Positions 1 through 64,000 of a DNA stretch of 64,000 nt are shown here, piece after piece (the stretch's first letter is position 1; each line of letters opens with the position of its first letter). The notes under the pieces were generated by a model. The model made no database searches. It had not been told where the DNA came from and saw nothing but the letters and a program-made list of their open reading frames with translations. The stretch is from Staphylococcus sp. 17KM0847 (GTDB lineage: Bacteria > Bacillota > Bacilli > Staphylococcales > Staphylococcaceae). The stretch spans positions 434,001 through 498,000 of the forward strand of contig NZ_CP040781.1 of assembly GCF_013463155.1 (NCBI RefSeq), read 5' to 3'. Made by a program: the position numbers and the translations under genes.

Positions 1-63
1 ATATGCGTAATGCATTGCAATTTGCAGTGTGTCAAGTAAACACTATAAGAGGAGTGATGATGG

Positions 64-1461
64 ATGGCTAAAAAAGCACCAGATGTGGGCGATTATAAAT
101 ATGGCTTCCATGATGAAGACGTATCGATTTTTAGATCTGAGCGTGGTTTGACAGAAAATATTGTTCGTGAAATCTCAAATATGAAAGGCGAGCCTGAGTG
201 GATGTTAAACTTCCGCTTAAAAGCATTGAAATTATTTTACAAAATGCCAATGCCACAATGGGGTGGTGACTTATCAGAGTTAGACTTTGATGACATCACA
301 TATTATGTTAAACCATCAGAGCGTTCAGAGCGTTCATGGGATGAAGTACCCGAAGAAATTAAACGTACTTTTGATAAGTTAGGTATTCCTGAAGCAGAAC
401 AAAAATATTTGGCGGGTGTTTCAGCGCAATACGAATCAGAAGTAGTTTATCATAATATGGAAAAAGATCTTGAAGAAAAAGGGATTATCTTTAAAGATAC
501 AGATACAGCACTAAAAGAAAATGAAGCGTTATTTAAAGAGTACTTTGCATCAGTCATTCCTGCCGCTGATAACAAATTTGCAGCATTAAATTCAGCAGTA
601 TGGTCAGGAGGTTCATTTATCTATGTGCCTAAAAATGTGAAGTTAGATACACCATTGCAAGCGTATTTCCGTATCAACTCAGAAAACATGGGACAATTCG
701 AACGTACATTAATCATTGCAGATGAAGGTGCGTCGGTGAACTATGTTGAAGGTTGTACAGCACCAGTCTATACAACGAACTCATTACACTCAGCTGTTGT
801 TGAAATTATTGTGCACAAAGATGCGCATGTGCGCTATACAACAATTCAAAACTGGGCAAACAACGTATACAACCTTGTAACAAAACGTACGCTTGTCCAT
901 GCGAATGGTAACATGGAATGGGTAGATGGTAACATGGGTTCTAAATTAACGATGAAATACCCAGCATGTGTACTTGTTGGTGAAGGTGCAAAAGGCAGTA
1001 CGTTATCTATTGCTTTCGCAGGTAAAGGACAAGTGCAAGATGCCGGTGCGAAAATGATTCACAAAGCACCGAATACATCTTCAACGATCGTCTCAAAATC
1101 AATTTCAAAAGATGGCGGTAAAGTTGTGTATAGAGGTATTGTCCACTTTGGACGTAAAGCAAAAGGTGCACGTTCAAATATCGAATGTGATACATTAATC
1201 TTAGATAATGAATCAACATCAGACACAATCCCATATAATGAAATTTTTAATGATAATATTTCATTAGAACATGAGGCGAAAGTATCAAAAGTATCAGAAG
1301 AACAACTTTTCTACCTCATGTCTCGTGGTATTTCAGAAGAAGAAGCAACAGAAATGATTGTTATGGGCTTTATTGAGCCATTTACAAAAGAATTACCGAT
1401 GGAATATGCCGTTGAAATGAACCGTCTTATCAAATTCGAGATGGAAGGGTCTATCGGATAA
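64..1461 (+). CDS. sufB: Fe-S cluster assembly protein SufB
   Basis: SufB is the core scaffold subunit of the cytosolic SUF machinery, where SufC/SufD and sulfur from SufS/SufU build [Fe-S] clusters. The 465-residue product has the usual family length and the SufBD beta-helix core, with the C-terminal [18 protein letters not shown] and [20 protein letters not shown] segments typical of SufB. The start is the ATG after AGAGGAGTG; the ATG at 58 runs into a stop after four codons. The preceding 60 bases show no recognisable end of sufU, so the rest of the suf operon lies outside the window. A strong terminator follows, so sufB is probably the last gene of the operon. Confidence 0.97.
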
Positions 1462-1472
1462 TATAAACGAAG

Positions 1473-1519
1473 AGGTATCAAAGACTTGTGCTTAATAGCT
1501 GAGTCTTTGATACCTTTTT
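1473..1519 (+). terminator. Rho-independent terminator after sufB
   Basis: Perfect 14-bp inverted repeat (1473-1486 and 1502-1515) with a 15-nt loop, followed by TTTT. It closes the suf operon. Confidence 0.9.
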
Positions 1520-1543
1520 GATACCCAAAATACAAAGTTTTAA

Positions 1544-1690
1544 GTTGAAAATGAAGTGGTCGTCCAGAGGGTTCAGCTTCGTATTTTCTGCTATGAAGGT
1601 CATGAAACCCTATGATATTGTGACAATATCGTAAGTATAGATGGATTAACACTGGAATTGCATGTCAAAAAAGATGTATTTCTACGTTAA
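1544..1690 (+). pseudogene. Possible decayed ORF between sufB and the MazG-like gene
   Basis: One frame from about 1544 to a TAA at 1688-1690 reads like protein and is broken once by TGA at 1613-1615. The second half is NIVSIDGLTLELHVKKDVFLR. There is no start codon with a ribosome-binding site, and I do not recognise a family. A perfect palindrome (GATATTGT-G-ACAATATC, 1614-1630) overlaps the internal stop, so this stretch could instead be regulatory DNA upstream of the next gene. The call rests only on composition and on the look of the translation. Confidence 0.25.
1614..1630. repeat. Perfect 17-bp palindrome
   Basis: GATATTGT, a single G, then ACAATATC: perfect 8-bp arms. There is no T-tract, so it is not a terminator. 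Its size suits a dimeric repressor operator, but it lies about 130 bp upstream of the next start and inside a possible pseudogene. No regulator can be assigned. Confidence 0.45.
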
Positions 1691-1757
1691 CCTGAGTTGA
1701 AGGTAAAAGAATAAAAAACTATTGAATAGATATAGCTGACAGTCAAAGGAGAACTTT

Positions 1758-2093
1758 ATGGAATTAAATGATTATCAAAGTTTGGCGTTAAGAACACATG
1801 GTGGACATGTAACAAAGCATCTTGCCTTATCTAACTATGCTTTAGGACTTACAGGAGAAGCAGGTGAGGTGGCAGATCTTATTAAAAAACATATTTTTCA
1901 TGGTCATGAATTAGAGAGGGAAGCTATTGTCAAAGAATTAGGAGATGTGCTGTGGTATTTATCATCACTTGCACATGTTTGTGATATCACTTTAGATGAG
2001 GTTGCAGAACAAAATATTGAAAAGTTAACGAAACGCTACCCTAATGGCTTCAACTATCATGACAGTATTTATCGAACAGAACAAAATGAATAA
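1758..2093 (+). CDS. MazG-like nucleotide pyrophosphohydrolase
   Basis: Short 111-residue all-alpha NTP-pyrophosphatase of the MazG/dUTPase-like superfamily, expected to hydrolyse (d)NTPs to NMP and PPi. The metal-binding pattern is visible: GEAGEVADLIKK near residue 34 and KELGDVLWYLS near residue 60, that is ExxE followed by ExxD. It carries one such domain, like phage and small chromosomal versions, not the tandem-domain MazG. The start follows AAAGGAGAACTTT. Its substrate is unknown. I do not recall it at this position in S. aureus, so it may be an accessory gene, possibly of phage ancestry. Confidence 0.8.
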   Translation: MELNDYQSLALRTHGGHVTKHLALSNYALGLTGEAGEVADLIKKHIFHGHELEREAIVKELGDVLWYLSSLAHVCDITLDEVAEQNIEKLTKRYPNGFNYHDSIYRTEQNE

Positions 2094-2200
2094 AAGGGTA
2101 TGGCATTACGAATAATAGAACTTGCTATCCATATGTGATATGAAGACATTTAATTATAGTAAAGATGTTTTGTCTCTGATCATTTGCACATAATATATGA

Positions 2201-2230
2201 AGTGACACAGTATTGTAAGTTATTGTCACT
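2201..2230. repeat. Inverted repeat upstream of the YagU-like gene
   Basis: AGTGACA and TGTCACT form a perfect 7-bp inverted repeat around a 16-nt spacer. It ends 10 bp before the predicted -35 box of the YagU-like gene. No T-tract follows it, so an operator or activator site is possible. Confidence 0.4.
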
Positions 2231-2239
2231 CGAATTGAA

Positions 2240-2268
2240 TTGCACTTAATCTATATAAGGAATATAAT
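2240..2268 (+). promoter_or_regulatory. Sigma-A promoter of the YagU-like gene
   Basis: TTGCAC, a 17-bp spacer, then a perfect TATAAT, about 40 bp upstream of the start codon at 2312. Confidence 0.65.
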
Positions 2269-2311
2269 AATATTATTATACTTTAGTGGTATTTGAGAGG
2301 AGAGACTAATA

Positions 2312-2815
2312 ATGAAAGAAAAAACAACATTATCGTATGCTCAGGTTTTATATGCCACGCTTATTGGAGGATTATTATCAGGGATTGTCAAGTTAGGTTG
2401 GGAAGTCATGTTTCCACCACGTACACCTGAACGTAATGCTACAAACCCGCCACAAGCTTTACTGGAAAAATTGGGTTTTAGTCATGATTTTACACATATG
2501 ACATATCAATTTTCTGAACAATCTATGCCATGGGTAAGTTTTATAATTCATTTTAGTTTTGCGATAGTATTTGCATTTATTTATATTATATTAGTAAAAC
2601 GTTTTTCAATTGTCGCAATGGGTTATGGGGCAGTGTTTGGTATTGTTGTATGGATCGCGTTTCATCTTGTGATTATGCCAGCGATGAACGTTGTACCTAG
2701 TATGTTTGATCAGCCATTCCATGAACACTTGTCAGAGTTTTTTGGTCATATCGTATGGATGATGGTCATTGAACTTGTCAGACGATACTATGTGTATAAA
2801 AATGCATTTATGTAA
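2312..2815 (+). CDS. YagU family (DUF1440) inner-membrane protein
   Basis: A 167-residue membrane protein with about four hydrophobic segments (around residues 8-28, 72-94, 98-120 and 143-158). It has the YagU/DUF1440 layout: GGLLSGIVKLGWEVMFPPRTP near the N-terminus and FGHIVWMMVIELVRR near the C-terminus, closely paralleling E. coli YagU. YagU has been linked to acid tolerance in E. coli, but its biochemical activity is unknown. It has its own promoter and terminator and so is probably monocistronic. The ribosome-binding site is GAGGAGAG, 9 bp before the ATG. Confidence 0.8.
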   Translation: MKEKTTLSYAQVLYATLIGGLLSGIVKLGWEVMFPPRTPERNATNPPQALLEKLGFSHDFTHMTYQFSEQSMPWVSFIIHFSFAIVFAFIYIILVKRFSIVAMGYGAVFGIVVWIAFHLVIMPAMNVVPSMFDQPFHEHLSEFFGHIVWMMVIELVRRYYVYKNAFM

Positions 2816-2837
2816 CGTTAATCAAAGCATATATCAT

Positions 2838-2877
2838 AAAATAACCATCTGACCTTAATGGATTGGATGGTTATTTT
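2838..2877 (+). terminator. Terminator after the YagU-like gene
   Basis: 12-bp inverted repeat AAAATAACCATC (2838-2849) and GATGGTTATTTT (2866-2877), with the T-tract contained in the second arm. Confidence 0.85.
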
Positions 2878-3136
2878 TGAGCTTTTCGAGTTGTACGCTG
2901 TGCGGTGGGAATAAAATGATAACGTGTCTATTATTTTTATCAATGCAGTATAGAAAAGTGGTATACAATATGCGTTTCTTCGTTAACTGATCCTGTGACT
3001 TGATTTTCAAGTATACATATTAGAAAATAAAATTATTGTAAATAATGAAGGATTAAAGCTGAGGAATTTATAGCTTTTGTTTCATGCTTCTATTTACATG
3101 ATGTCTTATAAAAATCTTTGATATTTAGAGTCGAAT
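2878..3136. other. Non-coding gap before the CNNM-type gene
   Basis: About 260 bp of AT-rich sequence with no ORF, IS end or tRNA. A weak hairpin (AAAGCT and AGCTTT around 3055-3079) is the only local structure I noticed. I looked for a Mg2+-sensing M-box, since CNNM proteins act in Mg2+ homeostasis, and could not identify one by eye. Confidence 0.4.
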
Positions 3137-3153
3137 AGAGGAGGCGCTGCTTA

Positions 3154-4152
3154 GTGATCATTGCGATCATTTTACTCATTTTTGTGTCGTTTTTCTTTTC
3201 AGGAAGTGAAACGGCGTTGACAGCTGCGAACAAAGTAAAGTTAAAAGCAGAAGCAGATCAAAATAACCTTAAAGCAACAAAACTATTGAAGTTACTAGAA
3301 AAACCAAGTGAGTTTATTACAACGATCTTGATTGGGAATAATATTGCAAATATCTTACTCCCCACACTTGTAACTATTTTAGCAGTAGACATGGGGTTAA
3401 ATGTTGGTGTAGCATCAGCTATTTTAACAGTTGTCATCATTATGTTTGCTGAAGTGATTCCAAAATCAATTGCAGCGACTTTCCCAGATGCTATTGCACG
3501 TATTGTTTATCCGATTATCCAGTTTTTTATTATATTATTTAAACCCATTACGCTTGTATTAAATACGATTACAGATGGATTGACAAAATTTTTATCTCGA
3601 GGACATGAAGTGAATAAAATGTCCAAAGAAGAAGTGAGAACAATGGTTGCCATTGCAGGTACAGAGGGCGCTTTTAATGAATTAGAGCGCAATCGTATTC
3701 AAGGTGTGATGGATTTTGATCGTTTGAAGATTGATGATGTGAATAATACACCACGTGTAAATGTAACATCACTGTCAGTAGATGATACATACGATGAAGT
3801 CTATGACATTGTGATGAATCATCCCTATACGCGTTATCCAGTATACGAAGGTGATATAGACAATGTTGTAGGTGTGTTTCATTCGAAGTATCTATTAGCG
3901 TGGAGTCGAGATGTCGATAAAACAGTTATGGATTATAGTTCAGAACCATTATTTGTGTATGAACATAATCGTGCAGAATGGGTATTACGAAAGATGACAG
4001 TGACACGAAAGCATATGGCAATTGTACTCGATGAATACGGTGGAACAGACGCCATTGTAACACATGAAGATTTGATTGAAGAAATGCTGGGTATGGAAAT
4101 AGAAGATGAGATGGATCGTGAAGAACGAGAGAAACTAAATCAGATACGTTAA
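3154..4152 (+). CDS. CNNM/HlyC-type membrane protein with DUF21 and CBS domains
   Basis: 332-residue integral membrane protein. An N-terminal DUF21 (CNNM) domain with about four membrane helices occupies residues 1-150 and contains FFSGSETALTAANK, AEVIPKSIAATFPD and GNNIANILLPT. A CBS pair follows at about 195-315 (MVAIAGTEGAF linker, then VDDTYDEVYDIV and YGGTDAIVTHEDLIEEMLG). The family acts in Mg2+ efflux or homeostasis; S. aureus has two such proteins, named MpfA and MpfB. The C-terminal CorC_HlyC domain of the ~440-residue relatives is absent: the chain stops about 15 residues after the CBS pair. The GTG start is set by AGAGGAGG, 9 bp upstream. Confidence 0.88.
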   Translation: MIIAIILLIFVSFFFSGSETALTAANKVKLKAEADQNNLKATKLLKLLEKPSEFITTILIGNNIANILLPTLVTILAVDMGLNVGVASAILTVVIIMFAEVIPKSIAATFPDAIARIVYPIIQFFIILFKPITLVLNTITDGLTKFLSRGHEVNKMSKEEVRTMVAIAGTEGAFNELERNRIQGVMDFDRLKIDDVNNTPRVNVTSLSVDDTYDEVYDIVMNHPYTRYPVYEGDIDNVVGVFHSKYLLAWSRDVDKTVMDYSSEPLFVYEHNRAEWVLRKMTVTRKHMAIVLDEYGGTDAIVTHEDLIEEMLGMEIEDEMDREEREKLNQIR

Positions 4153-4159
4153 CAAACGA

Positions 4160-4201
4160 AGGACTAGGAAAAGTTACTGTATAACAAGCCCTAGTCCTCT
4201 T
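4160..4201 (+). terminator. Terminator after the CNNM-type gene
   Basis: AGGACTAGG (4160-4168) pairs with CCTAGTCCT (4190-4198), followed by CTTTC. Confidence 0.75.
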
Positions 4202-4254
4202 TCATATAAAAAGGTTTATATTTTAAGATGTGCTAAGATAGAGAGGGAAACGAA

Positions 4255-5103
4255 ATGATACAGATTGGATTAACAGGTTGGGGTGATCATGATACGCTAT
4301 ACGACCATACGATGTATAAAGGCGATAAGTTGCAAGCGTATGCAAGTCATTTTCCGGTCGTTGAGTTGGATGCGTCGTATTATGCGATTCAACCTGAACG
4401 TAACATTCAAAAATGGATAGATGAAACACCACAGCGTTTTAAGTTCGTTGTTAAAATTCATCAAGCACTAACATTGCATGCGGATTACCGGGAATATGTT
4501 GAACATATAGAAGACCTATTTGAAGCCTTTCGCTTAATGATCAAACCCTTGTATCTTACAAATAAACTTGCAATGGTGTTAGTGCAATTTCCACCATGGT
4601 TTGATTGTACGACGAAAAATATTAATTATATTCGCTATGTACGTCAACAATTACAAGATATTCCTGTATGTATAGAGTTTCGTCATCGCTCATGGTTTGA
4701 TGGGGCGATGAAAGAACGTACATTAGAATTTTTAACAACGCAAAAACTTATTCATTCAGTATGTGATGAGCCACAAGCTGGAGAGGGATGTATCCCATTT
4801 GTGAATCGTATGACACAATCTACAGCTCTCATAAGATTACATGGACGGAATGTACATGGGTGGACGAAAAAAGATATGACTGATCAAGAGTGGCGAAATG
4901 TACGCTATTTATATCAATATTCTGATGATGAATTGATGGATTTGGCAGAACATATTCGCATTCTTGAACAAAAGGCAGAACAAGTGTATGTCATTTTTAA
5001 CAATAACTCTGGAGGACACGCTGCAGGTAATGCCAAAGTGCTACAACACCATTTAGGTATTGATTATGAAGGATTGGCGCCACAGCAACTGAAATTATTT
5101 TAA
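4255..5103 (+). CDS. DUF72 family protein
   Basis: 282-residue DUF72 protein, a TIM-barrel-like family of unknown activity. It starts with the typical IQIGLTGWGDHD, has FKFVVKIHQALT (the family's F-x-F-x-V-K strand), VLVQFPPWF and CIEFRHRSWF in the middle, and VYVIFNNNSGGHAAGNA at the C-terminus, all DUF72 landmarks. It ends 12 bp before the TauE-like exporter, whose ribosome-binding site follows directly, so the two are probably co-transcribed. The start follows AGAGGGAAA. No catalytic function is known. Confidence 0.88.
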   Translation: MIQIGLTGWGDHDTLYDHTMYKGDKLQAYASHFPVVELDASYYAIQPERNIQKWIDETPQRFKFVVKIHQALTLHADYREYVEHIEDLFEAFRLMIKPLYLTNKLAMVLVQFPPWFDCTTKNINYIRYVRQQLQDIPVCIEFRHRSWFDGAMKERTLEFLTTQKLIHSVCDEPQAGEGCIPFVNRMTQSTALIRLHGRNVHGWTKKDMTDQEWRNVRYLYQYSDDELMDLAEHIRILEQKAEQVYVIFNNNSGGHAAGNAKVLQHHLGIDYEGLAPQQLKLF

Positions 5104-5115
5104 GGAGAAGGTAAT

Positions 5116-5940
5116 ATGAGTGTGATTATTTTGATACTGATTGGCTTTTTATCTGCAGTGATTGGGTCAATTGTAGGAATTGGTGGCGGTATTATTATTG
5201 TACCAACGCTGATCTATTTTGGAATGACACTGGGCATTTTGGAAGGGATCACACCGCAAACAGCAATTGGTACATCATCTATTATATTGATCGTAACAGG
5301 ATTTTCATCGACTTTAGGGTATCTTAAAGTCAAACAAGTCGATGTTAAAAATGGCATGATTTTTTTGGTGGGGATTATTCCGGGAGCTTTGATTGGTGCA
5401 TATTTAAGTAGATATTTAACACTTCACTCATTTAACCTGTATTTCGGTATTTTTCTCATTATTGTTGCCATGTTATTGATGGTTCGTCATAAAATCCCGC
5501 CGATACAGTCATTTCAAAAAGAACAGTATATGAAATCATTCACTGATCTACATGGCCAAGAATATCATTACAGTGTTGTTCCTAGTACTGCGATGCTCTC
5601 ATCATTTCTAATTGGTATTACGTCTGGACTTTTTGGCATCGGTGGTGGTGCACTTATGACACCGTTGATGTTACTCGTCTTTCGCTTTCCACCTCACGTC
5701 GCTGTTGGCACGAGTATGATGATGATTTTTTTCTCAAGTATCACCAGTTCAGTGGGGCATGTCGTATTGGGTCATGTTGTATGGGGATACAGTATCATAT
5801 TGATTATTGCGAGTTGGATCGGTGCAAGGTTAGGTGTCAAAATCAATAAGACCGTTCAATCTGATACGGTTGTTCTTATTTTGCGTATCGTAATGCTGGT
5901 ACTCGGTATCTATCTGATTGTACGTTCATTTTATAGTTAA
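5116..5940 (+). CDS. TauE/SafE family (sulfite-type) anion exporter
   Basis: 274-residue membrane protein with roughly eight helices in two homologous halves. Each half carries the signature GIGGG loop: GIGGGIIIVPT near residue 22 and GIGGGALMTPLM near residue 173, followed in both by a GTS motif (AIGTSS and AVGTSM). The family exports sulfite, sulfoacetate or related organic anions; the substrate here cannot be told from sequence. It sits between DUF72 and a metallophosphoesterase with 12-bp gaps on both sides, so this is a three-gene run. Confidence 0.9.
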   Translation: MSVIILILIGFLSAVIGSIVGIGGGIIIVPTLIYFGMTLGILEGITPQTAIGTSSIILIVTGFSSTLGYLKVKQVDVKNGMIFLVGIIPGALIGAYLSRYLTLHSFNLYFGIFLIIVAMLLMVRHKIPPIQSFQKEQYMKSFTDLHGQEYHYSVVPSTAMLSSFLIGITSGLFGIGGGALMTPLMLLVFRFPPHVAVGTSMMMIFFSSITSSVGHVVLGHVVWGYSIILIIASWIGARLGVKINKTVQSDTVVLILRIVMLVLGIYLIVRSFYS

Positions 5941-5955
5941 GGCAGGTGAATATTG

Positions 5956-7275
5956 ATGCGCGTTACACTTTATCACACAAATGATATACATAGTCATCTG
6001 AATGCTTATACACGAATTAAACAATATATGGCTACACAACGACCAACATTGAGGCACCCTTCATTATATTTGGATATAGGAGATCATGTAGATTTATCTG
6101 CACCCGTTACACAAGGTACAATGGGCAAACGCAATGTACAATTATTAAATGAAGCTCAGTGCGATATTGCAACAATTGGCAATAACGAAGGCATGACCAT
6201 TTCACATGAAGCACTGAATGCATTGTATAAGGATGCACAATTCACTGTGACATGTGCTAACATTTTTGATGAACAAGGCAACCTACCTCAACATTTTGTT
6301 CAATCCTATATTCGAGAGATTAAGGGTGTACGCTTTATGTTTGTGGCTGTAACTGCACCTTTTACCCCCTTCTATCGTGCATTAGATTGGATTGTAACAG
6401 ATCCGCTTGCTGCAATTAAAGATGTGGTTCAACAACAACGAGGGTCTTATGATGTTTTAATAGTGATGAGTCATGTCGGTATCTTTTTTGATGAGCAGCT
6501 TTGTGAAGAATTACCAGAGATTGATGTGATTTTCGGAGCACATACGCATCATCATTTTATAGATGGTGAAGAGAAAAATGGTGTGCTTATGGCTGCAGCA
6601 GGAAAGTATGGTCAGTTTTTAGGAGAAGTAACGCTTGATGTTGAAGAAGGCAAAGTTACGAAAAAGCGCGCGCAGTTACACGCTTTAGAGACTTTACCAC
6701 AAGTAATAACAGATTTTGATAAAGAAGGTCGTGCGTTATTAGATCATCCAGTCGTTATGAAGCCTATGACTTTGCAGAGGGAGACAAACTTTATTACACA
6801 AGGAACTTATATGCTTGCACAGAGTATTCATGATTTTATAGGTGCGGATTGTACAATTATTAATGCAGGTTTATTGGTCAAAGGTTTTGAAAATAAACGT
6901 TTGACAGCATATGATATTCATCAAATGTTACCGCACCCTATTAATACTGTACGTGCTAAAATATCAGGACGTACATTGAAAGAAATTATTTTAACAGCAC
7001 AAGAACAAACATATATGTATGAGCATGCACAAGGTTTAGGTTTTCGTGGTAACATTTTCGGAGGATACATTTTATATAATGTAGGTTATATTGAATCAAG
7101 CGATCGCTATTTTGTTAAAGGTGAGGAAATTGAAGATGACGTTATCTATACATTCGGTACCATTGATATGTATACTTTTGGACGTTATTTTCCGATGTTA
7201 AAAGGGCAGCCTATGGAATATTTAATGCCTGCTTTTTTACGAGATATTTTTACAGCGTACTTGCAGCGTTTATAA
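5956..7275 (+). CDS. 5'-nucleotidase/metallophosphoesterase (YunD-like)
   Basis: 439-residue bifunctional metallophosphatase/5'-nucleotidase. The N-terminal calcineurin-like domain (1-240) shows YHTNDIHSHL (DxH), LDIGDHVD, TIGNNEGM, VMSHVG and FGAHTHHHF, i.e. the dimetal ligands. The C-terminal 5'-nucleotidase domain follows from about 250 (INAGLLVKGF, YDIHQMLPHP). The GNNE in place of the common GNHE/GNHD is typical of the YunD branch. There is no signal peptide, so it is predicted cytosolic. The ATG at 5956 is chosen over the TTG one codon upstream because AGGTG then lies 7 bp away. Confidence 0.88.
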   Translation: MRVTLYHTNDIHSHLNAYTRIKQYMATQRPTLRHPSLYLDIGDHVDLSAPVTQGTMGKRNVQLLNEAQCDIATIGNNEGMTISHEALNALYKDAQFTVTCANIFDEQGNLPQHFVQSYIREIKGVRFMFVAVTAPFTPFYRALDWIVTDPLAAIKDVVQQQRGSYDVLIVMSHVGIFFDEQLCEELPEIDVIFGAHTHHHFIDGEEKNGVLMAAAGKYGQFLGEVTLDVEEGKVTKKRAQLHALETLPQVITDFDKEGRALLDHPVVMKPMTLQRETNFITQGTYMLAQSIHDFIGADCTIINAGLLVKGFENKRLTAYDIHQMLPHPINTVRAKISGRTLKEIILTAQEQTYMYEHAQGLGFRGNIFGGYILYNVGYIESSDRYFVKGEEIEDDVIYTFGTIDMYTFGRYFPMLKGQPMEYLMPAFLRDIFTAYLQRL

Positions 7276-7360
7276 AACTTAAAACAAGTACATTTTAATT
7301 TTTAATAAAGTCCGTTATAATGGAAAAAGAGTTAACTTTTACGGGAGGGTACTTGTCGTT

Positions 7361-8278
7361 ATGGCTACAAAAAATGAAGAAATTTTACGCAAACCAGATT
7401 GGTTGAAAATAAAGCTGAACACCAATGAAAATTACACAGGCCTTAAAAAAATGATGCGCGAGAAAAACTTGCACACAGTATGTGAAGAGGCAAAATGTCC
7501 AAACATTCATGAGTGTTGGGGTGCACGTCGTACAGCTACATTTATGATTTTAGGTGACGTATGTACGCGTGCGTGTCGTTTCTGTGCTGTGAAGACAGGA
7601 TTACCAAACGAATTGGACTTAGGCGAACCAGAGCGTGTAGCAGAATCAGTCGAACTGATGAATTTAAAACACGTCGTTATTACAGCAGTAGCACGTGATG
7701 ATTTAAAAGATGCAGGCTCTAATGTATATGCTGAAACAGTCCGCAAAGTTCGTGAACGTAATCCTTTCACAACAATTGAAATCTTACCTTCAGATATGGG
7801 TGGAGATTATGAAGCACTCAAAACGTTAATGGCAGCACGACCAGATATTTTGAATCATAATATCGAGACAGTTCGTCGCCTATCACCGAGAGTACGTGCA
7901 CGTGCTACTTATGATCGTACATTAGAATTTTTACGTCGTTCTAAAGAATTACAACCTGATATTCCAACTAAATCAAGTATTATGGTAGGACTTGGAGAGA
8001 CAATTGAAGAACTTCATGAAACAATGGATGATTTACGTGCTAATGATGTAGACATTTTAACTATTGGTCAATATTTACAGCCATCACGCAAACATCTTAA
8101 AGTACAAAAATATTACACACCATTAGAGTTTGGTAAGTTGCGTAAAGTCGCAATGGAAAAAGGATTTAAACATTGCCAAGCGGGTCCATTAGTTCGCAGT
8201 TCTTATCATGCTGATGAACAAGTTAATGAAGCGGCAAAAGCGAAACAACGCCTTGGTGATGAGCAGCTTAATTTATAG
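7361..8278 (+). CDS. lipA: Lipoyl synthase
   Basis: Radical-SAM enzyme that inserts two sulfurs into octanoyl groups on lipoyl domains of 2-oxoacid dehydrogenases and GcvH. The 305 residues carry both LipA cluster motifs: C41-x4-C46-x5-C52 (auxiliary cluster) and C68-x3-C72-x2-C75 (radical-SAM cluster), and the C-terminal RSSYHAD serine that ligates the auxiliary cluster. The start follows ACGGGAGGG. yutD begins 18 bp downstream with its own ribosome-binding site, the same pairing as in other Bacilli. Dependence on Fe-S supply links it to sufB, nfu and sufT in this window. A TATAAT at 7316-7321 is a plausible -10. Confidence 0.97.
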
Positions 8279-8296
8279 ATATTAGGTGATGTAAAG

Positions 8297-8668
8297 ATGA
8301 TCAAAGTAGGTAACCTCTATTTTGAACTCGTAACGTCTTATAGGGATGGCTTTAACGAAGAAGATTTTGTAGCACGATATTCGGAAATTCTTGATAAGTA
8401 TGATTATGTTGTCGGTGATTACGGTTATGATCAACTCAGACTGAAAGGTTTTTATCGTGATTCATATAAAAAAGCCGACTTTAACAAACGATTTTCAACG
8501 ATTCAAGATTATTTGTTAGAGTATTGTAATTTCGGTTGTGCCTATTTTGTCGTAAGGCGAATGGCACAACATGAAGTGGAGAAACATTTTGCCGAAGCAG
8601 AAGACATTGATGAGAGTAATAAGCTCAAAGATGTTAAAATACAACCTACTATTCAAAATGAAAAGTAA
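8297..8668 (+). CDS. yutD: YutD family protein (DUF1027)
   Basis: 123-residue cytosolic protein of the YutD family. Recognisable parts are VGDYGYDQLRLKGFY and EYCNFGCAYFVVRR, the family's conserved core. The family is near-universal in Bacilli next to lipA, and its function is unknown. The C-terminal 30 residues are acidic and poorly conserved. It lies 18 bp after lipA and ends at a shared terminator, so lipA-yutD is a two-gene unit. Confidence 0.85.
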   Translation: MIKVGNLYFELVTSYRDGFNEEDFVARYSEILDKYDYVVGDYGYDQLRLKGFYRDSYKKADFNKRFSTIQDYLLEYCNFGCAYFVVRRMAQHEVEKHFAEAEDIDESNKLKDVKIQPTIQNEK

Positions 8669-8675
8669 AATAAAA

Positions 8676-8705
8676 ACGAGCCTCCTATTTCGAGGCTCGT
8701 TTTTT
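8676..8705. terminator. Bidirectional terminator between yutD and the DUF3055 gene
   Basis: Perfect 9-bp stem ACGAGCCTC/GAGGCTCGT with a 7-nt loop, followed by five T on the plus strand and preceded by five A, so it works both ways. It overlaps the stop codon of the minus-strand gene. Confidence 0.92.
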
Positions 8706-8970
8706 AAGCGATGACATCAGAGAGATAAGCAGTAATTTCGTCAGCTTCATCATCATTAACGCCTAGAATGTAAGCGATGTAACCTTCCTCTTCTAAATCA
8801 TCTGTACCAATGATACCGAATTTATTGGTTTGTGTATTTAAGACAAGTGTTTTACCATAATGGCGGTCTGTTTGGATTAAAACGAGATCGTAGCGACTAT
8901 GTTCTCCGATAAACCCGACAAATCGAATTTGCGAAGGTTCGATGTCATCATATAAAAACATATCAATCAT
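8704..8970 (-). CDS. DUF3055 family protein
   Basis: 88-residue soluble protein of the DUF3055 family (the S. aureus SAV0927 type). Its function is unknown. Visible features are a short beta-rich N-terminal half (RFVGFIGEHSRYDLVLIQT) and an acidic C-terminal segment (GVNDDEADEITAYLSDVI). It is convergent with yutD and shares that terminator. AAGGAG lies 11 bp before the ATG, a slightly long spacing, but the nearer ATG hits a stop after five codons. Confidence 0.85.
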   Translation of the reverse strand: MIDMFLYDDIEPSQIRFVGFIGEHSRYDLVLIQTDRHYGKTLVLNTQTNKFGIIGTDDLEEEGYIAYILGVNDDEADEITAYLSDVIA

Positions 8971-9072
8971 TATATGTCATACTCCTTTAAAAATTATCGT
9001 ATAGACAGTATAGCGATAAATGAATCACCGTGCAAAATTATGATATGATAGATAGGAATAGAGGTGACATAA

Positions 9073-9504
9073 ATGTATTTTGTAGATAAAGAACAACTTT
9101 CACAAAAATTACAGTATATTCAACGTTTAACGAGAGATTATGATGAAGTAAAAGGGAATCATTATGCCTTTGAACGTGTTGCACAGATGCTGATCGAATC
9201 ATCTGTTGATATTGGCAATATGATTATTGATGCATTTATTTTAAGAGATCCCGGTAATTATAAAGATGTTATAGATATTTTAACATTAGAGGGTGCAATC
9301 TCTAAAGAGACGCAGACAGTATTGCATGAAACAATCGATGTGCGTCGTTCATTTGTACATCATTATGATACTTTAGACAGTGCGACATTAGTACCATTGT
9401 TTGATAAAGCAATACCTTATTATCAACAATTTATTGAAGAAGTTGTACATTTTTTAGAACATGAAAATGTACCTGTAACGGCATTTGGCAAAGGAGCACA
9501 ATAA
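9073..9504 (+). CDS. DUF86/HepT-like protein (YutE-like)
   Basis: 143-residue all-helical protein of the DUF86/HepT-like family. It has the family core FERVAQMLIESSVDIGNMIIDAF and the RX4-6H-type motif RRSFVHHYD (residues 93-101). In HepT/MntA toxin-antitoxin pairs that motif marks an RNase or AMP-acceptor subunit. No MntA-type nucleotidyltransferase lies beside it here, and the chromosomal YutE lineage next to a NagD-like gene is a conserved Bacilli arrangement. A toxin role is therefore not supported. It is followed 3 bp later by the HAD phosphatase. Confidence 0.82.
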   Translation: MYFVDKEQLSQKLQYIQRLTRDYDEVKGNHYAFERVAQMLIESSVDIGNMIIDAFILRDPGNYKDVIDILTLEGAISKETQTVLHETIDVRRSFVHHYDTLDSATLVPLFDKAIPYYQQFIEEVVHFLEHENVPVTAFGKGAQ

Positions 9505-9507
9505 GTC

Positions 9508-10293
9508 ATGAAAACATATAAAGCATATTTGATTGATTTAGACGGTACGTTATATAAAGGGAACGAGGTGATTCCGGGGGCAGCTGATTTTATTAAAGGC
9601 TTAAACACATACGATATCCCACATCTATATGTCACAAATAACTCAACTAAATCACCAGAAGATGTTGTTCAGAAGTTGACAGCGATGGGGATTCAAGCAC
9701 AACCGTCGGAAGTTGTAACATCAGCAATGGCGACAGCGGATTATATTAGTGCAGAAAAGCCAGATGCAACAATTTATATGATTGGTGATACAGGCTTGAG
9801 AACGGCACTAACAGACAAGGGTCTGACTGTAAAAGATGATATTCATGTTGATTATGTTGTGATAGGTTTAGATGACCAAATCACATATGAAAAGTTGACA
9901 AAAGCGACATTAGCGGTTCAACAAGGCGCAACATTTATCTCAACGAACAAAGACCCTTCGATACCGAAAGAACAAGGATTTTTACCGGGCAATGGTTCAT
10001 TGACAAGTGTAGTGACAGTATCTTCTAAAGTAGCACCTACTTTCATCGGTAAACCCGAAATACCTATCATGCAAAAAGCACTTGACATCTTACAACTAGA
10101 GAAATCAGATGTTGCAATGATTGGCGACTTATATGACACAGATATTATGTCTGGTATTAACATTGGGATTGATACGATTCATGTACAGACAGGCGTCACA
10201 ACAGAAGCAGAAGCCATGTCTAAAAATGTACCCCCGACATACAGTATTAAAGATTTAACGGTATTATTGAATGAAATCAAAAAAGGTAAGTGA
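9508..10293 (+). CDS. NagD-like HAD phosphatase (TIGR01457 type, YutF-like)
   Basis: 261-residue HAD hydrolase of subfamily IIA. Motif I is [11 protein letters not shown] (nucleophile Asp11), motif II is YVTNNSTKS, the motif III lysine is in IGKPE, and motif IV is IGDLYDTDI. The cap has the C2-type position. It dephosphorylates small phosphorylated metabolites; related proteins act on p-nitrophenyl phosphate and nucleotides, and the true substrate here is unknown. It lies 3 bp after the DUF86 gene and 4 bp before the hydroxyacid dehydrogenase start, so this is a tight operon. Confidence 0.9.
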
Positions 10294-10297
10294 TGGT

Positions 10298-11254
10298 ATG
10301 GAGAAAATTTTAGTGACACGTCAAATTCCAGCAAAGTTTAAACAGCGGCTGGAAGCTTTAGGTGAAGTAGAAATGTGGGATCATCATCTCACACCAATGC
10401 CACGTGAAACATTTTTACAAGCAGCTGCAGATAAAACGGTATTACTTGTAACATTGAGTGAGCAAATTGATAATGCACTCTTTCAGCAGGCACCTCATCT
10501 AAAAATTATAGCGAATATGGCAGTGGGCTATGATAACATTGATCTTGTATCGGCAGAACAGCATGGTGTGGTTATTTCAAATACACCTCATGTATTAACC
10601 GAAACAACAGCAGAATTAGGGTTTGCATTAATGATGGCAGCTTCTCGCCGTTTACCAGAAGCGATAGATTATGTTCAAGATGGTCAATGGGAGAGTTGGG
10701 GTCCCTATCTGCTTGCTGGAAAAGATATTTATCATGCCAAGGTTGGTATTTTTGGTATGGGAGAAATAGGAAAAGCCTTCGCACGTCGTTTAAAAGGTTT
10801 CAATGCGGATATTCTTTATCACAATCGCTCACGTAATACAAAAGCTGAACACGAACTGGGTGCTTTTTATACATCCTTTGAAACATTGATTCGAGAAAGT
10901 GACTTTGTGGTTTGTACAGCACCATCGACACCTGAGACACAAAATAAGTTCGATCGAAGTGTCTTTCAAATGATGCGTGATGACGCTATTTTTGTCAATA
11001 TTGGACGAGGGGATCTGGTTGTAGAAGAAGATTTAGTTGAGGCACTTATAGCAGGTGAAATTGCAGGTTGTGCGCTTGATGTAGTGCGTGATGAGCCGAT
11101 TCGTATGGATCATCCATTACTTAAACAACCCAACGCTATTATTACGCCACATATCGGTAGTGCGACAGTATTAACACGTGATCAAATGATTCAAACTTGT
11201 GTGCTTAATATTGAAGATGTAGTTCAAGGAAGACCTGCACGTAATCAAGTGTAG
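10298..11254 (+). CDS. D-2-hydroxyacid dehydrogenase (glyoxylate/hydroxypyruvate reductase type)
   Basis: 318-residue NAD(P)-dependent D-isomer 2-hydroxyacid dehydrogenase. It shows the Rossmann motif GIFGMGEIGKAFARR (about residue 150), the catalytic Arg in NIGRGDLVVEEDL, Glu in DVVRDEP and His in TPHIGSAT. It is likely to reduce glyoxylate or hydroxypyruvate. An ATG at 10271 overlaps the previous gene; the ATG at 10298 is preferred because AAAGGTAAG lies just upstream and it gives the family's N-terminus (MEKILVTRQIP). In S. aureus the dlt operon follows this gene; here it does not. Confidence 0.88.
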   Translation: MEKILVTRQIPAKFKQRLEALGEVEMWDHHLTPMPRETFLQAAADKTVLLVTLSEQIDNALFQQAPHLKIIANMAVGYDNIDLVSAEQHGVVISNTPHVLTETTAELGFALMMAASRRLPEAIDYVQDGQWESWGPYLLAGKDIYHAKVGIFGMGEIGKAFARRLKGFNADILYHNRSRNTKAEHELGAFYTSFETLIRESDFVVCTAPSTPETQNKFDRSVFQMMRDDAIFVNIGRGDLVVEEDLVEALIAGEIAGCALDVVRDEPIRMDHPLLKQPNAIITPHIGSATVLTRDQMIQTCVLNIEDVVQGRPARNQV

Positions 11255-11303
11255 AGTTAACGTTTTCAAATATGTAAAGCACGTAGAATAAAATCAACAG
11301 AGT

Positions 11304-11343
11304 GGACGATAAAATCTTAATAATTTCAAAGATTTTATCGTCC
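11304..11343. terminator. Long perfect hairpin between convergent genes
   Basis: GGACGATAAAATCTT (11304-11318) and AAGATTTTATCGTCC (11329-11343) form a perfect 15-bp stem with a 10-nt loop. Outer arms AAAGCA...TAGAATA (to 11290) and TATTCTA...TGCTTT (11345 on) extend it imperfectly. There is no clean U-tract on either strand. It probably acts as the transcription end for both neighbours, and it lies where S. aureus carries dltABCD. Confidence 0.6.
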
Positions 11344-11359
11344 TATTCTATCCCATGCT

Positions 11360-11680
11360 TTATGCTTCAAAATTATGATTAATATAACGTTTAAGTGGTT
11401 TCAATTGAATATACCCATCTGCAACATATTCGTCATTCATCGTAATAAGTGGATAAAACAGTTCGTCTGCTTTAATTTGTTCAATAAAATGTTCATCGTG
11501 ATCAGTTAAGTTTTCAGTATCTTGATCAATATCAATATAGGTAAATATAAAGTTATGATCTGGATATTGTTGAGGTAATAATGTTTGTAGCCACTCAAAA
11601 GTATTGCGTGAACTTGGTGCGTTTACACAACTAGCACAGACGACTTCTGCGCCGTACACAACAACTGTTATTTTAGTCAT
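11360..11680 (-). CDS. yuzD: YuzD family thioredoxin-fold protein (DUF1462)
   Basis: 106-residue protein of the YuzD/DUF1462 family with a thioredoxin-like fold. It starts with ITVVVYGAEVVCASCVNAPSS, a CxxC pair at Cys15/Cys18, and has the cis-proline-like loop ELFYPLITMND. A redox or Fe-S-related role is suggested by the CxxC motif and by its neighbour nfu, with which it is divergently arranged about 100 bp apart. Its biochemical function is not established. AAGGGGGAAG precedes the ATG. Confidence 0.85.
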   Translation of the reverse strand: MTKITVVVYGAEVVCASCVNAPSSRNTFEWLQTLLPQQYPDHNFIFTYIDIDQDTENLTDHDEHFIEQIKADELFYPLITMNDEYVADGYIQLKPLKRYINHNFEA

Positions 11681-11782
11681 CTTCTTCCCCCTTAGTTAAT
11701 ACAATAGATTTTCAATACCATTTCTATTATAATAAGAAAAAGGGAGAATATGAACCATTTAACTTGAAAGGAGGCATAACAC

Positions 11783-12025
11783 ATGCCAACTGAAGATACA
11801 ACAATGTATGATCAAGTAGCAGAAGTTATAGAGAAGTTGCGCCCATTTTTATTACGTGACGGTGGAGACTGTGCACTTGTAGATGTTGAAGATGGAATCG
11901 TTAAGCTTCAATTACTAGGTGCTTGTGGGACTTGCCCAAGTAGTACTATTACGTTAAAAGCAGGTATCGAGCGTGCACTCGTTGAAGAAGTGCCGGGTGT
12001 TATTGAGGTAGAGCAAGTATTCTAA
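11783..12025 (+). CDS. nfu: NifU C-terminal domain Fe-S carrier (Nfu)
   Basis: 80-residue Nfu-type protein consisting only of the NifU C-terminal domain. It carries [13 protein letters not shown] and the cluster-binding CGTCPSS motif (Cys48 and Cys51). Nfu proteins hold a [4Fe-4S] cluster between two subunits and deliver it to targets such as aconitase. S. aureus Nfu is known to support aconitase. The start follows AAAGGAGG. It is followed by a strong terminator, so it is probably monocistronic. Confidence 0.94.
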
Positions 12026-12085
12026 GTGATAACACTTGATAAGATAAAGCATATAAATGCCTTTAAATTGTTAAGGCTTTCTGTT

Positions 12086-12118
12086 AAAAAACCTGTGGGA
12101 TCATCCCACAGGTTTTTA
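12086..12118. terminator. Bidirectional terminator between nfu and the NDH-2 paralogue
   Basis: ACCTGTGGGA (12091-12100) and TCCCACAGGT (12104-12113), flanked by six A and five T, so it serves both convergent genes. Confidence 0.93.
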
Positions 12119-12120
12119 TA

Positions 12121-13185
12121 TTACCCATTATGATGTTTATATAGCCATAACACACCAGATTTTAAAATGGAGGCAAGGCGTCCGGTAACGGTTGTATCCA
12201 TTAAATAGGCAAAGCCTTTTTTCTCGCCCAATGCACCTAAAAAACCTTGGATTTTAATGTCTGGCATTTTTTCAGGAAGTGTTTTACCTTGCCACAATGT
12301 TTTAAGTACAGTAGCAATCTGGTCGGCTTGTTCTTCGGCAAGTTGTGCGCTCGGCGCAAAAGGTAAGTTGGCACAATCACCGACGACATAGACATTTGGA
12401 TATGTTGGGATTTGATGATATTGATTGACTATGACACGATGACTACGACTTAAATCGACAGGTAAGTTGCGGACAAGTTCAACAGGTTGAATACCTGCTG
12501 TCCATACAATAAGATCATGTTCGTTCTTAGTATCTTTGTTATAGAGTGTCCCCGGTTCAACTTTAACGATGTTGGAGTTTGGTACGACCGTAACATCATG
12601 TTGATCAAACCATTTTTTGACATAATTGCTTAGTTTTTCAGGAAATTGATTTAAAATACGCTCACCACGATCATATAAAAAAATCTCAAGATCATCACGA
12701 CTTTCACGTAATGCACTAGCAAGTTCAATCCCACTCAATCCAGCGCCTACAATACCTACTTGTGCCCCGCTTGGTAATTCACAAATATCATGATATGTTT
12801 TACGTGCAGCCGCTAAAGTTTGAATGCTGTACGTGTGTGTTTGTGCACCGGGAACATTGTGATATTTATCTTCACATCCTAGTCCGATAACAAGTTCATC
12901 AAAATCAACACGAGTTTGACCCACTGATACAATTTGGTTATCTAAATCAATGTGGGTAATTTCACCGTAAACAGTATTAATGCGCGCATCCTTTGGAAAA
13001 TTGACTCTTACTTCTTTATCAGATTTTGATCCAGCAGCTAGAGCATAAAACTCGGTTTTCAATCCGTGATAAGGCATACGATCAATGAGTGTTACACTAT
13101 AATCATTTGGCAATGCTTCTGGTAAAATTTTCGATAAGATACGCATATTGCCATATCCCCCGCCTAACAAAACTAAACTCTTCAT
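12121..13185 (-). CDS. NDH-2-like FAD-dependent pyridine nucleotide-disulfide oxidoreductase
   Basis: 354-residue flavoprotein related to type II NADH dehydrogenase. It shows the FAD-binding GGGYGNMRI at the N-terminus, the NAD-binding GIVGAGLSGIELASAL near residue 150, WTAGIQPV, and the second FAD motif VYVVGDCANLPF near residue 285. It is shorter and clearly diverged from the ndh gene at 14532. The S. aureus counterpart at this position is also a paralogue of Ndh. It probably oxidises NAD(P)H, with an unknown acceptor. The start follows AAAGGGGAAA at 10 bp. The upstream leader contains conspicuous inverted repeats. Confidence 0.85.
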   Translation of the reverse strand: MKSLVLLGGGYGNMRILSKILPEALPNDYSVTLIDRMPYHGLKTEFYALAAGSKSDKEVRVNFPKDARINTVYGEITHIDLDNQIVSVGQTRVDFDELVIGLGCEDKYHNVPGAQTHTYSIQTLAAARKTYHDICELPSGAQVGIVGAGLSGIELASALRESRDDLEIFLYDRGERILNQFPEKLSNYVKKWFDQHDVTVVPNSNIVKVEPGTLYNKDTKNEHDLIVWTAGIQPVELVRNLPVDLSRSHRVIVNQYHQIPTYPNVYVVGDCANLPFAPSAQLAEEQADQIATVLKTLWQGKTLPEKMPDIKIQGFLGALGEKKGFAYLMDTTVTGRLASILKSGVLWLYKHHNG

Positions 13186-13224
13186 ATCTTGATTTCCCCT
13201 TTAATCATGAATATTTTGAAAAGA

Positions 13225-13298
13225 GTAGGATACACAATGTCTAGTCACACCATTGAATGGTCCTACTTTAACAAAGATGTCTCAAGTTCAGACTTTGT
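13225..13298 (-). promoter_or_regulatory. Nested inverted repeats in the leader of the NDH-2 paralogue
   Basis: Read on the minus strand, a hairpin (13298-13271; ACAAA/TTTGT plus GTCT/AGAC) is followed by a stem closed by GTAGGA/TCCTAC (13266-13261 with 13230-13225). Inside the second stem, CCAT/ATGG and CAATG/CATTG compete for the same bases. A pyrimidine-rich TCTTTT follows on that strand, 40 bp before the start codon. This layout suits an attenuator or RNA switch, but no known riboswitch class is recognised. The rest of the 13186-13611 gap shows no ORF. Confidence 0.35.
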
Positions 13299-13570
13299 AA
13301 AAGATACATAAAAAGTATTGTAAAGCGTAAGACTATACAAAGCTTTCATCTCTAATCCCCTAAGATAGTGCTACCTACTTCTCATGCACCAAAAGTTTGA
13401 TAATTGTTCATATTCAATTATAGACTTTTTTTGAAGGGCTTACAAACAAACTTTAAATAAAATCACTCAGAAATGAAAAGTCCAATGGTGAGTATATATT
13501 TTTAGGTCCATTATTTGTACAAAAGCTGAATAATGTTATGAGCGATGCGATAGATGATTGATATAAAATT

Positions 13571-13579
13571 TGTTATAAT
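13571..13579 (+). promoter_or_regulatory. Extended -10 promoter of yuzB
   Basis: TGTTATAAT: a perfect TATAAT with an upstream TG and no good -35 box. It lies 33 bp before the yuzB start. Confidence 0.5.
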
Positions 13580-13611
13580 GACATCATTAAACTTGAAAAA
13601 GAAGGTGTCAC

Positions 13612-13848
13612 ATGAATCCAATTGTCGAGTTTTGTATTTCAAATTTAGCAAGAGGTTCTCAAAAGGTATTTGAAATATTGGACAATGACCCAAATGTTGA
13701 TGTATTGGACTATGGGTGTTTGCAAAATTGTGGCGTTTGTAGTTCAGGACTTTACGCACTCGTCAATGGTGACCTTGTCGAAGGAGAAACATCTGAGGAA
13801 TTGTTACAAAATATATATGCACATATAGAAGAAACATGGATTTTTTAA
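13612..13848 (+). CDS. yuzB: YuzB family protein (DUF1450)
   Basis: 78-residue protein of the YuzB/DUF1450 family. Visible features are the N-terminal [17 protein letters not shown] and the cysteine cluster [21 protein letters not shown] (C-x3-C-x2-C), which resembles a thioredoxin-like ferredoxin cluster site. Its function is not established. It is 12 bp upstream of an A-type Fe-S carrier gene that has its own GGAGG site, so the two are probably co-transcribed, which supports a role in Fe-S or redox metabolism. Confidence 0.85.
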
Positions 13849-13860
13849 GGAGGAATTGAG

Positions 13861-14220
13861 ATGGCTACAATCAATTTAACAGAGGCAGCGGCTTATGAAG
13901 TCAAAGATATGTTAAAGCAAAACGATATGCCAGAAGGTTATTTGAAAGTTAAAGTCAACGGTGGTGGTTGTACAGGCTTAACTTATGGTATGACAGCTGA
14001 GGCAATGCCTGGAGATAATGATGAAATTTTAGAATTTTACGGTTTGAAAGTTTTAGTAGACCGTGAAGATGCACCGATATTAAATGGTACAACGATTGAT
14101 TTTAAGCAGTCATTAATGGGTGGCGGTTTTCAAATTGATAATCCGAACGCAATAGCTTCATGTGGGTGTGGTAGTTCGTTCCGTACGGATAAAGTAGCAG
14201 GAACGCCTGAAGAATGTTAA
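13861..14220 (+). CDS. sufA: A-type Fe-S carrier protein (HesB/IscA/SufA family)
   Basis: 119-residue member of the HesB/IscA family. Its three cluster ligands are in place: Cys37 in VNGGGCTGL, and Cys101 and Cys103 in ASCGCGSSF. The FKQSLMGGGFQIDNPNA segment is diagnostic. Such proteins receive Fe-S clusters from SufBCD and hand them to [4Fe-4S] targets. S. aureus has a SufA-type carrier at this locus, distant from sufCDSUB. The start follows AAGGAGGAATTGAG. The symbol is given by family and locus. Confidence 0.88.
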   Translation: MATINLTEAAAYEVKDMLKQNDMPEGYLKVKVNGGGCTGLTYGMTAEAMPGDNDEILEFYGLKVLVDREDAPILNGTTIDFKQSLMGGGFQIDNPNAIASCGCGSSFRTDKVAGTPEEC

Positions 14221-14241
14221 TGTAGGGCATGTCATTTTAGA

Positions 14242-14293
14242 GCAGCAGTATGATCTATTGTAGAAGTGTGATAGATGTCGTACTGCTGCCTTT
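14242..14293 (+). terminator. Terminator after the A-type carrier
   Basis: GCAGCAGTA (14242-14250) and TACTGCTGC (14281-14289), with an additional inner GATCTAT/ATAGATGTC pairing, followed by CTTTTG. Confidence 0.75.
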
Positions 14294-14318
14294 TGCTATC
14301 GAAAGAAAAATATAAAGA

Positions 14319-14332
14319 ATAAAGCGCTTTCA
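14319..14332 (-). promoter_or_regulatory. cre-like palindrome upstream of ndh
   Basis: On the minus strand TGAAAGCGCTTTAT matches 12 of 14 positions of the catabolite-responsive element TGWAANCGNTNWCA. The core AAAGCGCTTT is the same 10-bp palindrome found in the rocA control region. It lies about 135 bp upstream of the predicted ndh -35 box, so its function is uncertain. Confidence 0.35.
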
Positions 14333-14466
14333 AAAAGGTAGCTATAATCTTTAAAATGTAAAAGAAAATCAATGTTGAAATATGAAAGAAATTGCGTGAA
14401 AACTTGAATTCACTCATAAAAAACTATAAACTAATAAATGACTGTATTTTACAATTTTGTGTACTG

Positions 14467-14494
14467 TTGAAATCATGAGGGTATACAGTATAAA
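14467..14494 (+). promoter_or_regulatory. Sigma-A promoter of ndh
   Basis: TTGAAA, a 16-bp spacer and TATAAA, 37 bp before the ATG. The rest of the 14294-14466 gap holds no ORF. Confidence 0.55.
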
Positions 14495-14531
14495 TAGAAT
14501 GATAATATTTAAGAAGGAATAGGTGAATACA

Positions 14532-15734
14532 ATGGCAGAACGTAAAAAAGTACTCGTTTTAGGTGCCGGTTATGCAGGATTGCAAACTGTTGTGAAACTT
14601 CAAAAACAAATTGCAGAAGAAGATGCACAAATTACGTTAATCAACAAAAATGATTACCACTATGAATCAACTTGGTTACATGAAGCTTCAGCAGGAACGA
14701 TTAGTTATGAAGATTTACTTTATCCAATTGAGAGTGTGTTAAAAAAACAGGTTGATTTTGTTAGTGCCGAAGTTACAAAAATTGATCGCAATGCGAAAAA
14801 AGTTGAAACTTCACGTGGTATCTTTGATTTCGATGTTTTAGTTGTCGCATTAGGCTTTGAATCTGAAACATTTGGAATTGAAGGTATGAAAGAACATGCT
14901 TTCCAAATTGAAAATGTTCATACAGCACGCCAAATTTCACGTCATATTGAAGATAAATTTGCTAACTATGCAGCGTCAAAAGAAAAAGACGATAAAGACT
15001 TAGCAATCTTAGTGGGTGGTGCTGGTTTTACAGGTGTTGAATTTTTAGGGGAGTTAACAGACCGCATTCCTGAGTTAGCAAATAAATACGGTGTAGATCA
15101 AAGCAAAGTGAAAATCACATGTGTAGAGGCTGCTCCGAAAATGTTACCAATGTTCTCAGATGAGTTAGTAAACCATGCAGTGAGCTACTTAGAAGAACGT
15201 GGTGTAGAATTTAAAGTGGGTACACCAATCGTAGCAGCAAATGAAAAAGGCTTTGTAGTTAAAGTTGATGATAAAGAGCAACAGCTCGAAGCGAACACAG
15301 TAGTTTGGGCTGCAGGCGTACGTGGTAGCAATTTGATGGAAAAATCATTCGAAGGTGTAAAACGTGGCCGCATCGTAACTAAACAAGACTTAACAATTGA
15401 AGGTTATAACGATATTTTCGTCATCGGTGATGTGTCTGCATTCATTCCTGAAGGTGGCGAACGTCCATTGCCAACAACTGCACAAATTGCAATGCAACAA
15501 GGTGAGAAAACAGCTTCAAACATTGCACGTATTTTAAAAGGTGAACCAACAGAAAACTTCACGTATGTTGATCGTGGTACAGTATGTTCATTAGGTCGTC
15601 ATGATGGTGTAGGTGTTGTTTATGGTCGTGAAATTACAGGTAAAAAAGCAGCATTTATGAAACGTGTCATTGATACACGTGCCATTTTCAAAATGGGTGG
15701 CTTAGGTTTAGCTTATAAAAAAGGTAAATTTTAA
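14532..15734 (+). CDS. ndh: Type II NADH:quinone oxidoreductase
   Basis: 400-residue single-subunit NADH dehydrogenase (NDH-2) that passes electrons from NADH to menaquinone without proton pumping. FAD-binding [13 protein letters not shown] begins at residue 7, the NADH-binding [17 protein letters not shown] near 160, and the quinone-site AQIAMQQGE segment near 317. The C-terminal [25 protein letters not shown] is the membrane anchor region. The protein is nearly collinear with S. aureus NDH-2 (402 residues). A GTG at 14523 is in frame, but the ATG at 14532 gives the family N-terminus and has AGGTGA upstream. Confidence 0.95.
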
Positions 15735-15777
15735 GGCAGTATAATTAAATATTATTTATAGCAGAAGCTGTAAATTT

Positions 15778-15840
15778 ATGAGCAAACTGAGCATTAATCA
15801 ATGATTATTATGCAATGTTTGCTCATTTTTATTACTTATA
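15778..15840 (+). terminator. Terminator after ndh
   Basis: ATGAGCAAAC (15778-15787) and GTTTGCTCAT (15827-15836) form a perfect 10-bp stem around a 39-nt loop, followed by TTTT. Confidence 0.75.
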
Positions 15841-15860
15841 TCATTAAGGAGTGAAGCAGT

Positions 15861-17357
15861 TTGAAACAATCAGACAAGCAAGCTAATATTCTTGTGATGG
15901 GTGTGCCAGAGCATTTGAATCAACTTGAAGAAGATGCAATTCAAGATAAGGCACTTATTGAAACTTTACAAACGTTAAAAACACATCGATTGATTAAAGG
16001 ACAGTGTGGTGTGATAGCGACAGCACCAGTGTATCTGAATAAACAATACGATAGAATCGTTACAGTAGGCATGGGTAATCTGAATCAATTAAAACCTCAG
16101 GATTATTTAAAGATTTGGGGACAACTTTTTCAATATTTACATCGAGAACAACTGACAAATGTCACATTATATCCTCGTACTTTTTTAACTCAAACGATAC
16201 AGCCACAAAAGATTTTTCAATTAATGGGATTACAAATGGAGCAGGCAATTTATCAGTTTGATGACTATCGTTCAGATAAAAAAGCAGCCTTTAAAGTACA
16301 AGTTGAATGGATACCATCAGACCATAATGGTATGTATCAGGAAGCGGTCAATTCAGGACAAATATTAGGACGTGCGGTGAATAGAGCACGTGATTTGAGC
16401 AATATGCCTCCTAATATTTTAACGCCGGATTATTTAGCAACTTGTGTTCAATCATACTTTAAAAATACTGAAGTTGATGTATGTATAAAAGATGAAGAGG
16501 CCTTACAACAAGAAGGTTTTGGTCTAATTCATGCTGTGGGTAAAGGTTCTATTAACCCACCACGTTTGATTACACTACGATATAACGGAAACCCTAAACA
16601 TGCAGACGATGTTATTGCGTTGGTAGGTAAGGGCATAACGTATGATTCAGGGGGCTATTCTATTAAGACAAAAACAGGCATGCCTTCTATGAAATTTGAT
16701 ATGTGTGGTGCAGCGAATGTCGTCGGAATGGTCGAGGCTATTGCATCTTTAAAATTAAAGGTAAATATAGTAGCAGTTATAGCTGCTGCCGAAAATATGA
16801 TTGCCAATAATGCAATGAAACCAGATGATGTATTTACAGCACTAAGTGGTGAAACTGTTGAAGTACCTAATACAGATGCAGAAGGGCGACTTGTTCTAGG
16901 AGATGCATCATTTTATGCAAATCAATTTCAACCACGCGTTATATTAGATTTTGCGACATTAACAGGTGCAGCCGTTGTTGCATTGGGTGAGGATAAAGCA
17001 GCAATTTTCAATAAAAATGAAGATACCGAGATTTTGGATCAAATATTAGCATCTGCACGTGCAATGGATGAAGCATTATATGAATTACCCATCACTGATA
17101 CTGAAAAGAGAAATATTAAGAAATCGGATATTGCAGATTTAACAAACCATGTAAATGCAAACGGCAAAGCTCTATTTGCAGCAGCTTTCGTTACACATTT
17201 TAGTGGAGATACACCACACTTGCATATTGATATTGCAGGGCCAGCAACGACATCAGTATCATCTTATAAAGGGCCTAAAGGTCCAACCGGCGTAATGATC
17301 TCAACGATTGTTAACTGGTTAGCAACACAGTATGAAAATGAAAGTAGCAGAAGTTAG
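15861..17357 (+). CDS. pepA: Cytosol (leucyl) aminopeptidase, M17 family
   Basis: 498-residue M17 metallopeptidase. The C-terminal catalytic domain carries GKGITYDSGGYSIK (Lys and Asp ligands), KFDMCGAANVVG and the family signature NTDAEGRLVLGDA near residue 336, i.e. the two-metal site and catalytic Arg. The N-terminal ~170 residues are the variable hexamer-forming domain. It removes N-terminal residues from peptides and may work with the Opp peptide importer at the end of this window. It starts with TTG; AAGGAGTG lies 8 bp upstream. The cytosolic location is implied by the lack of a signal peptide. Confidence 0.93.
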   Translation: MKQSDKQANILVMGVPEHLNQLEEDAIQDKALIETLQTLKTHRLIKGQCGVIATAPVYLNKQYDRIVTVGMGNLNQLKPQDYLKIWGQLFQYLHREQLTNVTLYPRTFLTQTIQPQKIFQLMGLQMEQAIYQFDDYRSDKKAAFKVQVEWIPSDHNGMYQEAVNSGQILGRAVNRARDLSNMPPNILTPDYLATCVQSYFKNTEVDVCIKDEEALQQEGFGLIHAVGKGSINPPRLITLRYNGNPKHADDVIALVGKGITYDSGGYSIKTKTGMPSMKFDMCGAANVVGMVEAIASLKLKVNIVAVIAAAENMIANNAMKPDDVFTALSGETVEVPNTDAEGRLVLGDASFYANQFQPRVILDFATLTGAAVVALGEDKAAIFNKNEDTEILDQILASARAMDEALYELPITDTEKRNIKKSDIADLTNHVNANGKALFAAAFVTHFSGDTPHLHIDIAGPATTSVSSYKGPKGPTGVMISTIVNWLATQYENESSRS

Positions 17358-17448
17358 ATGTTTTGAACTTATCATAGCCGATAATAAGAATAATGATATA
17401 TGTCTATTTTGTTAAGACATATGTATACAGAGATATATTCATTCTAAA

Positions 17449-17500
17449 AGCGGGACTACAAAAGCTTCGTGTAAAAGCAGCTTTCTGTTCCGCTTCTTTT
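17449..17500 (+). repeat. Dispersed terminator repeat, copy A
   Basis: AAGCGGGAC (17449-17457) pairs with GTTCCGCTT (17487-17495), and an inner AAAGCT/AGCTTT adds to the stem; CTTTT follows. It is related in layout (xxGxGGGAC-TACRAAAx...TTTCTGTYYCGCT-CTTTT) to the elements at 46868-46918 and 52178-52229. It probably terminates pepA. A separate hairpin ATATGTCT/AGACATAT lies just upstream, around 17397-17421. Confidence 0.75.
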
Positions 17501-17638
17501 ATTATTTCTATTCTTTTTAGTCATTAATTGAATCATCATTTTAAAATCTTTGGCAATTCGTATTGACTAAAGTTAGGGGAGCTGTTATATTAAACACACG
17601 ATACTTTAACTTGATAATGAACTAAAGGAGTGGGCGGA

Positions 17639-18952
17639 ATGAATGCTGTTCTTATAGCAGTTGTACTGATGATTATTTTATGTTTGTGTCGCTTAAATGT
17701 AGTGATCAGTTTATTTATCAGTGCATTAGTCGGTGGTATGATTGCAGGGTTATCTCTGGAAAATACGATTTCGATTTTTACATCAAATATTGTGGATGGT
17801 GCAGAGGTAGCATTAAGCTATGCGCTATTAGGTGGATTTGCGGCATTAATCTCATATAGTGGTATAACAGATTATTTAGTGACAAAAATTATTAAAGCCA
17901 TTCGTGCAGAAGATACAAATGTATCGCGTATCAAGGTAAAAGTGATTATTATTATTAGTTTATTAATATTAAGTGTTATGAGTCAAAACGTTATACCCGT
18001 TCATATTGCGTTTATTCCGATTGTTATTCCACCTTTAATTAGCTTGTTTAATGAGCTAAAAATGGATAGACGTTTAATTGCAGTGATTATTGGTTTTGGT
18101 TTATGTTTTCCATATATACTATTACCATTTGGTTTTGGTCATATCTTCCAAGAAATCATTCAAAAAGGCTTTGAAAAAGCGAATCATCCTATTGAATTTA
18201 ACATGATTTGGAAAGCAATGTTAATCCCAGCTTCAGGATATATCATCGGTTTAATACTGGCAATGTTTTATTATCGTAAACCAAGAGAATATAGAACGAT
18301 TGAAGTACAAGAAGAGGAGAATACAGCTCAATTAAAACCTTATGTTTTAGTTGTAACAGTGATTGCAATCTTAGCAACATTCATTGTTCAAACATTGATA
18401 GGTTCTATGATTTTTGGTGCATTAGCAGGAGTACTTGTATTCTTCTTATCTGGAGCTTATGCATGGCGTAAGTTGGATGATCAGTTTGTTGATGGAATTA
18501 AGATTATGGCATATATCGGTGTGGTTATTTTAACTGCTAACGGTTTTGCAGGTGTAATGAATAAAACAGGAGATGTTGAAAAGCTTGTTGAAGGGTTAAC
18601 AATGATTGCAGGTGACAATCAGTTTATAAGCATTGTGCTTATGTATATTATTGGTTTGATTGTGACACTGGGTATTGGTTCATCTTTTGCAACAATTCCA
18701 ATTATTGCAGCACTTTTTATTCCATTTGGTGAATCAATGGGATTAAGTACAATGGCATTAATTGCACTCATTGGTACAGCTAGTGCATTGGGTGATTCAG
18801 GATCGCCAGCTAGCGACTCAACATTGGGACCTACAGCAGGGTTAAATGTTGACGGTCAACATGATCACATTCGTGATACATGTATACCGAATTTTCTCTT
18901 CTATAATATTCCGCTTATTATTATGGGAACAATTGCAGCACTTGTATTATAA
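17639..18952 (+). CDS. NhaC-type Na+/H+ antiporter family protein
   Basis: 437-residue transporter of the Na+/H+ antiporter (NhaC-like) family with about eleven to twelve hydrophobic helices. Helpful landmarks are VDGAEVALSYALLGGFAALISYSGITD, SQNVIPVHIAFIPIVIPPL, and the C-terminal GIGSSFATIPIIAALF ... ALGDSGSPASDSTLGPTAGLN typical of the family. It is predicted to exchange Na+ or another substrate for H+; amino-acid exchange cannot be excluded. The ATG at 17639 is preferred to the GTG at 17630 because AAAGGAG lies 8 bp before it. The thioesterase follows 24 bp later. Confidence 0.85.
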   Translation: MNAVLIAVVLMIILCLCRLNVVISLFISALVGGMIAGLSLENTISIFTSNIVDGAEVALSYALLGGFAALISYSGITDYLVTKIIKAIRAEDTNVSRIKVKVIIIISLLILSVMSQNVIPVHIAFIPIVIPPLISLFNELKMDRRLIAVIIGFGLCFPYILLPFGFGHIFQEIIQKGFEKANHPIEFNMIWKAMLIPASGYIIGLILAMFYYRKPREYRTIEVQEEENTAQLKPYVLVVTVIAILATFIVQTLIGSMIFGALAGVLVFFLSGAYAWRKLDDQFVDGIKIMAYIGVVILTANGFAGVMNKTGDVEKLVEGLTMIAGDNQFISIVLMYIIGLIVTLGIGSSFATIPIIAALFIPFGESMGLSTMALIALIGTASALGDSGSPASDSTLGPTAGLNVDGQHDHIRDTCIPNFLFYNIPLIIMGTIAALVL

Positions 18953-18976
18953 TCAAGTGTGAAAGAAGGGATTGCA

Positions 18977-19348
18977 ATGACAAATTTGATTGAACTTTTA
19001 GAAATGGATATTCTTGAACAGCATGAAGGTTATGTCAAAATGTCTATGCCTATCAGTGATAAAGTGAAACAACCTTTTGGCTATCTTCACGGTGGTGCAA
19101 CAATGGCACTTGGGGAAACGGCATGTTCAGTAGGCTCAGCAGCACTTGTAGATATTGCACAAGAAATACCAGTAGGCCTAGAAATGAATGCCAACCATAT
19201 CCGATCTGCAACAGAGGGATATGTTTATGCGGAAGCAACAATTATACATCAAGGACGTACGACGCACATATGGGATATTCGTATTACAGATCATAATAAA
19301 CGATTAATAAGTATGATGCGTGGTACTATTGCGATAAGAAGAAAATAG
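18977..19348 (+). CDS. PaaI/MenI-type hotdog thioesterase
   Basis: 123-residue single-domain hotdog thioesterase. The motif GYLHGGATMALGETACSVG (residues 38-56) supplies the family's HGG helix and catalytic Glu. The rest (ANHIRSATEGYVYAEATIIHQGRTTHIWDIRI) is the usual beta-sheet. The family includes 1,4-dihydroxy-2-naphthoyl-CoA hydrolase of menaquinone synthesis, a possible role here; other acyl-CoA substrates are possible. The ATG at 18977 has AGAAGGGA upstream and gives the usual length; the GTG at 18959 lacks such a site. Confidence 0.85.
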   Translation: MTNLIELLEMDILEQHEGYVKMSMPISDKVKQPFGYLHGGATMALGETACSVGSAALVDIAQEIPVGLEMNANHIRSATEGYVYAEATIIHQGRTTHIWDIRITDHNKRLISMMRGTIAIRRK

Positions 19349-19373
19349 AAAATAATGGCGCTTCACTTTTTGT

Positions 19374-19405
19374 GGTGGGATGGCATATGCTGTCTCACCT
19401 TTTTT
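19374..19405 (+). terminator. Terminator after the thioesterase gene
   Basis: GGTGGGAT (19374-19381) and GTCTCACC (19392-19399) form an 8-bp stem with two G-U pairs, followed by six T. Confidence 0.65.
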
Positions 19406-19604
19406 GGTATACAAAAAGCGCATATGTCTCTTTATATACCCCCTTATAGTCATACTATTATTATCTTTTAGTCTAGGAATAATAATTTTCACAATCATAG
19501 CTACTGTTATATTCGCTATAATATATGGATATTTTGTAGATGAAATATTTGTAACTATTTTAGGTTTAATTTACATACCATTACTAATGATTATTTTGTT
19601 TTAA
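19380..19604 (+). CDS. Small hydrophobic ORF, possibly 5'-truncated
   Basis: 74 codons encoding an almost wholly hydrophobic product: after PFLVYKKRICLF come two or three membrane segments (FIYPLIVILLLSFSLGIIIF, IIATVIFAIIYGYF, IFVTILGLIYIPLLMIILF). The only ATG falls inside the terminator hairpin of the previous gene and has no ribosome-binding site, so the true N-terminus may be lost or the ORF may be a relic. No family is recognised. It opens a run of tiny ORFs unlike the surrounding core genes. Confidence 0.4.
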   Translation: MAYAVSPFLVYKKRICLFIYPLIVILLLSFSLGIIIFTIIATVIFAIIYGYFVDEIFVTILGLIYIPLLMIILF

Positions 19605-19649
19605 CAGAGTATTTACTTGGTTGTAAAAGTTAATAAACAAATTGGTCAC

Positions 19650-19834
19650 ATGATGTCAGAAAACGAACAACAAGTTAATAAATTTTTTGACATAGGGTTA
19701 AAATCGTTTGGTTTACTTTCAGCGGGAATATCAGTGGCTAAATATATATTTAATATGACTAAAAATCATTTGAGAAAAATACAGAAGTTCCAGATTTTGT
19801 TGTATCAATTATTTCTGATTTAAATACTTCATAA
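19650..19834 (+). pseudogene. Small ORF with a probable 1-nt frameshift
   Basis: From ATG 19650 or 19653 the frame reads MSENEQQVNKFFDIGLKSFG and on through a hydrophobic stretch to NMTKNHLRK. It then becomes low-quality and ends at 19822. In the neighbouring frame the sequence continues plausibly as NTEVPDFVVSIISDLNTS and stops at 19834. One missing A in the A-run at 19775-19779 would join the two parts into a protein of about 61 residues. It has no recognised family and a weak ribosome-binding site. A sequencing error in the homopolymer is an alternative explanation. Confidence 0.4.
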
Positions 19835-19923
19835 ACAAACCTCCAAAATTAAATTAAAACTAAAACAACATTGGAAACACTTAAGCACGATTTTTGACCA
19901 TTTAGGAATTATTGAACTTTTTA

Positions 19924-19961
19924 ACTAATTATTTTGTTAGGTTAGATACAAGATAATTAGT
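19924..19961 (+). repeat. Inverted repeat upstream of the secreted-peptide ORF
   Basis: ACTAATTAT (19924-19932) and ATAATTAGT (19953-19961) are perfect 9-bp arms around a 20-nt loop. They end 13 bp before the start codon and just before the GGGAGTGGGG ribosome-binding region. This could be an operator or a translation-controlling hairpin. No T-tract follows. Confidence 0.45.
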
Positions 19962-19974
19962 GGGAGTGGGGAAA

Positions 19975-20373
19975 ATGAATAAAAATATTAGTTTTAAATC
20001 TAGAATAACAAAAGGGTGTGATGCATTTGCTATTGTATTAAGTGTAGTTTTAAGCTCTGTATTAGCTGATCATTATTCTTATGCATAGGAAAGTAAAACT
20101 ATAGAATCAACTGAAAATGGTTTGGGTGTTTTACAAGTAGTTAATGATGAGCAAGCAGTTTTTAAGTTAAATAAAAATATTGGTTATCAATTAAACGATG
20201 ATGGTAGTATATCATTGATTGATAATAATAAAAACGAAAGTAAAAAACTTCCTATAGAAGGTAAAGACAGAAACAATGAAAAAATAAGATATGTTTATAC
20301 AGAAGATAATAATCAATTAGTATTAAATGCTGTAAGTGAAAATGCTACATCAACCAGAGGGGCTAGAGAATGA
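19975..20373 (+). pseudogene. Secreted small protein gene interrupted by an in-frame amber codon
   Basis: From ATG 19975 (preceded by AGTGGGG) the frame encodes a basic N-region, a hydrophobic core (FAIVLSVVLSSVLA) and an AxA-like site ending SYA: a signal peptide of 37 residues. Codon 38 is TAG (20086-20088). The same frame then stays open for 94 codons, including YQLNDDGSISLI, and stops at 20373. A single C-to-T change of CAG would produce this lesion. An internal ATG at 20122 could restart only a leaderless product. Read through, it is about 131 residues with no cysteine after the signal peptide. It overlaps the next gene by ATGA. A bacteriocin-type precursor is conceivable but unproven. 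Confidence 0.5.
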
Positions 20374-20579
20374 ATGTTGAAAAGATAATGAATGGTTATA
20401 TTTTGATAGCTTTGATAATTATTATACTATTAGGACGTTTATTAGTTTATGCGTTATCGGGAGATGTTACGAAAACAATAAACTCTTTTAGCTTTTTTTG
20501 TCATTTAATGGGTTTAGCTGTTTATATATATTGTTTATTTTTAGTGAAAAAGCAAGGTAAGATTGATAGTTTTTGGTGA
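20370..20579 (+). CDS. Small two-helix membrane protein coupled to the secreted ORF
   Basis: 69-residue protein with two predicted membrane helices (about residues 10-29, ILIALIIIILLGRLLVYAL, and 40-60, FSFFCHLMGLAVYIYCLFLV) and a short basic C-terminus. Its ATG overlaps the stop of the preceding secreted ORF as ATGA, implying translational coupling. Small two-helix proteins next to secreted peptides are often immunity or export helpers, but no family is recognised here and the partner gene seems broken. It is followed by hairpins at 20625-20652 and 20662-20693. Confidence 0.55.
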   Translation: MNVEKIMNGYILIALIIIILLGRLLVYALSGDVTKTINSFSFFCHLMGLAVYIYCLFLVKKQGKIDSFW

Positions 20580-20658
20580 ATTTGTTTTTTAGTACTAATA
20601 TTGCTTAAAGATATATAAATAAAAGGCTGTCCACCACAGAAGATGAACAGCCAATAAT

Positions 20659-20698
20659 AAAGGGAATTGGATGGCAAGTGCCATTCAATTCCCTTTTT
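20659..20698. terminator. Strong bidirectional terminator before the mnh operon
   Basis: GGGAATTGGATGGCA (20662-20676) and TGCCATTCAATTCCC (20679-20693) form a 15-bp stem with one G-U pair, flanked by AAA and TTTTT. It ends three bases before the mnhG stop codon on the minus strand. A second hairpin, GGCTGT/ACAGCC, lies at 20625-20652. Confidence 0.9.
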
Positions 20699-20701
20699 AT
20701 G

Positions 20702-21058
20702 TTAAAGTTTAGTGCCTTTAAGATCGTCTTTAACTTCATCCAATTTCATTCTTTTTGAAGCAGGTGTCTTTAAGTTATATGCAGACTTCAATACCATATG
20801 ACTGGCAAGAGGACCTGTTAAAAAGACGAACATAATACCGATCAAAAGTTGAAAGTTTACATAGCCTTCTTTACCGATAAAATAAATAAATGTACCAGTG
20901 AGTAAGAGCATAGTTCCAAGTGTGGCCGCTTTACCAGCAGCATGTGCGCGCGAATAAACATCATCCAAACGCAACATACCGATAGCAGCGAGGGCACTAA
21001 ACAGAGCACCAGAAATTACAAGAATAAGACCAATACTAATCACGATCGTTTCTGTCAT
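20702..21058 (-). CDS. mnhG: Na+/H+ antiporter subunit MnhG
   Basis: 118-residue subunit G of the seven-subunit Mnh (Mrp) antiporter, with three membrane helices and the family core [28 protein letters not shown] followed by [14 protein letters not shown]. The ATG at 21058 gives the S. aureus length and has AGGTGA 6 bp upstream; a TTG two codons earlier is also possible. It overlaps the end of mnhF. It is the last gene of the operon and ends at a strong terminator. Subunits A to G are all needed for activity in characterised Mrp systems. Confidence 0.93.
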
Positions 21059-21329
21059 GCTCAATCACCTGTCCTTTATCCATAAATTTTGCGAATACAG
21101 CCGTACCAAGGAAAGCTAAAATACCAATTAATAAAATAGCAACCATCATATAGCGTGTTCCAAGAATAATAGAGAATAAACCGATAATGGCCATAAGTTG
21201 AATACCAATTGCATCTAATGCAACGACACGGTCAGGCAAAGATGGTCCAATAATAACACGAACAAGAATAGCTAAAATTGAGAGTACGACAATGACAAGT
21301 GCAATAATAATAAAAATATCATAATTCAT
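21036..21329 (-). CDS. mnhF: Na+/H+ antiporter subunit MnhF
   Basis: 97-residue subunit F with three membrane helices; the conserved centre is [27 protein letters not shown]. The start MNYDIF at 21329 matches the S. aureus protein length; an in-frame GTG at 21338 would add three residues. It overlaps mnhE by 11 bp and mnhG by 23 bp, consistent with translational coupling across the 3' half of the operon. Confidence 0.93.
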
Positions 21330-21807
21330 CGTATTCACCGACCTCTCTCACTGCTTTTTCAAGTGAATTTTTAATTGCAGCAACTTCTTCTTCTTTAGTT
21401 GAAAAATCTAATGAATGAATATATAGACGTTTCATATCATCATTCACACCGATGACTACGGTACCGGGTGTTAATGTGATCAGATTGGATAATAATGCCA
21501 CTTCCCATTTATATTTTAAGTCTGTTTCATAGACAAAAAAGGCAGATTCATTTTTGATTTGAGGTTGAAGAATAATACGCAATACATCAATATTGGCTTT
21601 AATCAATTCTGAAATAAAGACGAAAATTAATTTAATAATGTTATAAAGTGTTACGATATAGAACCGTCCTGGCAATAGTTTGCGCATAAGAAATACTAAT
21701 CCCATCGCAAACAAATAGCCGAGAACAAAAGCATTCATCGTATAACTATTTGATAAAAATAACCAGAAAATTGCTAACAATAAGTTGATTACAATTTGTA
21801 CTGCCAT
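21319..21807 (-). CDS. mnhE: Na+/H+ antiporter subunit MnhE
   Basis: 162-residue subunit E. The N-terminal half is membranous ([30 protein letters not shown]). The C-terminal half has the conserved [30 protein letters not shown]. In Mrp complexes subunit E anchors the assembly. It begins one base after the mnhD stop and overlaps mnhF. Confidence 0.94.
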
Positions 21808-21808
21808 A

Positions 21809-23311
21809 TTATTTCACCCCCAATACACTATTAATATAATGATCTGGTTGATAGAAGGACTTCGCTGCTTCTGCCACAATAGGGTACAATTGATCAGCAA
21901 ACAAACCGAATGCCACTGTAATGACAACAGCTAAAATGGATACAGCGAGTAGTCCACGATGATGCAAACGAGGATTGTAAATGTAACCATAGCTCTTACC
22001 AAAAAAGCCTTTGAGAAAAATATTAATAACAGAATATAGAACGACTAAGCTTGAGAGTAAAACGATTATACCGCTAAAGTAGAATCCTTCCTCAAATGTA
22101 GCACGGACAATATAAAGTTTACCGTAAAAACCACTGAATGGTGGGATACCTGCTAAGCTGAGTGCTGCAATAAAGAAAGTCCAACCGAGTACAGGATAGT
22201 GATGAATCAAGCCACCAAAGTCACGTAAATCTGTTGTTTTTGTGATTTTATACATAATTCCAATCAAGAAAAACAACGCAGCTTTGACGAGCATATCATG
22301 CAATGTATAGTAAATGGCACCGATCATACCAGACTCATTCATCATAGCGACACCTACTAGAATGACACCGACTGCAATCATAATATTGTAGAGAATAATT
22401 CTTTTCGTATCTCTAAAACCAACTGCACCGACACAGCCAAATATAATTGTCAATAGTGCGAGTGCTAAGATGGTATAGTGCGAGAATGTCAAAGTATCAT
22501 GGAAAAATAAACTCATTGTACGTGCAATAGCGTATACACCTACTTTAGTTAATAACGCACCAAAGAAAGCAATAATTGCAAATGGAGGTGCATAGTAAGC
22601 ACCTGGCAACCACACGTACATTGGGAACGCTCCGGCTTTTGTTGCAAATACAAAAATAAATAAGACAAAAACAATGCTAACAAGCCCCGGGTGTGATTGA
22701 TAAACGGTGTCGAGTTTCATACTAATATCTGCCATATTTAAAGTGCCAACCACAGAATATAAAATACCAACTGCAATAATAAAGAAAGCAGAAGAAACCA
22801 CATTGACTAATAAGTATTTAACACTTTCTTGGAGCTGGATTTTAGTTCCACCGATAACCATTAAGCCATAAGAGGCCATTAAAAACACTTCAAAGAATAC
22901 GAATAAGTTGAAAATATCACCCGTGATAAAAGCACCATTAATCCCTGTTAGCATAAACATGACAGTAAAGTAATAGTAATATGTTTCACGATGTAGGCCG
23001 ATAGATTGATATGAAAACAGAATGATTAAGAGTGTCACGATTACACTTGTTGTGACGAGCAATGCACTGAATAAATCGAGTACAAAGACGATACTATATG
23101 GTGCTTTCCATGAACCAAGTTCGAGGACAATGGGATGTCCGAGTTGCCACACGTGGTATAAATTAATTAAAGCGAATACGAGTGTGATGAGTGTTCCTGT
23201 TAAAGCAAGGTAACGCTTGATATAAGGGCGTAAACCACTAAATATTAATAGGATTGCAGTGATTACCGGTACAACAAGTACCATAACGAGTAAGTTCTCA
23301 TTCATCATCAT
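21809..23311 (-). CDS. mnhD: Na+/H+ antiporter subunit MnhD
   Basis: 500-residue subunit with about fourteen helices, homologous to the proton-pumping NuoL/M/N subunits of complex I. It shows the conserved charged helix positions in [16 protein letters not shown] and [22 protein letters not shown] (Lys channel residue) and the discontinuous-helix region. It is one of the two ion-translocating subunits of the antiporter, with MnhA. Its ATG overlaps mnhC by 14 bp; GGGGTG lies 7 bp upstream. Confidence 0.95.
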
Positions 23312-23645
23312 CTTGTGGCACCCCTTTCATACGTTCTACGTTATCTGTTCCTAACTCCTTGTAGCTTCTAAAAGCTAAAACTAAGAAAAATGCTGTCACC
23401 GCAAATGAGATAACGATAGCTGTTAAAATCAAAGCTTGCGGAATGGGGTCAACGTAGTTTGAAATCCCTTTTTCATAGATAGGAACGTTACCATTTTTTA
23501 GACCACCCATTGTTAAAGTGAATAAGTTTGCAGCGTGTGATAATAGTGCAGTACCGATAATGATTCTGATTAAACTTTTAGACAGAATGAGGTAAACGCT
23601 AATAGAAGTTAAAAAGCCACAAACAATGATTAATACAATTTCCAT
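23298..23645 (-). CDS. mnhC: Na+/H+ antiporter subunit MnhC
   Basis: 115-residue homologue of NuoK, with three helices. Landmarks are [27 protein letters not shown] and [28 protein letters not shown], which carry the conserved buried acidic and [11 protein letters not shown] region. It starts at the last base of mnhB and ends within mnhD, in the usual A-B-C-D-E-F-G order. Confidence 0.95.
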
Positions 23646-24073
23646 TACTCATTCTCTCCAATCGTTAAAATTATTGTTAATACTGTACCGACTACAACAA
23701 ATAAAACCCCGGTATCGAATATAACCGCTGTGTGTAAATGCATCGGAGCTAAGAAAGGCAATGGAATGTCAAAAGAAGTATGTGTAAAAAAGTTTTTACC
23801 ATATGTCCAACTTAGCATAGGTGCAGCGATACAAAAGGTTAGTCCTAAAGCGATTAACTTTTTAAAGTCCCAAGGAAAGACTTTACGAAGTGTCTTCACA
23901 TCAAATGCCACTGCAATAATAACTAAAGCACTTGAAACAAGGAGCCCTCCGATAAAGCCACCACCGGGTGTGTAATGTCCAGCTAAAAAGAGCGAGAAGC
24001 CGAACATCATGATTAAGAAAAAGATAATCAGTGCGGAATATTGAGATATTAAATCATTTTTTTGCCTGTTCAA
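23645..24073 (-). CDS. mnhB: Na+/H+ antiporter subunit MnhB
   Basis: 142-residue subunit B, four helices, with the signature [27 protein letters not shown] near residue 31. It starts inside the 3' end of mnhA (20-bp overlap). In Mrp structures MrpB, like the MrpA C-terminal region, belongs to the NuoJ-like module that completes the ion path. Confidence 0.95.
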
Positions 24074-26471
24074 TCTTCTCCACCCTTTCGTAACCGTTTT
24101 TATGTTTTGCGCGTAATTTAATTAATGTGTAAATGCCCATACCTGCAATACCGAGCACAGCTGATTCGAATAATGTATCGGTACCACGGAAGTCAACGAG
24201 AATAACGTTAACCATATTTTTACCTTCTGCAAGATCATAGACATGCTTTTTATAGAATTCACTAATTGAATCGAAATGTCTGTTGCCATATGCAATTAAG
24301 CCGAGAACTGTAACAACAGCTCCAACACCGATAGAGATGATAATATTACCTAATTTATATGATGTTGATTCATTATAACGACTCATATTAGGAAGATGGT
24401 AGAAACACAACAAGAATAATGCTGTTGAAATCGTTTCTACAACAAATTGTGTTAGTGCAAGGTCAGGGGCATTAAAGAAAATAAAGAATATAGCCATTGA
24501 ATAGCCCACTGCACTAAGCATAATAATGCTGAATAAGCGCGAACGTGCGAAAACAATCATTGTTGCAGCTATTGTAATCGTAATGATCGAGATAAATTCG
24601 TATAGTCTGATAGGAGATACTTTAACGAAATCCCATGAGAATGGTACAAAAGCAAGTGTTACAAATGTGAGTAAAATCATCATAAAAAAGATGATGACTA
24701 AATTATTACGAATAAATCCTGTCATATAAGTACGTGTAATTTGTGTTGCGTAATAAGGTGTATAACGTGCGGTTTGGTCATACCAATGATTTAATGTCAC
24801 ATTCTTAGGGATAGCCCGTAAAAAGGGTACCCAATATTTAAACGTTAACAATAATAACAGACCTATACCATAAATAGTGAGTGTTGCAAAAAAGGCAGGT
24901 GTGAAACCATGCCACATATGGAATTCAGCCTGTACATTGTCGACATTAGCGATTGCTTTAGTAGCAGGTTCTACAAATGGTGCTGATACAATGCTAGGGA
25001 AGAAACCAATCGCAATAACTAAAGTAGCTAAAATGATAGGTGAAATATTCATCAAAATTGAAGCTTCATGTGCTTGGTTAGGTAAGCGATTTGGACGATA
25101 TTCTCCTAAAAAGATTTCAGAAATGAATTTAAACGAGTACACGAATGTAAACATACTGCCCACAATTGCAACGATAGGGATTAATAAACCAATCGTATTT
25201 AAATTAAAAATACCTGACTCCGTTACAGTAATCATAGATTCTAAGAATTGTTCTTTTGATAAGAAACCATTGAATGGTGGTACACCTGCCATACTAAGTG
25301 AAGTGATAATCGACAATGTAAAAGAAATAGGCATAATGGTCATTAAACCGCCTAATTTTTGAATATCACGTGTACCAGTAGCGTGATCGACAGCACCGGT
25401 AATCATAAAGAGTGCGCCTTTAAAGGTCGCATGGTTAATCAGATGAAAAATAGCCGCACTAAAGGCTGCAATGTATAGCTGGCTTTCTGCACCTTGAAAA
25501 TGATAACTGACTGCACCGATACCGAGCATAGACATAATCATACCCAGTTGGGAAACGGTAGAAAATGCAAGAATACCTTTTAAGTCTTGTTGCTTTGTAG
25601 CATTGAGTGATCCCCAGAATAACGTAACGAGTCCAAATGCTGTTACGGTCCATATCCACCCTTGTGAAATTGCAAAAACAGGTGTTAGACGAGCAATTAA
25701 GTAAATTCCTGCTTTAACCATTGTTGCTGAGTGAAGATATGCACTGACAGGGGTAGGCGCCTCCATTGCATCAGGTAGCCATATATAAAATGGGAACTGT
25801 GCTGATTTTGTCATTGCACCCATAATAATAAAGACCATAGCCAATATGAAGAATGGAGAAGACTGAATGCTTGAAACATGTGCAATGATTTCACGGATAC
25901 TCCAACTACCTGAAGCAATATATAGTAGAATGAAGCCACCAAGTAATGATAAGCCACCAAATACAGTAATCATCATAGATTTCATTGCCCCATAGAGTGA
26001 CTTATCTTTATGACGCCAAAATGAGATGAGTAAAAAGCTTGAGAATGATGTAAGCTCCCAGAAGAAATATAAGATGAGCAAGTTGTCTGAGAGTACAACA
26101 CCGAGCATAGCACTCATAAAGATCAGTAAGTAACAGTAAAAGTTTCCTAACTGTTCTGACTGACTTAAATAACTAATAGAATACAATACGACTAGGCTTC
26201 CAATACCAGTGATAAGTAAACTGAATAGTAAGCCGAGCCCATCTACATAAATGTCAAAGTTCATACCGATTTGTGGCATCCATGCAGCGGACTGTTGGGT
26301 ATAATGTCCGGACATAGTAGGTTTGATGTATGATAAAAAATACACAAACAACACAAAAGGAATCGGTAACACAAACCACCCTAAATGTATACGTTTATAA
26401 AATCGATACAAAACAGGGATGAGTAGTGCAAATATCAGCGGTAAAATTACCGCAATATGTAACCAACTCAT
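24054..26471 (-). CDS. mnhA: Na+/H+ antiporter subunit MnhA
   Basis: 805-residue largest subunit of the Mnh antiporter. The N-terminal ~500 residues are NuoL-like ([57 protein letters not shown]). The C-terminal part contains the MrpA extension with [22 protein letters not shown] and [15 protein letters not shown]. It functions in Na+ export and pH homeostasis driven by the proton gradient. It is the first gene of the operon; AAAGGAGGACAATTT precedes the ATG. The whole A-G set is intact. Confidence 0.96.
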
Positions 26472-26505
26472 AAATTGTCCTCCTTTAAAAAACTACGATA
26501 TGCTT

Positions 26506-26534
26506 ATTATACATGATAATGAATGGTGTGAAAA
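26506..26534 (-). promoter_or_regulatory. Promoter of the mnh operon
   Basis: On the minus strand TTTTCA, a 17-bp spacer, then a perfect TATAAT, about 35 bp before the mnhA start. The -35 box is weak. Confidence 0.45.
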
Positions 26535-26596
26535 ACATGACCCGGATGTGATGACTGTCCTTCACGCCTTCATTTAAATAAGAAGAAATAAGCGAA

Positions 26597-26977
26597 TTAA
26601 TGAAATTTAATTTTATATTGGCGTGTGTAATCTTCTTTGAGACGTGATAAACAATTTAAAGCAGCTGAAGCATAAGGCGTATTCATCGTTTTCAATTCGT
26701 TCTCCAAATTAGTAACAGCTTGCTGTAATGAAGAGGTATAGTCTTGCAGCTCATCTTCAAAAAGCTTGAGCTTACTTTTAGTTGTGTAACGTTTCTCGTA
26801 TAAGCTCAATGCTTTGCGTTCGTGGAAAAACACACCTTCAACTTCATTCGGGCTATGAAGATCACCTTGTTTAGGATGTTTAATGACTTGAACTACTTTG
26901 ACGAGTATTTGATCTCCTGTATTTTCGACAATTTCTACCACATAAACACCCGTTTTATGTGCAAAACGATAAAGCAT
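26597..26977 (-). CDS. kapB: Kinase-associated protein B family (KapB)
   Basis: 126-residue KapB-family protein. The N-terminal ~60 residues form the KapB beta-barrel (YRFAHKTGVYVVEIVENTGDQILVKVVQVIKHPKQGDLHSPNE). The remainder (YEKRYTTKSKLKLFEDELQDY) is helical. In B. subtilis KapB supports the sporulation phosphorelay; Staphylococcus does not sporulate, so the role here must differ and is unknown. It is divergent from ppiB. Despite its historical lipoprotein name, no signal peptide is visible. Confidence 0.85.
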   Translation of the reverse strand: MLYRFAHKTGVYVVEIVENTGDQILVKVVQVIKHPKQGDLHSPNEVEGVFFHERKALSLYEKRYTTKSKLKLFEDELQDYTSSLQQAVTNLENELKTMNTPYASAALNCLSRLKEDYTRQYKIKFH

Positions 26978-27048
26978 GTTGATTTCATCCTTTCATAAAT
27001 ATGTTAAAATAAAGATTATACTAATTTTATCATGAATGGAGTATGAAA

Positions 27049-27657
27049 ATGACAAACTACCCACAATTAACGAAAGAAATCCAAGATAATGAAATAAAAG
27101 TTGTGATGCACACAAACAAAGGTGATATGACTTTAAAGTTATTTCCAGAGATTGCACCAAAAACGGTTAAAAATTTTGTTGAATTGGCGCAAAAAGGATA
27201 CTATGATGGCATTACGTTTCATCGTGTAATTAATGATTTTATGATTCAAGGTGGAGACCCAACCGGTACAGGTATGGGTGGCGAAAGTATCTATGGTGGT
27301 CCATTTGAAGATGAGTTTTCAATGAATGCTTTTAATCTTTATGGTGCACTTTCTATGGCAAATGCAGGACCGGGTACAAATGGTTCTCAATTTTTTATCG
27401 TACAAATGAAAGAAATCCCAGCACAAATGGCAGATCAATTAGAAGATGGGGGATGGCCTAAAGAGATTGCTGAAGCGTATCGTGAAAAAGGGGGTACACC
27501 TTGGTTAGATCAAAAGCATACAGTATTTGGTCAACTCATAGAAGGTGAAGAAACATTAGAAGATATTGCGAATGTGCGTGTTGGCGCGCAAGATAAACCG
27601 ATGTATGATGTTGTCATTGAATCAATCGATATTGAAGGAGAAGTCCTATCTGACTAG
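27049..27657 (+). CDS. ppiB: Cyclophilin-type peptidyl-prolyl cis-trans isomerase
   Basis: 202-residue cytosolic cyclophilin that speeds proline isomerisation during folding. The active-site run is [22 protein letters not shown], with the catalytic Arg in FHRV, and [15 protein letters not shown] supplies the substrate groove. It is longer than E. coli PpiB because of insertions such as [31 protein letters not shown], shared with S. aureus PpiB. The ATG at 27049 is preferred to 27043 because GGAG then lies 7 bp away. The DUF1871-like gene follows 10 bp later. Confidence 0.94.
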
Positions 27658-27667
27658 GAGCAACGTT

Positions 27668-27928
27668 ATGGCGAATAATGAACTGAATATTAGACTATAT
27701 CAATATTTAGCAGCATGGAATCCAATGCATTTCGAAGATCCGACAATGGGTGATGCAGAAGTATATGAGATGATGGATGCTGTTCATCATCTCGGAGAGC
27801 CAGAACAGATTGCAGAGAGATTTCAATATATTTTTACGTTTGCGTTTGATGTCACTTTGTCTAAAGCAGAATGTTTACAAAAAGCGACAGAAGCCGTACA
27901 GTTAAAAACATCTTGTGAAGTCAACTAA
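27668..27928 (+). CDS. DUF1871-like (YugE-like) small protein
   Basis: 86-residue soluble helical protein. The layout, an N-terminal helix (NELNIRLYQYLAAWNPMHF), then MGDAEVYEMMDAVHHLGEPEQIAERFQYIFTFAFD and SKAECLQKA, resembles DUF1871 proteins such as B. subtilis YugE. Its function is unknown. The start is the ATG at 27668 with AGGAG 7 bp upstream; the frame is open further upstream, inside ppiB, but has no suitable start there. It is probably co-transcribed with ppiB and ends at a strong hairpin. Confidence 0.7.
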   Translation: MANNELNIRLYQYLAAWNPMHFEDPTMGDAEVYEMMDAVHHLGEPEQIAERFQYIFTFAFDVTLSKAECLQKATEAVQLKTSCEVN

Positions 27929-27933
27929 AATAT

Positions 27934-27977
27934 AAGATCGAGTGTAATAGTATATAATTGTTACACTTGATCTTTTT
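27934..27977 (+). terminator. Terminator of the ppiB unit
   Basis: AAGATCGAGTGTAA (27934-27947) and TTACACTTGATCTT (27961-27974), 14 bp with one G-U pair, followed by TTT. Confidence 0.88.
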
Positions 27978-28014
27978 GTATGCATAGCGGCACGGAAGGA
28001 ACGTCTTAATATAT

Positions 28015-28064
28015 AAACACAGGTATGTTTTATACTCGATGATGAAACATACCTGTGTTTATTT
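28015..28064 (-). terminator. Terminator of the S1-domain gene (bidirectional)
   Basis: AAACACAGGTATGTTT (28015-28030) and AAACATACCTGTGTTT (28045-28060) form a perfect 16-bp stem with a 14-nt loop. The stem ends in A/T runs, so it can serve both strands. It lies about 40 bp after the minus-strand stop. Confidence 0.85.
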
Positions 28065-28102
28065 TAGTTAAAATAGAATAATTCAACTGTTTTATGTACG
28101 TG

Positions 28103-28492
28103 CTATTTAGACGTATATTCAATTCGTTTTTTTGACTGTCTCACCCAATTTGGCAATCGTTCTGCTAAAGATTGAAACCCGTATTTTTCAGTTTCTTTAA
28201 TCTCATCCAATACTGAACGTTTTGCTTTTTTACGCTCATAATTTTTAAAATAGTCATTGTCCCTAAGTGATAAATTTAATTTGCCAGTTTTATCAATAGA
28301 AATAATTTTAGCTCTGACTATTTGACCAGGCGATAAAAGTTTTTTCAAATTATGGACGTAATCATCCATAACTTCTGATATATGAATAAGGCCTTCAGTA
28401 TTGTCAGGGGTTTCAACAAAAGCGCCGTAGGGTTGAATACCAGTCACACGCACCTTGATATGTTGGCCAACACGATACTGTTTCTTCAACAT
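28103..28492 (-). CDS. S1 RNA-binding domain protein (GSP13/YugI type)
   Basis: 129-residue protein with one S1 domain at residues 5-78 (GQHIKVRVTGIQPYGAFVETPDNTEGLIHISEV ... GQIVRAKIISIDKTGKLNLSLR). A basic tail follows (NYERKKAKRSVLDEIKE ... KKRIEY). This matches general stress protein 13 and CvfD-like post-transcriptional regulators, which bind RNA and ribosomes. Direct evidence of its targets cannot come from sequence. It is a single gene with its own terminator. Confidence 0.85.
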   Translation of the reverse strand: MLKKQYRVGQHIKVRVTGIQPYGAFVETPDNTEGLIHISEVMDDYVHNLKKLLSPGQIVRAKIISIDKTGKLNLSLRDNDYFKNYERKKAKRSVLDEIKETEKYGFQSLAERLPNWVRQSKKRIEYTSK

Positions 28493-28745
28493 GAATAACC
28501 CCTTATATTATTGATATTTAACACTATTATCATAGCATAAATTTTAAATTTCTCCTAATTATACAGTATATCAATAATTTGGACATTATATATGGTATTC
28601 AAAAAAGGGAGAGCAAGAACGATTGTAGAAAGTATTTTTATGATTTCACTAACAAAGAAATAAAGAAGATATTTTAATTCAATCATATGTGATTTTTAAC
28701 ACATATGATAGGCTAAACATTTAATGAAAATACAGCGTATTATAG

Positions 28746-28775
28746 TTGCAATAAGTAAGGCATTAAGGCTATAAT
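28746..28775 (+). promoter_or_regulatory. Sigma-A promoter of rocA
   Basis: TTGCAA (28746-28751), an 18-bp spacer and a perfect TATAAT (28770-28775). The start site would be near 28782, giving a leader of about 190 nt. A second, weaker candidate is TTTACA-18-CATTAT nearer the gene, around 28900-28930. Otherwise the 28493-28969 gap holds no ORF. Confidence 0.55.
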
Positions 28776-28784
28776 GCTTGTAAA

Positions 28785-28798
28785 TGAAAGCGCTTTAA
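28785..28798 (+). promoter_or_regulatory. CcpA cre-like site at the rocA start region
   Basis: TGAAAGCGCTTTAA matches the cre consensus TGWAANCGNTNWCA at all but one fixed position, with a 10-bp palindromic core. It lies at about +3 to +16 of the predicted transcript, the usual position for CcpA repression. CcpA repression of ornithine/glutamate catabolism is known in S. aureus. Confidence 0.65.
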
Positions 28799-28969
28799 AT
28801 TTTATAGTGACAAGCTCAAAATAATAAGATGAATAAGTTTAAAAGAGTAGTATAGTGTCTATAATTTTAGATAATTCTGTAAAGACTGAAAAAATCTTTT
28901 ACAAACAATGCTCACTTATGTCATTATAAGTATAAAGCTTTCTCAATTATAACAAAGGAGGATTTTTGA

Positions 28970-30514
28970 ATGATTCCATATAAACACGAACCATTTACAG
29001 ATTTTACGAAAGAGGAAAATCGCCAAGCCTATTTCCGAGCTTTAGAAAAGGTAGAAAGTGAGTTAGGTAAGGAGTATCCACTTATTATTGGAGGGGAACG
29101 TGTATATACGGACGATAAAACACGTGTGTATAATCCGTCGAACAGAGAGGAAACAATTGGCTATGTTTCAAAAGCATCAAAAGAGCATGCAGAACAAGCA
29201 TTAGAAGCGGCTAAGGAAGCCTTTAAAACATGGCGCAATGTAGATCCTAAAGTACGTGCTAACGTGTTGTTCCGTGCTGCAGCGATAACACGTAAGCGTA
29301 AACATGAGTTCTCAGCGTTGTTATCTAAAGAAGGGGGAAAACCATGGAAGGAAGCTGATGCTGATACAGCAGAAGCAATCGACTTTATGGAATACTATGG
29401 TCGTCAAATGCTTGAGTTAAAAGATGGTAAGGCAGTCAATAGTCGTCCAGGCGAATACAATCAGTTTGACTATTTACCTGTTGGTGTAAGTGTCGTTATC
29501 TCACCATGGAACTTTGCGTATGCCATTATGGCGGGTACAACAGCAGCACCAGTTGTGACAGGTAATACAGTATTATTAAAACCATCATCAAATACGCCAA
29601 TTATTTCTTATAAGTTTATGGAAGTATTAGAAGAAGCTGGTTTACCAAAAGGTGTTGTAAACTGGATTCCAGGTTCATCAAGCGAAATCGGTGACTTTTT
29701 AATAGAAAATAAAGATGTTGGTTTAATTTCGTTTACAGGTTCTAAAAATGTAGGTAAAGAAATCATCCAAAAAGCAGCAGTGATTCAAGAGGGACAAAAT
29801 CATATTAAACGTGTCATTGCTGAAATGGGTGGTAAAGACGCATTAGTTGTAGATAGTGAAGCAGACTTAAAAGTAGCAACTGACGCGATCGTATATTCAG
29901 CATTTGGTTTCTCTGGTCAAAAATGTTCAGCATGTTCACGTGTTATTGCGCATCAAGATATTTATGATGAATTGTTAGAACGTGTAAAAGTAGAAACTGA
30001 AAAAATCAAAGTAGGTAATGCCTCAGATCCTGATACTTATGTAGGTCCAGTTATCGACCAAAAATCTTTAGATAAAATTAAAAATTATATCGAAATAGGT
30101 AAAGAAGAAGGTCGCCTAGTAACAGGAGGTAATACAGACGAAGAAAAAGGAAACTTTGTACATCCAACAATCTTTGCTGACTTAGATCCAAATTCTCGTA
30201 TTATGCAAGAAGAAATCTTTGGACCAGTTGTAGGCTTTACAAAAGTTAAAGATTTTGATGAAGCGATTCAAGTGGCAAATGATACAGAATATGGTTTAAC
30301 AGGCGGTGTTATTTCAAATAACCGCATGAAACTAGAACAAGCACGTCGTGACTTTATGGTAGGTAACTTATACTTCAATCGTGGCTGTACAGGTGCAGTT
30401 GTAGGCTACCAACCATTTGGTGGATTTAAAATGTCAGGTACAGATTCAAAAGCAGGTGGACCAGATTATTTAGTACTTCATATGCAAGGTCGTACAGTTT
30501 CTGAACATCTATAA
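28970..30514 (+). CDS. rocA: L-glutamate gamma-semialdehyde (P5C) dehydrogenase
   Basis: 514-residue NAD+-dependent aldehyde dehydrogenase of the RocA/PutC type, converting 1-pyrroline-5-carboxylate or glutamate semialdehyde to glutamate. Landmarks are [25 protein letters not shown] (cofactor site), the catalytic Glu in [11 protein letters not shown], and the catalytic Cys in [13 protein letters not shown]. The size matches the family. The start follows AAAGGAGG. It precedes rocD and gudB on the same strand, giving an ornithine to glutamate to 2-oxoglutarate route. In S. aureus rocA lies elsewhere, so this placement is a difference. Confidence 0.95.
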
Positions 30515-30585
30515 AATAGTGATAAAAGTTCAAAACCAGCTATCAAGTAAGATTATCGGAATGAATATTCTTGATTAGTTGAAAG

Positions 30586-30663
30586 TAGGGTATATCTTTA
30601 CAGAATTATTTAAACGAATCAAGTAGGTGGGACGTTTTCTTGAACTGTGAACGATATACCCTA
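30586..30663 (+). repeat. Long-loop hairpin between rocA and rocD
   Basis: TAGGGTATATC (30586-30596) and GATATACCCTA (30653-30663) are perfect 11-bp arms around a 56-nt loop; only TTG follows, not a T-tract. Another weak stem (ATCAAG and CTTGAT) precedes it. It may end the rocA transcript or control rocD expression. Confidence 0.5.
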
Positions 30664-30708
30664 TTGTTATGTGATATAGATTATTAGAGTGTAAAGGGGA
30701 GAATGCGT

Positions 30709-31908
30709 GTGGCAAATCAATCAGAATCAATTATCGAATTAACAAATCATTATGGTGCACATAACTATTTACCGTTGCCAATCGTGATTTCAGAAGCAGA
30801 AGGTGTGTGGGTAAAAGACCCAGAAGGTAAAAAGTATATGGATATGTTAGCAGCGTATTCAGCAGTGAATCAAGGTCATCGTCACCCTAAAATTGTGCAA
30901 GCATTAAAAGATCAAGCCGATAAAGTAACCCTTGTATCACGTGCTTTCCATAGTGATAATTTAGGGGAATGGTATGAAAAAATTTGTAAGCTTTCAGGTA
31001 AAGAAAAAGCATTACCGATGAATACAGGAGCTGAAGCAGTAGAAACAGCATTGAAAGCAGCTCGTCGTTGGGCTTATGAAGTTAAAGGCATTAAACCTAA
31101 TGATGCTGAAATTATTGCAATGGTAGGGAACTTCCATGGTCGTACAATGGCACCTGTATCTATCTCGTCAGAAAAAGAATATCAACGTGGCTATGGTCCA
31201 TTGTTAGAAGGGTTTAAAAATGTACCGTTTGGTGATATTGAAAGTTTAAAAGCATCTATTAACGAAAATACAGCAGCTGTGTTAATTGAGCCAATTCAAG
31301 GTGAAGCAGGTATCAATATTCCACCTGAAGGTTATTTGAAAGCAGTACGTGAACTTTGTGATGCGCATAATGTTCTTTTTATTGCAGATGAAATTCAAGC
31401 AGGTCTAGGTCGTACAGGTAAACTATTTGCAACAGATTGGGACAATGTGAAGCCAGACGTATATATTTTAGGTAAAGCTCTAGGTGGTGGCGTATTCCCG
31501 ATTTCTGTTGTGTTAGCAGATAAAGAAGTATTAGACGTCTTTACACCAGGTTCACATGGCTCAACTTTTGGAGGTAATCCGTTAGCTTGTGCAGCTTCGA
31601 TTGCCGCTTTAGACGTTATTGTAGAAGAAGATTTGGCAGGTCGCTCTCAAGAGCTTGGTGAATATTTTAAAAAGGCATTGTTAGAAATTGATCACCCAGC
31701 AATTAAAGAGGTGCGTGGTCGAGGTTTATTTATTGGTGTTGAACTGCATGAAAATGCACGTCCATATTGTGAACGTTTAAAAGAAGAAGGTATTTTATGT
31801 AAGGAAACACACGATACTGTCATTCGATTTGCGCCACCATTAGTCATCACGAAAGAAGAGTTAGACTATGCAATCGATAAAGTGAAAAAAGTATTTTCAC
31901 AGGCGTAG
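30709..31908 (+). CDS. rocD: Ornithine aminotransferase
   Basis: 399-residue class III PLP aminotransferase converting ornithine and 2-oxoglutarate to glutamate semialdehyde and glutamate. The PLP lysine is in [17 protein letters not shown], preceded by [15 protein letters not shown]; the N-terminal [20 protein letters not shown] is typical of RocD. A GTG at 30709 is preferred to the ATG at 30703 because AAAGGGGAG is then 7 bp away and the N-terminus aligns with the S. aureus protein. Its product feeds RocA, encoded just upstream. Confidence 0.94.
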
Positions 31909-31972
31909 AAATCACCTTAAAACCTTAAATTTAAAAGGCTTTAAAAACGAATAGCTTATGTTACAATAAATA

Positions 31973-31988
31973 ATGTAAGCGAAAACAA
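31973..31988 (+). promoter_or_regulatory. CcpA cre site at the gudB start region
   Basis: ATGTAAGCGAAAACAA fits the degenerate B. subtilis cre pattern WTGNAANCGNWNNCWW at every position. A -10-like TACAAT lies just upstream at 31962-31967, so the site is at the transcript start. It ends 27 bp before the gudB ATG. Confidence 0.7.
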
Positions 31989-32015
31989 AAGTAGAAAAAA
32001 GAGGCGAGATGGATC

Positions 32016-33260
32016 ATGTCTGAAAAAAATAATCTAGTGACGTCAACGCAAGGTATCATCAAGGAAGCGATGAATAAATTGGGATTTGATGATGCAATGT
32101 ATGAATTAATCAAAGAACCTTTAAGATTTTTGACGGTGCGTATTCCAGTGAGAATGGATGATGGGACGGTTAAAACTTTTACAGGTTATCGTGCACAACA
32201 CAATGATGCGGTTGGACCAACAAAAGGTGGCGTACGTTTCCATCCAGATGTTGATGAAGAAGAAGTAAAAGCATTGTCTATGTGGATGACGTTGAAATGT
32301 GGTATCGTCGACCTTCCTTATGGTGGGGGTAAAGGAGGAATTATTTGCGATCCACGTCAAATGAGCATTCATGAAGTAGAACGCTTATCACGTGGTTATG
32401 TTCGTGCGATTTCACAGATTGTAGGGCCAACGAAAGATATTCCAGCACCCGATGTTTTCACTAACTCTCAAATTATGGCATGGATGATGGATGAATACAG
32501 TCAAATGGATGCGTTTAACTCTCCTGGCTTTATTACGGGGAAACCTATCGTTTTAGGTGGTTCACAAGGGCGTGATCGTTCAACAGCATTAGGTGTTGTT
32601 ATTGCGATTGAAGAAGCAGCGAAACGTCGCGGCAAAACAATTAAAGGTTCACGTATTGTTATTCAAGGCTTTGGTAATGCGGGGAGTTTCTTAGCCAAAT
32701 TCTTATACGATGAAGGTGCAAAAATTGTAGGTATTTCTGATGCGTATGGTGCCTTACATGACCCAGAAGGATTGGATATCGACTATTTATTAGATCGCCG
32801 TGATAGTTTTGGTACGGTTACTAATTTATTTGAAGATACCATTTCAAATAAAGAGTTATTTGAGTTGGATTGTGATATTTTAGTGCCAGCTGCAATTGCG
32901 AACCAAATTACAGCAGATAACGCAGCAGATATCAAAGCAGAGATTTTAGTTGAAGCAGCTAACGGACCAACAACACCAGAAGCAACTAAAATTTTAACAG
33001 AACGTGGCGTTTTATTAGTACCTGATGTATTGGCAAGTGCTGGCGGTGTAACAGTGTCATATTTTGAGTGGGTACAAAATAATACAGGTTACTATTGGTC
33101 AGAAGAAGAGGTCAATGAAAAGTTACGTGAAAAGCTAATCACAGCTTTTGATACGATTTATAGTTTATCAGAAAATCGAAAAATTGATATGCGACTTGCA
33201 GCATATATTGTTGGTATTAAACGCACAGCTGAAGCAGCAAGATACCGTGGCTGGGCATAA
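32016..33260 (+). CDS. gudB: NAD-specific glutamate dehydrogenase
   Basis: 414-residue catabolic glutamate dehydrogenase, oxidising glutamate to 2-oxoglutarate and ammonia. The active-site Lys is in VDLPYGGGKGGIICDP. The Rossmann motif VIQGFGNAGSFLAKFL is near residue 215, and the C-terminal helices end in RTAEAARYRGWA. It completes the rocA-rocD route into the TCA cycle. The ATG at 32016 follows GAGGCGAG; the ATG six bases upstream runs into a stop. It has its own cre site and terminator. Confidence 0.95.
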   Translation: MSEKNNLVTSTQGIIKEAMNKLGFDDAMYELIKEPLRFLTVRIPVRMDDGTVKTFTGYRAQHNDAVGPTKGGVRFHPDVDEEEVKALSMWMTLKCGIVDLPYGGGKGGIICDPRQMSIHEVERLSRGYVRAISQIVGPTKDIPAPDVFTNSQIMAWMMDEYSQMDAFNSPGFITGKPIVLGGSQGRDRSTALGVVIAIEEAAKRRGKTIKGSRIVIQGFGNAGSFLAKFLYDEGAKIVGISDAYGALHDPEGLDIDYLLDRRDSFGTVTNLFEDTISNKELFELDCDILVPAAIANQITADNAADIKAEILVEAANGPTTPEATKILTERGVLLVPDVLASAGGVTVSYFEWVQNNTGYYWSEEEVNEKLREKLITAFDTIYSLSENRKIDMRLAAYIVGIKRTAEAARYRGWA

Positions 33261-33269
33261 AAAATAAAG

Positions 33270-33306
33270 AGCAGGGAAGATGCTTACGCGTCTATCCCTG
33301 CTTTTT
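33270..33306 (+). terminator. Terminator after gudB
   Basis: AGCAGGGA (33270-33277) and TCCCTGCT (33295-33302) around a 17-nt loop, followed by TTTTT. Confidence 0.88.
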
Positions 33307-33331
33307 ATTTATCTGTTATTAAGATCTAAAG

Positions 33332-33355
33332 AGGAGCAAAGCAATAGCTCCTTTT
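33332..33355 (-). terminator. Candidate terminator of argGH
   Basis: AGGAGC (33332-33337) and GCTCCT (33347-33352) with a 9-nt loop, about 20 bp after the argH stop on the minus strand. The U-tract is better on the plus strand, so the direction is uncertain. Confidence 0.5.
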
Positions 33356-33375
33356 CCCATCATAATTATACTTCA

Positions 33376-34755
33376 TTAACTGTTTAGGTGTTGTTTTGCG
33401 ATATGAATTTGATGACGTACGGCATCTTGTCCCGTTGCGCCATAACTTTTACGACGCTTAACGGCTTCGTTAGGTTGAAGATAGGTGTAAATATCTTGTT
33501 CGATATCAGTGTGATGTGCTTTATAAACATCTAGTGGGACATCAAGTAAATACATATTATTTTGGATAGACCAAAGGACAAGTTTACCCACTATTTCGTG
33601 TGCCTCTCTGAACGGAACACCTTTCATAACTAAATAGTCCGCTAATTCTGTTGCATTTGAAAAATCTTGGCGCACGGTTGTTTCAAGACGATGTGTATTT
33701 ACGGTCATAGTTGAAAGCATACCCTCGAATATTTTAAGTGCACCTTTTAAAGTATGAACAGCGTCAAATAGACCTTCTTTGTCTTCTTGCATATCTTTAT
33801 TATAAGCAAGAGGTAAGCCTTTAAGTGTGACTAACATACTCATGAGATGACCTGTTGTACGCCCCACCTTGCCACGAATCAATTCAGCCATATCTGGATT
33901 TTTCTTTTGTGGCATAATAGACGACCCTGTTGAAAAAGCATCGGATAATGTTACAAACTGTGCTTCTTCTGATGACCAGAAAATGATTTCTTCTGCAAAA
34001 CGTGAAAGATGCACCATAGTTAAACTAATATTATGCAATGTTTCCACAATATAATCACGGTCACTGACTGCATCTAAACTGTTTTCATAGATACCTGTAA
34101 ATCCTAGAAGTTTTTGTGTTTCGTGACGGTCGATCGGATACGTTGTACCACTTAATGCTGCAGCACCTAATGGAGAAAGGTCAATACGTTTAAGTGCGTC
34201 TTCAAATCTTGATTTATCACGTTCTAACATCCAGAAATAAGTCATAATATGATGTGCGAATGAAATAGGTTGGGCACGTTGTAAATGTGTATAACCCGGC
34301 ATAATCGTATCGATATGTTCTTCGGCAAGATTGACAATCGTTTGTTGGAAAGAGGAAATCAAATTTAAAATATGTTGCACTTCTTTTTTTGTATATAGGT
34401 GCATATCGGTTGCTACTTGGTCATTACGACTACGTCCCGTATGCAATTTGCCGCCAATAGCACCAATACGCTGAATCAATTCATGTTCAATGTTAAGATG
34501 AATATCTTCTAGCGATTCTTTTAATTCAACTTTATCATTGTGGATATCTTGCTGGATAGCTTTGAGACCATCGATGATTTGAGTCGCTTCGTCCTGAGTC
34601 AAAATGCCTTGATTAGCGAGCATTGTGGCATGGGCGATACTACCTTGAACATCTTCGTCAATTAAATTTTTATCGAAGTGGATAGATGCATTGAACGCAT
34701 CTACCCATGCTTCTGGTTTTTCTTCAAATCTACCGCCCCATGCTTTCTTACTCAT
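33376..34755 (-). CDS. argH: Argininosuccinate lyase
   Basis: 459-residue lyase splitting argininosuccinate into arginine and fumarate, the last step of arginine synthesis. The family signature [16 protein letters not shown] carries the catalytic Ser loop; [16 protein letters not shown] and HTHLQRAQP-like [17 protein letters not shown] are also present. The frame is open 40 codons further upstream into argG, but the ATG at 34755 ([12 protein letters not shown]) is the family start. It overlaps the argG stop by 8 bp (ATGAGTAA), so the pair is translationally coupled. Confidence 0.96.
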
Positions 34756-35950
34756 CTGCATAACCTCCATGTAACATTGCGTTGACTTGTGTAGGTAAAC
34801 CAAAGATTTCGATAAAGCCAACTGCGGATTCTTGATTAAATGCATCTTCTTTTGTATATGTTGCAAGTTTTTCATTATAAAGTGTATAGTTTGATTTTCT
34901 TCCGTTTACAATTGCATGACCTTTGAATAATTTGACACGTACATCACCTGTTACGACTTTCTGTGTATGGTCAACAAATGCTTTAAGTGCATCTGTCAAA
35001 GGAGAGAACCATAAGCCGTTGTACACGAGTTCAGCCAATTGCTTTTCAACAACAGGTTTAAAGTGAGCAACGTCTTTTGATAAAGTGATCGTTTCTAAGC
35101 CTTTATGTGCTTTTAAGATCACTTCTGCCCCTGGAGCTTCATAAACTTCTCTTGATTTAATACCAACAAGTCTATTTTCAATATGGTCAATACGTCCAAT
35201 ACCATGCTTACCTGCAATATCATTGAGATGTAAAATAAGATCGTCTAGTTGGTAAGCTGTACCATCAATATGTGTCGGAATACCTTCTTTGAATGTTATT
35301 AAAATTTCTTCAGGTTCGTCTGGTGTATCTTCGAGTTCGTTTGTTAAGTCAAAAGCATCTTTAGGTGGCGCAACATAAGGATCTTCTAATACACCACACT
35401 CATTACTGCGTCCCCATAAGTTTTGGTCAATAGAATAGGGAGATTCTTTGCCGATAGGTACTGGGATATTGTGTTTTTTAGCATAATCAATCTCTTCTTC
35501 ACGGCTCCAACCCCATTCTCTGACAGGGGCAATCACTTTTAAGTTTGGATCTAAAGCTTTGATTGCTACCTCGAAGCGTACTTGGTCATTCCCTTTACCT
35601 GTACAACCATGTGCAATCGCACTGGCATTTGTATTATGAGCAATTTCAACTAATTTTTTAGAAATTAATGGACGTGATAAAGCGGAAACTAGCGGGTATG
35701 TTTGTTCGTACATTAAGTTTCCTTTAATAGCATAGCCGACGTATTCTTCGGCAAATTCTTTTGTTGCATTAATAACGTGTGACTCGATAGCACCCATGTC
35801 CAAAGCTTTTTGATAGACAAGGTCTAAATCTTTACCTTCACCAACGTCCAGACAACATGCTACAACATCATAACCTTGATCAATCAACCATTGCACTGCG
35901 ACACTCGTATCTAATCCACCTGAATATGCTAAAACTACCTTCTCTTTCAT
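34748..35950 (-). CDS. argG: Argininosuccinate synthase
   Basis: 400-residue ligase joining citrulline and aspartate with ATP. The PP-loop [15 protein letters not shown] is at residue 8. [14 protein letters not shown] (citrulline/aspartate site) and [21 protein letters not shown] follow. It is the first gene of the argGH operon, transcribed away from pgi. GAGGTGA lies 7 bp before the ATG. The biosynthetic pair lies tail-to-tail with the arginine-derived catabolic gene gudB, an arrangement also seen in S. aureus. Confidence 0.97.
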
Positions 35951-35988
35951 AAAACAGTCACCTCTGTGTTAATTTGTTTTGCTTAGGT

Positions 35989-36021
35989 ATTATATTAGCA
36001 CTACGTGTTTTATTATGCAAG
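35989..36021 (-). promoter_or_regulatory. Candidate argG promoter and ARG box
   Basis: On the minus strand a perfect TATAAT (35994-35989) lies about 40 bp before argG. Upstream, CTTGCATAATAAAACACG (36021-36004) matches about 12 of 18 positions of the ArgR/AhrC half-box consensus read in reverse. No well-spaced -35 is visible, so the promoter call is tentative. Confidence 0.35.
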
Positions 36022-36268
36022 TATTTAAATAAATATACATAAAATAGGTGGTTGGAAATACTACGAAATTAAAAACAAGATATATTATTTCTAAGTGAAT
36101 AAATAAGAGGAGTAGCTCACTGTACTTACAATACATTTTAGGTTTACTTTCATTTCTGGTTAATCGTTAACGGATGGACTTACAAATTTTGACGAATATA
36201 AGATTTTTGGCCTGAATTCAACTTTTAACAAGTTAAAGTATCTATTTTATAATCTTTAGTTGAGTTAA

Positions 36269-36297
36269 TTGAATTTAATAATATATGTTAGTAAAAT
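36269..36297 (+). promoter_or_regulatory. Candidate promoter of pgi
   Basis: TTGAAT, a 17-bp spacer and TAAAAT, about 35 bp before the pgi start. The rest of the 35951-36331 gap is AT-rich; one short open stretch ending YILGLLSFLVNR at about 36171 has no start codon and is not called. Confidence 0.45.
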
Positions 36298-36331
36298 ATA
36301 AGCGAGTTCAGTTTATTAGGAGGCTAAATGC

Positions 36332-37663
36332 ATGACACATATCCAGTTTGATTACCAAAAAGCTTTAACATTTTTTGAACAACATGAATTAACGCAATTA
36401 CAAGACCAAGTAAAGCTTATTCATCATACCATTCATGAAGGGACAGGTGCTGGTAGTGACTTTTTAGGTTGGGTTGATTTGCCAGTAGATTACGATAAAG
36501 ATGAATTTCAGCGTATTTTAGCAGCAGCTGAACAAATTAAAGCACATTCTGATGTTTTAGTTGTTATTGGCATTGGAGGATCCTATTTAGGGGCACGTTC
36601 AGCAATTGAAATGTTAACCCCTGCATTCAAACAAGATGATAGTTTACCTGAAATTATTTTTGCAGGACATCAGTTATCATCTTCTTATACGCAAGAGTTA
36701 ATCGACTACTTAGAGGGTAAAGACTTTTCGGTTAATGTAATTTCGAAGTCAGGAACAACAACAGAACCTGCTGTTGCGTTCCGATTATTTAAGCAGTTAT
36801 TAGAAGATAAATATGGTAAAACAGAAGCACAGAAACGTATTTTTGCTACAACTGATAAAGCAAAAGGTGCATTGAAACAGCTTGCGACAAATGAAGGCTA
36901 CGAATCATTTGTTGTACCGGATGATGTGGGTGGTCGTTTTTCAGTATTAACAGCTGTTGGTTTATTACCGATTGCAGTAGCAGGTATCGATATCAAAGCG
37001 ATGATGGACGGTGCAGCAAAAGCACGTGAAGAGCTTGCAACAGATCGTTTAGACGATAATATTGCGTATCAATACGCAACAATTCGAAATGTACTTTACA
37101 ATAAAGGCTATACTACTGAAATGTTAATTAACTACGAGCCATCATTACAATATTTTAATGAGTGGTGGAAACAATTATTTGGTGAGTCTGAAGGTAAAGA
37201 TTTAAAAGGGATTTATCCATCAAGTGCAAACTTTACAACAGATTTACATTCGTTAGGACAGTATGTACAAGAAGGTCGTCGTTTCTTATTTGAAACAGTA
37301 TTAAAAGTAGCAACTCCTAAATATGATATTACTATTGAAGAAGATGCAGATGATTTAGATGGCCTCAACTATTTAGCTGGTAAAACAGTAGATGAAGTGA
37401 ACACTAAAGCGTTTGAAGGGACATTGCTTGCTCATACAGATGGTGGTGTACCTAATCTTGTCATTACATTGCCAAAACTTGATGCTGAAACATACGGCTA
37501 TCTAGTATATTTCTTTGAATTAGCAGTAGCAATGAGTGGTTACCAATTAGGTGTTAATCCGTTTAATCAGCCAGGTGTAGAGGCGTACAAACAAAATATG
37601 TTCGCATTATTAGGTAAACCTGGATTTGAAGATAAGAAAAAAGATTTAGAAGCGCGTTTATAA
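36332..37663 (+). CDS. pgi: Glucose-6-phosphate isomerase
   Basis: 443-residue Pgi interconverting glucose-6-phosphate and fructose-6-phosphate. Sugar-phosphate binding is shown by [18 protein letters not shown] and [15 protein letters not shown]. The family signatures are [21 protein letters not shown] and, near the C-terminus, [14 protein letters not shown] with the catalytic Lys. The length is usual for Firmicutes. The ribosome-binding site is AGGAGG, 10 bp before the ATG. It is monocistronic, with its own terminator. Confidence 0.97.
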
Positions 37664-37688
37664 TTGTAGGTACAATATCAATCAAGCT

Positions 37689-37743
37689 AAGCCATGAGTC
37701 GTGTAATAATGTCTTTCATTATTGCACGCACTGATGGCTTTTA
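37689..37743 (+). terminator. Terminator after pgi
   Basis: AAGCCAT (37689-37695) and ATGGCTT (37734-37740), with further inner pairing (AATAATG/CATTATT), followed by TTT. Confidence 0.8.
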
Positions 37744-37885
37744 TGATCTTTACAGTGTAAAATGAATAGCGTCAGTAACGCTGAAAAAATTTTATGATAA
37801 AATATTGAAATAGAAATTGAAGACCATCATTTGGATTGCTAAAAATAAAATGAGATAATCCTAATTTTTAAAAGGTGGAATAACA

Positions 37886-37921
37886 ATGTATAATATGATT
37901 TATCTAAAATTTTACAATTAA
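37886..37921 (+). CDS. Possible 11-residue leader ORF upstream of spsB
   Basis: ATG at 37886 opens a short frame, MYNMIYLKFYN, closed by TAA at 37919-37921, 28 bp before the spsB start. AAAGGTGG sits 7 bp before the ATG, a better site than many real genes have. It could be a leader peptide, a relic of a lost upstream gene, or chance. There is no direct evidence of translation. Confidence 0.25.
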   Translation: MYNMIYLKFYN

Positions 37922-37948
37922 AGTTTGATTTCAAGAGAGGTGTCAAAA

Positions 37949-38527
37949 GTGAAAAAAGAAGCAGTTGAATGGATTATTTCGATAGGTCTAGCATTAATTA
38001 TTGTTGGTTTACTGTATACGTTTATCGTTAGACCGTATAATGTACAAGGAGATTCGATGGATCCAACATTAAAAGATGGTGATCGCGTGATTGTTAATAA
38101 AATCGGTAAGACATTAGGACATCTGGATAATGGTAATGTTATTGTATTCCACGCAGATGATTCATCCGATTATGTGAAGCGTATTATTGGCAAACCCGGG
38201 GATCATGTTGAATATAAAAACGATCAACTTTACTTAAATGGCAAAAAAGTAAAAGAACCATATTTAGATTATAATATGAAACATAAAACATATGATGAAA
38301 TTACAGGTCCGGTCAATTCACAATCATTGGCAGGAAGTAAAGGACAGTATAAAATCCCGGAAGATAAGTATTTAGTATTGGGAGACAATAGAGAAATCAG
38401 TAAAGACAGTCGTACTATTGGTTTGATTGATAAAGATCAAATTGTTGGAAAGGTTTTTGTCAGATTTTGGCCGTTTAGTGACTTTAAATTCAATTTCAAT
38501 CCAGATCATACTGAAAAACAAGCATAG
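37949..38527 (+). CDS. spsB: Type I signal peptidase SpsB
   Basis: 192-residue membrane-anchored type I signal peptidase that cleaves signal peptides outside the membrane. One N-terminal helix (about 8-26) is followed by the catalytic domain. The serine is Ser36 in GDSMDPT and the lysine is Lys77 in DDSSDYVKRIIG, the same numbering as S. aureus SpsB. LVLGDNREISKDSR is box E. A TTG at 37925 is in frame, but the GTG at 37949 has AGAGAGGTG 6 bp upstream and gives the family N-terminus. In S. aureus the inactive paralogue spsA lies directly upstream; it is absent here. Confidence 0.95.
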   Translation: MKKEAVEWIISIGLALIIVGLLYTFIVRPYNVQGDSMDPTLKDGDRVIVNKIGKTLGHLDNGNVIVFHADDSSDYVKRIIGKPGDHVEYKNDQLYLNGKKVKEPYLDYNMKHKTYDEITGPVNSQSLAGSKGQYKIPEDKYLVLGDNREISKDSRTIGLIDKDQIVGKVFVRFWPFSDFKFNFNPDHTEKQA

Positions 38528-38534
38528 CCCTTTG

Positions 38535-38574
38535 AGCTTAGTGTTGAATCAATTTTATTCAACGCTAAGCTTTT
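38535..38574 (+). terminator. Terminator after spsB
   Basis: AGCTTAGTGTTGAAT (38535-38549) and ATTCAACGCTAAGCT (38557-38571), 15 bp with one G-U pair, then TTT. Confidence 0.9.
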
Positions 38575-38663
38575 ATTATGCACGCTATTTTTTAACTAAT
38601 AATGTTATAATAAAACACAATAAGAAAACACTTTTTAGAACAGTTGAATCGAGAGGGGACACT

Positions 38664-41600
38664 ATGTTTCGTACATTTATAGGAAGAGCAGGAACGGGTA
38701 AAAGTACTGCTATGATGCGTGAAATTAAAGAAAAAATACAAGCTGCACCACTCGGAGACCCTATTGTTATTATTACACAAGCCCAAGGGACATACTTATA
38801 TGAACAAGCTTTTGTCAACGATCCGGATTTAAAAGGCAGCTTACGTGCTGAAGTACTACATTTTGAGCGTTTAAGTCATCGCATATTTCAAGAGGTGGGG
38901 GGCGTTTGTGAAACACGCTTATCATTATCTGCTACTGAAATGATGACATACGATATTTTGCAGTCAGTACAGTCAAAATTAAAATTGTATAAATCGCAAG
39001 TGAAGTATCTTGGTTTTAGTACAAAAATACATGAACAAATTCAAGACTTTGAAAAATATGCTGTGGATGCGGAGCGGGTTAAAGCAGTATCTGAAGATTC
39101 CCGATTACAGCGTAGAACACGAGATAAATTGCATGATATCGGATTAGTCTATGAGTGCTTAAAAGAACGTCTTGGAGAAGAATATATTACAGCTGAAGGT
39201 TTGATGAATCGTTTTATTCATTTAATCCCTCATTCTGATTGGTTACGTCGTGCAGAAATTTATATTGATGGTTTTCACAGTTTTTCTATACAAGAATATC
39301 AAATTATTGAAGCGTTAGTACAACAAGCTAAGTGTGTAACAGTATTGTTGACAACTAATGGTGATCATCATGAGCTCAGTATGTTTCGCAAGACTTCGGA
39401 ATCACTGAAACGTATTCAAGATATCGCCGTTAATACCCAAAATACTTTGGATATACATCGCTTTGAACATACACATCGTTTTAAATCTGAGAGTTTAAAG
39501 GCGATTGAATCGCAGTTTGATGCGCTACAACCCCAATCTATACAAGTGGAAGATCAAGGTGTTCAAATACTAGAAGCAGCGTCTATGAGAGAGGAAGTCA
39601 CTGAAGTTGCACGGCATATTTTGGAGGATGTACGTCAAAATCATTATAGATATAACGATATTGCCATTTTATATAGAGATCCAAACTATATTTATTTATT
39701 AGAATCTATTTTGATGCAACATGATATTCCGTACAATATCGATCAAAAGAAATCTATGATACATCATCCAATTATGGAAATGTTTCTAAGTTTAATCGAA
39801 GTGCTGCGTACAAATTGGCAATTTGAACCAATGATGCGTTTGCTTAAAACGAATATCTTAACACAACATTTTACCGATAGTCGTTATTTAATTGATCTAT
39901 TAGAAAATTATGCGATAGAACGTGGTATATATGGGGAACGGTGGTTTGATAAACAATATTTTCAATTAGAGGACTTTAAAAAGATGGGATTCAAACAGCA
40001 TCAAAAAATGTCAAGTGATGATGTAGAGCTATTCCAACGTGTTATCGCAATGAAAGAAGATGTCATCGGAAAACTGTTAATGTTTGAAGAGCAACTATCA
40101 AAAGGTAAGCATGCACGCGACTATGCAACAGCATTTTATAAAGTCATGGAAGCATTTGAACTTCCCAATCAGCTGATGACGCAAAGAGATATTTTAGATA
40201 CTCAAGGACAATATGAACAAGCAGAAGAAATCGATCAAATATGGAAAGGTTTAATCCGTATTTTAGATGAAACTGTTGCGGTATTTGATGAACAACCATT
40301 ATCCCGAACACGCTTTTTAGAAGTGTTAGATGTTGGGCTGAATACACTTGAATTTTCAATGATACCTCAAACTTTAGATCAAGTGACAATTGGTACCATG
40401 GATTTCGCTAAAGTTGAAAATAAATGTCATGTTTATTTAGTAGGGATGAATGACGGGGTGATGCCACGAACAATGAGTGGGCATCATCTCATATCAGATG
40501 ATGAGAAAAAAGATTTGGAGCAATATGCAGGTGTATCACTAAGCCCGACAACAGATGTATTACAGATGGATGAAGCATTTGTTTGTTATTGTGCAATGAC
40601 TCGAGCACAAAAACATATCACGTTGACATATAGCTTGATGGATAGTGCAGGCGCTGAAAAAGAACCGAGTCCATATATTCAAGAGGTTCAGAGTATTTTG
40701 CCCATGTTGAGTGTGTTAAATATTGGACAACAAAATTCAGCAGATATGGTGCGACTTATTGCTCATCCTCATCAATCTAAAGTGCATTTATTTGAAGCAT
40801 TACGTGCATGGTTAGAAGGTAAAGTAGTAGCAGATGGTTGGTTTGAACTGTATCGAATAATGGTACAAGAAGATACATTACAATCAGGAATGGCGCACTT
40901 GACAACATCACTGGAGTATACCAATGATACCACTCAACTGAGTCAGCAACTGACTTATGATTTATATGGTCAGACGATGAATGCGAGTGTATCTCGATTT
41001 GAGCGTTATAATAGTTGTCCATTTAAACATTATGTTTCTCATGGATTAAAACTTAATGAACGTACGAAATATCAATTGCAAAATTTTGATCTTGGAACTA
41101 TTTTTCATGATGTTTTAAGCTATATTGCAGAAAAAGTGGAAGGGCGTTTCAACCAATTATCTCCGCAACAAATCCAAACATTAACACAAGAGGCACTTGA
41201 CATATATTTACCACAGGTACAGTTTAACTTATTAAATGCAACATCATATTATCGTTATTTATCACGCCGTATTGGTGAGATTGTTCAAGCAACATTAAAA
41301 GCAATGAAACATCAAACAACCTATTCTCAATTTCATCCTATTGCATTTGAAAAAGCATTTCGTAAAGCACCTCGTTCAGAAGATGAGCTATATGCTATGC
41401 CATTAATGACGGAACAAGGTATTCCAATTAATGTGAGAGGACAAATTGATCGTATTGATCTCTATGAACACAATGGGAAAAGCTTTGTGAATATTATTGA
41501 TTATAAATCGTCTAACACAAGTGCCAAGCTAGATTTAGTGAAAGTGTATTATGGACTGCAAATGCAAATGATGACTTATATGGATGTCGTATTGCAAAAT

Positions 41601-42131
41601 AAATCACGCTTAAATTTAGTAGGGGATGTTAAGCCTGGTGGCTTTTTGTATATGCATGTTCATAAGTTTAAAGACAAAAAGCGAAACTGGGACAAGGCAG
41701 ACAAAGAAGATCACCAAACCACCTTCTTAAAGTCTTATCAGTTACAAGGTTTATTAAATAGTGACTCTGATGTTATAGAAGCTTATGATCAACGTTTAGA
41801 GCAAGGCGTTGGCTCAGACATTGTACCTATTAAGTTGAACAAAAATGGGGGGTTCGACTCAAATAGTACTGTTGCAGATGAGCAGACAATTTATCGGTTA
41901 ATTGAACGAAATAAACGTAACTTCGTAACGACAGCAACACATATTATGGAAGGTCATACAGCGGTAGCCCCATTAAAGTTTAAGAATACGTTGCCTTGTC
42001 AGTATTGTCAGTATAAATCGGTTTGCCATGTGGATAGCATGATTGATACACCTAAGTATCGCCAAGTGAATGAACATATTAAACCACTTGAGATATTGAA
42101 GTGTGAGAAAGATGAGGAGGAAACGCGATGA
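38664..42131 (+). CDS. addB: ATP-dependent helicase/nuclease subunit AddB (RexB)
   Basis: 1155-residue subunit B of the AddAB recombination helicase-nuclease, which resects double-strand breaks until a Chi site. Walker A is GRAGTGKST at residue 7. The C-terminal nuclease domain has [12 protein letters not shown] and IIDYKSSN (metal ligands). One cysteine in YNSCPFKHY and three in [12 protein letters not shown] form the [4Fe-4S] pin, so activity depends on Fe-S supply. The frame extends upstream into spsB, but ATG 38664 with GAGAGGGG is the family start. It overlaps addA by ATGA. Confidence 0.96.
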
Positions 42132-45100
42132 TTCCAACAAAACCAGCAGATGTGCAGTGGACGGATGCGCAGTGGGAAAGTATCTATGCGACAGGGCAAG
42201 ATGTGCTTGTGGCTGCTGCTGCAGGATCTGGCAAAACAGCAGTCTTAGTAGAACGTATCATTCAAAAAATATTACGAGACGGTATCGATGTTGATCGCTT
42301 ACTTGTTGTGACATTTACAAATATGAGCGCACGTGAGATGAAGCACCGCGTAGAAGCTCGAATTCAACAGGCTGCATTAGAAGATCCAACCAACCAACAC
42401 TTAAATAATCAGCGTGTTAAAATTCATCAAGCCCAAATGTCAACACTGCATAGTTTTTGTTTAAAACTGATTCAGCAGCATTATGATCAACTCAATATTG
42501 ATCCCAACTTCCGTACAGCGAGCGAAGTGGAGAATACATTATTATTAGAACAGGTAATAGATGACGTCTTTGAACAACACTATGAAACATTAAATCCTGA
42601 GTTTGTAGCGTTAGTTGAGCAATTGGGATCAGATAGAAATGATGATGCATTGCGAGGGATTATTAAGCAGTTGTATTATTTTAGTGTTGCTAATCCAGAT
42701 CCTCAATCTTGGTTGTTGAATCTTAGCCAACCGTATTGTGATAAAGAAAAGCAACAGCATTATTTTGATATTTTAAATACCTATATTCGTCTTTATTTAG
42801 AGGCTGCACAAGATGAGTTGGAACAGGCATATGAGCAATTTGAACTCATAGCAGAGTGTGATAAGCAACACGCACATATTGAAGGGCAGCGTCAATTTTT
42901 ACGTACACTTTTAAATGACATGATTGTTGATAAGAAGGCATTACAAGAATATGACTTAAAAAATATACCGAGAAAACCGTCGGCAGTGAGTAAAGATCCT
43001 AGTGCTAATGCACAGTATGAAAGTGCTAAAGCATCCTATGATCGTTTTAAACAATATTTAAATCGCGTTAAGGCGGAGATGGTGAGTAGAGATGAGGCAA
43101 CATTGGTAGAAGAGCTGAATGAACTCGCACCGAGAGTTGCGTACTTAGCAACATTAACGCAAGATGTGATGGCTGCGTTTGATGAAGTTAAGCGAGCAAG
43201 AAATATTATAGACTTTTCCGATTATGAACATTTTGCATTACGTATTTTATATAATGAAGATGGTACACCGTCTGATGTTGCAGCACAGTATCGTGCACAG
43301 TTTGAAGAAATTTTAGTCGATGAGTATCAAGATACAAATCGTGTTCAAGAGAAGATTATCGCAAGTATTAAACGTGGCGATGCATCTAATGGGAATTTAT
43401 TTATGGTAGGAGACGTCAAACAATCAATTTATAAATTTCGTCAAGCAGATCCTAGTTTATTTATCGAAAAGTATCAACAATTCAATCAACCTGATCATTC
43501 AAGTGGTTGGCGTATTGATTTGTCGCAAAACTTTCGCTCTCGTAAAGAAGTGCTATCGACAACGAACTATCTATTTAAACATATGATGGATATGACAGTC
43601 GGTGAGATAGATTATGATGAAGCGGCAAGTTTGTATTATGGTGCGCCGTTTGATGAAGTCAATCAGCCTATCCATTTGAATGCAGTCATTAAAGATGATG
43701 AATCAGATATGGATTCGTATGAACAAGAAGCGCATATGATTGTACAACAAGTGAAAACAATACTGGAAACGCAACAAGTATATGACATCAAAACACAAAC
43801 ATATCGTGCGGCAACATATAGGGATATTGTGATTTTGGAATCCACTATGGGAAATGTTAGACATATCCAGCAAGTATTTAAAGATGCGAATATCCCATTA
43901 TTTGCTAAAAGTAAACAAGGTTATTTCGATCAGACTGAAGTGCGTTTGATGTTGTCATTTTTAAGAACGATTGATAATCCTTTACAAGACATTTATTTAG
44001 TAGGTTTAATGCGTTCTGTAATTTATCAATTTACGGAGGAAGAACTGGCGCAAATTAGAGTGATTGCACCTTACGAAAACTATTTTTATCAGTCAATACA
44101 AAAATATATACAAGCGTCTGAATCAGAATCTCAATTAGTTCATCGATTAAAACAATTTTTAAGAGATATTGAGATGTATCGTACGTATAGCCAAGAACAT
44201 CCTGTATATCAGTTGATTGATAAAATATATAATGATCATTATTTAATTCAATATTTTAGTGGTTTAGTTGGAGGAAAGGGACGTCGTGCGAACTTGCATG
44301 GTTTATTCAATCGGGCGATAGAGTTTGACAATTCAAGTTTTAGAGGATTGTTTCAATTTATTCGCTTTATTGATGAAATGATTGAACGTGGAAAAGATTT
44401 TGGTGAAGAAAATATTATTGGCCCAAATGATAATGTCGTGCGCTTAATGACTGTACATAGTAGTAAAGGGCTAGAATTTCCGTTTGTTATTTATTCGGGG
44501 TTGAGTCGAAAATTTAATACACAAGATTTAACACGTCCTGTTTTGTTAAACCAGCATGAAGGTTTAGGTTTGCACTATTACGATGTAAAACAGGCGCGCG
44601 TTTATCCATCTTTAATCTCTATGGCGATTCATTTAGTAAATCGAAAAGAATTGATTTCTGAAGAGATGAGATTAATCTATGTAGCGTTAACGCGTGCTAA
44701 AGAACAGCTTTACTTAATTGGTACAGTAGATAAAGAAGAAACGTTGAATCAATTATCTACACGACCTATATCCAACAATCGTTTAATGACAATTGATCGT
44801 TTTAATGCAAAACATCCATTTGAATTAATTTATAGTATACTTAGCAAACATTTGTCGACACATCTTTTGAAAAATCAGCAGTTTTCACCTCCGATAGCAA
44901 AATTACCAAAGTATATGACACCATACGTTACGTTGAATCATATTGAAGCAAGTGATCTTTTATCGTTAACAGAAGAAGATGAATATGCGACACAACCGTC
45001 TGTTGAGATATTAAAAACAAAAGCAACACAACCTTCAGCTGACCAAAGTTTAGCCGATCAGATTCAAGAGCGATTACTGTTTGAATATCCCTATGATCAG

Positions 45101-45772
45101 GCGATAACTCAGCCATCAAAGCAGTCTGTCTCAGAGATTAAACGTCAACTTGAAACAGAACAAGCAGATACTAATTATGATCGTATCCGTCAATACCGTA
45201 TAGGTGTCGCAACATATGAAAGGCCACAATTTTTACAAGAAACAAAGCGTAATGCAGCAGAAAGAGGGACGTTGATGCATACAGTGATGCAACATCTACC
45301 TTTTAAAGAAACACGTTTAACAGAACAAGAGTTATATGCATATTTTGATGATTTGGTAGCACATGCAATTATTGAAGGTGAGGCGATCAACGACATTGCG
45401 GTGGAGGACGTTTTGCGTTTTATCCAGAGTGATTTGTATATGCGTATTGCACAAAGTGATGTATGTTATCGAGAGTTACCATTTATTGTTAACCAAGCCG
45501 CAATAGATACAGAAAAGGGACATCAAGGGTCTTCTATTATTCAAGGTATGATTGATCTGGTTTTTAAAGAAGGAAATGCGTATTATTTTGTAGACTATAA
45601 GACAGATGTTTTTGTCCGTCGAAAAGGGATAACGGATGCGGAGCTTGCACAACAATTAAAAGAAAAGTATCAGATTCAGATGCAATATTACCAAAAAGCA
45701 TTAGAAACTACGCTGAAACAACCTGTATCAGGCTCATTATACTTTTTTAAATTTGGTGAAATTCATATTTGA
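42128..45772 (+). CDS. addA: ATP-dependent helicase/nuclease subunit AddA (RexA)
   Basis: 1214-residue UvrD-like SF1 helicase with a C-terminal RecB-type nuclease domain, partner of AddB in Chi-regulated end resection. Walker A is [15 protein letters not shown] near residue 31. [11 protein letters not shown] is motif II, QNFRSR motif IV, and [15 protein letters not shown] motif V. The nuclease motif [21 protein letters not shown] is near residue 1140. Translation is probably coupled to addB through the ATGA overlap, with GAGGAG upstream. No terminator is seen before the FAH promoter. Confidence 0.97.
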
Positions 45773-45791
45773 TTGATATAATGACAAAAAT

Positions 45792-45821
45792 TTGTGATTT
45801 ATCTAAAATTTTCGTTATAAT
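45792..45821 (+). promoter_or_regulatory. Sigma-A promoter of the FAH-family gene
   Basis: TTGTGA, an 18-bp spacer and a perfect TATAAT, 33 bp before the start codon. Confidence 0.55.
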
Positions 45822-45854
45822 GACAATAAGATATACGTTAGGAGCTGATTATGG

Positions 45855-46769
45855 ATGAAATTTTTATCATTCAACCACAATGGTGAAACATCATATGGTG
45901 TGAAAGTAAAACGAGAAGAAGCAGCGTGGGATTTGAAAAAAGTATTTGCTGATTTTAGCGATGCAGAATTTCAACCTAAGACGTTGTTAGAAGGATTGCA
46001 ACATAATCAAACAGTACATTTCCAAGAACAAGTTCGTAAAGCTGTTGTAGCGGCTGAAGAGAGTGGTAAAGCAGAGGCGTATAAAGTACAATATGAAGAT
46101 ATTACATTTTTACCACCTGTCACGCCACCTAATAATGTAATTGCTTTTGGGCGTAATTATAAAGCACATGCAGAAGAGCTGGATCATGATGTAGAGCGCT
46201 TATATGTCTTTACAAAAGCAGCATCTTCTTTAACTGGAGACAAAGCAACGATTCCGAATCATAAAGATATTACAGATACGTTAGATTATGAGGGTGAACT
46301 GGGTGTTGTTATTGGTAAATCTGGAGAGAAGATTCCTAAAGGTCTAGCACTTGATTATGTTTATGGTTACACAATTATCAATGATATTACAGACCGCACA
46401 GCACAAAAAGCACAAGATCAAGCATTCCTATCTAAAAGTTTAACAGGCGGTTGTCCTATGGGCCCGTATATTGTCACTAAAGATGAAATGCCAACACCTG
46501 AAAATGTTAATATTGTGACAAAAGTCAACAATGAAATTCGTCAAGATGGTAATACATCACAAATGATATTGAAAATTGATGAATTAATAGAAGAAATTTC
46601 TAAATATGTTGCGTTACATCCGGGAGATATTATCGCAACAGGTACGCCAGCAGGTGTTGGTGCAGGCATGAATCCACCTAAGTTTTTACAACCGGGGGAT
46701 GAAGTGAAAGTGACAATTGATAACATTGGTACACTGACAACATTTATTGCGCCAGAAAATAATCAATAG
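45855..46769 (+). CDS. Fumarylacetoacetate hydrolase family protein
   Basis: 304-residue FAH-superfamily enzyme, a Mg2+-dependent hydrolase or decarboxylase of beta-diketo acids such as acylpyruvates or oxaloacetate. The metal site is visible in [15 protein letters not shown] (E-x-E) and [13 protein letters not shown] (Asp). [15 protein letters not shown] near residue 94 and [23 protein letters not shown] near the C-terminus are family features. The substrate cannot be assigned, although oxaloacetate tautomerase/decarboxylase activity is common in close relatives. AGGAG lies 10 bp before the ATG; the ATG at 45851 is out of frame and short. Confidence 0.9.
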
Positions 46770-46867
46770 ATGACATGGTTTTAAAGTGAGGACGTGAGAC
46801 TTCACTGAATAAATATTTATTGATTGCGTGTCAGGTATAGGTGCATTCAATTTTAATCGTTTTGATA

Positions 46868-46918
46868 AGGGTGGGATGATGAAATCTTTCATATGTGAGA
46901 TTTCTGTCCCACTCTTTT
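46868..46918 (+). repeat. Dispersed terminator repeat, copy B
   Basis: GTGGGA (46871-46876) with TCCCAC (46907-46912), and inner GAAATCT (46881-46887) with AGATTTC (46898-46904), then TCTTTTG. It is related in layout to copies A and C and to the common staphylococcal GTGGGACAGAAAT-type intergenic element. It is the likely terminator of the FAH gene. Confidence 0.75.
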
Positions 46919-46997
46919 GTTATATTTTGATTTCTATCCTATAACCTTTGAGCTGTGGTATGATATGTAAGGTATTTATAAAGGAGGATTTTACGCT

Positions 46998-47387
46998 ATG
47001 GTATTAATTAATTTACACATTATCAGTTTTATTATGTTGTTAATTCTATTTTTTGCAACATATGAAAACTTTTCGAGCAAACAAGGTGCAACACCATTAT
47101 TTAAGCCACTACATATGACAATGCGTTTATTTATGATTTTTGTATTAGTAACGGGCTTGTGGCTGATTGCTAAAGCTTTTACAAGTGCTGATGCAAGTCA
47201 TATGCTATTGACATTGAAAATGGTAGCAGGTTTAACTGTTGTAGGTTTAATGGAAGTGACGATTACACGTAAAAAGAAACATGTATCGAGTCGCCGATTA
47301 TTTATTTGGACGTGGATTATTGTTATTGTTACAGTAGTACTTGGAACGATACTACCATGGGGACCTATCACATCACTTTTTCACTAA
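46998..47387 (+). CDS. YisL family membrane protein (DUF1516)
   Basis: 129-residue protein with four membrane helices (about 5-21, 40-57, 68-84 and 97-118). It is typical of the YisL/DUF1516 family: short N-terminus, HMTMRLFMIFVLVTGLWL, LLTLKMVAGLTVVGLMEVT and a C-terminal WTWIIVIVTVVLGTILPWG. Its function is unknown. AAGGAGG precedes the ATG. It is convergent with cdr, with a bidirectional terminator between them. Confidence 0.85.
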   Translation: MVLINLHIISFIMLLILFFATYENFSSKQGATPLFKPLHMTMRLFMIFVLVTGLWLIAKAFTSADASHMLLTLKMVAGLTVVGLMEVTITRKKKHVSSRRLFIWTWIIVIVTVVLGTILPWGPITSLFH

Positions 47388-47397
47388 TATAATTAAT

Positions 47398-47445
47398 AAA
47401 AGTCAACTTTCAATTTGTAGCTATCATATGAAAGTTGACTTTTTA
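47398..47445. terminator. Bidirectional terminator between yisL and cdr
   Basis: AAGTCAACTTTCA (47400-47412) and TGAAAGTTGACTT (47429-47441), a perfect 13-bp stem flanked by A and T runs. Confidence 0.92.
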
Positions 47446-47460
47446 TATTGTGTGTATGGG

Positions 47461-48786
47461 TTATGGTCGAGCTTTATAGCCAAGCATATTAATCAAATCT
47501 TTTGGATGGCTATATGGTGGTGCATATGCTACTTCGAATTCAGTTAAATCATCTATTGTTGCATTATACGTCATGGCCATCGATAAAACGTCTATACGCT
47601 TATCTACACCAGCTTTACCTACTGCTGCAGCACGTAAAAGTTGGCGTGTATGTTTATCGTAATATGCACGCAAACGGATTTGACTATTGTTGGGATAGTA
47701 TCCGGCATGTGTACCATTCATAACTTCAACCATTTCATAGTCAAAATGATCAAGTTCAGTAGGGGATATACCTGTACTTGCTAATGTATAATCAAAAAAC
47801 TTTACGATACTAGAGCCAAGATACCCTTTAAATATAACATCTTGATTACCAGCAATTTGTTCAGCGATGATACTAGCGCCACGATGCGCCCCCCAAGCAA
47901 GTGGAACATGTGCAGGTAAATCAACATGACGATAATGATGGGTAACAATGTCACCTACTGCATATATATTTTCAATATTGGTTTGAAAACGTGCATTGAC
48001 TGGGATATAACCGTTTTCATCTCTATGAATGTCAGATGTATGCAGGAATTCAGAGTTTGGTAAGACACCCACACCAGCAATAATCATATCATATGTTTCA
48101 GTGATACCAGATGTAAAGGTAACGGTGTGACCCTCGATCGTTTTAATTTCTTCATTGAGACGATATGGAATATGACGTGCATCCAGTTCAGAAAAGATGA
48201 CATCATTTAAATCTTGATCCATAAGTTTATTGACTGTTTCTGAGCGATGAATGAGCGTAGGAGATATACCACGATGATATAAATTTTCTAATACTTCCAA
48301 ACTGATATAACCCGCACCAACAATGAGCGCATTTTTTACATTGTGTGATGTAATATAAGATTCAATCTTATCTGTATCTTCCATATTACGCAATGTAAAA
48401 AGGTGTGGTACATTGAAATCCAGTTGTCTTGCCCGAGCCCCCGGACTTAATATAAGGGTGTCGTAAGTGTCTTTGATGACTTCTCCTGTTTGATGATTTT
48501 TAACTGTAATGACTTGTGTATCAGTATCTACACCAGTCACTTCATGTTGTAACTTGACGGTAATTTGTTTCTTATCATAAAAAGTGTCAGGTGTTAATGG
48601 CAGAAGTTGATCACGTGAAGTTACAATATTTCCCAGGTAATAAGGCAAGCCACAATTGGCAAAACTCATATGACGATCTTTTTCATAAATAATAATATCG
48701 CTGTCTGAATCTAGGCGACGAATTTGACTTGCACTTGTTGCTCCACCAGCAACAGCCCCTATAACCACAATTTTTTGTTTTTTCAT
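47461..48786 (-). CDS. cdr: Coenzyme A-disulfide reductase
   Basis: 441-residue flavoenzyme that reduces CoA disulfide with NADPH. CoA is a main low-molecular-weight thiol of staphylococci, so Cdr acts in thiol redox balance. FAD-binding [19 protein letters not shown] is at the N-terminus. The single redox-active cysteine is Cys45 in [16 protein letters not shown](P)-binding [17 protein letters not shown] lies near residue 155, and [29 protein letters not shown] is the C-terminal signature shared with S. aureus Cdr. It is followed in the operon direction by a terminator and preceded 22 bp upstream by a HAD phosphatase gene. Confidence 0.95.
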
Positions 48787-48808
48787 AGTTAATCCTCCTC
48801 ATATAGTG

Positions 48809-49627
48809 TTATTTTGGTATATTTAAGTTGAAAAAGTGATTGAGATAGACGCCAATACCGTCATCGTTATTAGATAATGTTGTTTCTTTGGCGACATATT
48901 TTAATTCGTGAATTGCATTGTCCATTGCTACCCCATGTTTGGCGTACTTAATCATTTCAAGGTCGTTATCTTCATCACCGAATGCGATGATTTCATTGCG
49001 GTCAATACCGAGGTATTTGCGTACGACATCGATACCAACGGCTTTACTTATGCCACGTTTGACTAATTCTATAACAGGAAAGGGGGCACCCCAACGTCGA
49101 TGTTCAATATTTTCAGCATAAAAGCGAGTGAGGACTTGTTTGACACGTGGAATCATATGTTCTTCCGCTTCAACGAGAAGACTTGTAGGGTCTTCGTGTA
49201 ATAATTCACATAAATCTCCCATTTTAACATTGGGATTGCCCATACTAAAACCGTCGAAAAGTCGAGCATCTGGACGATCAATATAAACTTGATCTCCGAC
49301 TTCAGCAATAATATTTTGTATATTCATCTTTTTTAATGTATCAATAATACTCATAGCTAAGCCTTCATCAAGGCGTTCATGATAAGTTGGAAAATGAGTA
49401 TCAAGAGGATGATGTATAAAAGCACCATTAAAGTTAACGATAGGTGTGTTAAGTGCGAGTTGATTATAATAAAGTTTACTAGCACGATATGGACGACCTG
49501 TGGCAATCATAATATAGTGACCTTGTTGTTGGAGTGTTTTCAATACACGAAAGGTATAATCAGAGATGTTTTTTTCATCATTCAATAAAGTTCCATCTAA
49601 ATCCAAGCATATTAAGTGTTTCTTCAT
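48809..49627 (-). CDS. Cof-type HAD-IIB family phosphatase
   Basis: 272-residue HAD hydrolase with a C2B cap. Motif I is CLDLDGTLLNDEKNIS (nucleophile Asp8), motif II is IATGRPYRA, the motif III lysine is in KRGISKAVGI, and motif IV is FGDEDNDLEMI. Such Cof-type enzymes dephosphorylate sugar phosphates, nucleotides or pyridoxal phosphate; the substrate is unknown. It lies 22 bp upstream of cdr on the same strand and is probably co-transcribed with it. Confidence 0.9.
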   Translation of the reverse strand: MKKHLICLDLDGTLLNDEKNISDYTFRVLKTLQQQGHYIMIATGRPYRASKLYYNQLALNTPIVNFNGAFIHHPLDTHFPTYHERLDEGLAMSIIDTLKKMNIQNIIAEVGDQVYIDRPDARLFDGFSMGNPNVKMGDLCELLHEDPTSLLVEAEEHMIPRVKQVLTRFYAENIEHRRWGAPFPVIELVKRGISKAVGIDVVRKYLGIDRNEIIAFGDEDNDLEMIKYAKHGVAMDNAIHELKYVAKETTLSNNDDGIGVYLNHFFNLNIPK

Positions 49628-49739
49628 AATTTTCTCCTAAGTCTAAAAGTTTCAACGTATCAATATCATAGCATTTTATTGTCGAAATGTGGTGATTTTG
49701 ATATATTGATAGTAGTTATATTAAAAAGAGGTGATAGGC

Positions 49740-50048
49740 ATGGAAGAGGCATTAAAAGACAGTATTTTAGGTGCGTTAGAAAACGTTATTGATCCTGAGT
49801 TGGGTATTGATATCGTCAACCTAGGTCTTGTTTATAAAGTTGATTTAAACGATGATGGTCTTTGTACCGTTGAGATGACATTGACATCAATCGGTTGTCC
49901 GTTAGGGCCACAAATTGTGGATCAGGTAAAAACAGCACTAGGTGAGCTACCAGAAATAAAAGATACTGAAGTTAACATCGTATGGAATCCGCCATGGAAT
50001 AAAGATATGATGTCACGCTATGCTAAAATTGCATTAGGCGTAAACTAA
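49740..50048 (+). CDS. sufT: Fe-S cluster maturation factor SufT (MIP18/DUF59 family)
   Basis: 102-residue MIP18-family protein. It shows DPELGIDIVNLGLVYKVDL, TLTSIGCPLGPQIVDQVK (conserved Cys) and VWNPPWNKDMMSRYAK, practically the S. aureus SufT sequence. SufT is an accessory factor that helps mature [4Fe-4S] proteins such as aconitase and LipA when demand is high. The ATG at 49740 has AGAGGTGA upstream; an in-frame GTG at 49731 lies inside that site. It complements sufB, nfu and the A-type carrier elsewhere in the window. Confidence 0.94.
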   Translation: MEEALKDSILGALENVIDPELGIDIVNLGLVYKVDLNDDGLCTVEMTLTSIGCPLGPQIVDQVKTALGELPEIKDTEVNIVWNPPWNKDMMSRYAKIALGVN

Positions 50049-50087
50049 TCAAAAGTAGTTTAAAGCTATGTATTATAAATAAAGTGT

Positions 50088-50127
50088 AAAGGACTGAACG
50101 AATAATAATATGTTTCAGTCCTTTTTT
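50088..50127 (+). terminator. Terminator after sufT
   Basis: AAGGACTGAA (50089-50098) and TTCAGTCCTT (50114-50123), followed by further T. Confidence 0.9.
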
Positions 50128-50223
50128 CTAGGTTTAAAGCAAAAGATATATTGATAAAGTTTGTTCATACAATTAATATATTATAATAAATAAGTATTTT
50201 TGACTATTATTTACGAGGGAAGA

Positions 50224-52053
50224 ATGATCGTTATGTGGAATTTTGATAAACCTTCGCATCATTCGTTATCAACACGTTATATGCCCGGATTGGATGGATT
50301 ACGTGCTATCGCTGTGATAGCAGTCATTATCTATCATCTAAATCCACAATGGTTACCAGGTGGATTTTTAGGTGTAGATACATTTTTTGTGATTTCAGGC
50401 TATTTGATTACCAGTTTATTATTAACGGAATATCACAACAATCATTACATTGACTTATGGGCATTTTGGATAAGACGTTTGAAGCGACTTGTTCCAGCAG
50501 TTATCTTTTTAATTATGGTCGTCTTGATTTTGACATTATTTGCTGCACCGGGAGAGGTTAAAGCAGTGCGTGGCGATGCTTTTGCTGCTCTTTTTTATAT
50601 CAGCAACTGGTGGTATATCTTTCAGGATGTGGATTACTTTGCACAATTTGAAGTCGCACCACTTAAACATTTGTGGTCATTAGCCATTGAAGAACAATTC
50701 TATTTGTGCTTTCCAATTATTTTATTAATCATGCTCTATTTTATCAAGAGAATCAAACCTATATTATATGTATTACTCACTTGTATTGTTTTGTCTATGA
50801 TTGCAATGGGTGTAATGTATGAGCCACAGGGTAATGTTGCGCGTGTATACTTTGGAACAGATACACGTTTACAAACTTTATTACTTGGTGTTTTACTTGC
50901 ATTTGTATGGCCTGCTTTCAAGCTAAAAGTACAGACAGCTGTAAAAGCTAGAGTAGTGATTGACAGTATTGGTGTTGTAACACTATTAGGTGTGTTAATT
51001 TGTTTTCGATATGTCAGCGATACACATCATTGGTTGTATTATGGTGGCTTTGGATGGATTAGTTTTCTAACACTCGGCGTTATCGCAAGTGCAGTGCACC
51101 CTAGTGGTTGGTTTGCAAAATTACTAGGTAATCCTCTCTTTACATATATTGGTTCACGCTCATACAGTCTTTATTTATGGCATTATCCAATTATTGTTTT
51201 TGTACAACATCAATTTGTACAGGGACAATTACCGAATTATGCCTATATGATTGAAGTGATATTAACGATTGCTATGGCAGAATTCTCATATCGTTGGATT
51301 GAAACCCCCTTTCGCCAAAAAGGCTTTCATATTTTTGATTTTCGCCATCTTAAACATTGGCAATTGCGCAATGTCAAACGTACGTGGTTGGTCATCTTAT
51401 TGCTTGTGCCTTCGATTTTAATTTTAGCAGGTGTATTTAATGGTTTGTCTAAAGAGAAAGCACATACGACAGCAATTAACACAGATGAAGTTGAAAAATA
51501 TATTGCAACACCCATCCCACTCGATACGATAAAGATAGATGGTTTAGAAGTGAAGGGGCATAAATCACCTTATGCGCACTGGAAGCCACTACTGATTGGA
51601 GATTCAGTTATGGTTGATATTGGAGATGCATTTAAAGAAAAAGTGCCTAATGCAAGTATTAACGGTCTAATTGGTCGTCAACTTGTACAAGCAATTCCTC
51701 TTGTACGTGAAAGTTATCCAGAGTATAAAGATCCGGATGATATCGTTGTTTTAGAGTTGGGGACAAATGGTGACTTCACAAAAGAACAACTGGATACATT
51801 ATTAGGGTTATTCGATAAAGCGCAAGTTTATATTGTGAATACAAGAGTACCTCGCGACTATGAAACACATGTCAATGAACTATTTGCTAAAGCAGCTGAA
51901 AAGAGAGACAACGTGCAACTTGTTGATTGGTATTCAAGATCAGAAGGACATCCAAATTATTTCGCACCTGATGGTATTCATTTAGAGGCAGATGGTGTAC
52001 GCGCATTGAACAATGAGATTATCCGTACAATTGAAAAGTATAATAAAGAGTAA
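50224..52053 (+). CDS. OatA-like O-acetyltransferase (AT3 plus SGNH domains)
   Basis: 609-residue membrane protein with an N-terminal acyltransferase-3 domain of about ten helices and a C-terminal extracytoplasmic SGNH domain (from about 430). AT3 landmarks are MPGLDGLRAIAVIAVIIYHL, GVDTFFVISGYLIT, RLKRLVPAV and LWSLAIEEQFYLCFP. SGNH motifs are LLIGDSVMVDIG (Ser nucleophile), ELGTNGDF and APDGIHLEADG (Asp-His). OatA-type enzymes acetylate muramic acid and confer lysozyme resistance. S. aureus has oatA elsewhere and a second AT3-SGNH gene at this locus, so the substrate here is uncertain. The start follows GAGGGAAG. Confidence 0.9.
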   Translation: MIVMWNFDKPSHHSLSTRYMPGLDGLRAIAVIAVIIYHLNPQWLPGGFLGVDTFFVISGYLITSLLLTEYHNNHYIDLWAFWIRRLKRLVPAVIFLIMVVLILTLFAAPGEVKAVRGDAFAALFYISNWWYIFQDVDYFAQFEVAPLKHLWSLAIEEQFYLCFPIILLIMLYFIKRIKPILYVLLTCIVLSMIAMGVMYEPQGNVARVYFGTDTRLQTLLLGVLLAFVWPAFKLKVQTAVKARVVIDSIGVVTLLGVLICFRYVSDTHHWLYYGGFGWISFLTLGVIASAVHPSGWFAKLLGNPLFTYIGSRSYSLYLWHYPIIVFVQHQFVQGQLPNYAYMIEVILTIAMAEFSYRWIETPFRQKGFHIFDFRHLKHWQLRNVKRTWLVILLLVPSILILAGVFNGLSKEKAHTTAINTDEVEKYIATPIPLDTIKIDGLEVKGHKSPYAHWKPLLIGDSVMVDIGDAFKEKVPNASINGLIGRQLVQAIPLVRESYPEYKDPDDIVVLELGTNGDFTKEQLDTLLGLFDKAQVYIVNTRVPRDYETHVNELFAKAAEKRDNVQLVDWYSRSEGHPNYFAPDGIHLEADGVRALNNEIIRTIEKYNKE

Positions 52054-52177
52054 GCGTAAAAAGTTGTAGGGACCGGACATAGAAAAATGATTCTAAATAA
52101 ATGAATAAATATTTGTGAAGGGTGTCTGAAGTAAAAATACATTTGACAATCTTTTTACGCCTAATCACAACTTACCA

Positions 52178-52229
52178 GAGCGAGACTACGAAAGCTTTTT
52201 ATAAAAATCTTTCTGTTTCGCTCCTTTTA
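52178..52229 (+). repeat. Dispersed terminator repeat, copy C
   Basis: GAGCGAGAC (52178-52186) with GTTTCGCTC (52215-52223), and inner AAAG...CTTT, then CTTTT. It is related to the elements at 17449 and 46868. It probably terminates the acyltransferase gene. The remaining 52230-52327 sequence is plain AT-rich DNA. Confidence 0.75.
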
Positions 52230-52327
52230 ACTTATTGTGGGGTGAATTAAATGAAGGGAAAGTATAATCCTTTAATCTAGTGTATAGAACATAAGAAATT
52301 TATTCACTAACGTATCATTTGTTTGAG

Positions 52328-52356
52328 TTGATTTTTAGATTAAAGGGCGTTATAAT
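52328..52356 (+). promoter_or_regulatory. Sigma-A promoter of clpB
   Basis: TTGATT, a 17-bp spacer and a perfect TATAAT, about 72 bp before the start codon. Confidence 0.75.
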
Positions 52357-52364
52357 TTAATTAA

Positions 52365-52387
52365 GGTCAAAGAAAGTCAAAGTCAAA
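52365..52387 (+). promoter_or_regulatory. CtsR operator of clpB
   Basis: GGTCAAA-GAA-AGTCAAA (52365-52381) matches the CtsR heptad-repeat consensus RGTCAAANANRGTCAAA perfectly, and a third AGTCAAA follows at once (52381-52387, sharing one base). It covers the transcript start, fitting heat-shock repression by CtsR. ctsR itself is not in the window. Confidence 0.88.
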
Positions 52388-52427
52388 TTGACGCTTTGGT
52401 GATTTGAAAATAGAGGAGTGATTCATT

Positions 52428-55043
52428 TTGGATATTAATAAGATGACACATTCTATTCAAAGTGCTTTACAAAAAGCAATAGAATACACACAGACATATC
52501 AATTAACAAATATTGAAGTTGAAGCGATTTTAAAAGCAATATTAGAAATACAAGATAGCTTATTTCATACCATATTAGAGCGTGCCAAGGTAGATACACA
52601 GGCACTTGAAAAAGCATACGAACAAAAGTTGAAGCAGTATCCGAAAGTATCTGGAGATCATGTACAATATGGTCAATATCTCTCACAACAAACACATACA
52701 TTATTGAATAAAGCAGAACAATATATGCACGAATACGATGATCAATTTATCTCTATGGAACATATGCTACGTGCAGCAATAGATACTGACCCAACGACAC
52801 AATCTTTTGTGCAATATAAAGAAGAAGCTATTAAAGAAATCATTAAAAAAATTAGAGGAGGTAATCACGTGACAACACAAAATCCTGAAGTAAACTATGA
52901 AGCATTATCTAAATATGGCCGTGATTTAGTAGAAGAAGTGCGCAAAGGCAATATGGATCCTGTTATTGGTCGAGACGAAGAGATTCGTAACACGATTCGT
53001 ATTTTAAGTCGTAAAACAAAAAATAACCCTGTATTAATCGGTGAGCCGGGTGTTGGTAAAACAGCGATTGTTGAAGGACTGGCACAGCGTATTGTAAAAA
53101 AAGATGTACCAGAATCACTGCTGGATAAAACAGTGTTTGAACTTGATTTAAGTGCGTTAGTAGCAGGTGCAAAATATCGTGGTGAATTTGAAGAAAGACT
53201 TAAAGCAGTATTAAAAGAAGTAAAAGAATCTGACGGACGTATTTTATTATTTATTGATGAGATTCACATGCTTGTTGGTGCAGGTAAAACTGATGGTGCA
53301 ATGGACGCTGGAAATATGTTAAAACCAATGTTGGCAAGAGGAGAGCTGCATTGTATCGGTGCAACAACACTGAATGAATATCGTGAATATATTGAGAAAG
53401 ATTCAGCCTTAGAGCGTCGTTTTCAAAAGGTTAATGTCAAAGAGCCGAATATTGAAGATACGATTTCGATTTTGCGTGGACTTAAAGAACGTTATGAAGT
53501 GCATCATGGTGTGCGTATTCAAGACCGTGCATTAGTAGCTGCAGCAGAGCTATCAGATCGTTATATTACAGATCGCTTTTTACCAGATAAAGCGATAGAC
53601 CTTGTCGATCAAGCTTCAGCAACCATTCGTACGGAAATGGGATCTAATCCAACAGAACTCGATCAAGCCAATCGTCGTGTCATGCAGCTTGAAATTGAAG
53701 AAAATGCATTAAAAAAAGAATCTGATGATGCAAGTCGTATGCGCTTAAAAGAGTTACAAGAAGAACTTGCTGAAGAAAAAGAAAAACAATCACAGTTACA
53801 GGCACGTGTAGAAGAAGAAAAAGAAAAAATAGCTAAAGTTCAAGACAAGCGTGCGGAACTTGATGAAAGTCGTAAAGCATTGGAAGATGCTGAAAACAAT
53901 TATGATCTTGAAAAAGCGGCAGTCTTACAGCACGGTAAAATACCAGAACTGGAAAGAGAGTTAAAAGAATTAGAAGCAGCATTTCAGGAATCTCAAGGAG
54001 AAGATGGGGAACGTATCATTCGCGAAGTTGTGACTGATGAAGAGATTGGTGAGATTGTCAGTCAGTGGACAGGTATTCCCGTGTCGAAACTTGTGGAAAC
54101 TGAACGCGAAAAGTTACTCAACTTATCAGATATTTTACACAAACGCGTTGTAGGTCAAGACCGCGCTGTCGATCTTGTATCAGATGCCGTTGTTCGAGCG
54201 AGAGCAGGTATTAAAGACCCAAATCGTCCAATTGGTTCATTTTTATTCTTAGGACCTACAGGAGTGGGGAAAACAGAGTTGGCTAAATCACTGGCTTCAA
54301 CACTGTTTGATTCTGAAAAGCATATGATTCGTATCGATATGAGTGAGTATATGGAAAAACACGCGGTGTCTCGATTAATTGGTGCTCCTCCAGGTTATAT
54401 TGGTCATGATGAAGGTGGTCAATTAACAGAAGCAGTAAGACGTAACCCTTACTCTGTTATTCTGCTTGATGAAGTTGAGAAAGCACATACTGATGTTTTT
54501 AATGTATTACTACAAATTTTAGATGAAGGGCGATTGACGGATTCTAAAGGACGTAGTGTAGATTTTAAAAATACAATCATCATTATGACAAGTAATATTG
54601 GCTCACAAATCTTATTGGAAAATGTAAAAAATTCAGGTGTTATTACTGAAGAAACTGAAAAAGCAGTGATGAATAGTTTAAATGCATACTTTAAGCCAGA
54701 AATTTTAAACCGCATGGATGATATTGTGTTATTCCGCCCATTATCAGTAAGTGATATGCAGATGATTGTGGATAAGATTTTAACAAATTTAAATATGCGT
54801 TTAATGGATCAACGCATTACAATAGAGATGACAGATGAAGCAGAACAATGGATGGGAGAGACAGCTTATGAGCCAGAGTTTGGTGCACGTCCATTGAAGC
54901 GCTTTGTCCAAAGACATGTAGAAACACCGTTGGCACGCTTAATGATTAAAGATAGCTTGCCTGAAGGAACAAAAGTATATGGTTATTTACAAGATGGCAA
55001 AATTCAATTTAATATTGAGCGACCTGAATCAATAGAATCATAA
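52428..55043 (+). CDS. clpB: ClpB disaggregase chaperone
   Basis: 871-residue Hsp100 AAA+ disaggregase that works with DnaK/DnaJ/GrpE to resolve heat-aggregated proteins. It has an N-domain (1-145), AAA-1 with [18 protein letters not shown], the coiled-coil M-domain (about 410-530, rich in Glu/Lys) that separates ClpB from ClpC, and AAA-2 with [15 protein letters not shown]. Arg-finger and pore-loop regions ([22 protein letters not shown]) are present. There is no ClpP-binding loop. The start codon is TTG, with GAGGAGTG 8 bp upstream, giving the S. aureus N-terminus MDINKMT. Confidence 0.97.
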
Positions 55044-55046
55044 CTG

Positions 55047-55090
55047 AAAAAGCGTCGATGAAGTGTTTTAGTGCTTCATCGACGCTTTTT
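55047..55090. terminator. Bidirectional terminator between clpB and yjzD
   Basis: AGCGTCGATGAAG (55051-55063) and CTTCATCGACGCT (55074-55086), a perfect 13-bp stem flanked by AAAA and TTTT. Confidence 0.93.
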
Positions 55091-55092
55091 AT

Positions 55093-55290
55093 TTAATGTG
55101 ATTCAGTTGATTGGTGGTTATTGTTTGATCGTCCGGCAATATCAATAATAAAAATAATGATAAAAACAAATACAGCAAGACCAATTGGAGCAACAAGATT
55201 AAGTGGACCACCACCACCTAAGCTATTCAATACAAAGTTAACCATCTCAAATAATAGTACAGCCCAAATGAATGTGATGATATATTTCAT
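55093..55290 (-). CDS. YjzD-like small membrane protein (DUF2929)
   Basis: 65-residue protein with two membrane helices (about 3-21 and 31-51) separated by a glycine-rich loop (SLGGGGP) and ending in a polar tail (RSNNNHQSTESH). This fits the YjzD/DUF2929 family, which in Bacilli often lies beside fabH as here. Its function is unknown. It is convergent with clpB and divergent from fabH. GGAGG lies upstream of the ATG. Confidence 0.75.
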   Translation of the reverse strand: MKYIITFIWAVLLFEMVNFVLNSLGGGGPLNLVAPIGLAVFVFIIIFIIDIAGRSNNNHQSTESH

Positions 55291-55373
55291 TATGTCTAGC
55301 CTCCATATTTACTGATAATACTATTATAAATATCTTTTGTACGTTTGTATAGTCATGATGATGAGTATCTGGC

Positions 55374-55402
55374 TTGTCATTATTTAGTACCTTGTGTTAA
55401 AT
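55374..55402 (+). promoter_or_regulatory. Promoter of fabH-fabF
   Basis: TTGTCA, a 17-bp spacer and TTAAAT, about 40 bp before the fabH ATG. FapR-like boxes overlap the spacer and the -10/+1 region. Confidence 0.55.
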
Positions 55403-55418
55403 TAATACCTGGTATTAA
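55384..55418 (+). promoter_or_regulatory. Tandem FapR-like operators of fabHF
   Basis: Box 2, TTAATACCTGGTATTAA (55402-55418), is a perfect 17-bp palindrome close to the FapR consensus TTAGTACCTGATACTAA. Box 1, TTAGTACCTTGTGTTAA (55384-55400), matches it at 13 of 17 positions with a perfect left half. FapR represses fatty-acid synthesis genes and is released by malonyl-CoA; fabHF is a known FapR target in S. aureus. Confidence 0.85.
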
Positions 55419-55442
55419 AATTATGAAGAAGGTGTTCAAACC

Positions 55443-56384
55443 ATGAATGTAGGAATTAAAGGATTTGGCGCTTATGTTCCAGAACGTGTAGTGGATAATG
55501 CATATTTTGAGGCATATCTTGACACGTCAGATGAGTGGATTTCACAAATGACAGGAATTAAAGAACGCAGATGGGCAGATGAAGACCAAGATACATCTGA
55601 CTTGGCATATGAAGCAAGTTTAAGAGCGATAGAAGATGCGGGTATTCAAGCTGAAGATGTAGATATGATCATTGTTGCAACTTCAACAGGAGATCATCGT
55701 TTTCCGACCGTAGCCAATATGTTGCAAGAACGTTTAGGATTGAAAAAAGTAGCCTCTATGGATCAGTTGGCAGCTTGCACGGGTTTTATGTATGGCATTA
55801 TAACAGCAAGAGCATTTATACTATCGGGTGATTATCAAAATATTTTAGTTGTTGGTGCGGATAAGTTATCTAAAATTACAGATTTAAACGATCGTGGTAC
55901 AGCTATTTTATTTGGTGATGGTGCTGGTGCAGCGATTATTGGCGAAGTATCAGGTAACCGTGGTATTCTAAGTTATGAACTGGGTTCTGACGGTATCGGA
56001 GGTAAATATTTGTATCAGGAGCAAGATACAGATCTGATTCGAATGAACGGACGGGAAGTGTTTAAATTTGCTGTGCGTATAATGGGTGAGTCTTCTACGC
56101 GCGTTGTTGAAAAAGCAAATTTAACAGCAGATGATATTAATATGTTTATTCCACACCAAGCGAATATTCGTATCATGGAGTCAGCACGTCAAAGATTAAA
56201 CTTACCTAAAGAGAAGATGAGTGTATCTGTTGATAAGTATGGTAATACATCGGCAGCATCTATCCCTTTAAGTATCGGACAGGAACGTGATCACGGAAAT
56301 CTTAAAGATGACGATATACTTGTATTAGTAGGATTTGGCGGTGGATTGACTTGGGGATCAATAGTGATTCGCTGGGGCAAATAA
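55443..56384 (+). CDS. fabH: Beta-ketoacyl-ACP synthase III
   Basis: 313-residue KAS III that starts fatty-acid synthesis by condensing acyl-CoA (branched-chain primers in staphylococci) with malonyl-ACP. The catalytic triad is Cys112 in [11 protein letters not shown], His in [11 protein letters not shown] and Asn in [10 protein letters not shown]. The CoA-binding [10 protein letters not shown] loop is present. fabF starts 17 bp downstream. GAAGGTG is the ribosome-binding site. A FapR-like site overlaps the promoter. Confidence 0.97.
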
Positions 56385-56401
56385 AAAGAGGAGGAGAACG
56401 A

Positions 56402-57649
56402 ATGGTAAAGAAACAACGTGTTGTAGTAACTGGTTTAGGTGCATTATCACCTATTGGAAATGATGTGCCTACAATGTGGAACAATGCTTTAAACGGTGTG
56501 AATGGTATTGATAAAATTACGCGTATTGATACGACACCTTATCAAGTACATATTGGAGGAGAGCTCAAGGACTTTGATATAGAGGACTTTATTCCAAAAA
56601 AAGAAGTAAGAAAAATGGCACGTTTTACACAATATGCAGTCGTTGCAGCGCGTCAAGCATTGGAAGATTCAGGACTAAAAATTGATGAATCGAATGCAGA
56701 TCGCGTTGGTGTTTGGATCGGTTCTGGTATTGGAGGCATGGAAACATTTGAAGAAGCGTTTGATCAGTTACAGAAGCGTGGTCCTCGTCGTGTGAGTCCA
56801 TTTTTTGTACCAATGCTCATACCAGATATGGCTTCAGGACAGGTTTCTATTGATCTTGGCGCCAAAGGTCCCAATGGTTCAACGGTAACAGCTTGTGCAA
56901 CAGCAACAAATTCCATTGGAGAAGCATTTAAGTTTATTGAGCGTGGTGATGCCGATGCGATGATTACAGGTGGTACAGAGGCACCGATTACACATATGTC
57001 TATCGCTGGATTTAGTGCAAGTCGTGCATTGTCCACAAATGATGATGTAGAAACAGCGTGTCGTCCATTCCAAGAAGGTCGAGATGGTTTTGTGATGGGA
57101 GAAGGTGCAGGAGTTATTGTTTTAGAATCATTAGAATCTGCACAAGCACGTGGTGCAACAATTTATGCAGAAATTGTGGGTTATGGTACAACGGGAGATG
57201 CACATCATATTACAGCACCAGCACCGGAAGGAGAAGGTGGTGCGCGTGCAATGGAAGCCGCGTTAAAAGATGCTGATGTCGCCCCAGAATCCATTCAATA
57301 TCTAAATGCACATGGAACGAGTACCCCGGTAGGAGATTTATTTGAAATTCAGGCGATCAAGCGTACATTCGGAGAAGCTGCCAAGTCCTTAAAAATCAGC
57401 TCTACAAAATCAATGACAGGTCACTTATTAGGTGCAACTGGTGGCGTAGAGGCGATTTTCTCGATTTTATCGATCAGAGATGGAAAAATCGCACCGACTA
57501 TACATGCAAATGCGATTGACCCAGAAATTGACTTAGATATTACACCGAATACAGCGGTTGAACATGATATTACTTATGCTATGAGCAATAGTTTAGGGTT
57601 CGGTGGACATAATGCAGTATTAGTTTTTAAAAAATATAACGAATCTTAA
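56402..57649 (+). CDS. fabF: Beta-ketoacyl-ACP synthase II
   Basis: 415-residue KAS II that elongates acyl-ACP and is the target of platensimycin and cerulenin. The active-site Cys165 lies in [18 protein letters not shown]. The two His residues are in [11 protein letters not shown] and [16 protein letters not shown]. The N-terminal [15 protein letters not shown] is typical. The frame is open upstream into fabH, but ATG 56402 follows AGGAGGAG. It is co-transcribed with fabH and ends at a strong terminator. Confidence 0.97.
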
Positions 57650-57650
57650 A

Positions 57651-57697
57651 AAAAGCGTAAACGCGATTATAGTCAATATAGTCGTGTTTACGCTTTT
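57651..57697. terminator. Bidirectional terminator after fabF
   Basis: AAAGCGTAAAC (57652-57662) and GTTTACGCTTT (57686-57696), plus inner TATA pairing; A and T runs on both sides serve the convergent genes. Confidence 0.88.
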
Positions 57698-57728
57698 AAT
57701 ATAGTGATTGATTACGAGTGATCTCAAA

Positions 57729-58106
57729 TTAAATGGTAAATGCCAATATGAATGAAAGGATAATATAGGTAAGGTTAGCAAACAATGTCGGTTTAATCCA
57801 AGATTGTACAGCATAATGTTGGCGTTTTGGAGATTTGGGGTTATAAAAGTCATCTTCTTCATAGAGATGTCTATTTTTTTTGCGCATCATTTGGTAACGA
57901 AACTTTCTAAACCCATAGCTTGTTACATCAAAAATGCCTTCTTGTACGAGTAGTAGTAAAAATGAAAACATAGTCATAATGATAGAAAGTACAAATAATG
58001 TATTAATAAAATGGAGCCATGTATGCGTTGTGATAGACCAGATACAAAAAGTGAATATAGGTGTTATAAAAATGTAAATAATTGTATTAAGATTAAGTTT
58101 TTTCAT
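57729..58106 (-). CDS. DUF3899 family membrane protein
   Basis: 125-residue protein with three membrane helices (about 7-26, 33-53 and 105-124). A basic/acidic cytoplasmic loop lies between helices 2 and 3 (RKFRYQMMRKKNRHLYEEDDFYNPKSPKRQ). The arrangement fits DUF3899 proteins of staphylococci, which occur at this place between fabF and opp. Its function is unknown. It is divergent from opp, with about 250 bp between. Confidence 0.75.
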   Translation of the reverse strand: MKKLNLNTIIYIFITPIFTFCIWSITTHTWLHFINTLFVLSIIMTMFSFLLLLVQEGIFDVTSYGFRKFRYQMMRKKNRHLYEEDDFYNPKSPKRQHYAVQSWIKPTLFANLTYIILSFILAFTI

Positions 58107-58267
58107 CGAATCTTCCTCATATCAAGTTAAGTGTTTCTTCAATATTGTAACGCAAATTTTTATAATTAACAGTTATTTGTGAACTTTTTCTAACAAATAT
58201 TTTAGACTTTGAATACCGATTTAATAGGCTTTTATAAAAAATAAGGAAATGTTAAATAAAATTAATA

Positions 58268-58296
58268 TTGATTCTAAAAATCGCAAAGTTTATAAT
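58268..58296 (+). promoter_or_regulatory. Sigma-A promoter of the opp operon
   Basis: TTGATT, a 17-bp spacer and a perfect TATAAT, about 60 bp before oppB. Confidence 0.7.
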
Positions 58297-58303
58297 TGTG
58301 TTA

Positions 58304-58318
58304 ATATTTCTGAATATT
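58304..58318 (+). promoter_or_regulatory. CodY-like box at the opp transcript start
   Basis: ATATTTCTGAATATT matches the CodY consensus AATTTTCWGAAAATT at 12 of 15 positions and is nearly palindromic. It lies at about +1 to +15 of the predicted transcript. CodY represses peptide uptake genes when branched-chain amino acids and GTP are plentiful; opp is a known CodY target in S. aureus. Confidence 0.7.
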
Positions 58319-58357
58319 TAGAAGGGAATGTTAATTAAACATAGGGGGAATGAATAT

Positions 58358-59284
58358 ATGCTTAGATATACAATTAAGCGTCTATTGTATATGGTGATTT
58401 CATTGTTAATCATTATTACGATTACATTTTTCTTAATGAAATTAATGCCAGGATCACCATTCAATGATGAAAAATTGAGTGAAGATCAGAAAATCATGTT
58501 GAATGAAAAATATGGTTTGAACGATCCACTACCTATACAGTATGCAAATTATATGAAAAACGTTATGAAGGGTGACTTTGGTAACTCTTTCCAATATGAT
58601 AATCAGCCTGTATGGGATTTAATTAAGCCACGATTAGTACCATCGTTTCAAATGGGGCTTATTGCGATGGTTATTGGTGTTTTAGCTGGTGTGATACTTG
58701 GGGTTATTGCAGCAACCAGACAAAATACATGGGTGGATTACTTAGCTACTTTTATCTCAGTTATTGCCATATCCGTACCTTCTTTCGTATTGGCAGTTTT
58801 ATTACAATATATGTTTGCTGTAAAGTTACAGTGGTTTCCTGTTGCGGGATGGGAAGGCATATCTACAGCTATCCTGCCGTCATTGGCACTATCAGCTGTT
58901 GTACTTGCAACAGTAGCACGATACATTCGAGCAGAGATGATTGAAGTTTTGAGTTCGGACTACATACTACTGGCACGAGCAAAGGGGAATTCTACATATA
59001 CCGTTTTATTCAGACATGCATTGCGTAATGCACTCATTCCAGTCATTACAATTCTTGTACCAATGTTAGCCAGTATTTTAACAGGTACGTTAACAATTGA
59101 GAATATCTTTGGTGTACCGGGACTTGGTGATCAGTTTGTAAGATCGATTACAACAAATGATTTTTCAGTCATTATGGCAATTACATTATTATTTAGTACA
59201 TTGTTCATCGTATCCATTTTCCTTGTCGATGTACTTTACGGTTTAATCGATCCACGTATTCGCGTACAAGGAGGTAAAAAATAA
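58358..59284 (+). CDS. oppB: Oligopeptide ABC transporter permease OppB
   Basis: 308-residue permease with six predicted helices, one of the two membrane subunits of the peptide importer. The N-terminal LRYTIKRLLYMVISLLIIITITFFLMKLMPGSPF is typical of OppB/DppB. The EAA-type loop that docks on the ATPases is RAKGNSTYTVLFRHALRNALIPVITIL. The ATG at 58358 is preferred (AGGGGG 9 bp upstream). Its stop overlaps the oppC start by one base (TAATG), as usual in tightly coupled permease genes. Confidence 0.95.
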   Translation: MLRYTIKRLLYMVISLLIIITITFFLMKLMPGSPFNDEKLSEDQKIMLNEKYGLNDPLPIQYANYMKNVMKGDFGNSFQYDNQPVWDLIKPRLVPSFQMGLIAMVIGVLAGVILGVIAATRQNTWVDYLATFISVIAISVPSFVLAVLLQYMFAVKLQWFPVAGWEGISTAILPSLALSAVVLATVARYIRAEMIEVLSSDYILLARAKGNSTYTVLFRHALRNALIPVITILVPMLASILTGTLTIENIFGVPGLGDQFVRSITTNDFSVIMAITLLFSTLFIVSIFLVDVLYGLIDPRIRVQGGKK

Positions 59285-60339
59285 TGACGAAATCATATTT
59301 TCCACAAGATGATCAATCCAATGCCACAATGACAAGCACATCTGGTGTAATGCATGAAGACTTTGTACGTACAGGGGCACCTGATGGAAATGAACAAGCA
59401 CTCCAGCGTGAAGGGAGAACGTTTTGGCAAGATGCTTGGTTACAGTTAACACATAATAAATTGGCAGTATTAGGTATGATTGGTTTAATTATCATTTTAT
59501 TATTTGCATTAATTGGACCTTTACTTAATAGCCATGGTTATGCAGAGCAAGATGTAGAGAGACGTAATTTACCACCTAAAGTTGCTATTTTAGATCAAGT
59601 TCCTTTTCTACCGTTTGATGGTAAGGGCGTAGATGGTAATGCTTATGAACAAGCTCATGTCAAAGAGAATTTTTGGTTTGGCACAGATCAGTTAGGTAGA
59701 GACTTATGGACACGTACTTGGCAAGGGGCACAGGTATCGTTGTTTATTGGTTTTGTCGCAGCAGCATTAGATATTTTTATCGGTGTAATCTATGGAGCGA
59801 TTTCAGGTTACTTTGGTGGACGTGTTGATAACATTATGCAGCGTATTATTGAGATTATCTCATCTATTCCAACGTTAATTGTTGTTATTTTATTTGTATT
59901 AATTTTTGAACCTTCCATTTGGACGATTATTTTAGCGATGACTATCACGGGATGGATTGGTATGAGTCGAGTTGTTCGTGGAGAATTCTTAAAGATTAAA
60001 AATCAAGAGTTTGTTCTTGCGTCACGGACATTAGGAACATCAGATTTAAAGTTGATTTTTAAGCATATTTTACCGAATACGTTAGGTGCAATTATTGTAA
60101 CATCTATGTTTACAGTACCGAATGCAATTTTTTTCGAAGCGTTTTTAAGTTTTATTGGTATCGGTGTACCTGCACCACGAACTTCTTTAGGTTCGCTTGT
60201 CAATGAAGGACGTGCAATGCTATTAATACACCCACATGAGTTATTTATCCCGGCGATTATATTGAGTTTATTAATTTTATTTTTCTATCTATTTAGTGAT
60301 GGTCTGCGTGATGCTTTTGACCCTAAAATGCGTAAATAA
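59284..60339 (+). CDS. oppC: Oligopeptide ABC transporter permease OppC
   Basis: 351-residue second permease. A polar N-terminal extension of about 50 residues precedes the first helix (LAVLGMIGLIIILLFALIGPLL). An extracytoplasmic loop contains FWFGTDQLGRDLWTRTWQGAQVSL, a DppC/OppC hallmark. The EAA loop is ASRTLGTSDLKLIFKHILPNTLGAIIV. AAGGAGG precedes the ATG. oppD follows after 14 bp. Confidence 0.95.
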   Translation: MTKSYFPQDDQSNATMTSTSGVMHEDFVRTGAPDGNEQALQREGRTFWQDAWLQLTHNKLAVLGMIGLIIILLFALIGPLLNSHGYAEQDVERRNLPPKVAILDQVPFLPFDGKGVDGNAYEQAHVKENFWFGTDQLGRDLWTRTWQGAQVSLFIGFVAAALDIFIGVIYGAISGYFGGRVDNIMQRIIEIISSIPTLIVVILFVLIFEPSIWTIILAMTITGWIGMSRVVRGEFLKIKNQEFVLASRTLGTSDLKLIFKHILPNTLGAIIVTSMFTVPNAIFFEAFLSFIGIGVPAPRTSLGSLVNEGRAMLLIHPHELFIPAIILSLLILFFYLFSDGLRDAFDPKMRK

Positions 60340-60353
60340 AGGAGGAATTTTCA

Positions 60354-61427
60354 ATGTCTGAACATATTTTAGAAGTAAAGGACTTGCATGTTTCCTTCGA
60401 CATTACTTCGGGGGAAGTACAAGCAGTACGTGGTGTTGACTTTTATTTGAACAAAGGGGAAACGTTAGCGATTGTTGGGGAGTCTGGATCAGGTAAATCT
60501 GTAACAACAAAAGCCATTACAAAACTTTTTCAAGGTCCGACAGGAAGAATTAAACAAGGGCAAATTATTTTTGATGGTGAAGATTTAACTCAAAAAACTG
60601 AGAAGGAATTAATGAAATTAAGAGGTAAAGAAATTTCTATGATCTTCCAAGATCCAATGACCTCTCTTAACCCAACCATGAAAATAGGTAAACAAGTGAT
60701 GGAACCTATTATAAAACATATTGGTCTCAATAAAGCTGAGGCAAAAAAGCGTGCAATTGAGTTGCTAAAACTAGTCGGATTAAAAAGAGTAGATGAACGC
60801 TTCAATGCTTATCCACATCAATTTTCAGGAGGACAACGTCAGCGAATTGTTATTGCTTTGGCATTAGCATGCGAGCCGAAAGTACTTATTGCTGATGAAC
60901 CGACAACAGCATTAGATGTAACGATGCAAGCACAGATTTTAGAATTGATGAAAGAATTGCAACAAAAAATAGATACAGCAATTATTTTTATTACGCATGA
61001 TTTAGGTGTAGTTGCTAATGTAGCAGACCGTGTAGCCGTAATGTATGGGGGTCAAATGATTGAAACAGGTAATGTGAATGAGATTTTTTATGATCCACGT
61101 CATCCGTACACATGGGGATTACTTTCTTCGATGCCAGATTTAGAGACAGAGGGTGAAACAGAGCTGCTTGCAATTCCAGGGTCGCCACCAGATTTGATTC
61201 ATCCACCTAAAGGAGACGCCTTTGCACCACGAAGTCAATATGCACTAGCTATTGATTTTAAAGAAGCACCTCCGTGGTTTAGTGTCTCACCGACACATTA
61301 TGTTCGTTCATGGTTATTGGATGAGCGTGCACCACATGTTGATCCTCCCGAAATGGTGAAGAGAAAACAGCGGGTTATGCCAAATAACTATGAAAAACCA
61401 GAGCGTGTAGAAAGGGTGTCATTTTAA
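60354..61427 (+). CDS. oppD: Oligopeptide ABC transporter ATP-binding protein OppD
   Basis: 357-residue ATPase subunit. Walker A is GESGSGKSVTTKAI, the ABC signature FSGGQRQRIVIALAL, Walker B VLIADEPTTALDVT and the H-loop ITHDLGVV. The C-terminal oligopeptide-type extension (PGSPPDLIHPPKGDAFAPRS) lacks the cysteines found at FAPRC in many OppD proteins, as I recall for S. aureus OppD too. It overlaps oppF by one base (TAATG). Confidence 0.95.
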   Translation: MSEHILEVKDLHVSFDITSGEVQAVRGVDFYLNKGETLAIVGESGSGKSVTTKAITKLFQGPTGRIKQGQIIFDGEDLTQKTEKELMKLRGKEISMIFQDPMTSLNPTMKIGKQVMEPIIKHIGLNKAEAKKRAIELLKLVGLKRVDERFNAYPHQFSGGQRQRIVIALALACEPKVLIADEPTTALDVTMQAQILELMKELQQKIDTAIIFITHDLGVVANVADRVAVMYGGQMIETGNVNEIFYDPRHPYTWGLLSSMPDLETEGETELLAIPGSPPDLIHPPKGDAFAPRSQYALAIDFKEAPPWFSVSPTHYVRSWLLDERAPHVDPPEMVKRKQRVMPNNYEKPERVERVSF

Positions 61428-62368
61428 TGGAGAATAAAGAAGTTTTATTAGAGGTTCAAAATTTAAAACAATATTTCAATGCAGGTAAACGCAATGAAGT
61501 ACGTGCCATTGATGATATTTCTTTCAATATTTTTAAAGGGGAGACTTTTGGTCTAGTAGGTGAGTCAGGATCCGGGAAGTCTACAACAGGTAAAGCAATT
61601 ATCAAACTAAATGATGTAACAGATGGCAAGGTGCTTTATGAAGGGGTAAATATTCAAGATATTAAACAACGCAAAGATTTATTAAGATTTAATAAAAAAA
61701 TACAAATGATTTTTCAAGATCCATATGCATCGCTTAATCCACGTTTAAAAGTTATGGATATTGTCGCAGAAGGTATCGATATTCATGGTCTTGCTCAAGA
61801 TAGAAAAGATCGTAAAAAACGTGTATATGATCTATTGGAAATAGTAGGATTACGTAAAAGTCATGCCAATCGTTATCCACATGAATTTTCGGGAGGTCAG
61901 CGTCAACGTATTGGTATTGCTCGTGCTTTAGCAGTTGAACCTGAATTTATTATTGCAGATGAGCCTATCTCAGCATTGGATGTTTCCATACAGGCACAGG
62001 TCATAAACTTAATGCAGAAGTTACAAAGAGAGCGTAATATCACTTTTTTATTTATTGCACATGATCTTTCAATGGTGAAGTATATTTCAGATAGAATTGC
62101 AGTGATGCATTTAGGGCGAATTGTAGAGATAGGCACAGCAGAGCATATATACAACCACCCTATACATCCTTATACGCAATCATTATTATCGGCAGTGCCA
62201 CAACCTGACCCAGAAAGTGAACGTCAAAGAAAACGTATAACTTATACACATGATGCAACACAAAATGACCGACGTACATTGCAAGAAGTGAGTTCAGGAC
62301 ATTATGTGTTTGCGACAGATGAAGAGTTAAAGGAATACCAACAGACAAATAAGAAAGTGGATGTATGA
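61427..62368 (+). CDS. oppF: Oligopeptide ABC transporter ATP-binding protein OppF
   Basis: 313-residue second ATPase subunit, forming a heterodimer with OppD. Walker A is GESGSGKSTTGKAI, the signature FSGGQRQRIGIARAL, Walker B FIIADEPISALDVS and the H-loop IAHDLSMVKYI. The C-terminus keeps the family's HPIHPYTQSLLSAVPQPDP. oppA begins 23 bp later with its own AAAGGGGAA site. Confidence 0.95.
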   Translation: MENKEVLLEVQNLKQYFNAGKRNEVRAIDDISFNIFKGETFGLVGESGSGKSTTGKAIIKLNDVTDGKVLYEGVNIQDIKQRKDLLRFNKKIQMIFQDPYASLNPRLKVMDIVAEGIDIHGLAQDRKDRKKRVYDLLEIVGLRKSHANRYPHEFSGGQRQRIGIARALAVEPEFIIADEPISALDVSIQAQVINLMQKLQRERNITFLFIAHDLSMVKYISDRIAVMHLGRIVEIGTAEHIYNHPIHPYTQSLLSAVPQPDPESERQRKRITYTHDATQNDRRTLQEVSSGHYVFATDEELKEYQQTNKKVDV

Positions 62369-62391
62369 GCTTAGGGAAAGGGGAATGACAA

Positions 62392-64000
62392 GTGAATACT
62401 AGAAAAATATTAAAAATATGCATTATGATGATCAGTGCTGTACTTGTTCTTTCAGCTTGTGGCAGTGCAGAAGGCATTTACGATAGTAAAGGACAAGTTT
62501 TTCGTAAGGTAATTCCACAAGATATGTCATCATTGGACTCTGCCAAAGTAACAGACGCTGTAAGTTTTGATAAATTCAATCAAGTTTATGAAGGTCTATA
62601 CGTGTTAGATGAAAAAGATCAGGCTATACCAGGTGTTGCCAAAGGGGATCCTCAAATATCTGAAGATGGTAAGACATGGACAGTCCAACTGCGAAAAGAT
62701 GCAAAATGGTCAAACGGTGATCCTGTGACGGCACATGACTTTGAATTTGCATGGAAACGTGTACTCGATCCAGAAACAGCATCTGAATATGCGTATATTA
62801 TGTATGATTTGAAAAATGCAGAAGCGATTAATGCAGGAGACAAGCAACCTGAATCTCTAGGGGTTAAGGCGTTAGATGATTATACGTTGGAGTTTGAACT
62901 AACAAAACCTGTACCGTATTTCAAAGAGATGTTAGCGTTTGGTACATTTTTACCACAAAATGAAAAAGTAGTTAAAAAATATGGAGAACGCTACGGAACA
63001 ACAGAAAATAAGACGGTATACAATGGACCGTTTAAAGTAAAAGAATGGGCTGTTGAAGATAAAATTTTATTAGTTAAAAATGACAAATACTGGGATAAAG
63101 ATGTTGTGAAGTTAGATAAAGTCAATTATAAAGTTTTAAAAGATGGTCAAGCAGGTGCTTCTTTATATGACACAAACTCAGTAGATGATACGACAATCTC
63201 GTCAGAACAAGTAGATAAATATAAGGAGAACCCAGCATTAGAAAAACGTTTATTAGCCTCAACATTTTATTTGAAGTTAAATCAAGGAAAAGTGCCTGCG
63301 TTAAAAAACAAAAACTTGCGTCTTGCACTTGCGCAATCAATAGACAAACAAGCATATGTTGATGCCGTGCTAAATAACGGTTCAGAACCAAGTGATGGTT
63401 TTACAGCAAAAGCTACAGCAAAAGCACCGAATGGTTCGGACTATGCGGATCAAATTAACTCACCGTTAACGTATAATCCTAAAATGGCACAAAAAAACTA
63501 TGAGACTGCTAAAAAAGAACTCGGTGAAGGCACTTTTACATTTAGGTTGAATACAGAGGATACACCTAGCTCTAAAATATCTGCAGAATTTATTAAGTCT
63601 CAAATTGAGAAAAATTTACCTGGTGTTACGATTAAAATTCAACAATTACCGTTTAAACAGCGTATTGCAAGAGAACAAAGTGAAAACTATGATATTTCAC
63701 TTTCTGGTTGGGGGCCAGATTATCCAGATGCATTAACGTTTTTAAATATTATGACAACAGGTAATTCATCAAACAACACAGGATGGAGTAATAAAAAGTA
63801 CGATAATATGTTAAAAGAGGCGAATGGTGCATTATTGCAAAAAGAAAATGAGCGTAATGAAAAGTTGATCGAGGCAGAAACAATTTTATTAAATGAAGTG
63901 CCTATTGCGCCTATTTATCAAAAAGGAGAGGCACATTTAACGAATCCGCAAGTGAAAAATTTACAGTATCATAACATTAGTGGAGATACGACTTTAAAAT
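62392..64000 (+). CDS. oppA: Oligopeptide-binding lipoprotein OppA (cut by window end)
   Basis: Partial gene, 536 codons visible and open to the window end. The N-terminus has basic residues (VNTRKILK), a hydrophobic stretch and a lipobox LSAC at residues 20-23 (Cys23 lipidated), so it is a membrane-anchored peptide receptor. The SBP family 5 core is clear: TWTVQLRKDAKWSNGDPVTAHDFEFAWKR, VYNGPFKVKEWA, YDISLSGWGPDYPDALTF. It starts with GTG preceded by AAAGGGGAA at about 8 bp; the ATG at 62385 runs into a stop. It is the last recognisable gene of oppBCDFA. Confidence 0.94.
   Translation, partial: MNTRKILKICIMMISAVLVLSACGSAEGIYDSKGQVFRKVIPQDMSSLDSAKVTDAVSFDKFNQVYEGLYVLDEKDQAIPGVAKGDPQISEDGKTWTVQLRKDAKWSNGDPVTAHDFEFAWKRVLDPETASEYAYIMYDLKNAEAINAGDKQPESLGVKALDDYTLEFELTKPVPYFKEMLAFGTFLPQNEKVVKKYGERYGTTENKTVYNGPFKVKEWAVEDKILLVKNDKYWDKDVVKLDKVNYKVLKDGQAGASLYDTNSVDDTTISSEQVDKYKENPALEKRLLASTFYLKLNQGKVPALKNKNLRLALAQSIDKQAYVDAVLNNGSEPSDGFTAKATAKAPNGSDYADQINSPLTYNPKMAQKNYETAKKELGEGTFTFRLNTEDTPSSKISAEFIKSQIEKNLPGVTIKIQQLPFKQRIAREQSENYDISLSGWGPDYPDALTFLNIMTTGNSSNNTGWSNKKYDNMLKEANGALLQKENERNEKLIEAETILLNEVPIAPIYQKGEAHLTNPQVKNLQYHNISGDTTLK

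Follow-up and report, generated by a model that had tools for sequence, protein, structure and literature searches.

The window analysed here, a 64,000-nt stretch of the genome of Staphylococcus sp. 17KM0847, contains an islet of small open reading frames between a thioesterase gene and mnhG. All the features of the islet described below lie on the forward (+) strand. The original prediction had proposed four small frames at this locus and all four are present where it had placed them: a hydrophobic frame of 74 codons (ORF1, 19380..19604), a short frame with an apparent frameshift (ORF2, 19617..19823), a secreted precursor frame interrupted by an amber codon (frame 3, 19975-20373) and a two-helix membrane protein of 69 amino acids (20370..20579). 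Its placement of the islet between core genes was also borne out. The thioesterase gene was found in 84 out of 84 Staphylococcus species, and the gap separating it from mnhG spans ~1.35 kb in the window versus 77-960 bp in those relatives whose two genes lie close together, a comparison drawn from the best-matching loci of the thioesterase; in the closest relative (L058), this gap is 81 bp. For several other loci, the stretch examined yielded either no mnhG or a partial match to it ~1.3-1.4 kb away. The wider gap of the window marks the islet as inserted DNA when compared to the nearest species, and removing it would leave 57 bp between the flanking genes.

The true edges of the islet delimit a segment of 1,296 bp (19357-20652) that carries one end of an ISL3-family insertion sequence (IS) on each side, with ~1.2 kb of foreign DNA between the two. 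The left end (19357..19434) is 95% identical to bases 1-78 of a 1,586-bp copy of the element (L156) and includes its left terminal inverted repeat (19357-19377), and the right end (20627..20652) is identical to the right end of the same long copy at 24 of 26 bases. The islet's 21-bp terminal repeats present a single mismatch. Both terminal inverted repeats of the resident ISL3 element are therefore found at the islet, as in a derivative of this element. We searched the flanks of the islet for an 8-bp target duplication and did not detect one: they present only the 6-bp direct repeat AATAAT on both sides (19351..19356 and 20653-20658). Another ISL3 copy of the genome (L187) presents a clean 8-bp target duplication (ATTATAAA). 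A total of 57 matches to this IS were found in the genome (e.g., L156 and L186-L194), many of which are pieces or internally deleted copies. The 1,586-bp copy is the longest of them and encodes a DDE_Tnp_ISL3 transposase (E = 1.6e-21) that is broken into frames. Since the transposase is broken even in the longest copy, the activity of this IS family in the genome may be extinct. Many ISL3 copies of this 2.0-Mb genome have shrunk to MITE-like pieces that retain both ends. At one ISL3 relic (L194:1-865), one flank is the inverted copy of the other (CATAAAAAAC / GTTTTTTATG), a pattern reminiscent of insertion into the stem of a terminator.

The four frames do not constitute the single decaying system that had been originally proposed: this view holds for frames 3 and 4 and fails for the other two. 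The first ~18 codons of ORF1 lie inside the ISL3 IS end and recur across the genome. Codon usage gave no coding signal for this frame (z about 0) and we found no credible homologue. ORF1 is indeed open over 74 codons, but its start inside the IS end and its lack of coding signal rule it out as a gene. ORF2 is an orphan that is not linked to the module formed by frames 3 and 4. Its coding signal is weak in two successive frames (z of 2.0 and 2.4), which is compatible with the frameshift suggested for this ~61-residue frame and with the remnant of a small gene; no relatives were detected in the 84 Staphylococcus genomes or on plasmids. Searches of Pfam, NCBIfam and PHROGs returned no credible family for any ORF of the islet.

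Frame 3, in contrast to ORF1, was once a gene, as implied by profile matches that run across its amber codon. The frame opens with a predicted Sec-type signal peptide (19975..20088) that ends in the in-frame amber codon (20086-20088, read in one assembly), directly after a cleavage-like site (...SYA). The pro-domain follows (20089..20373; alignments A1 and A3). A profile of this domain matches the window frame across the amber codon from positions 2 to 113 of 115 (E = 1.1e-26), and a family profile built on seven members (A2) matches the window copy with an E-value of 1.1e-22. Past the amber codon, the frame has matches among other staphylococci to proteins that reach 200 codons in length. Intact versions, whose existence had been anticipated for related strains, are present in related staphylococci and also on plasmids and phages. 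Compared to these relatives, the window precursor ends (...ATSTRGARE-stop) exactly where they enter a core bounded by cysteines. We searched the six frames of the locus for a remnant of this core and found none. The window copy retains the Sec signal and the pro-domain but not the Gly-rich, two-cysteine core, and we consider it to be a broken member of the family. The secreted ~131-residue frame was therefore correctly recognized as decaying, although the two lesions first noticed did not include the main one, which is the loss of the entire core peptide.

Members of this precursor family were found in 23 of the 84 Staphylococcus species using the profile of seven members, and two more distant genomes of Bacilli presented full-length relatives. 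Plasmid-borne members occur in S. aureus, S. simulans, S. hsinchuensis, S. epidermidis and Macrococcoides, and other members are carried by SPbeta-like phages and PT1028. The members found on mobile elements are annotated as hypothetical proteins or with an ORF number and nothing more. Scans of viral sequences using three queries (L053, L048 and L032) yielded no further members. In the SPbeta-like staphylococcal phages (L049 and L112-L114), the intact member adjoins a YolD-like gene. The layout of the family (alignment A3) consists of a signal peptide, a pro-domain of ~80 residues carrying a KDKNG-like motif and a Gly-rich core with a cysteine near each end; the junction between pro-domain and core often presents TRG or W. 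Structure prediction suggested an all-strand pro-domain and did not resolve the core, with low confidence (mean pLDDT of 47). The fold search based on this low-confidence structure returned no PDB match at an E-value of 0.001 or better, and a sequence search of the PDB gave no match. We found no description of the family among open-licence papers.

The identity of the core is suggested by more distant proteins. The family profile (A3) also matches short GG-leader proteins in other Bacilli. Two of them (L126 and L127) are GG-leader class II bacteriocins encoded in 2-Mb genomes of another family of Bacilli. The first belongs to Pfam Bacteriocin_IIc (PF10439; 3.9e-11) and scored 43.9 bits against the model of the staphylococcal core, whereas its own core, shuffled 5,000 times, reached at most 8.9; the second scored 31.0 bits versus 13.2 for its best shuffle. 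These scores indicate that composition alone is insufficient to explain the two matches. Because an unrelated Gly-rich protein (L130) reached 22.2, weaker matches are no evidence of homology. The core of the intact staphylococcal relatives, which is absent from the window copy, is thus homologous to that of Bacteriocin_IIc or Blp-like bacteriocins (Gly-rich, with a cysteine near both ends, ...KCGLG...GAATFC). As in the staphylococcal family, a small two-helix protein is encoded next door to these bacteriocins, and such ORFs were found downstream of both L126 and L127. The two groups differ in their export: Bacteriocin_IIc members present a GG leader of ~20-25 residues and are exported by an ABC transporter, whereas the staphylococcal family presents a Sec signal and a pro-domain of ~80 residues. 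The staphylococcal family also falls below the cut-off of PF10439. The simplest reading of these sequences is that one class II core has come to lie behind two kinds of export leader.

The promoter region of the window copy is also related to that of intact members. Positions 19861..20051, which cover the promoter and the first ~25 codons, share 76% nucleotide identity with the beginning of an intact member from an S. simulans plasmid (E = 3e-28). This region contains a direct repeat pair of the LytTR/AgrA type (ACACTTAAG-N12-CCATTTAGG, 19877..19906) located 98 bp before the start codon. The scan used the consensus ACAGTTAAG, which we take to be the consensus of AgrA sites. The pair matches it at 14 of 18 positions and differs by one mismatch from a pair of ACANTTARG repeats; no other site of the window, on either strand, reaches 14/18. 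Similar pairs were found 99-105 bp before six other genes of the family, each rarely matched by shuffled sequences (p of 0.01 or less). A spacer of 12 was favoured among spacers of 8-16, with seven strong pairs, versus three with a spacer of 11 and none elsewhere. Overall, a strong pair was present in 7 of 22 family promoters and absent from the remaining 15. The binding sites of LytTR regulators consist of 9-bp direct repeats separated by 12 bp, and some of them lie in bacteriocin promoters (PMC6193735); those of AgrA are paired direct repeats located upstream of agr P2 and P3 (PMC4227749). The genome encodes a single LytTR protein, located within the agr locus (agrB, agrD and agrA), and its own agr P2 site before agrB (ACACTTAGG-N12-ACAGTTAGG) resembles the pair of the window. 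Pairs with up to two mismatches are hardly more common across the genome than in a reversed control (10 versus 8), such that the weight of this observation rests on the position of the pair and on its recurrence in relatives. These results suggest that the pairs are putative AgrA sites and that the window promoter and those of the family that carry them are probably under agr control.

The two-helix protein is coupled to frame 3, as originally noticed: its start overlaps the stop of the precursor (ATGA). It has a single clear homologue, in another species (G018, L002:1501-1698; 41% identity, E = 3e-11). A secreted product associated with a small membrane partner had been considered a layout of the bacteriocin/immunity type, and this is supported by the intact loci: all 27 core-bearing members that were checked are followed by a protein of 53-65 amino acids with two hydrophobic stretches, which starts -14 to +61 bases from the stop. 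The window partner shares the position and topology of the partners in these 27 loci. Its profile comparison with them was not significant (hhalign probability of 2.9%), so a role in immunity rests on position and topology, which make the 69-aa ORF the likely surviving immunity gene. In G018, the homologue of the partner follows a frame of 15 codons that overlaps its start and that may be the leftover of a precursor start. A repeat pair matching at 15 of 18 positions lies upstream and the locus carries no toxin. The G018 and window loci both look like cases where the toxin was lost and the partner was kept.

Alternatively, it is conceivable that the precursor is a secreted signalling or regulatory protein whose pro-domain is functional alone, with the two-helix protein as its membrane receptor or anchor and the core-less window form as a functional variant. 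This would be in agreement with the layout of a secreted protein next to a membrane protein and with the existence of core-less relatives: two species, G010 and G020, contain open frames encoding a secreted pro-domain of 119 amino acids (L009:1363-1719 and L010:1366-1722). The dN of 0.018 and dS of 0.148 of this pair suggest that these core-less members are under purifying selection, which may leave room for a use of the pro-domain of its own. However, no two-helix partner was detected for these two members, and the intact cores match known bacteriocin cores far beyond shuffled sequences. In addition, carriage as a cassette by plasmids, phages and islands is a typical trait of toxin-immunity pairs, and the amber codon of the window copy falls directly after the signal peptide. 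We consider this scenario unlikely. It is less likely still that the cassette is a toxin-antitoxin pair for phage or plasmid maintenance, or a superinfection-exclusion pair, acting on its own cell: the presence of the family on SPbeta-like phages, PT1028 and plasmids and its small membrane partner would be compatible with such a role, but the Sec signal and pro-domain would put the product outside the cell and the core is homologous to bacteriocins that are released. Finally, the possibility that all of the four frames are open by chance, in intergenic DNA that is AT-rich, fits ORF1 and possibly ORF2 but is refuted by the significant homologues of frames 3 and 4, and we give it very little credence.

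The best reading of the locus is that of a bacteriocin locus, probably quorum-linked, that is dead but has kept its immunity gene. We consider it likely that the islet is what remains of a mobile cassette for a bacteriocin and its immunity, enclosed by the ends of an ISL3-family IS that has itself decayed. Under this scenario, the intact precursor would be expressed when cells are dense, using an AgrA-type promoter in a subset of the family, and exported by the Sec pathway with its signal, beta-strand pro-domain and Gly-rich core. The core would then be oxidised by the formation of a disulfide between its end cysteines and freed from the pro-domain by an extracellular protease. Once released, it would act on the membranes of competitors, and the downstream two-helix protein would protect the producer. 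In the window, the toxin is dead, with an amber codon and no core; the promoter, the pro-domain frame and the two-helix ORF remain and may still be expressed. The locus would thus give immunity at most.

The nearest working model for this mechanism is EntV of Enterococcus: its 170-residue precursor loses its signal and is cut by GelE, and the 68-residue product requires a disulfide between its two ends (PMC6606811, PMC9562342). The staphylococcal family can be likened to EntV (also called enterococcin V583 or enterocin O16, EF1097), corynicin JK and streptococcin A-M57 by description, not by sequence. EntV shares a signal peptide, an N-terminal half that is removed, a C-terminal active part closed by a disulfide and an agr-like quorum system, Fsr (PMC6606811, PMC9562342 and references cited by them). 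In contrast, the N-terminal half of EntV forms three helices (PMC9562342), whereas the staphylococcal pro-domain is predicted, with modest confidence, to be all-strand. No structural match to EntV was found by sequence search of the PDB or by the low-confidence fold search. A GelE-like M4 protease was found in four of the seven carriers of intact members that were tried. An aureolysin-type M4 protease as the general maturase of the family is not supported, being absent from the other three.

Other exported bacteriocins can be compared to the family by description. Sec-dependent class II bacteriocins such as enterocin P and hiracin JM79 combine a class II core with Sec export and lack a GG leader, as in the staphylococcal family, but they are not known to possess a large pro-domain and their cores belong to other families. 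The SDP toxin of Bacillus subtilis (SdpC/SdpI) is similar in that a Sec-exported precursor is cut to a short, membrane-active peptide with a disulfide, and in that immunity is provided by a membrane protein. SdpI is, however, a larger protein, and SdpC is processed by SdpA and SdpB; no genes of the SdpA/SdpB type were seen beside the staphylococcal family.

The main result is the family, which would stand out among class II bacteriocins by its leader and pro-domain, and the window locus is a relic of it. With about equal weight for and against, we propose that these genes represent an undescribed family of agr-linked, Sec-exported bacteriocins, in which a large secreted pro-domain precedes a core of the class II, Blp-like kind. 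Its carriers would be the plasmids, SPbeta-like phages and islands of staphylococci, S. aureus among them, and natural immunity-only derivatives (the window and G018) would have dropped the toxin while keeping the quorum-linked promoter and the protection gene. If true, a bacteriocin family has been hidden under the label of hypothetical protein on the mobile elements of S. aureus and related species, and a single homologous core is shared between two export routes, one using Sec and a pro-domain and the other ABC and a GG leader. Density sensing by agr would then be tied to killing between staphylococci, as Fsr is for EntV in Enterococcus, and the window would represent a natural case where the toxin was lost and the protection gene was kept.

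Varied stages of decay were also observed within a single Staphylococcus genome, G088, which carries several copies of the family, on C1 at positions 896329-896850, 188301-188806 and 1641660-1641908 (L034, L044 and L046). One of these copies is split by a frame change and one lacks the start of the pro-domain.
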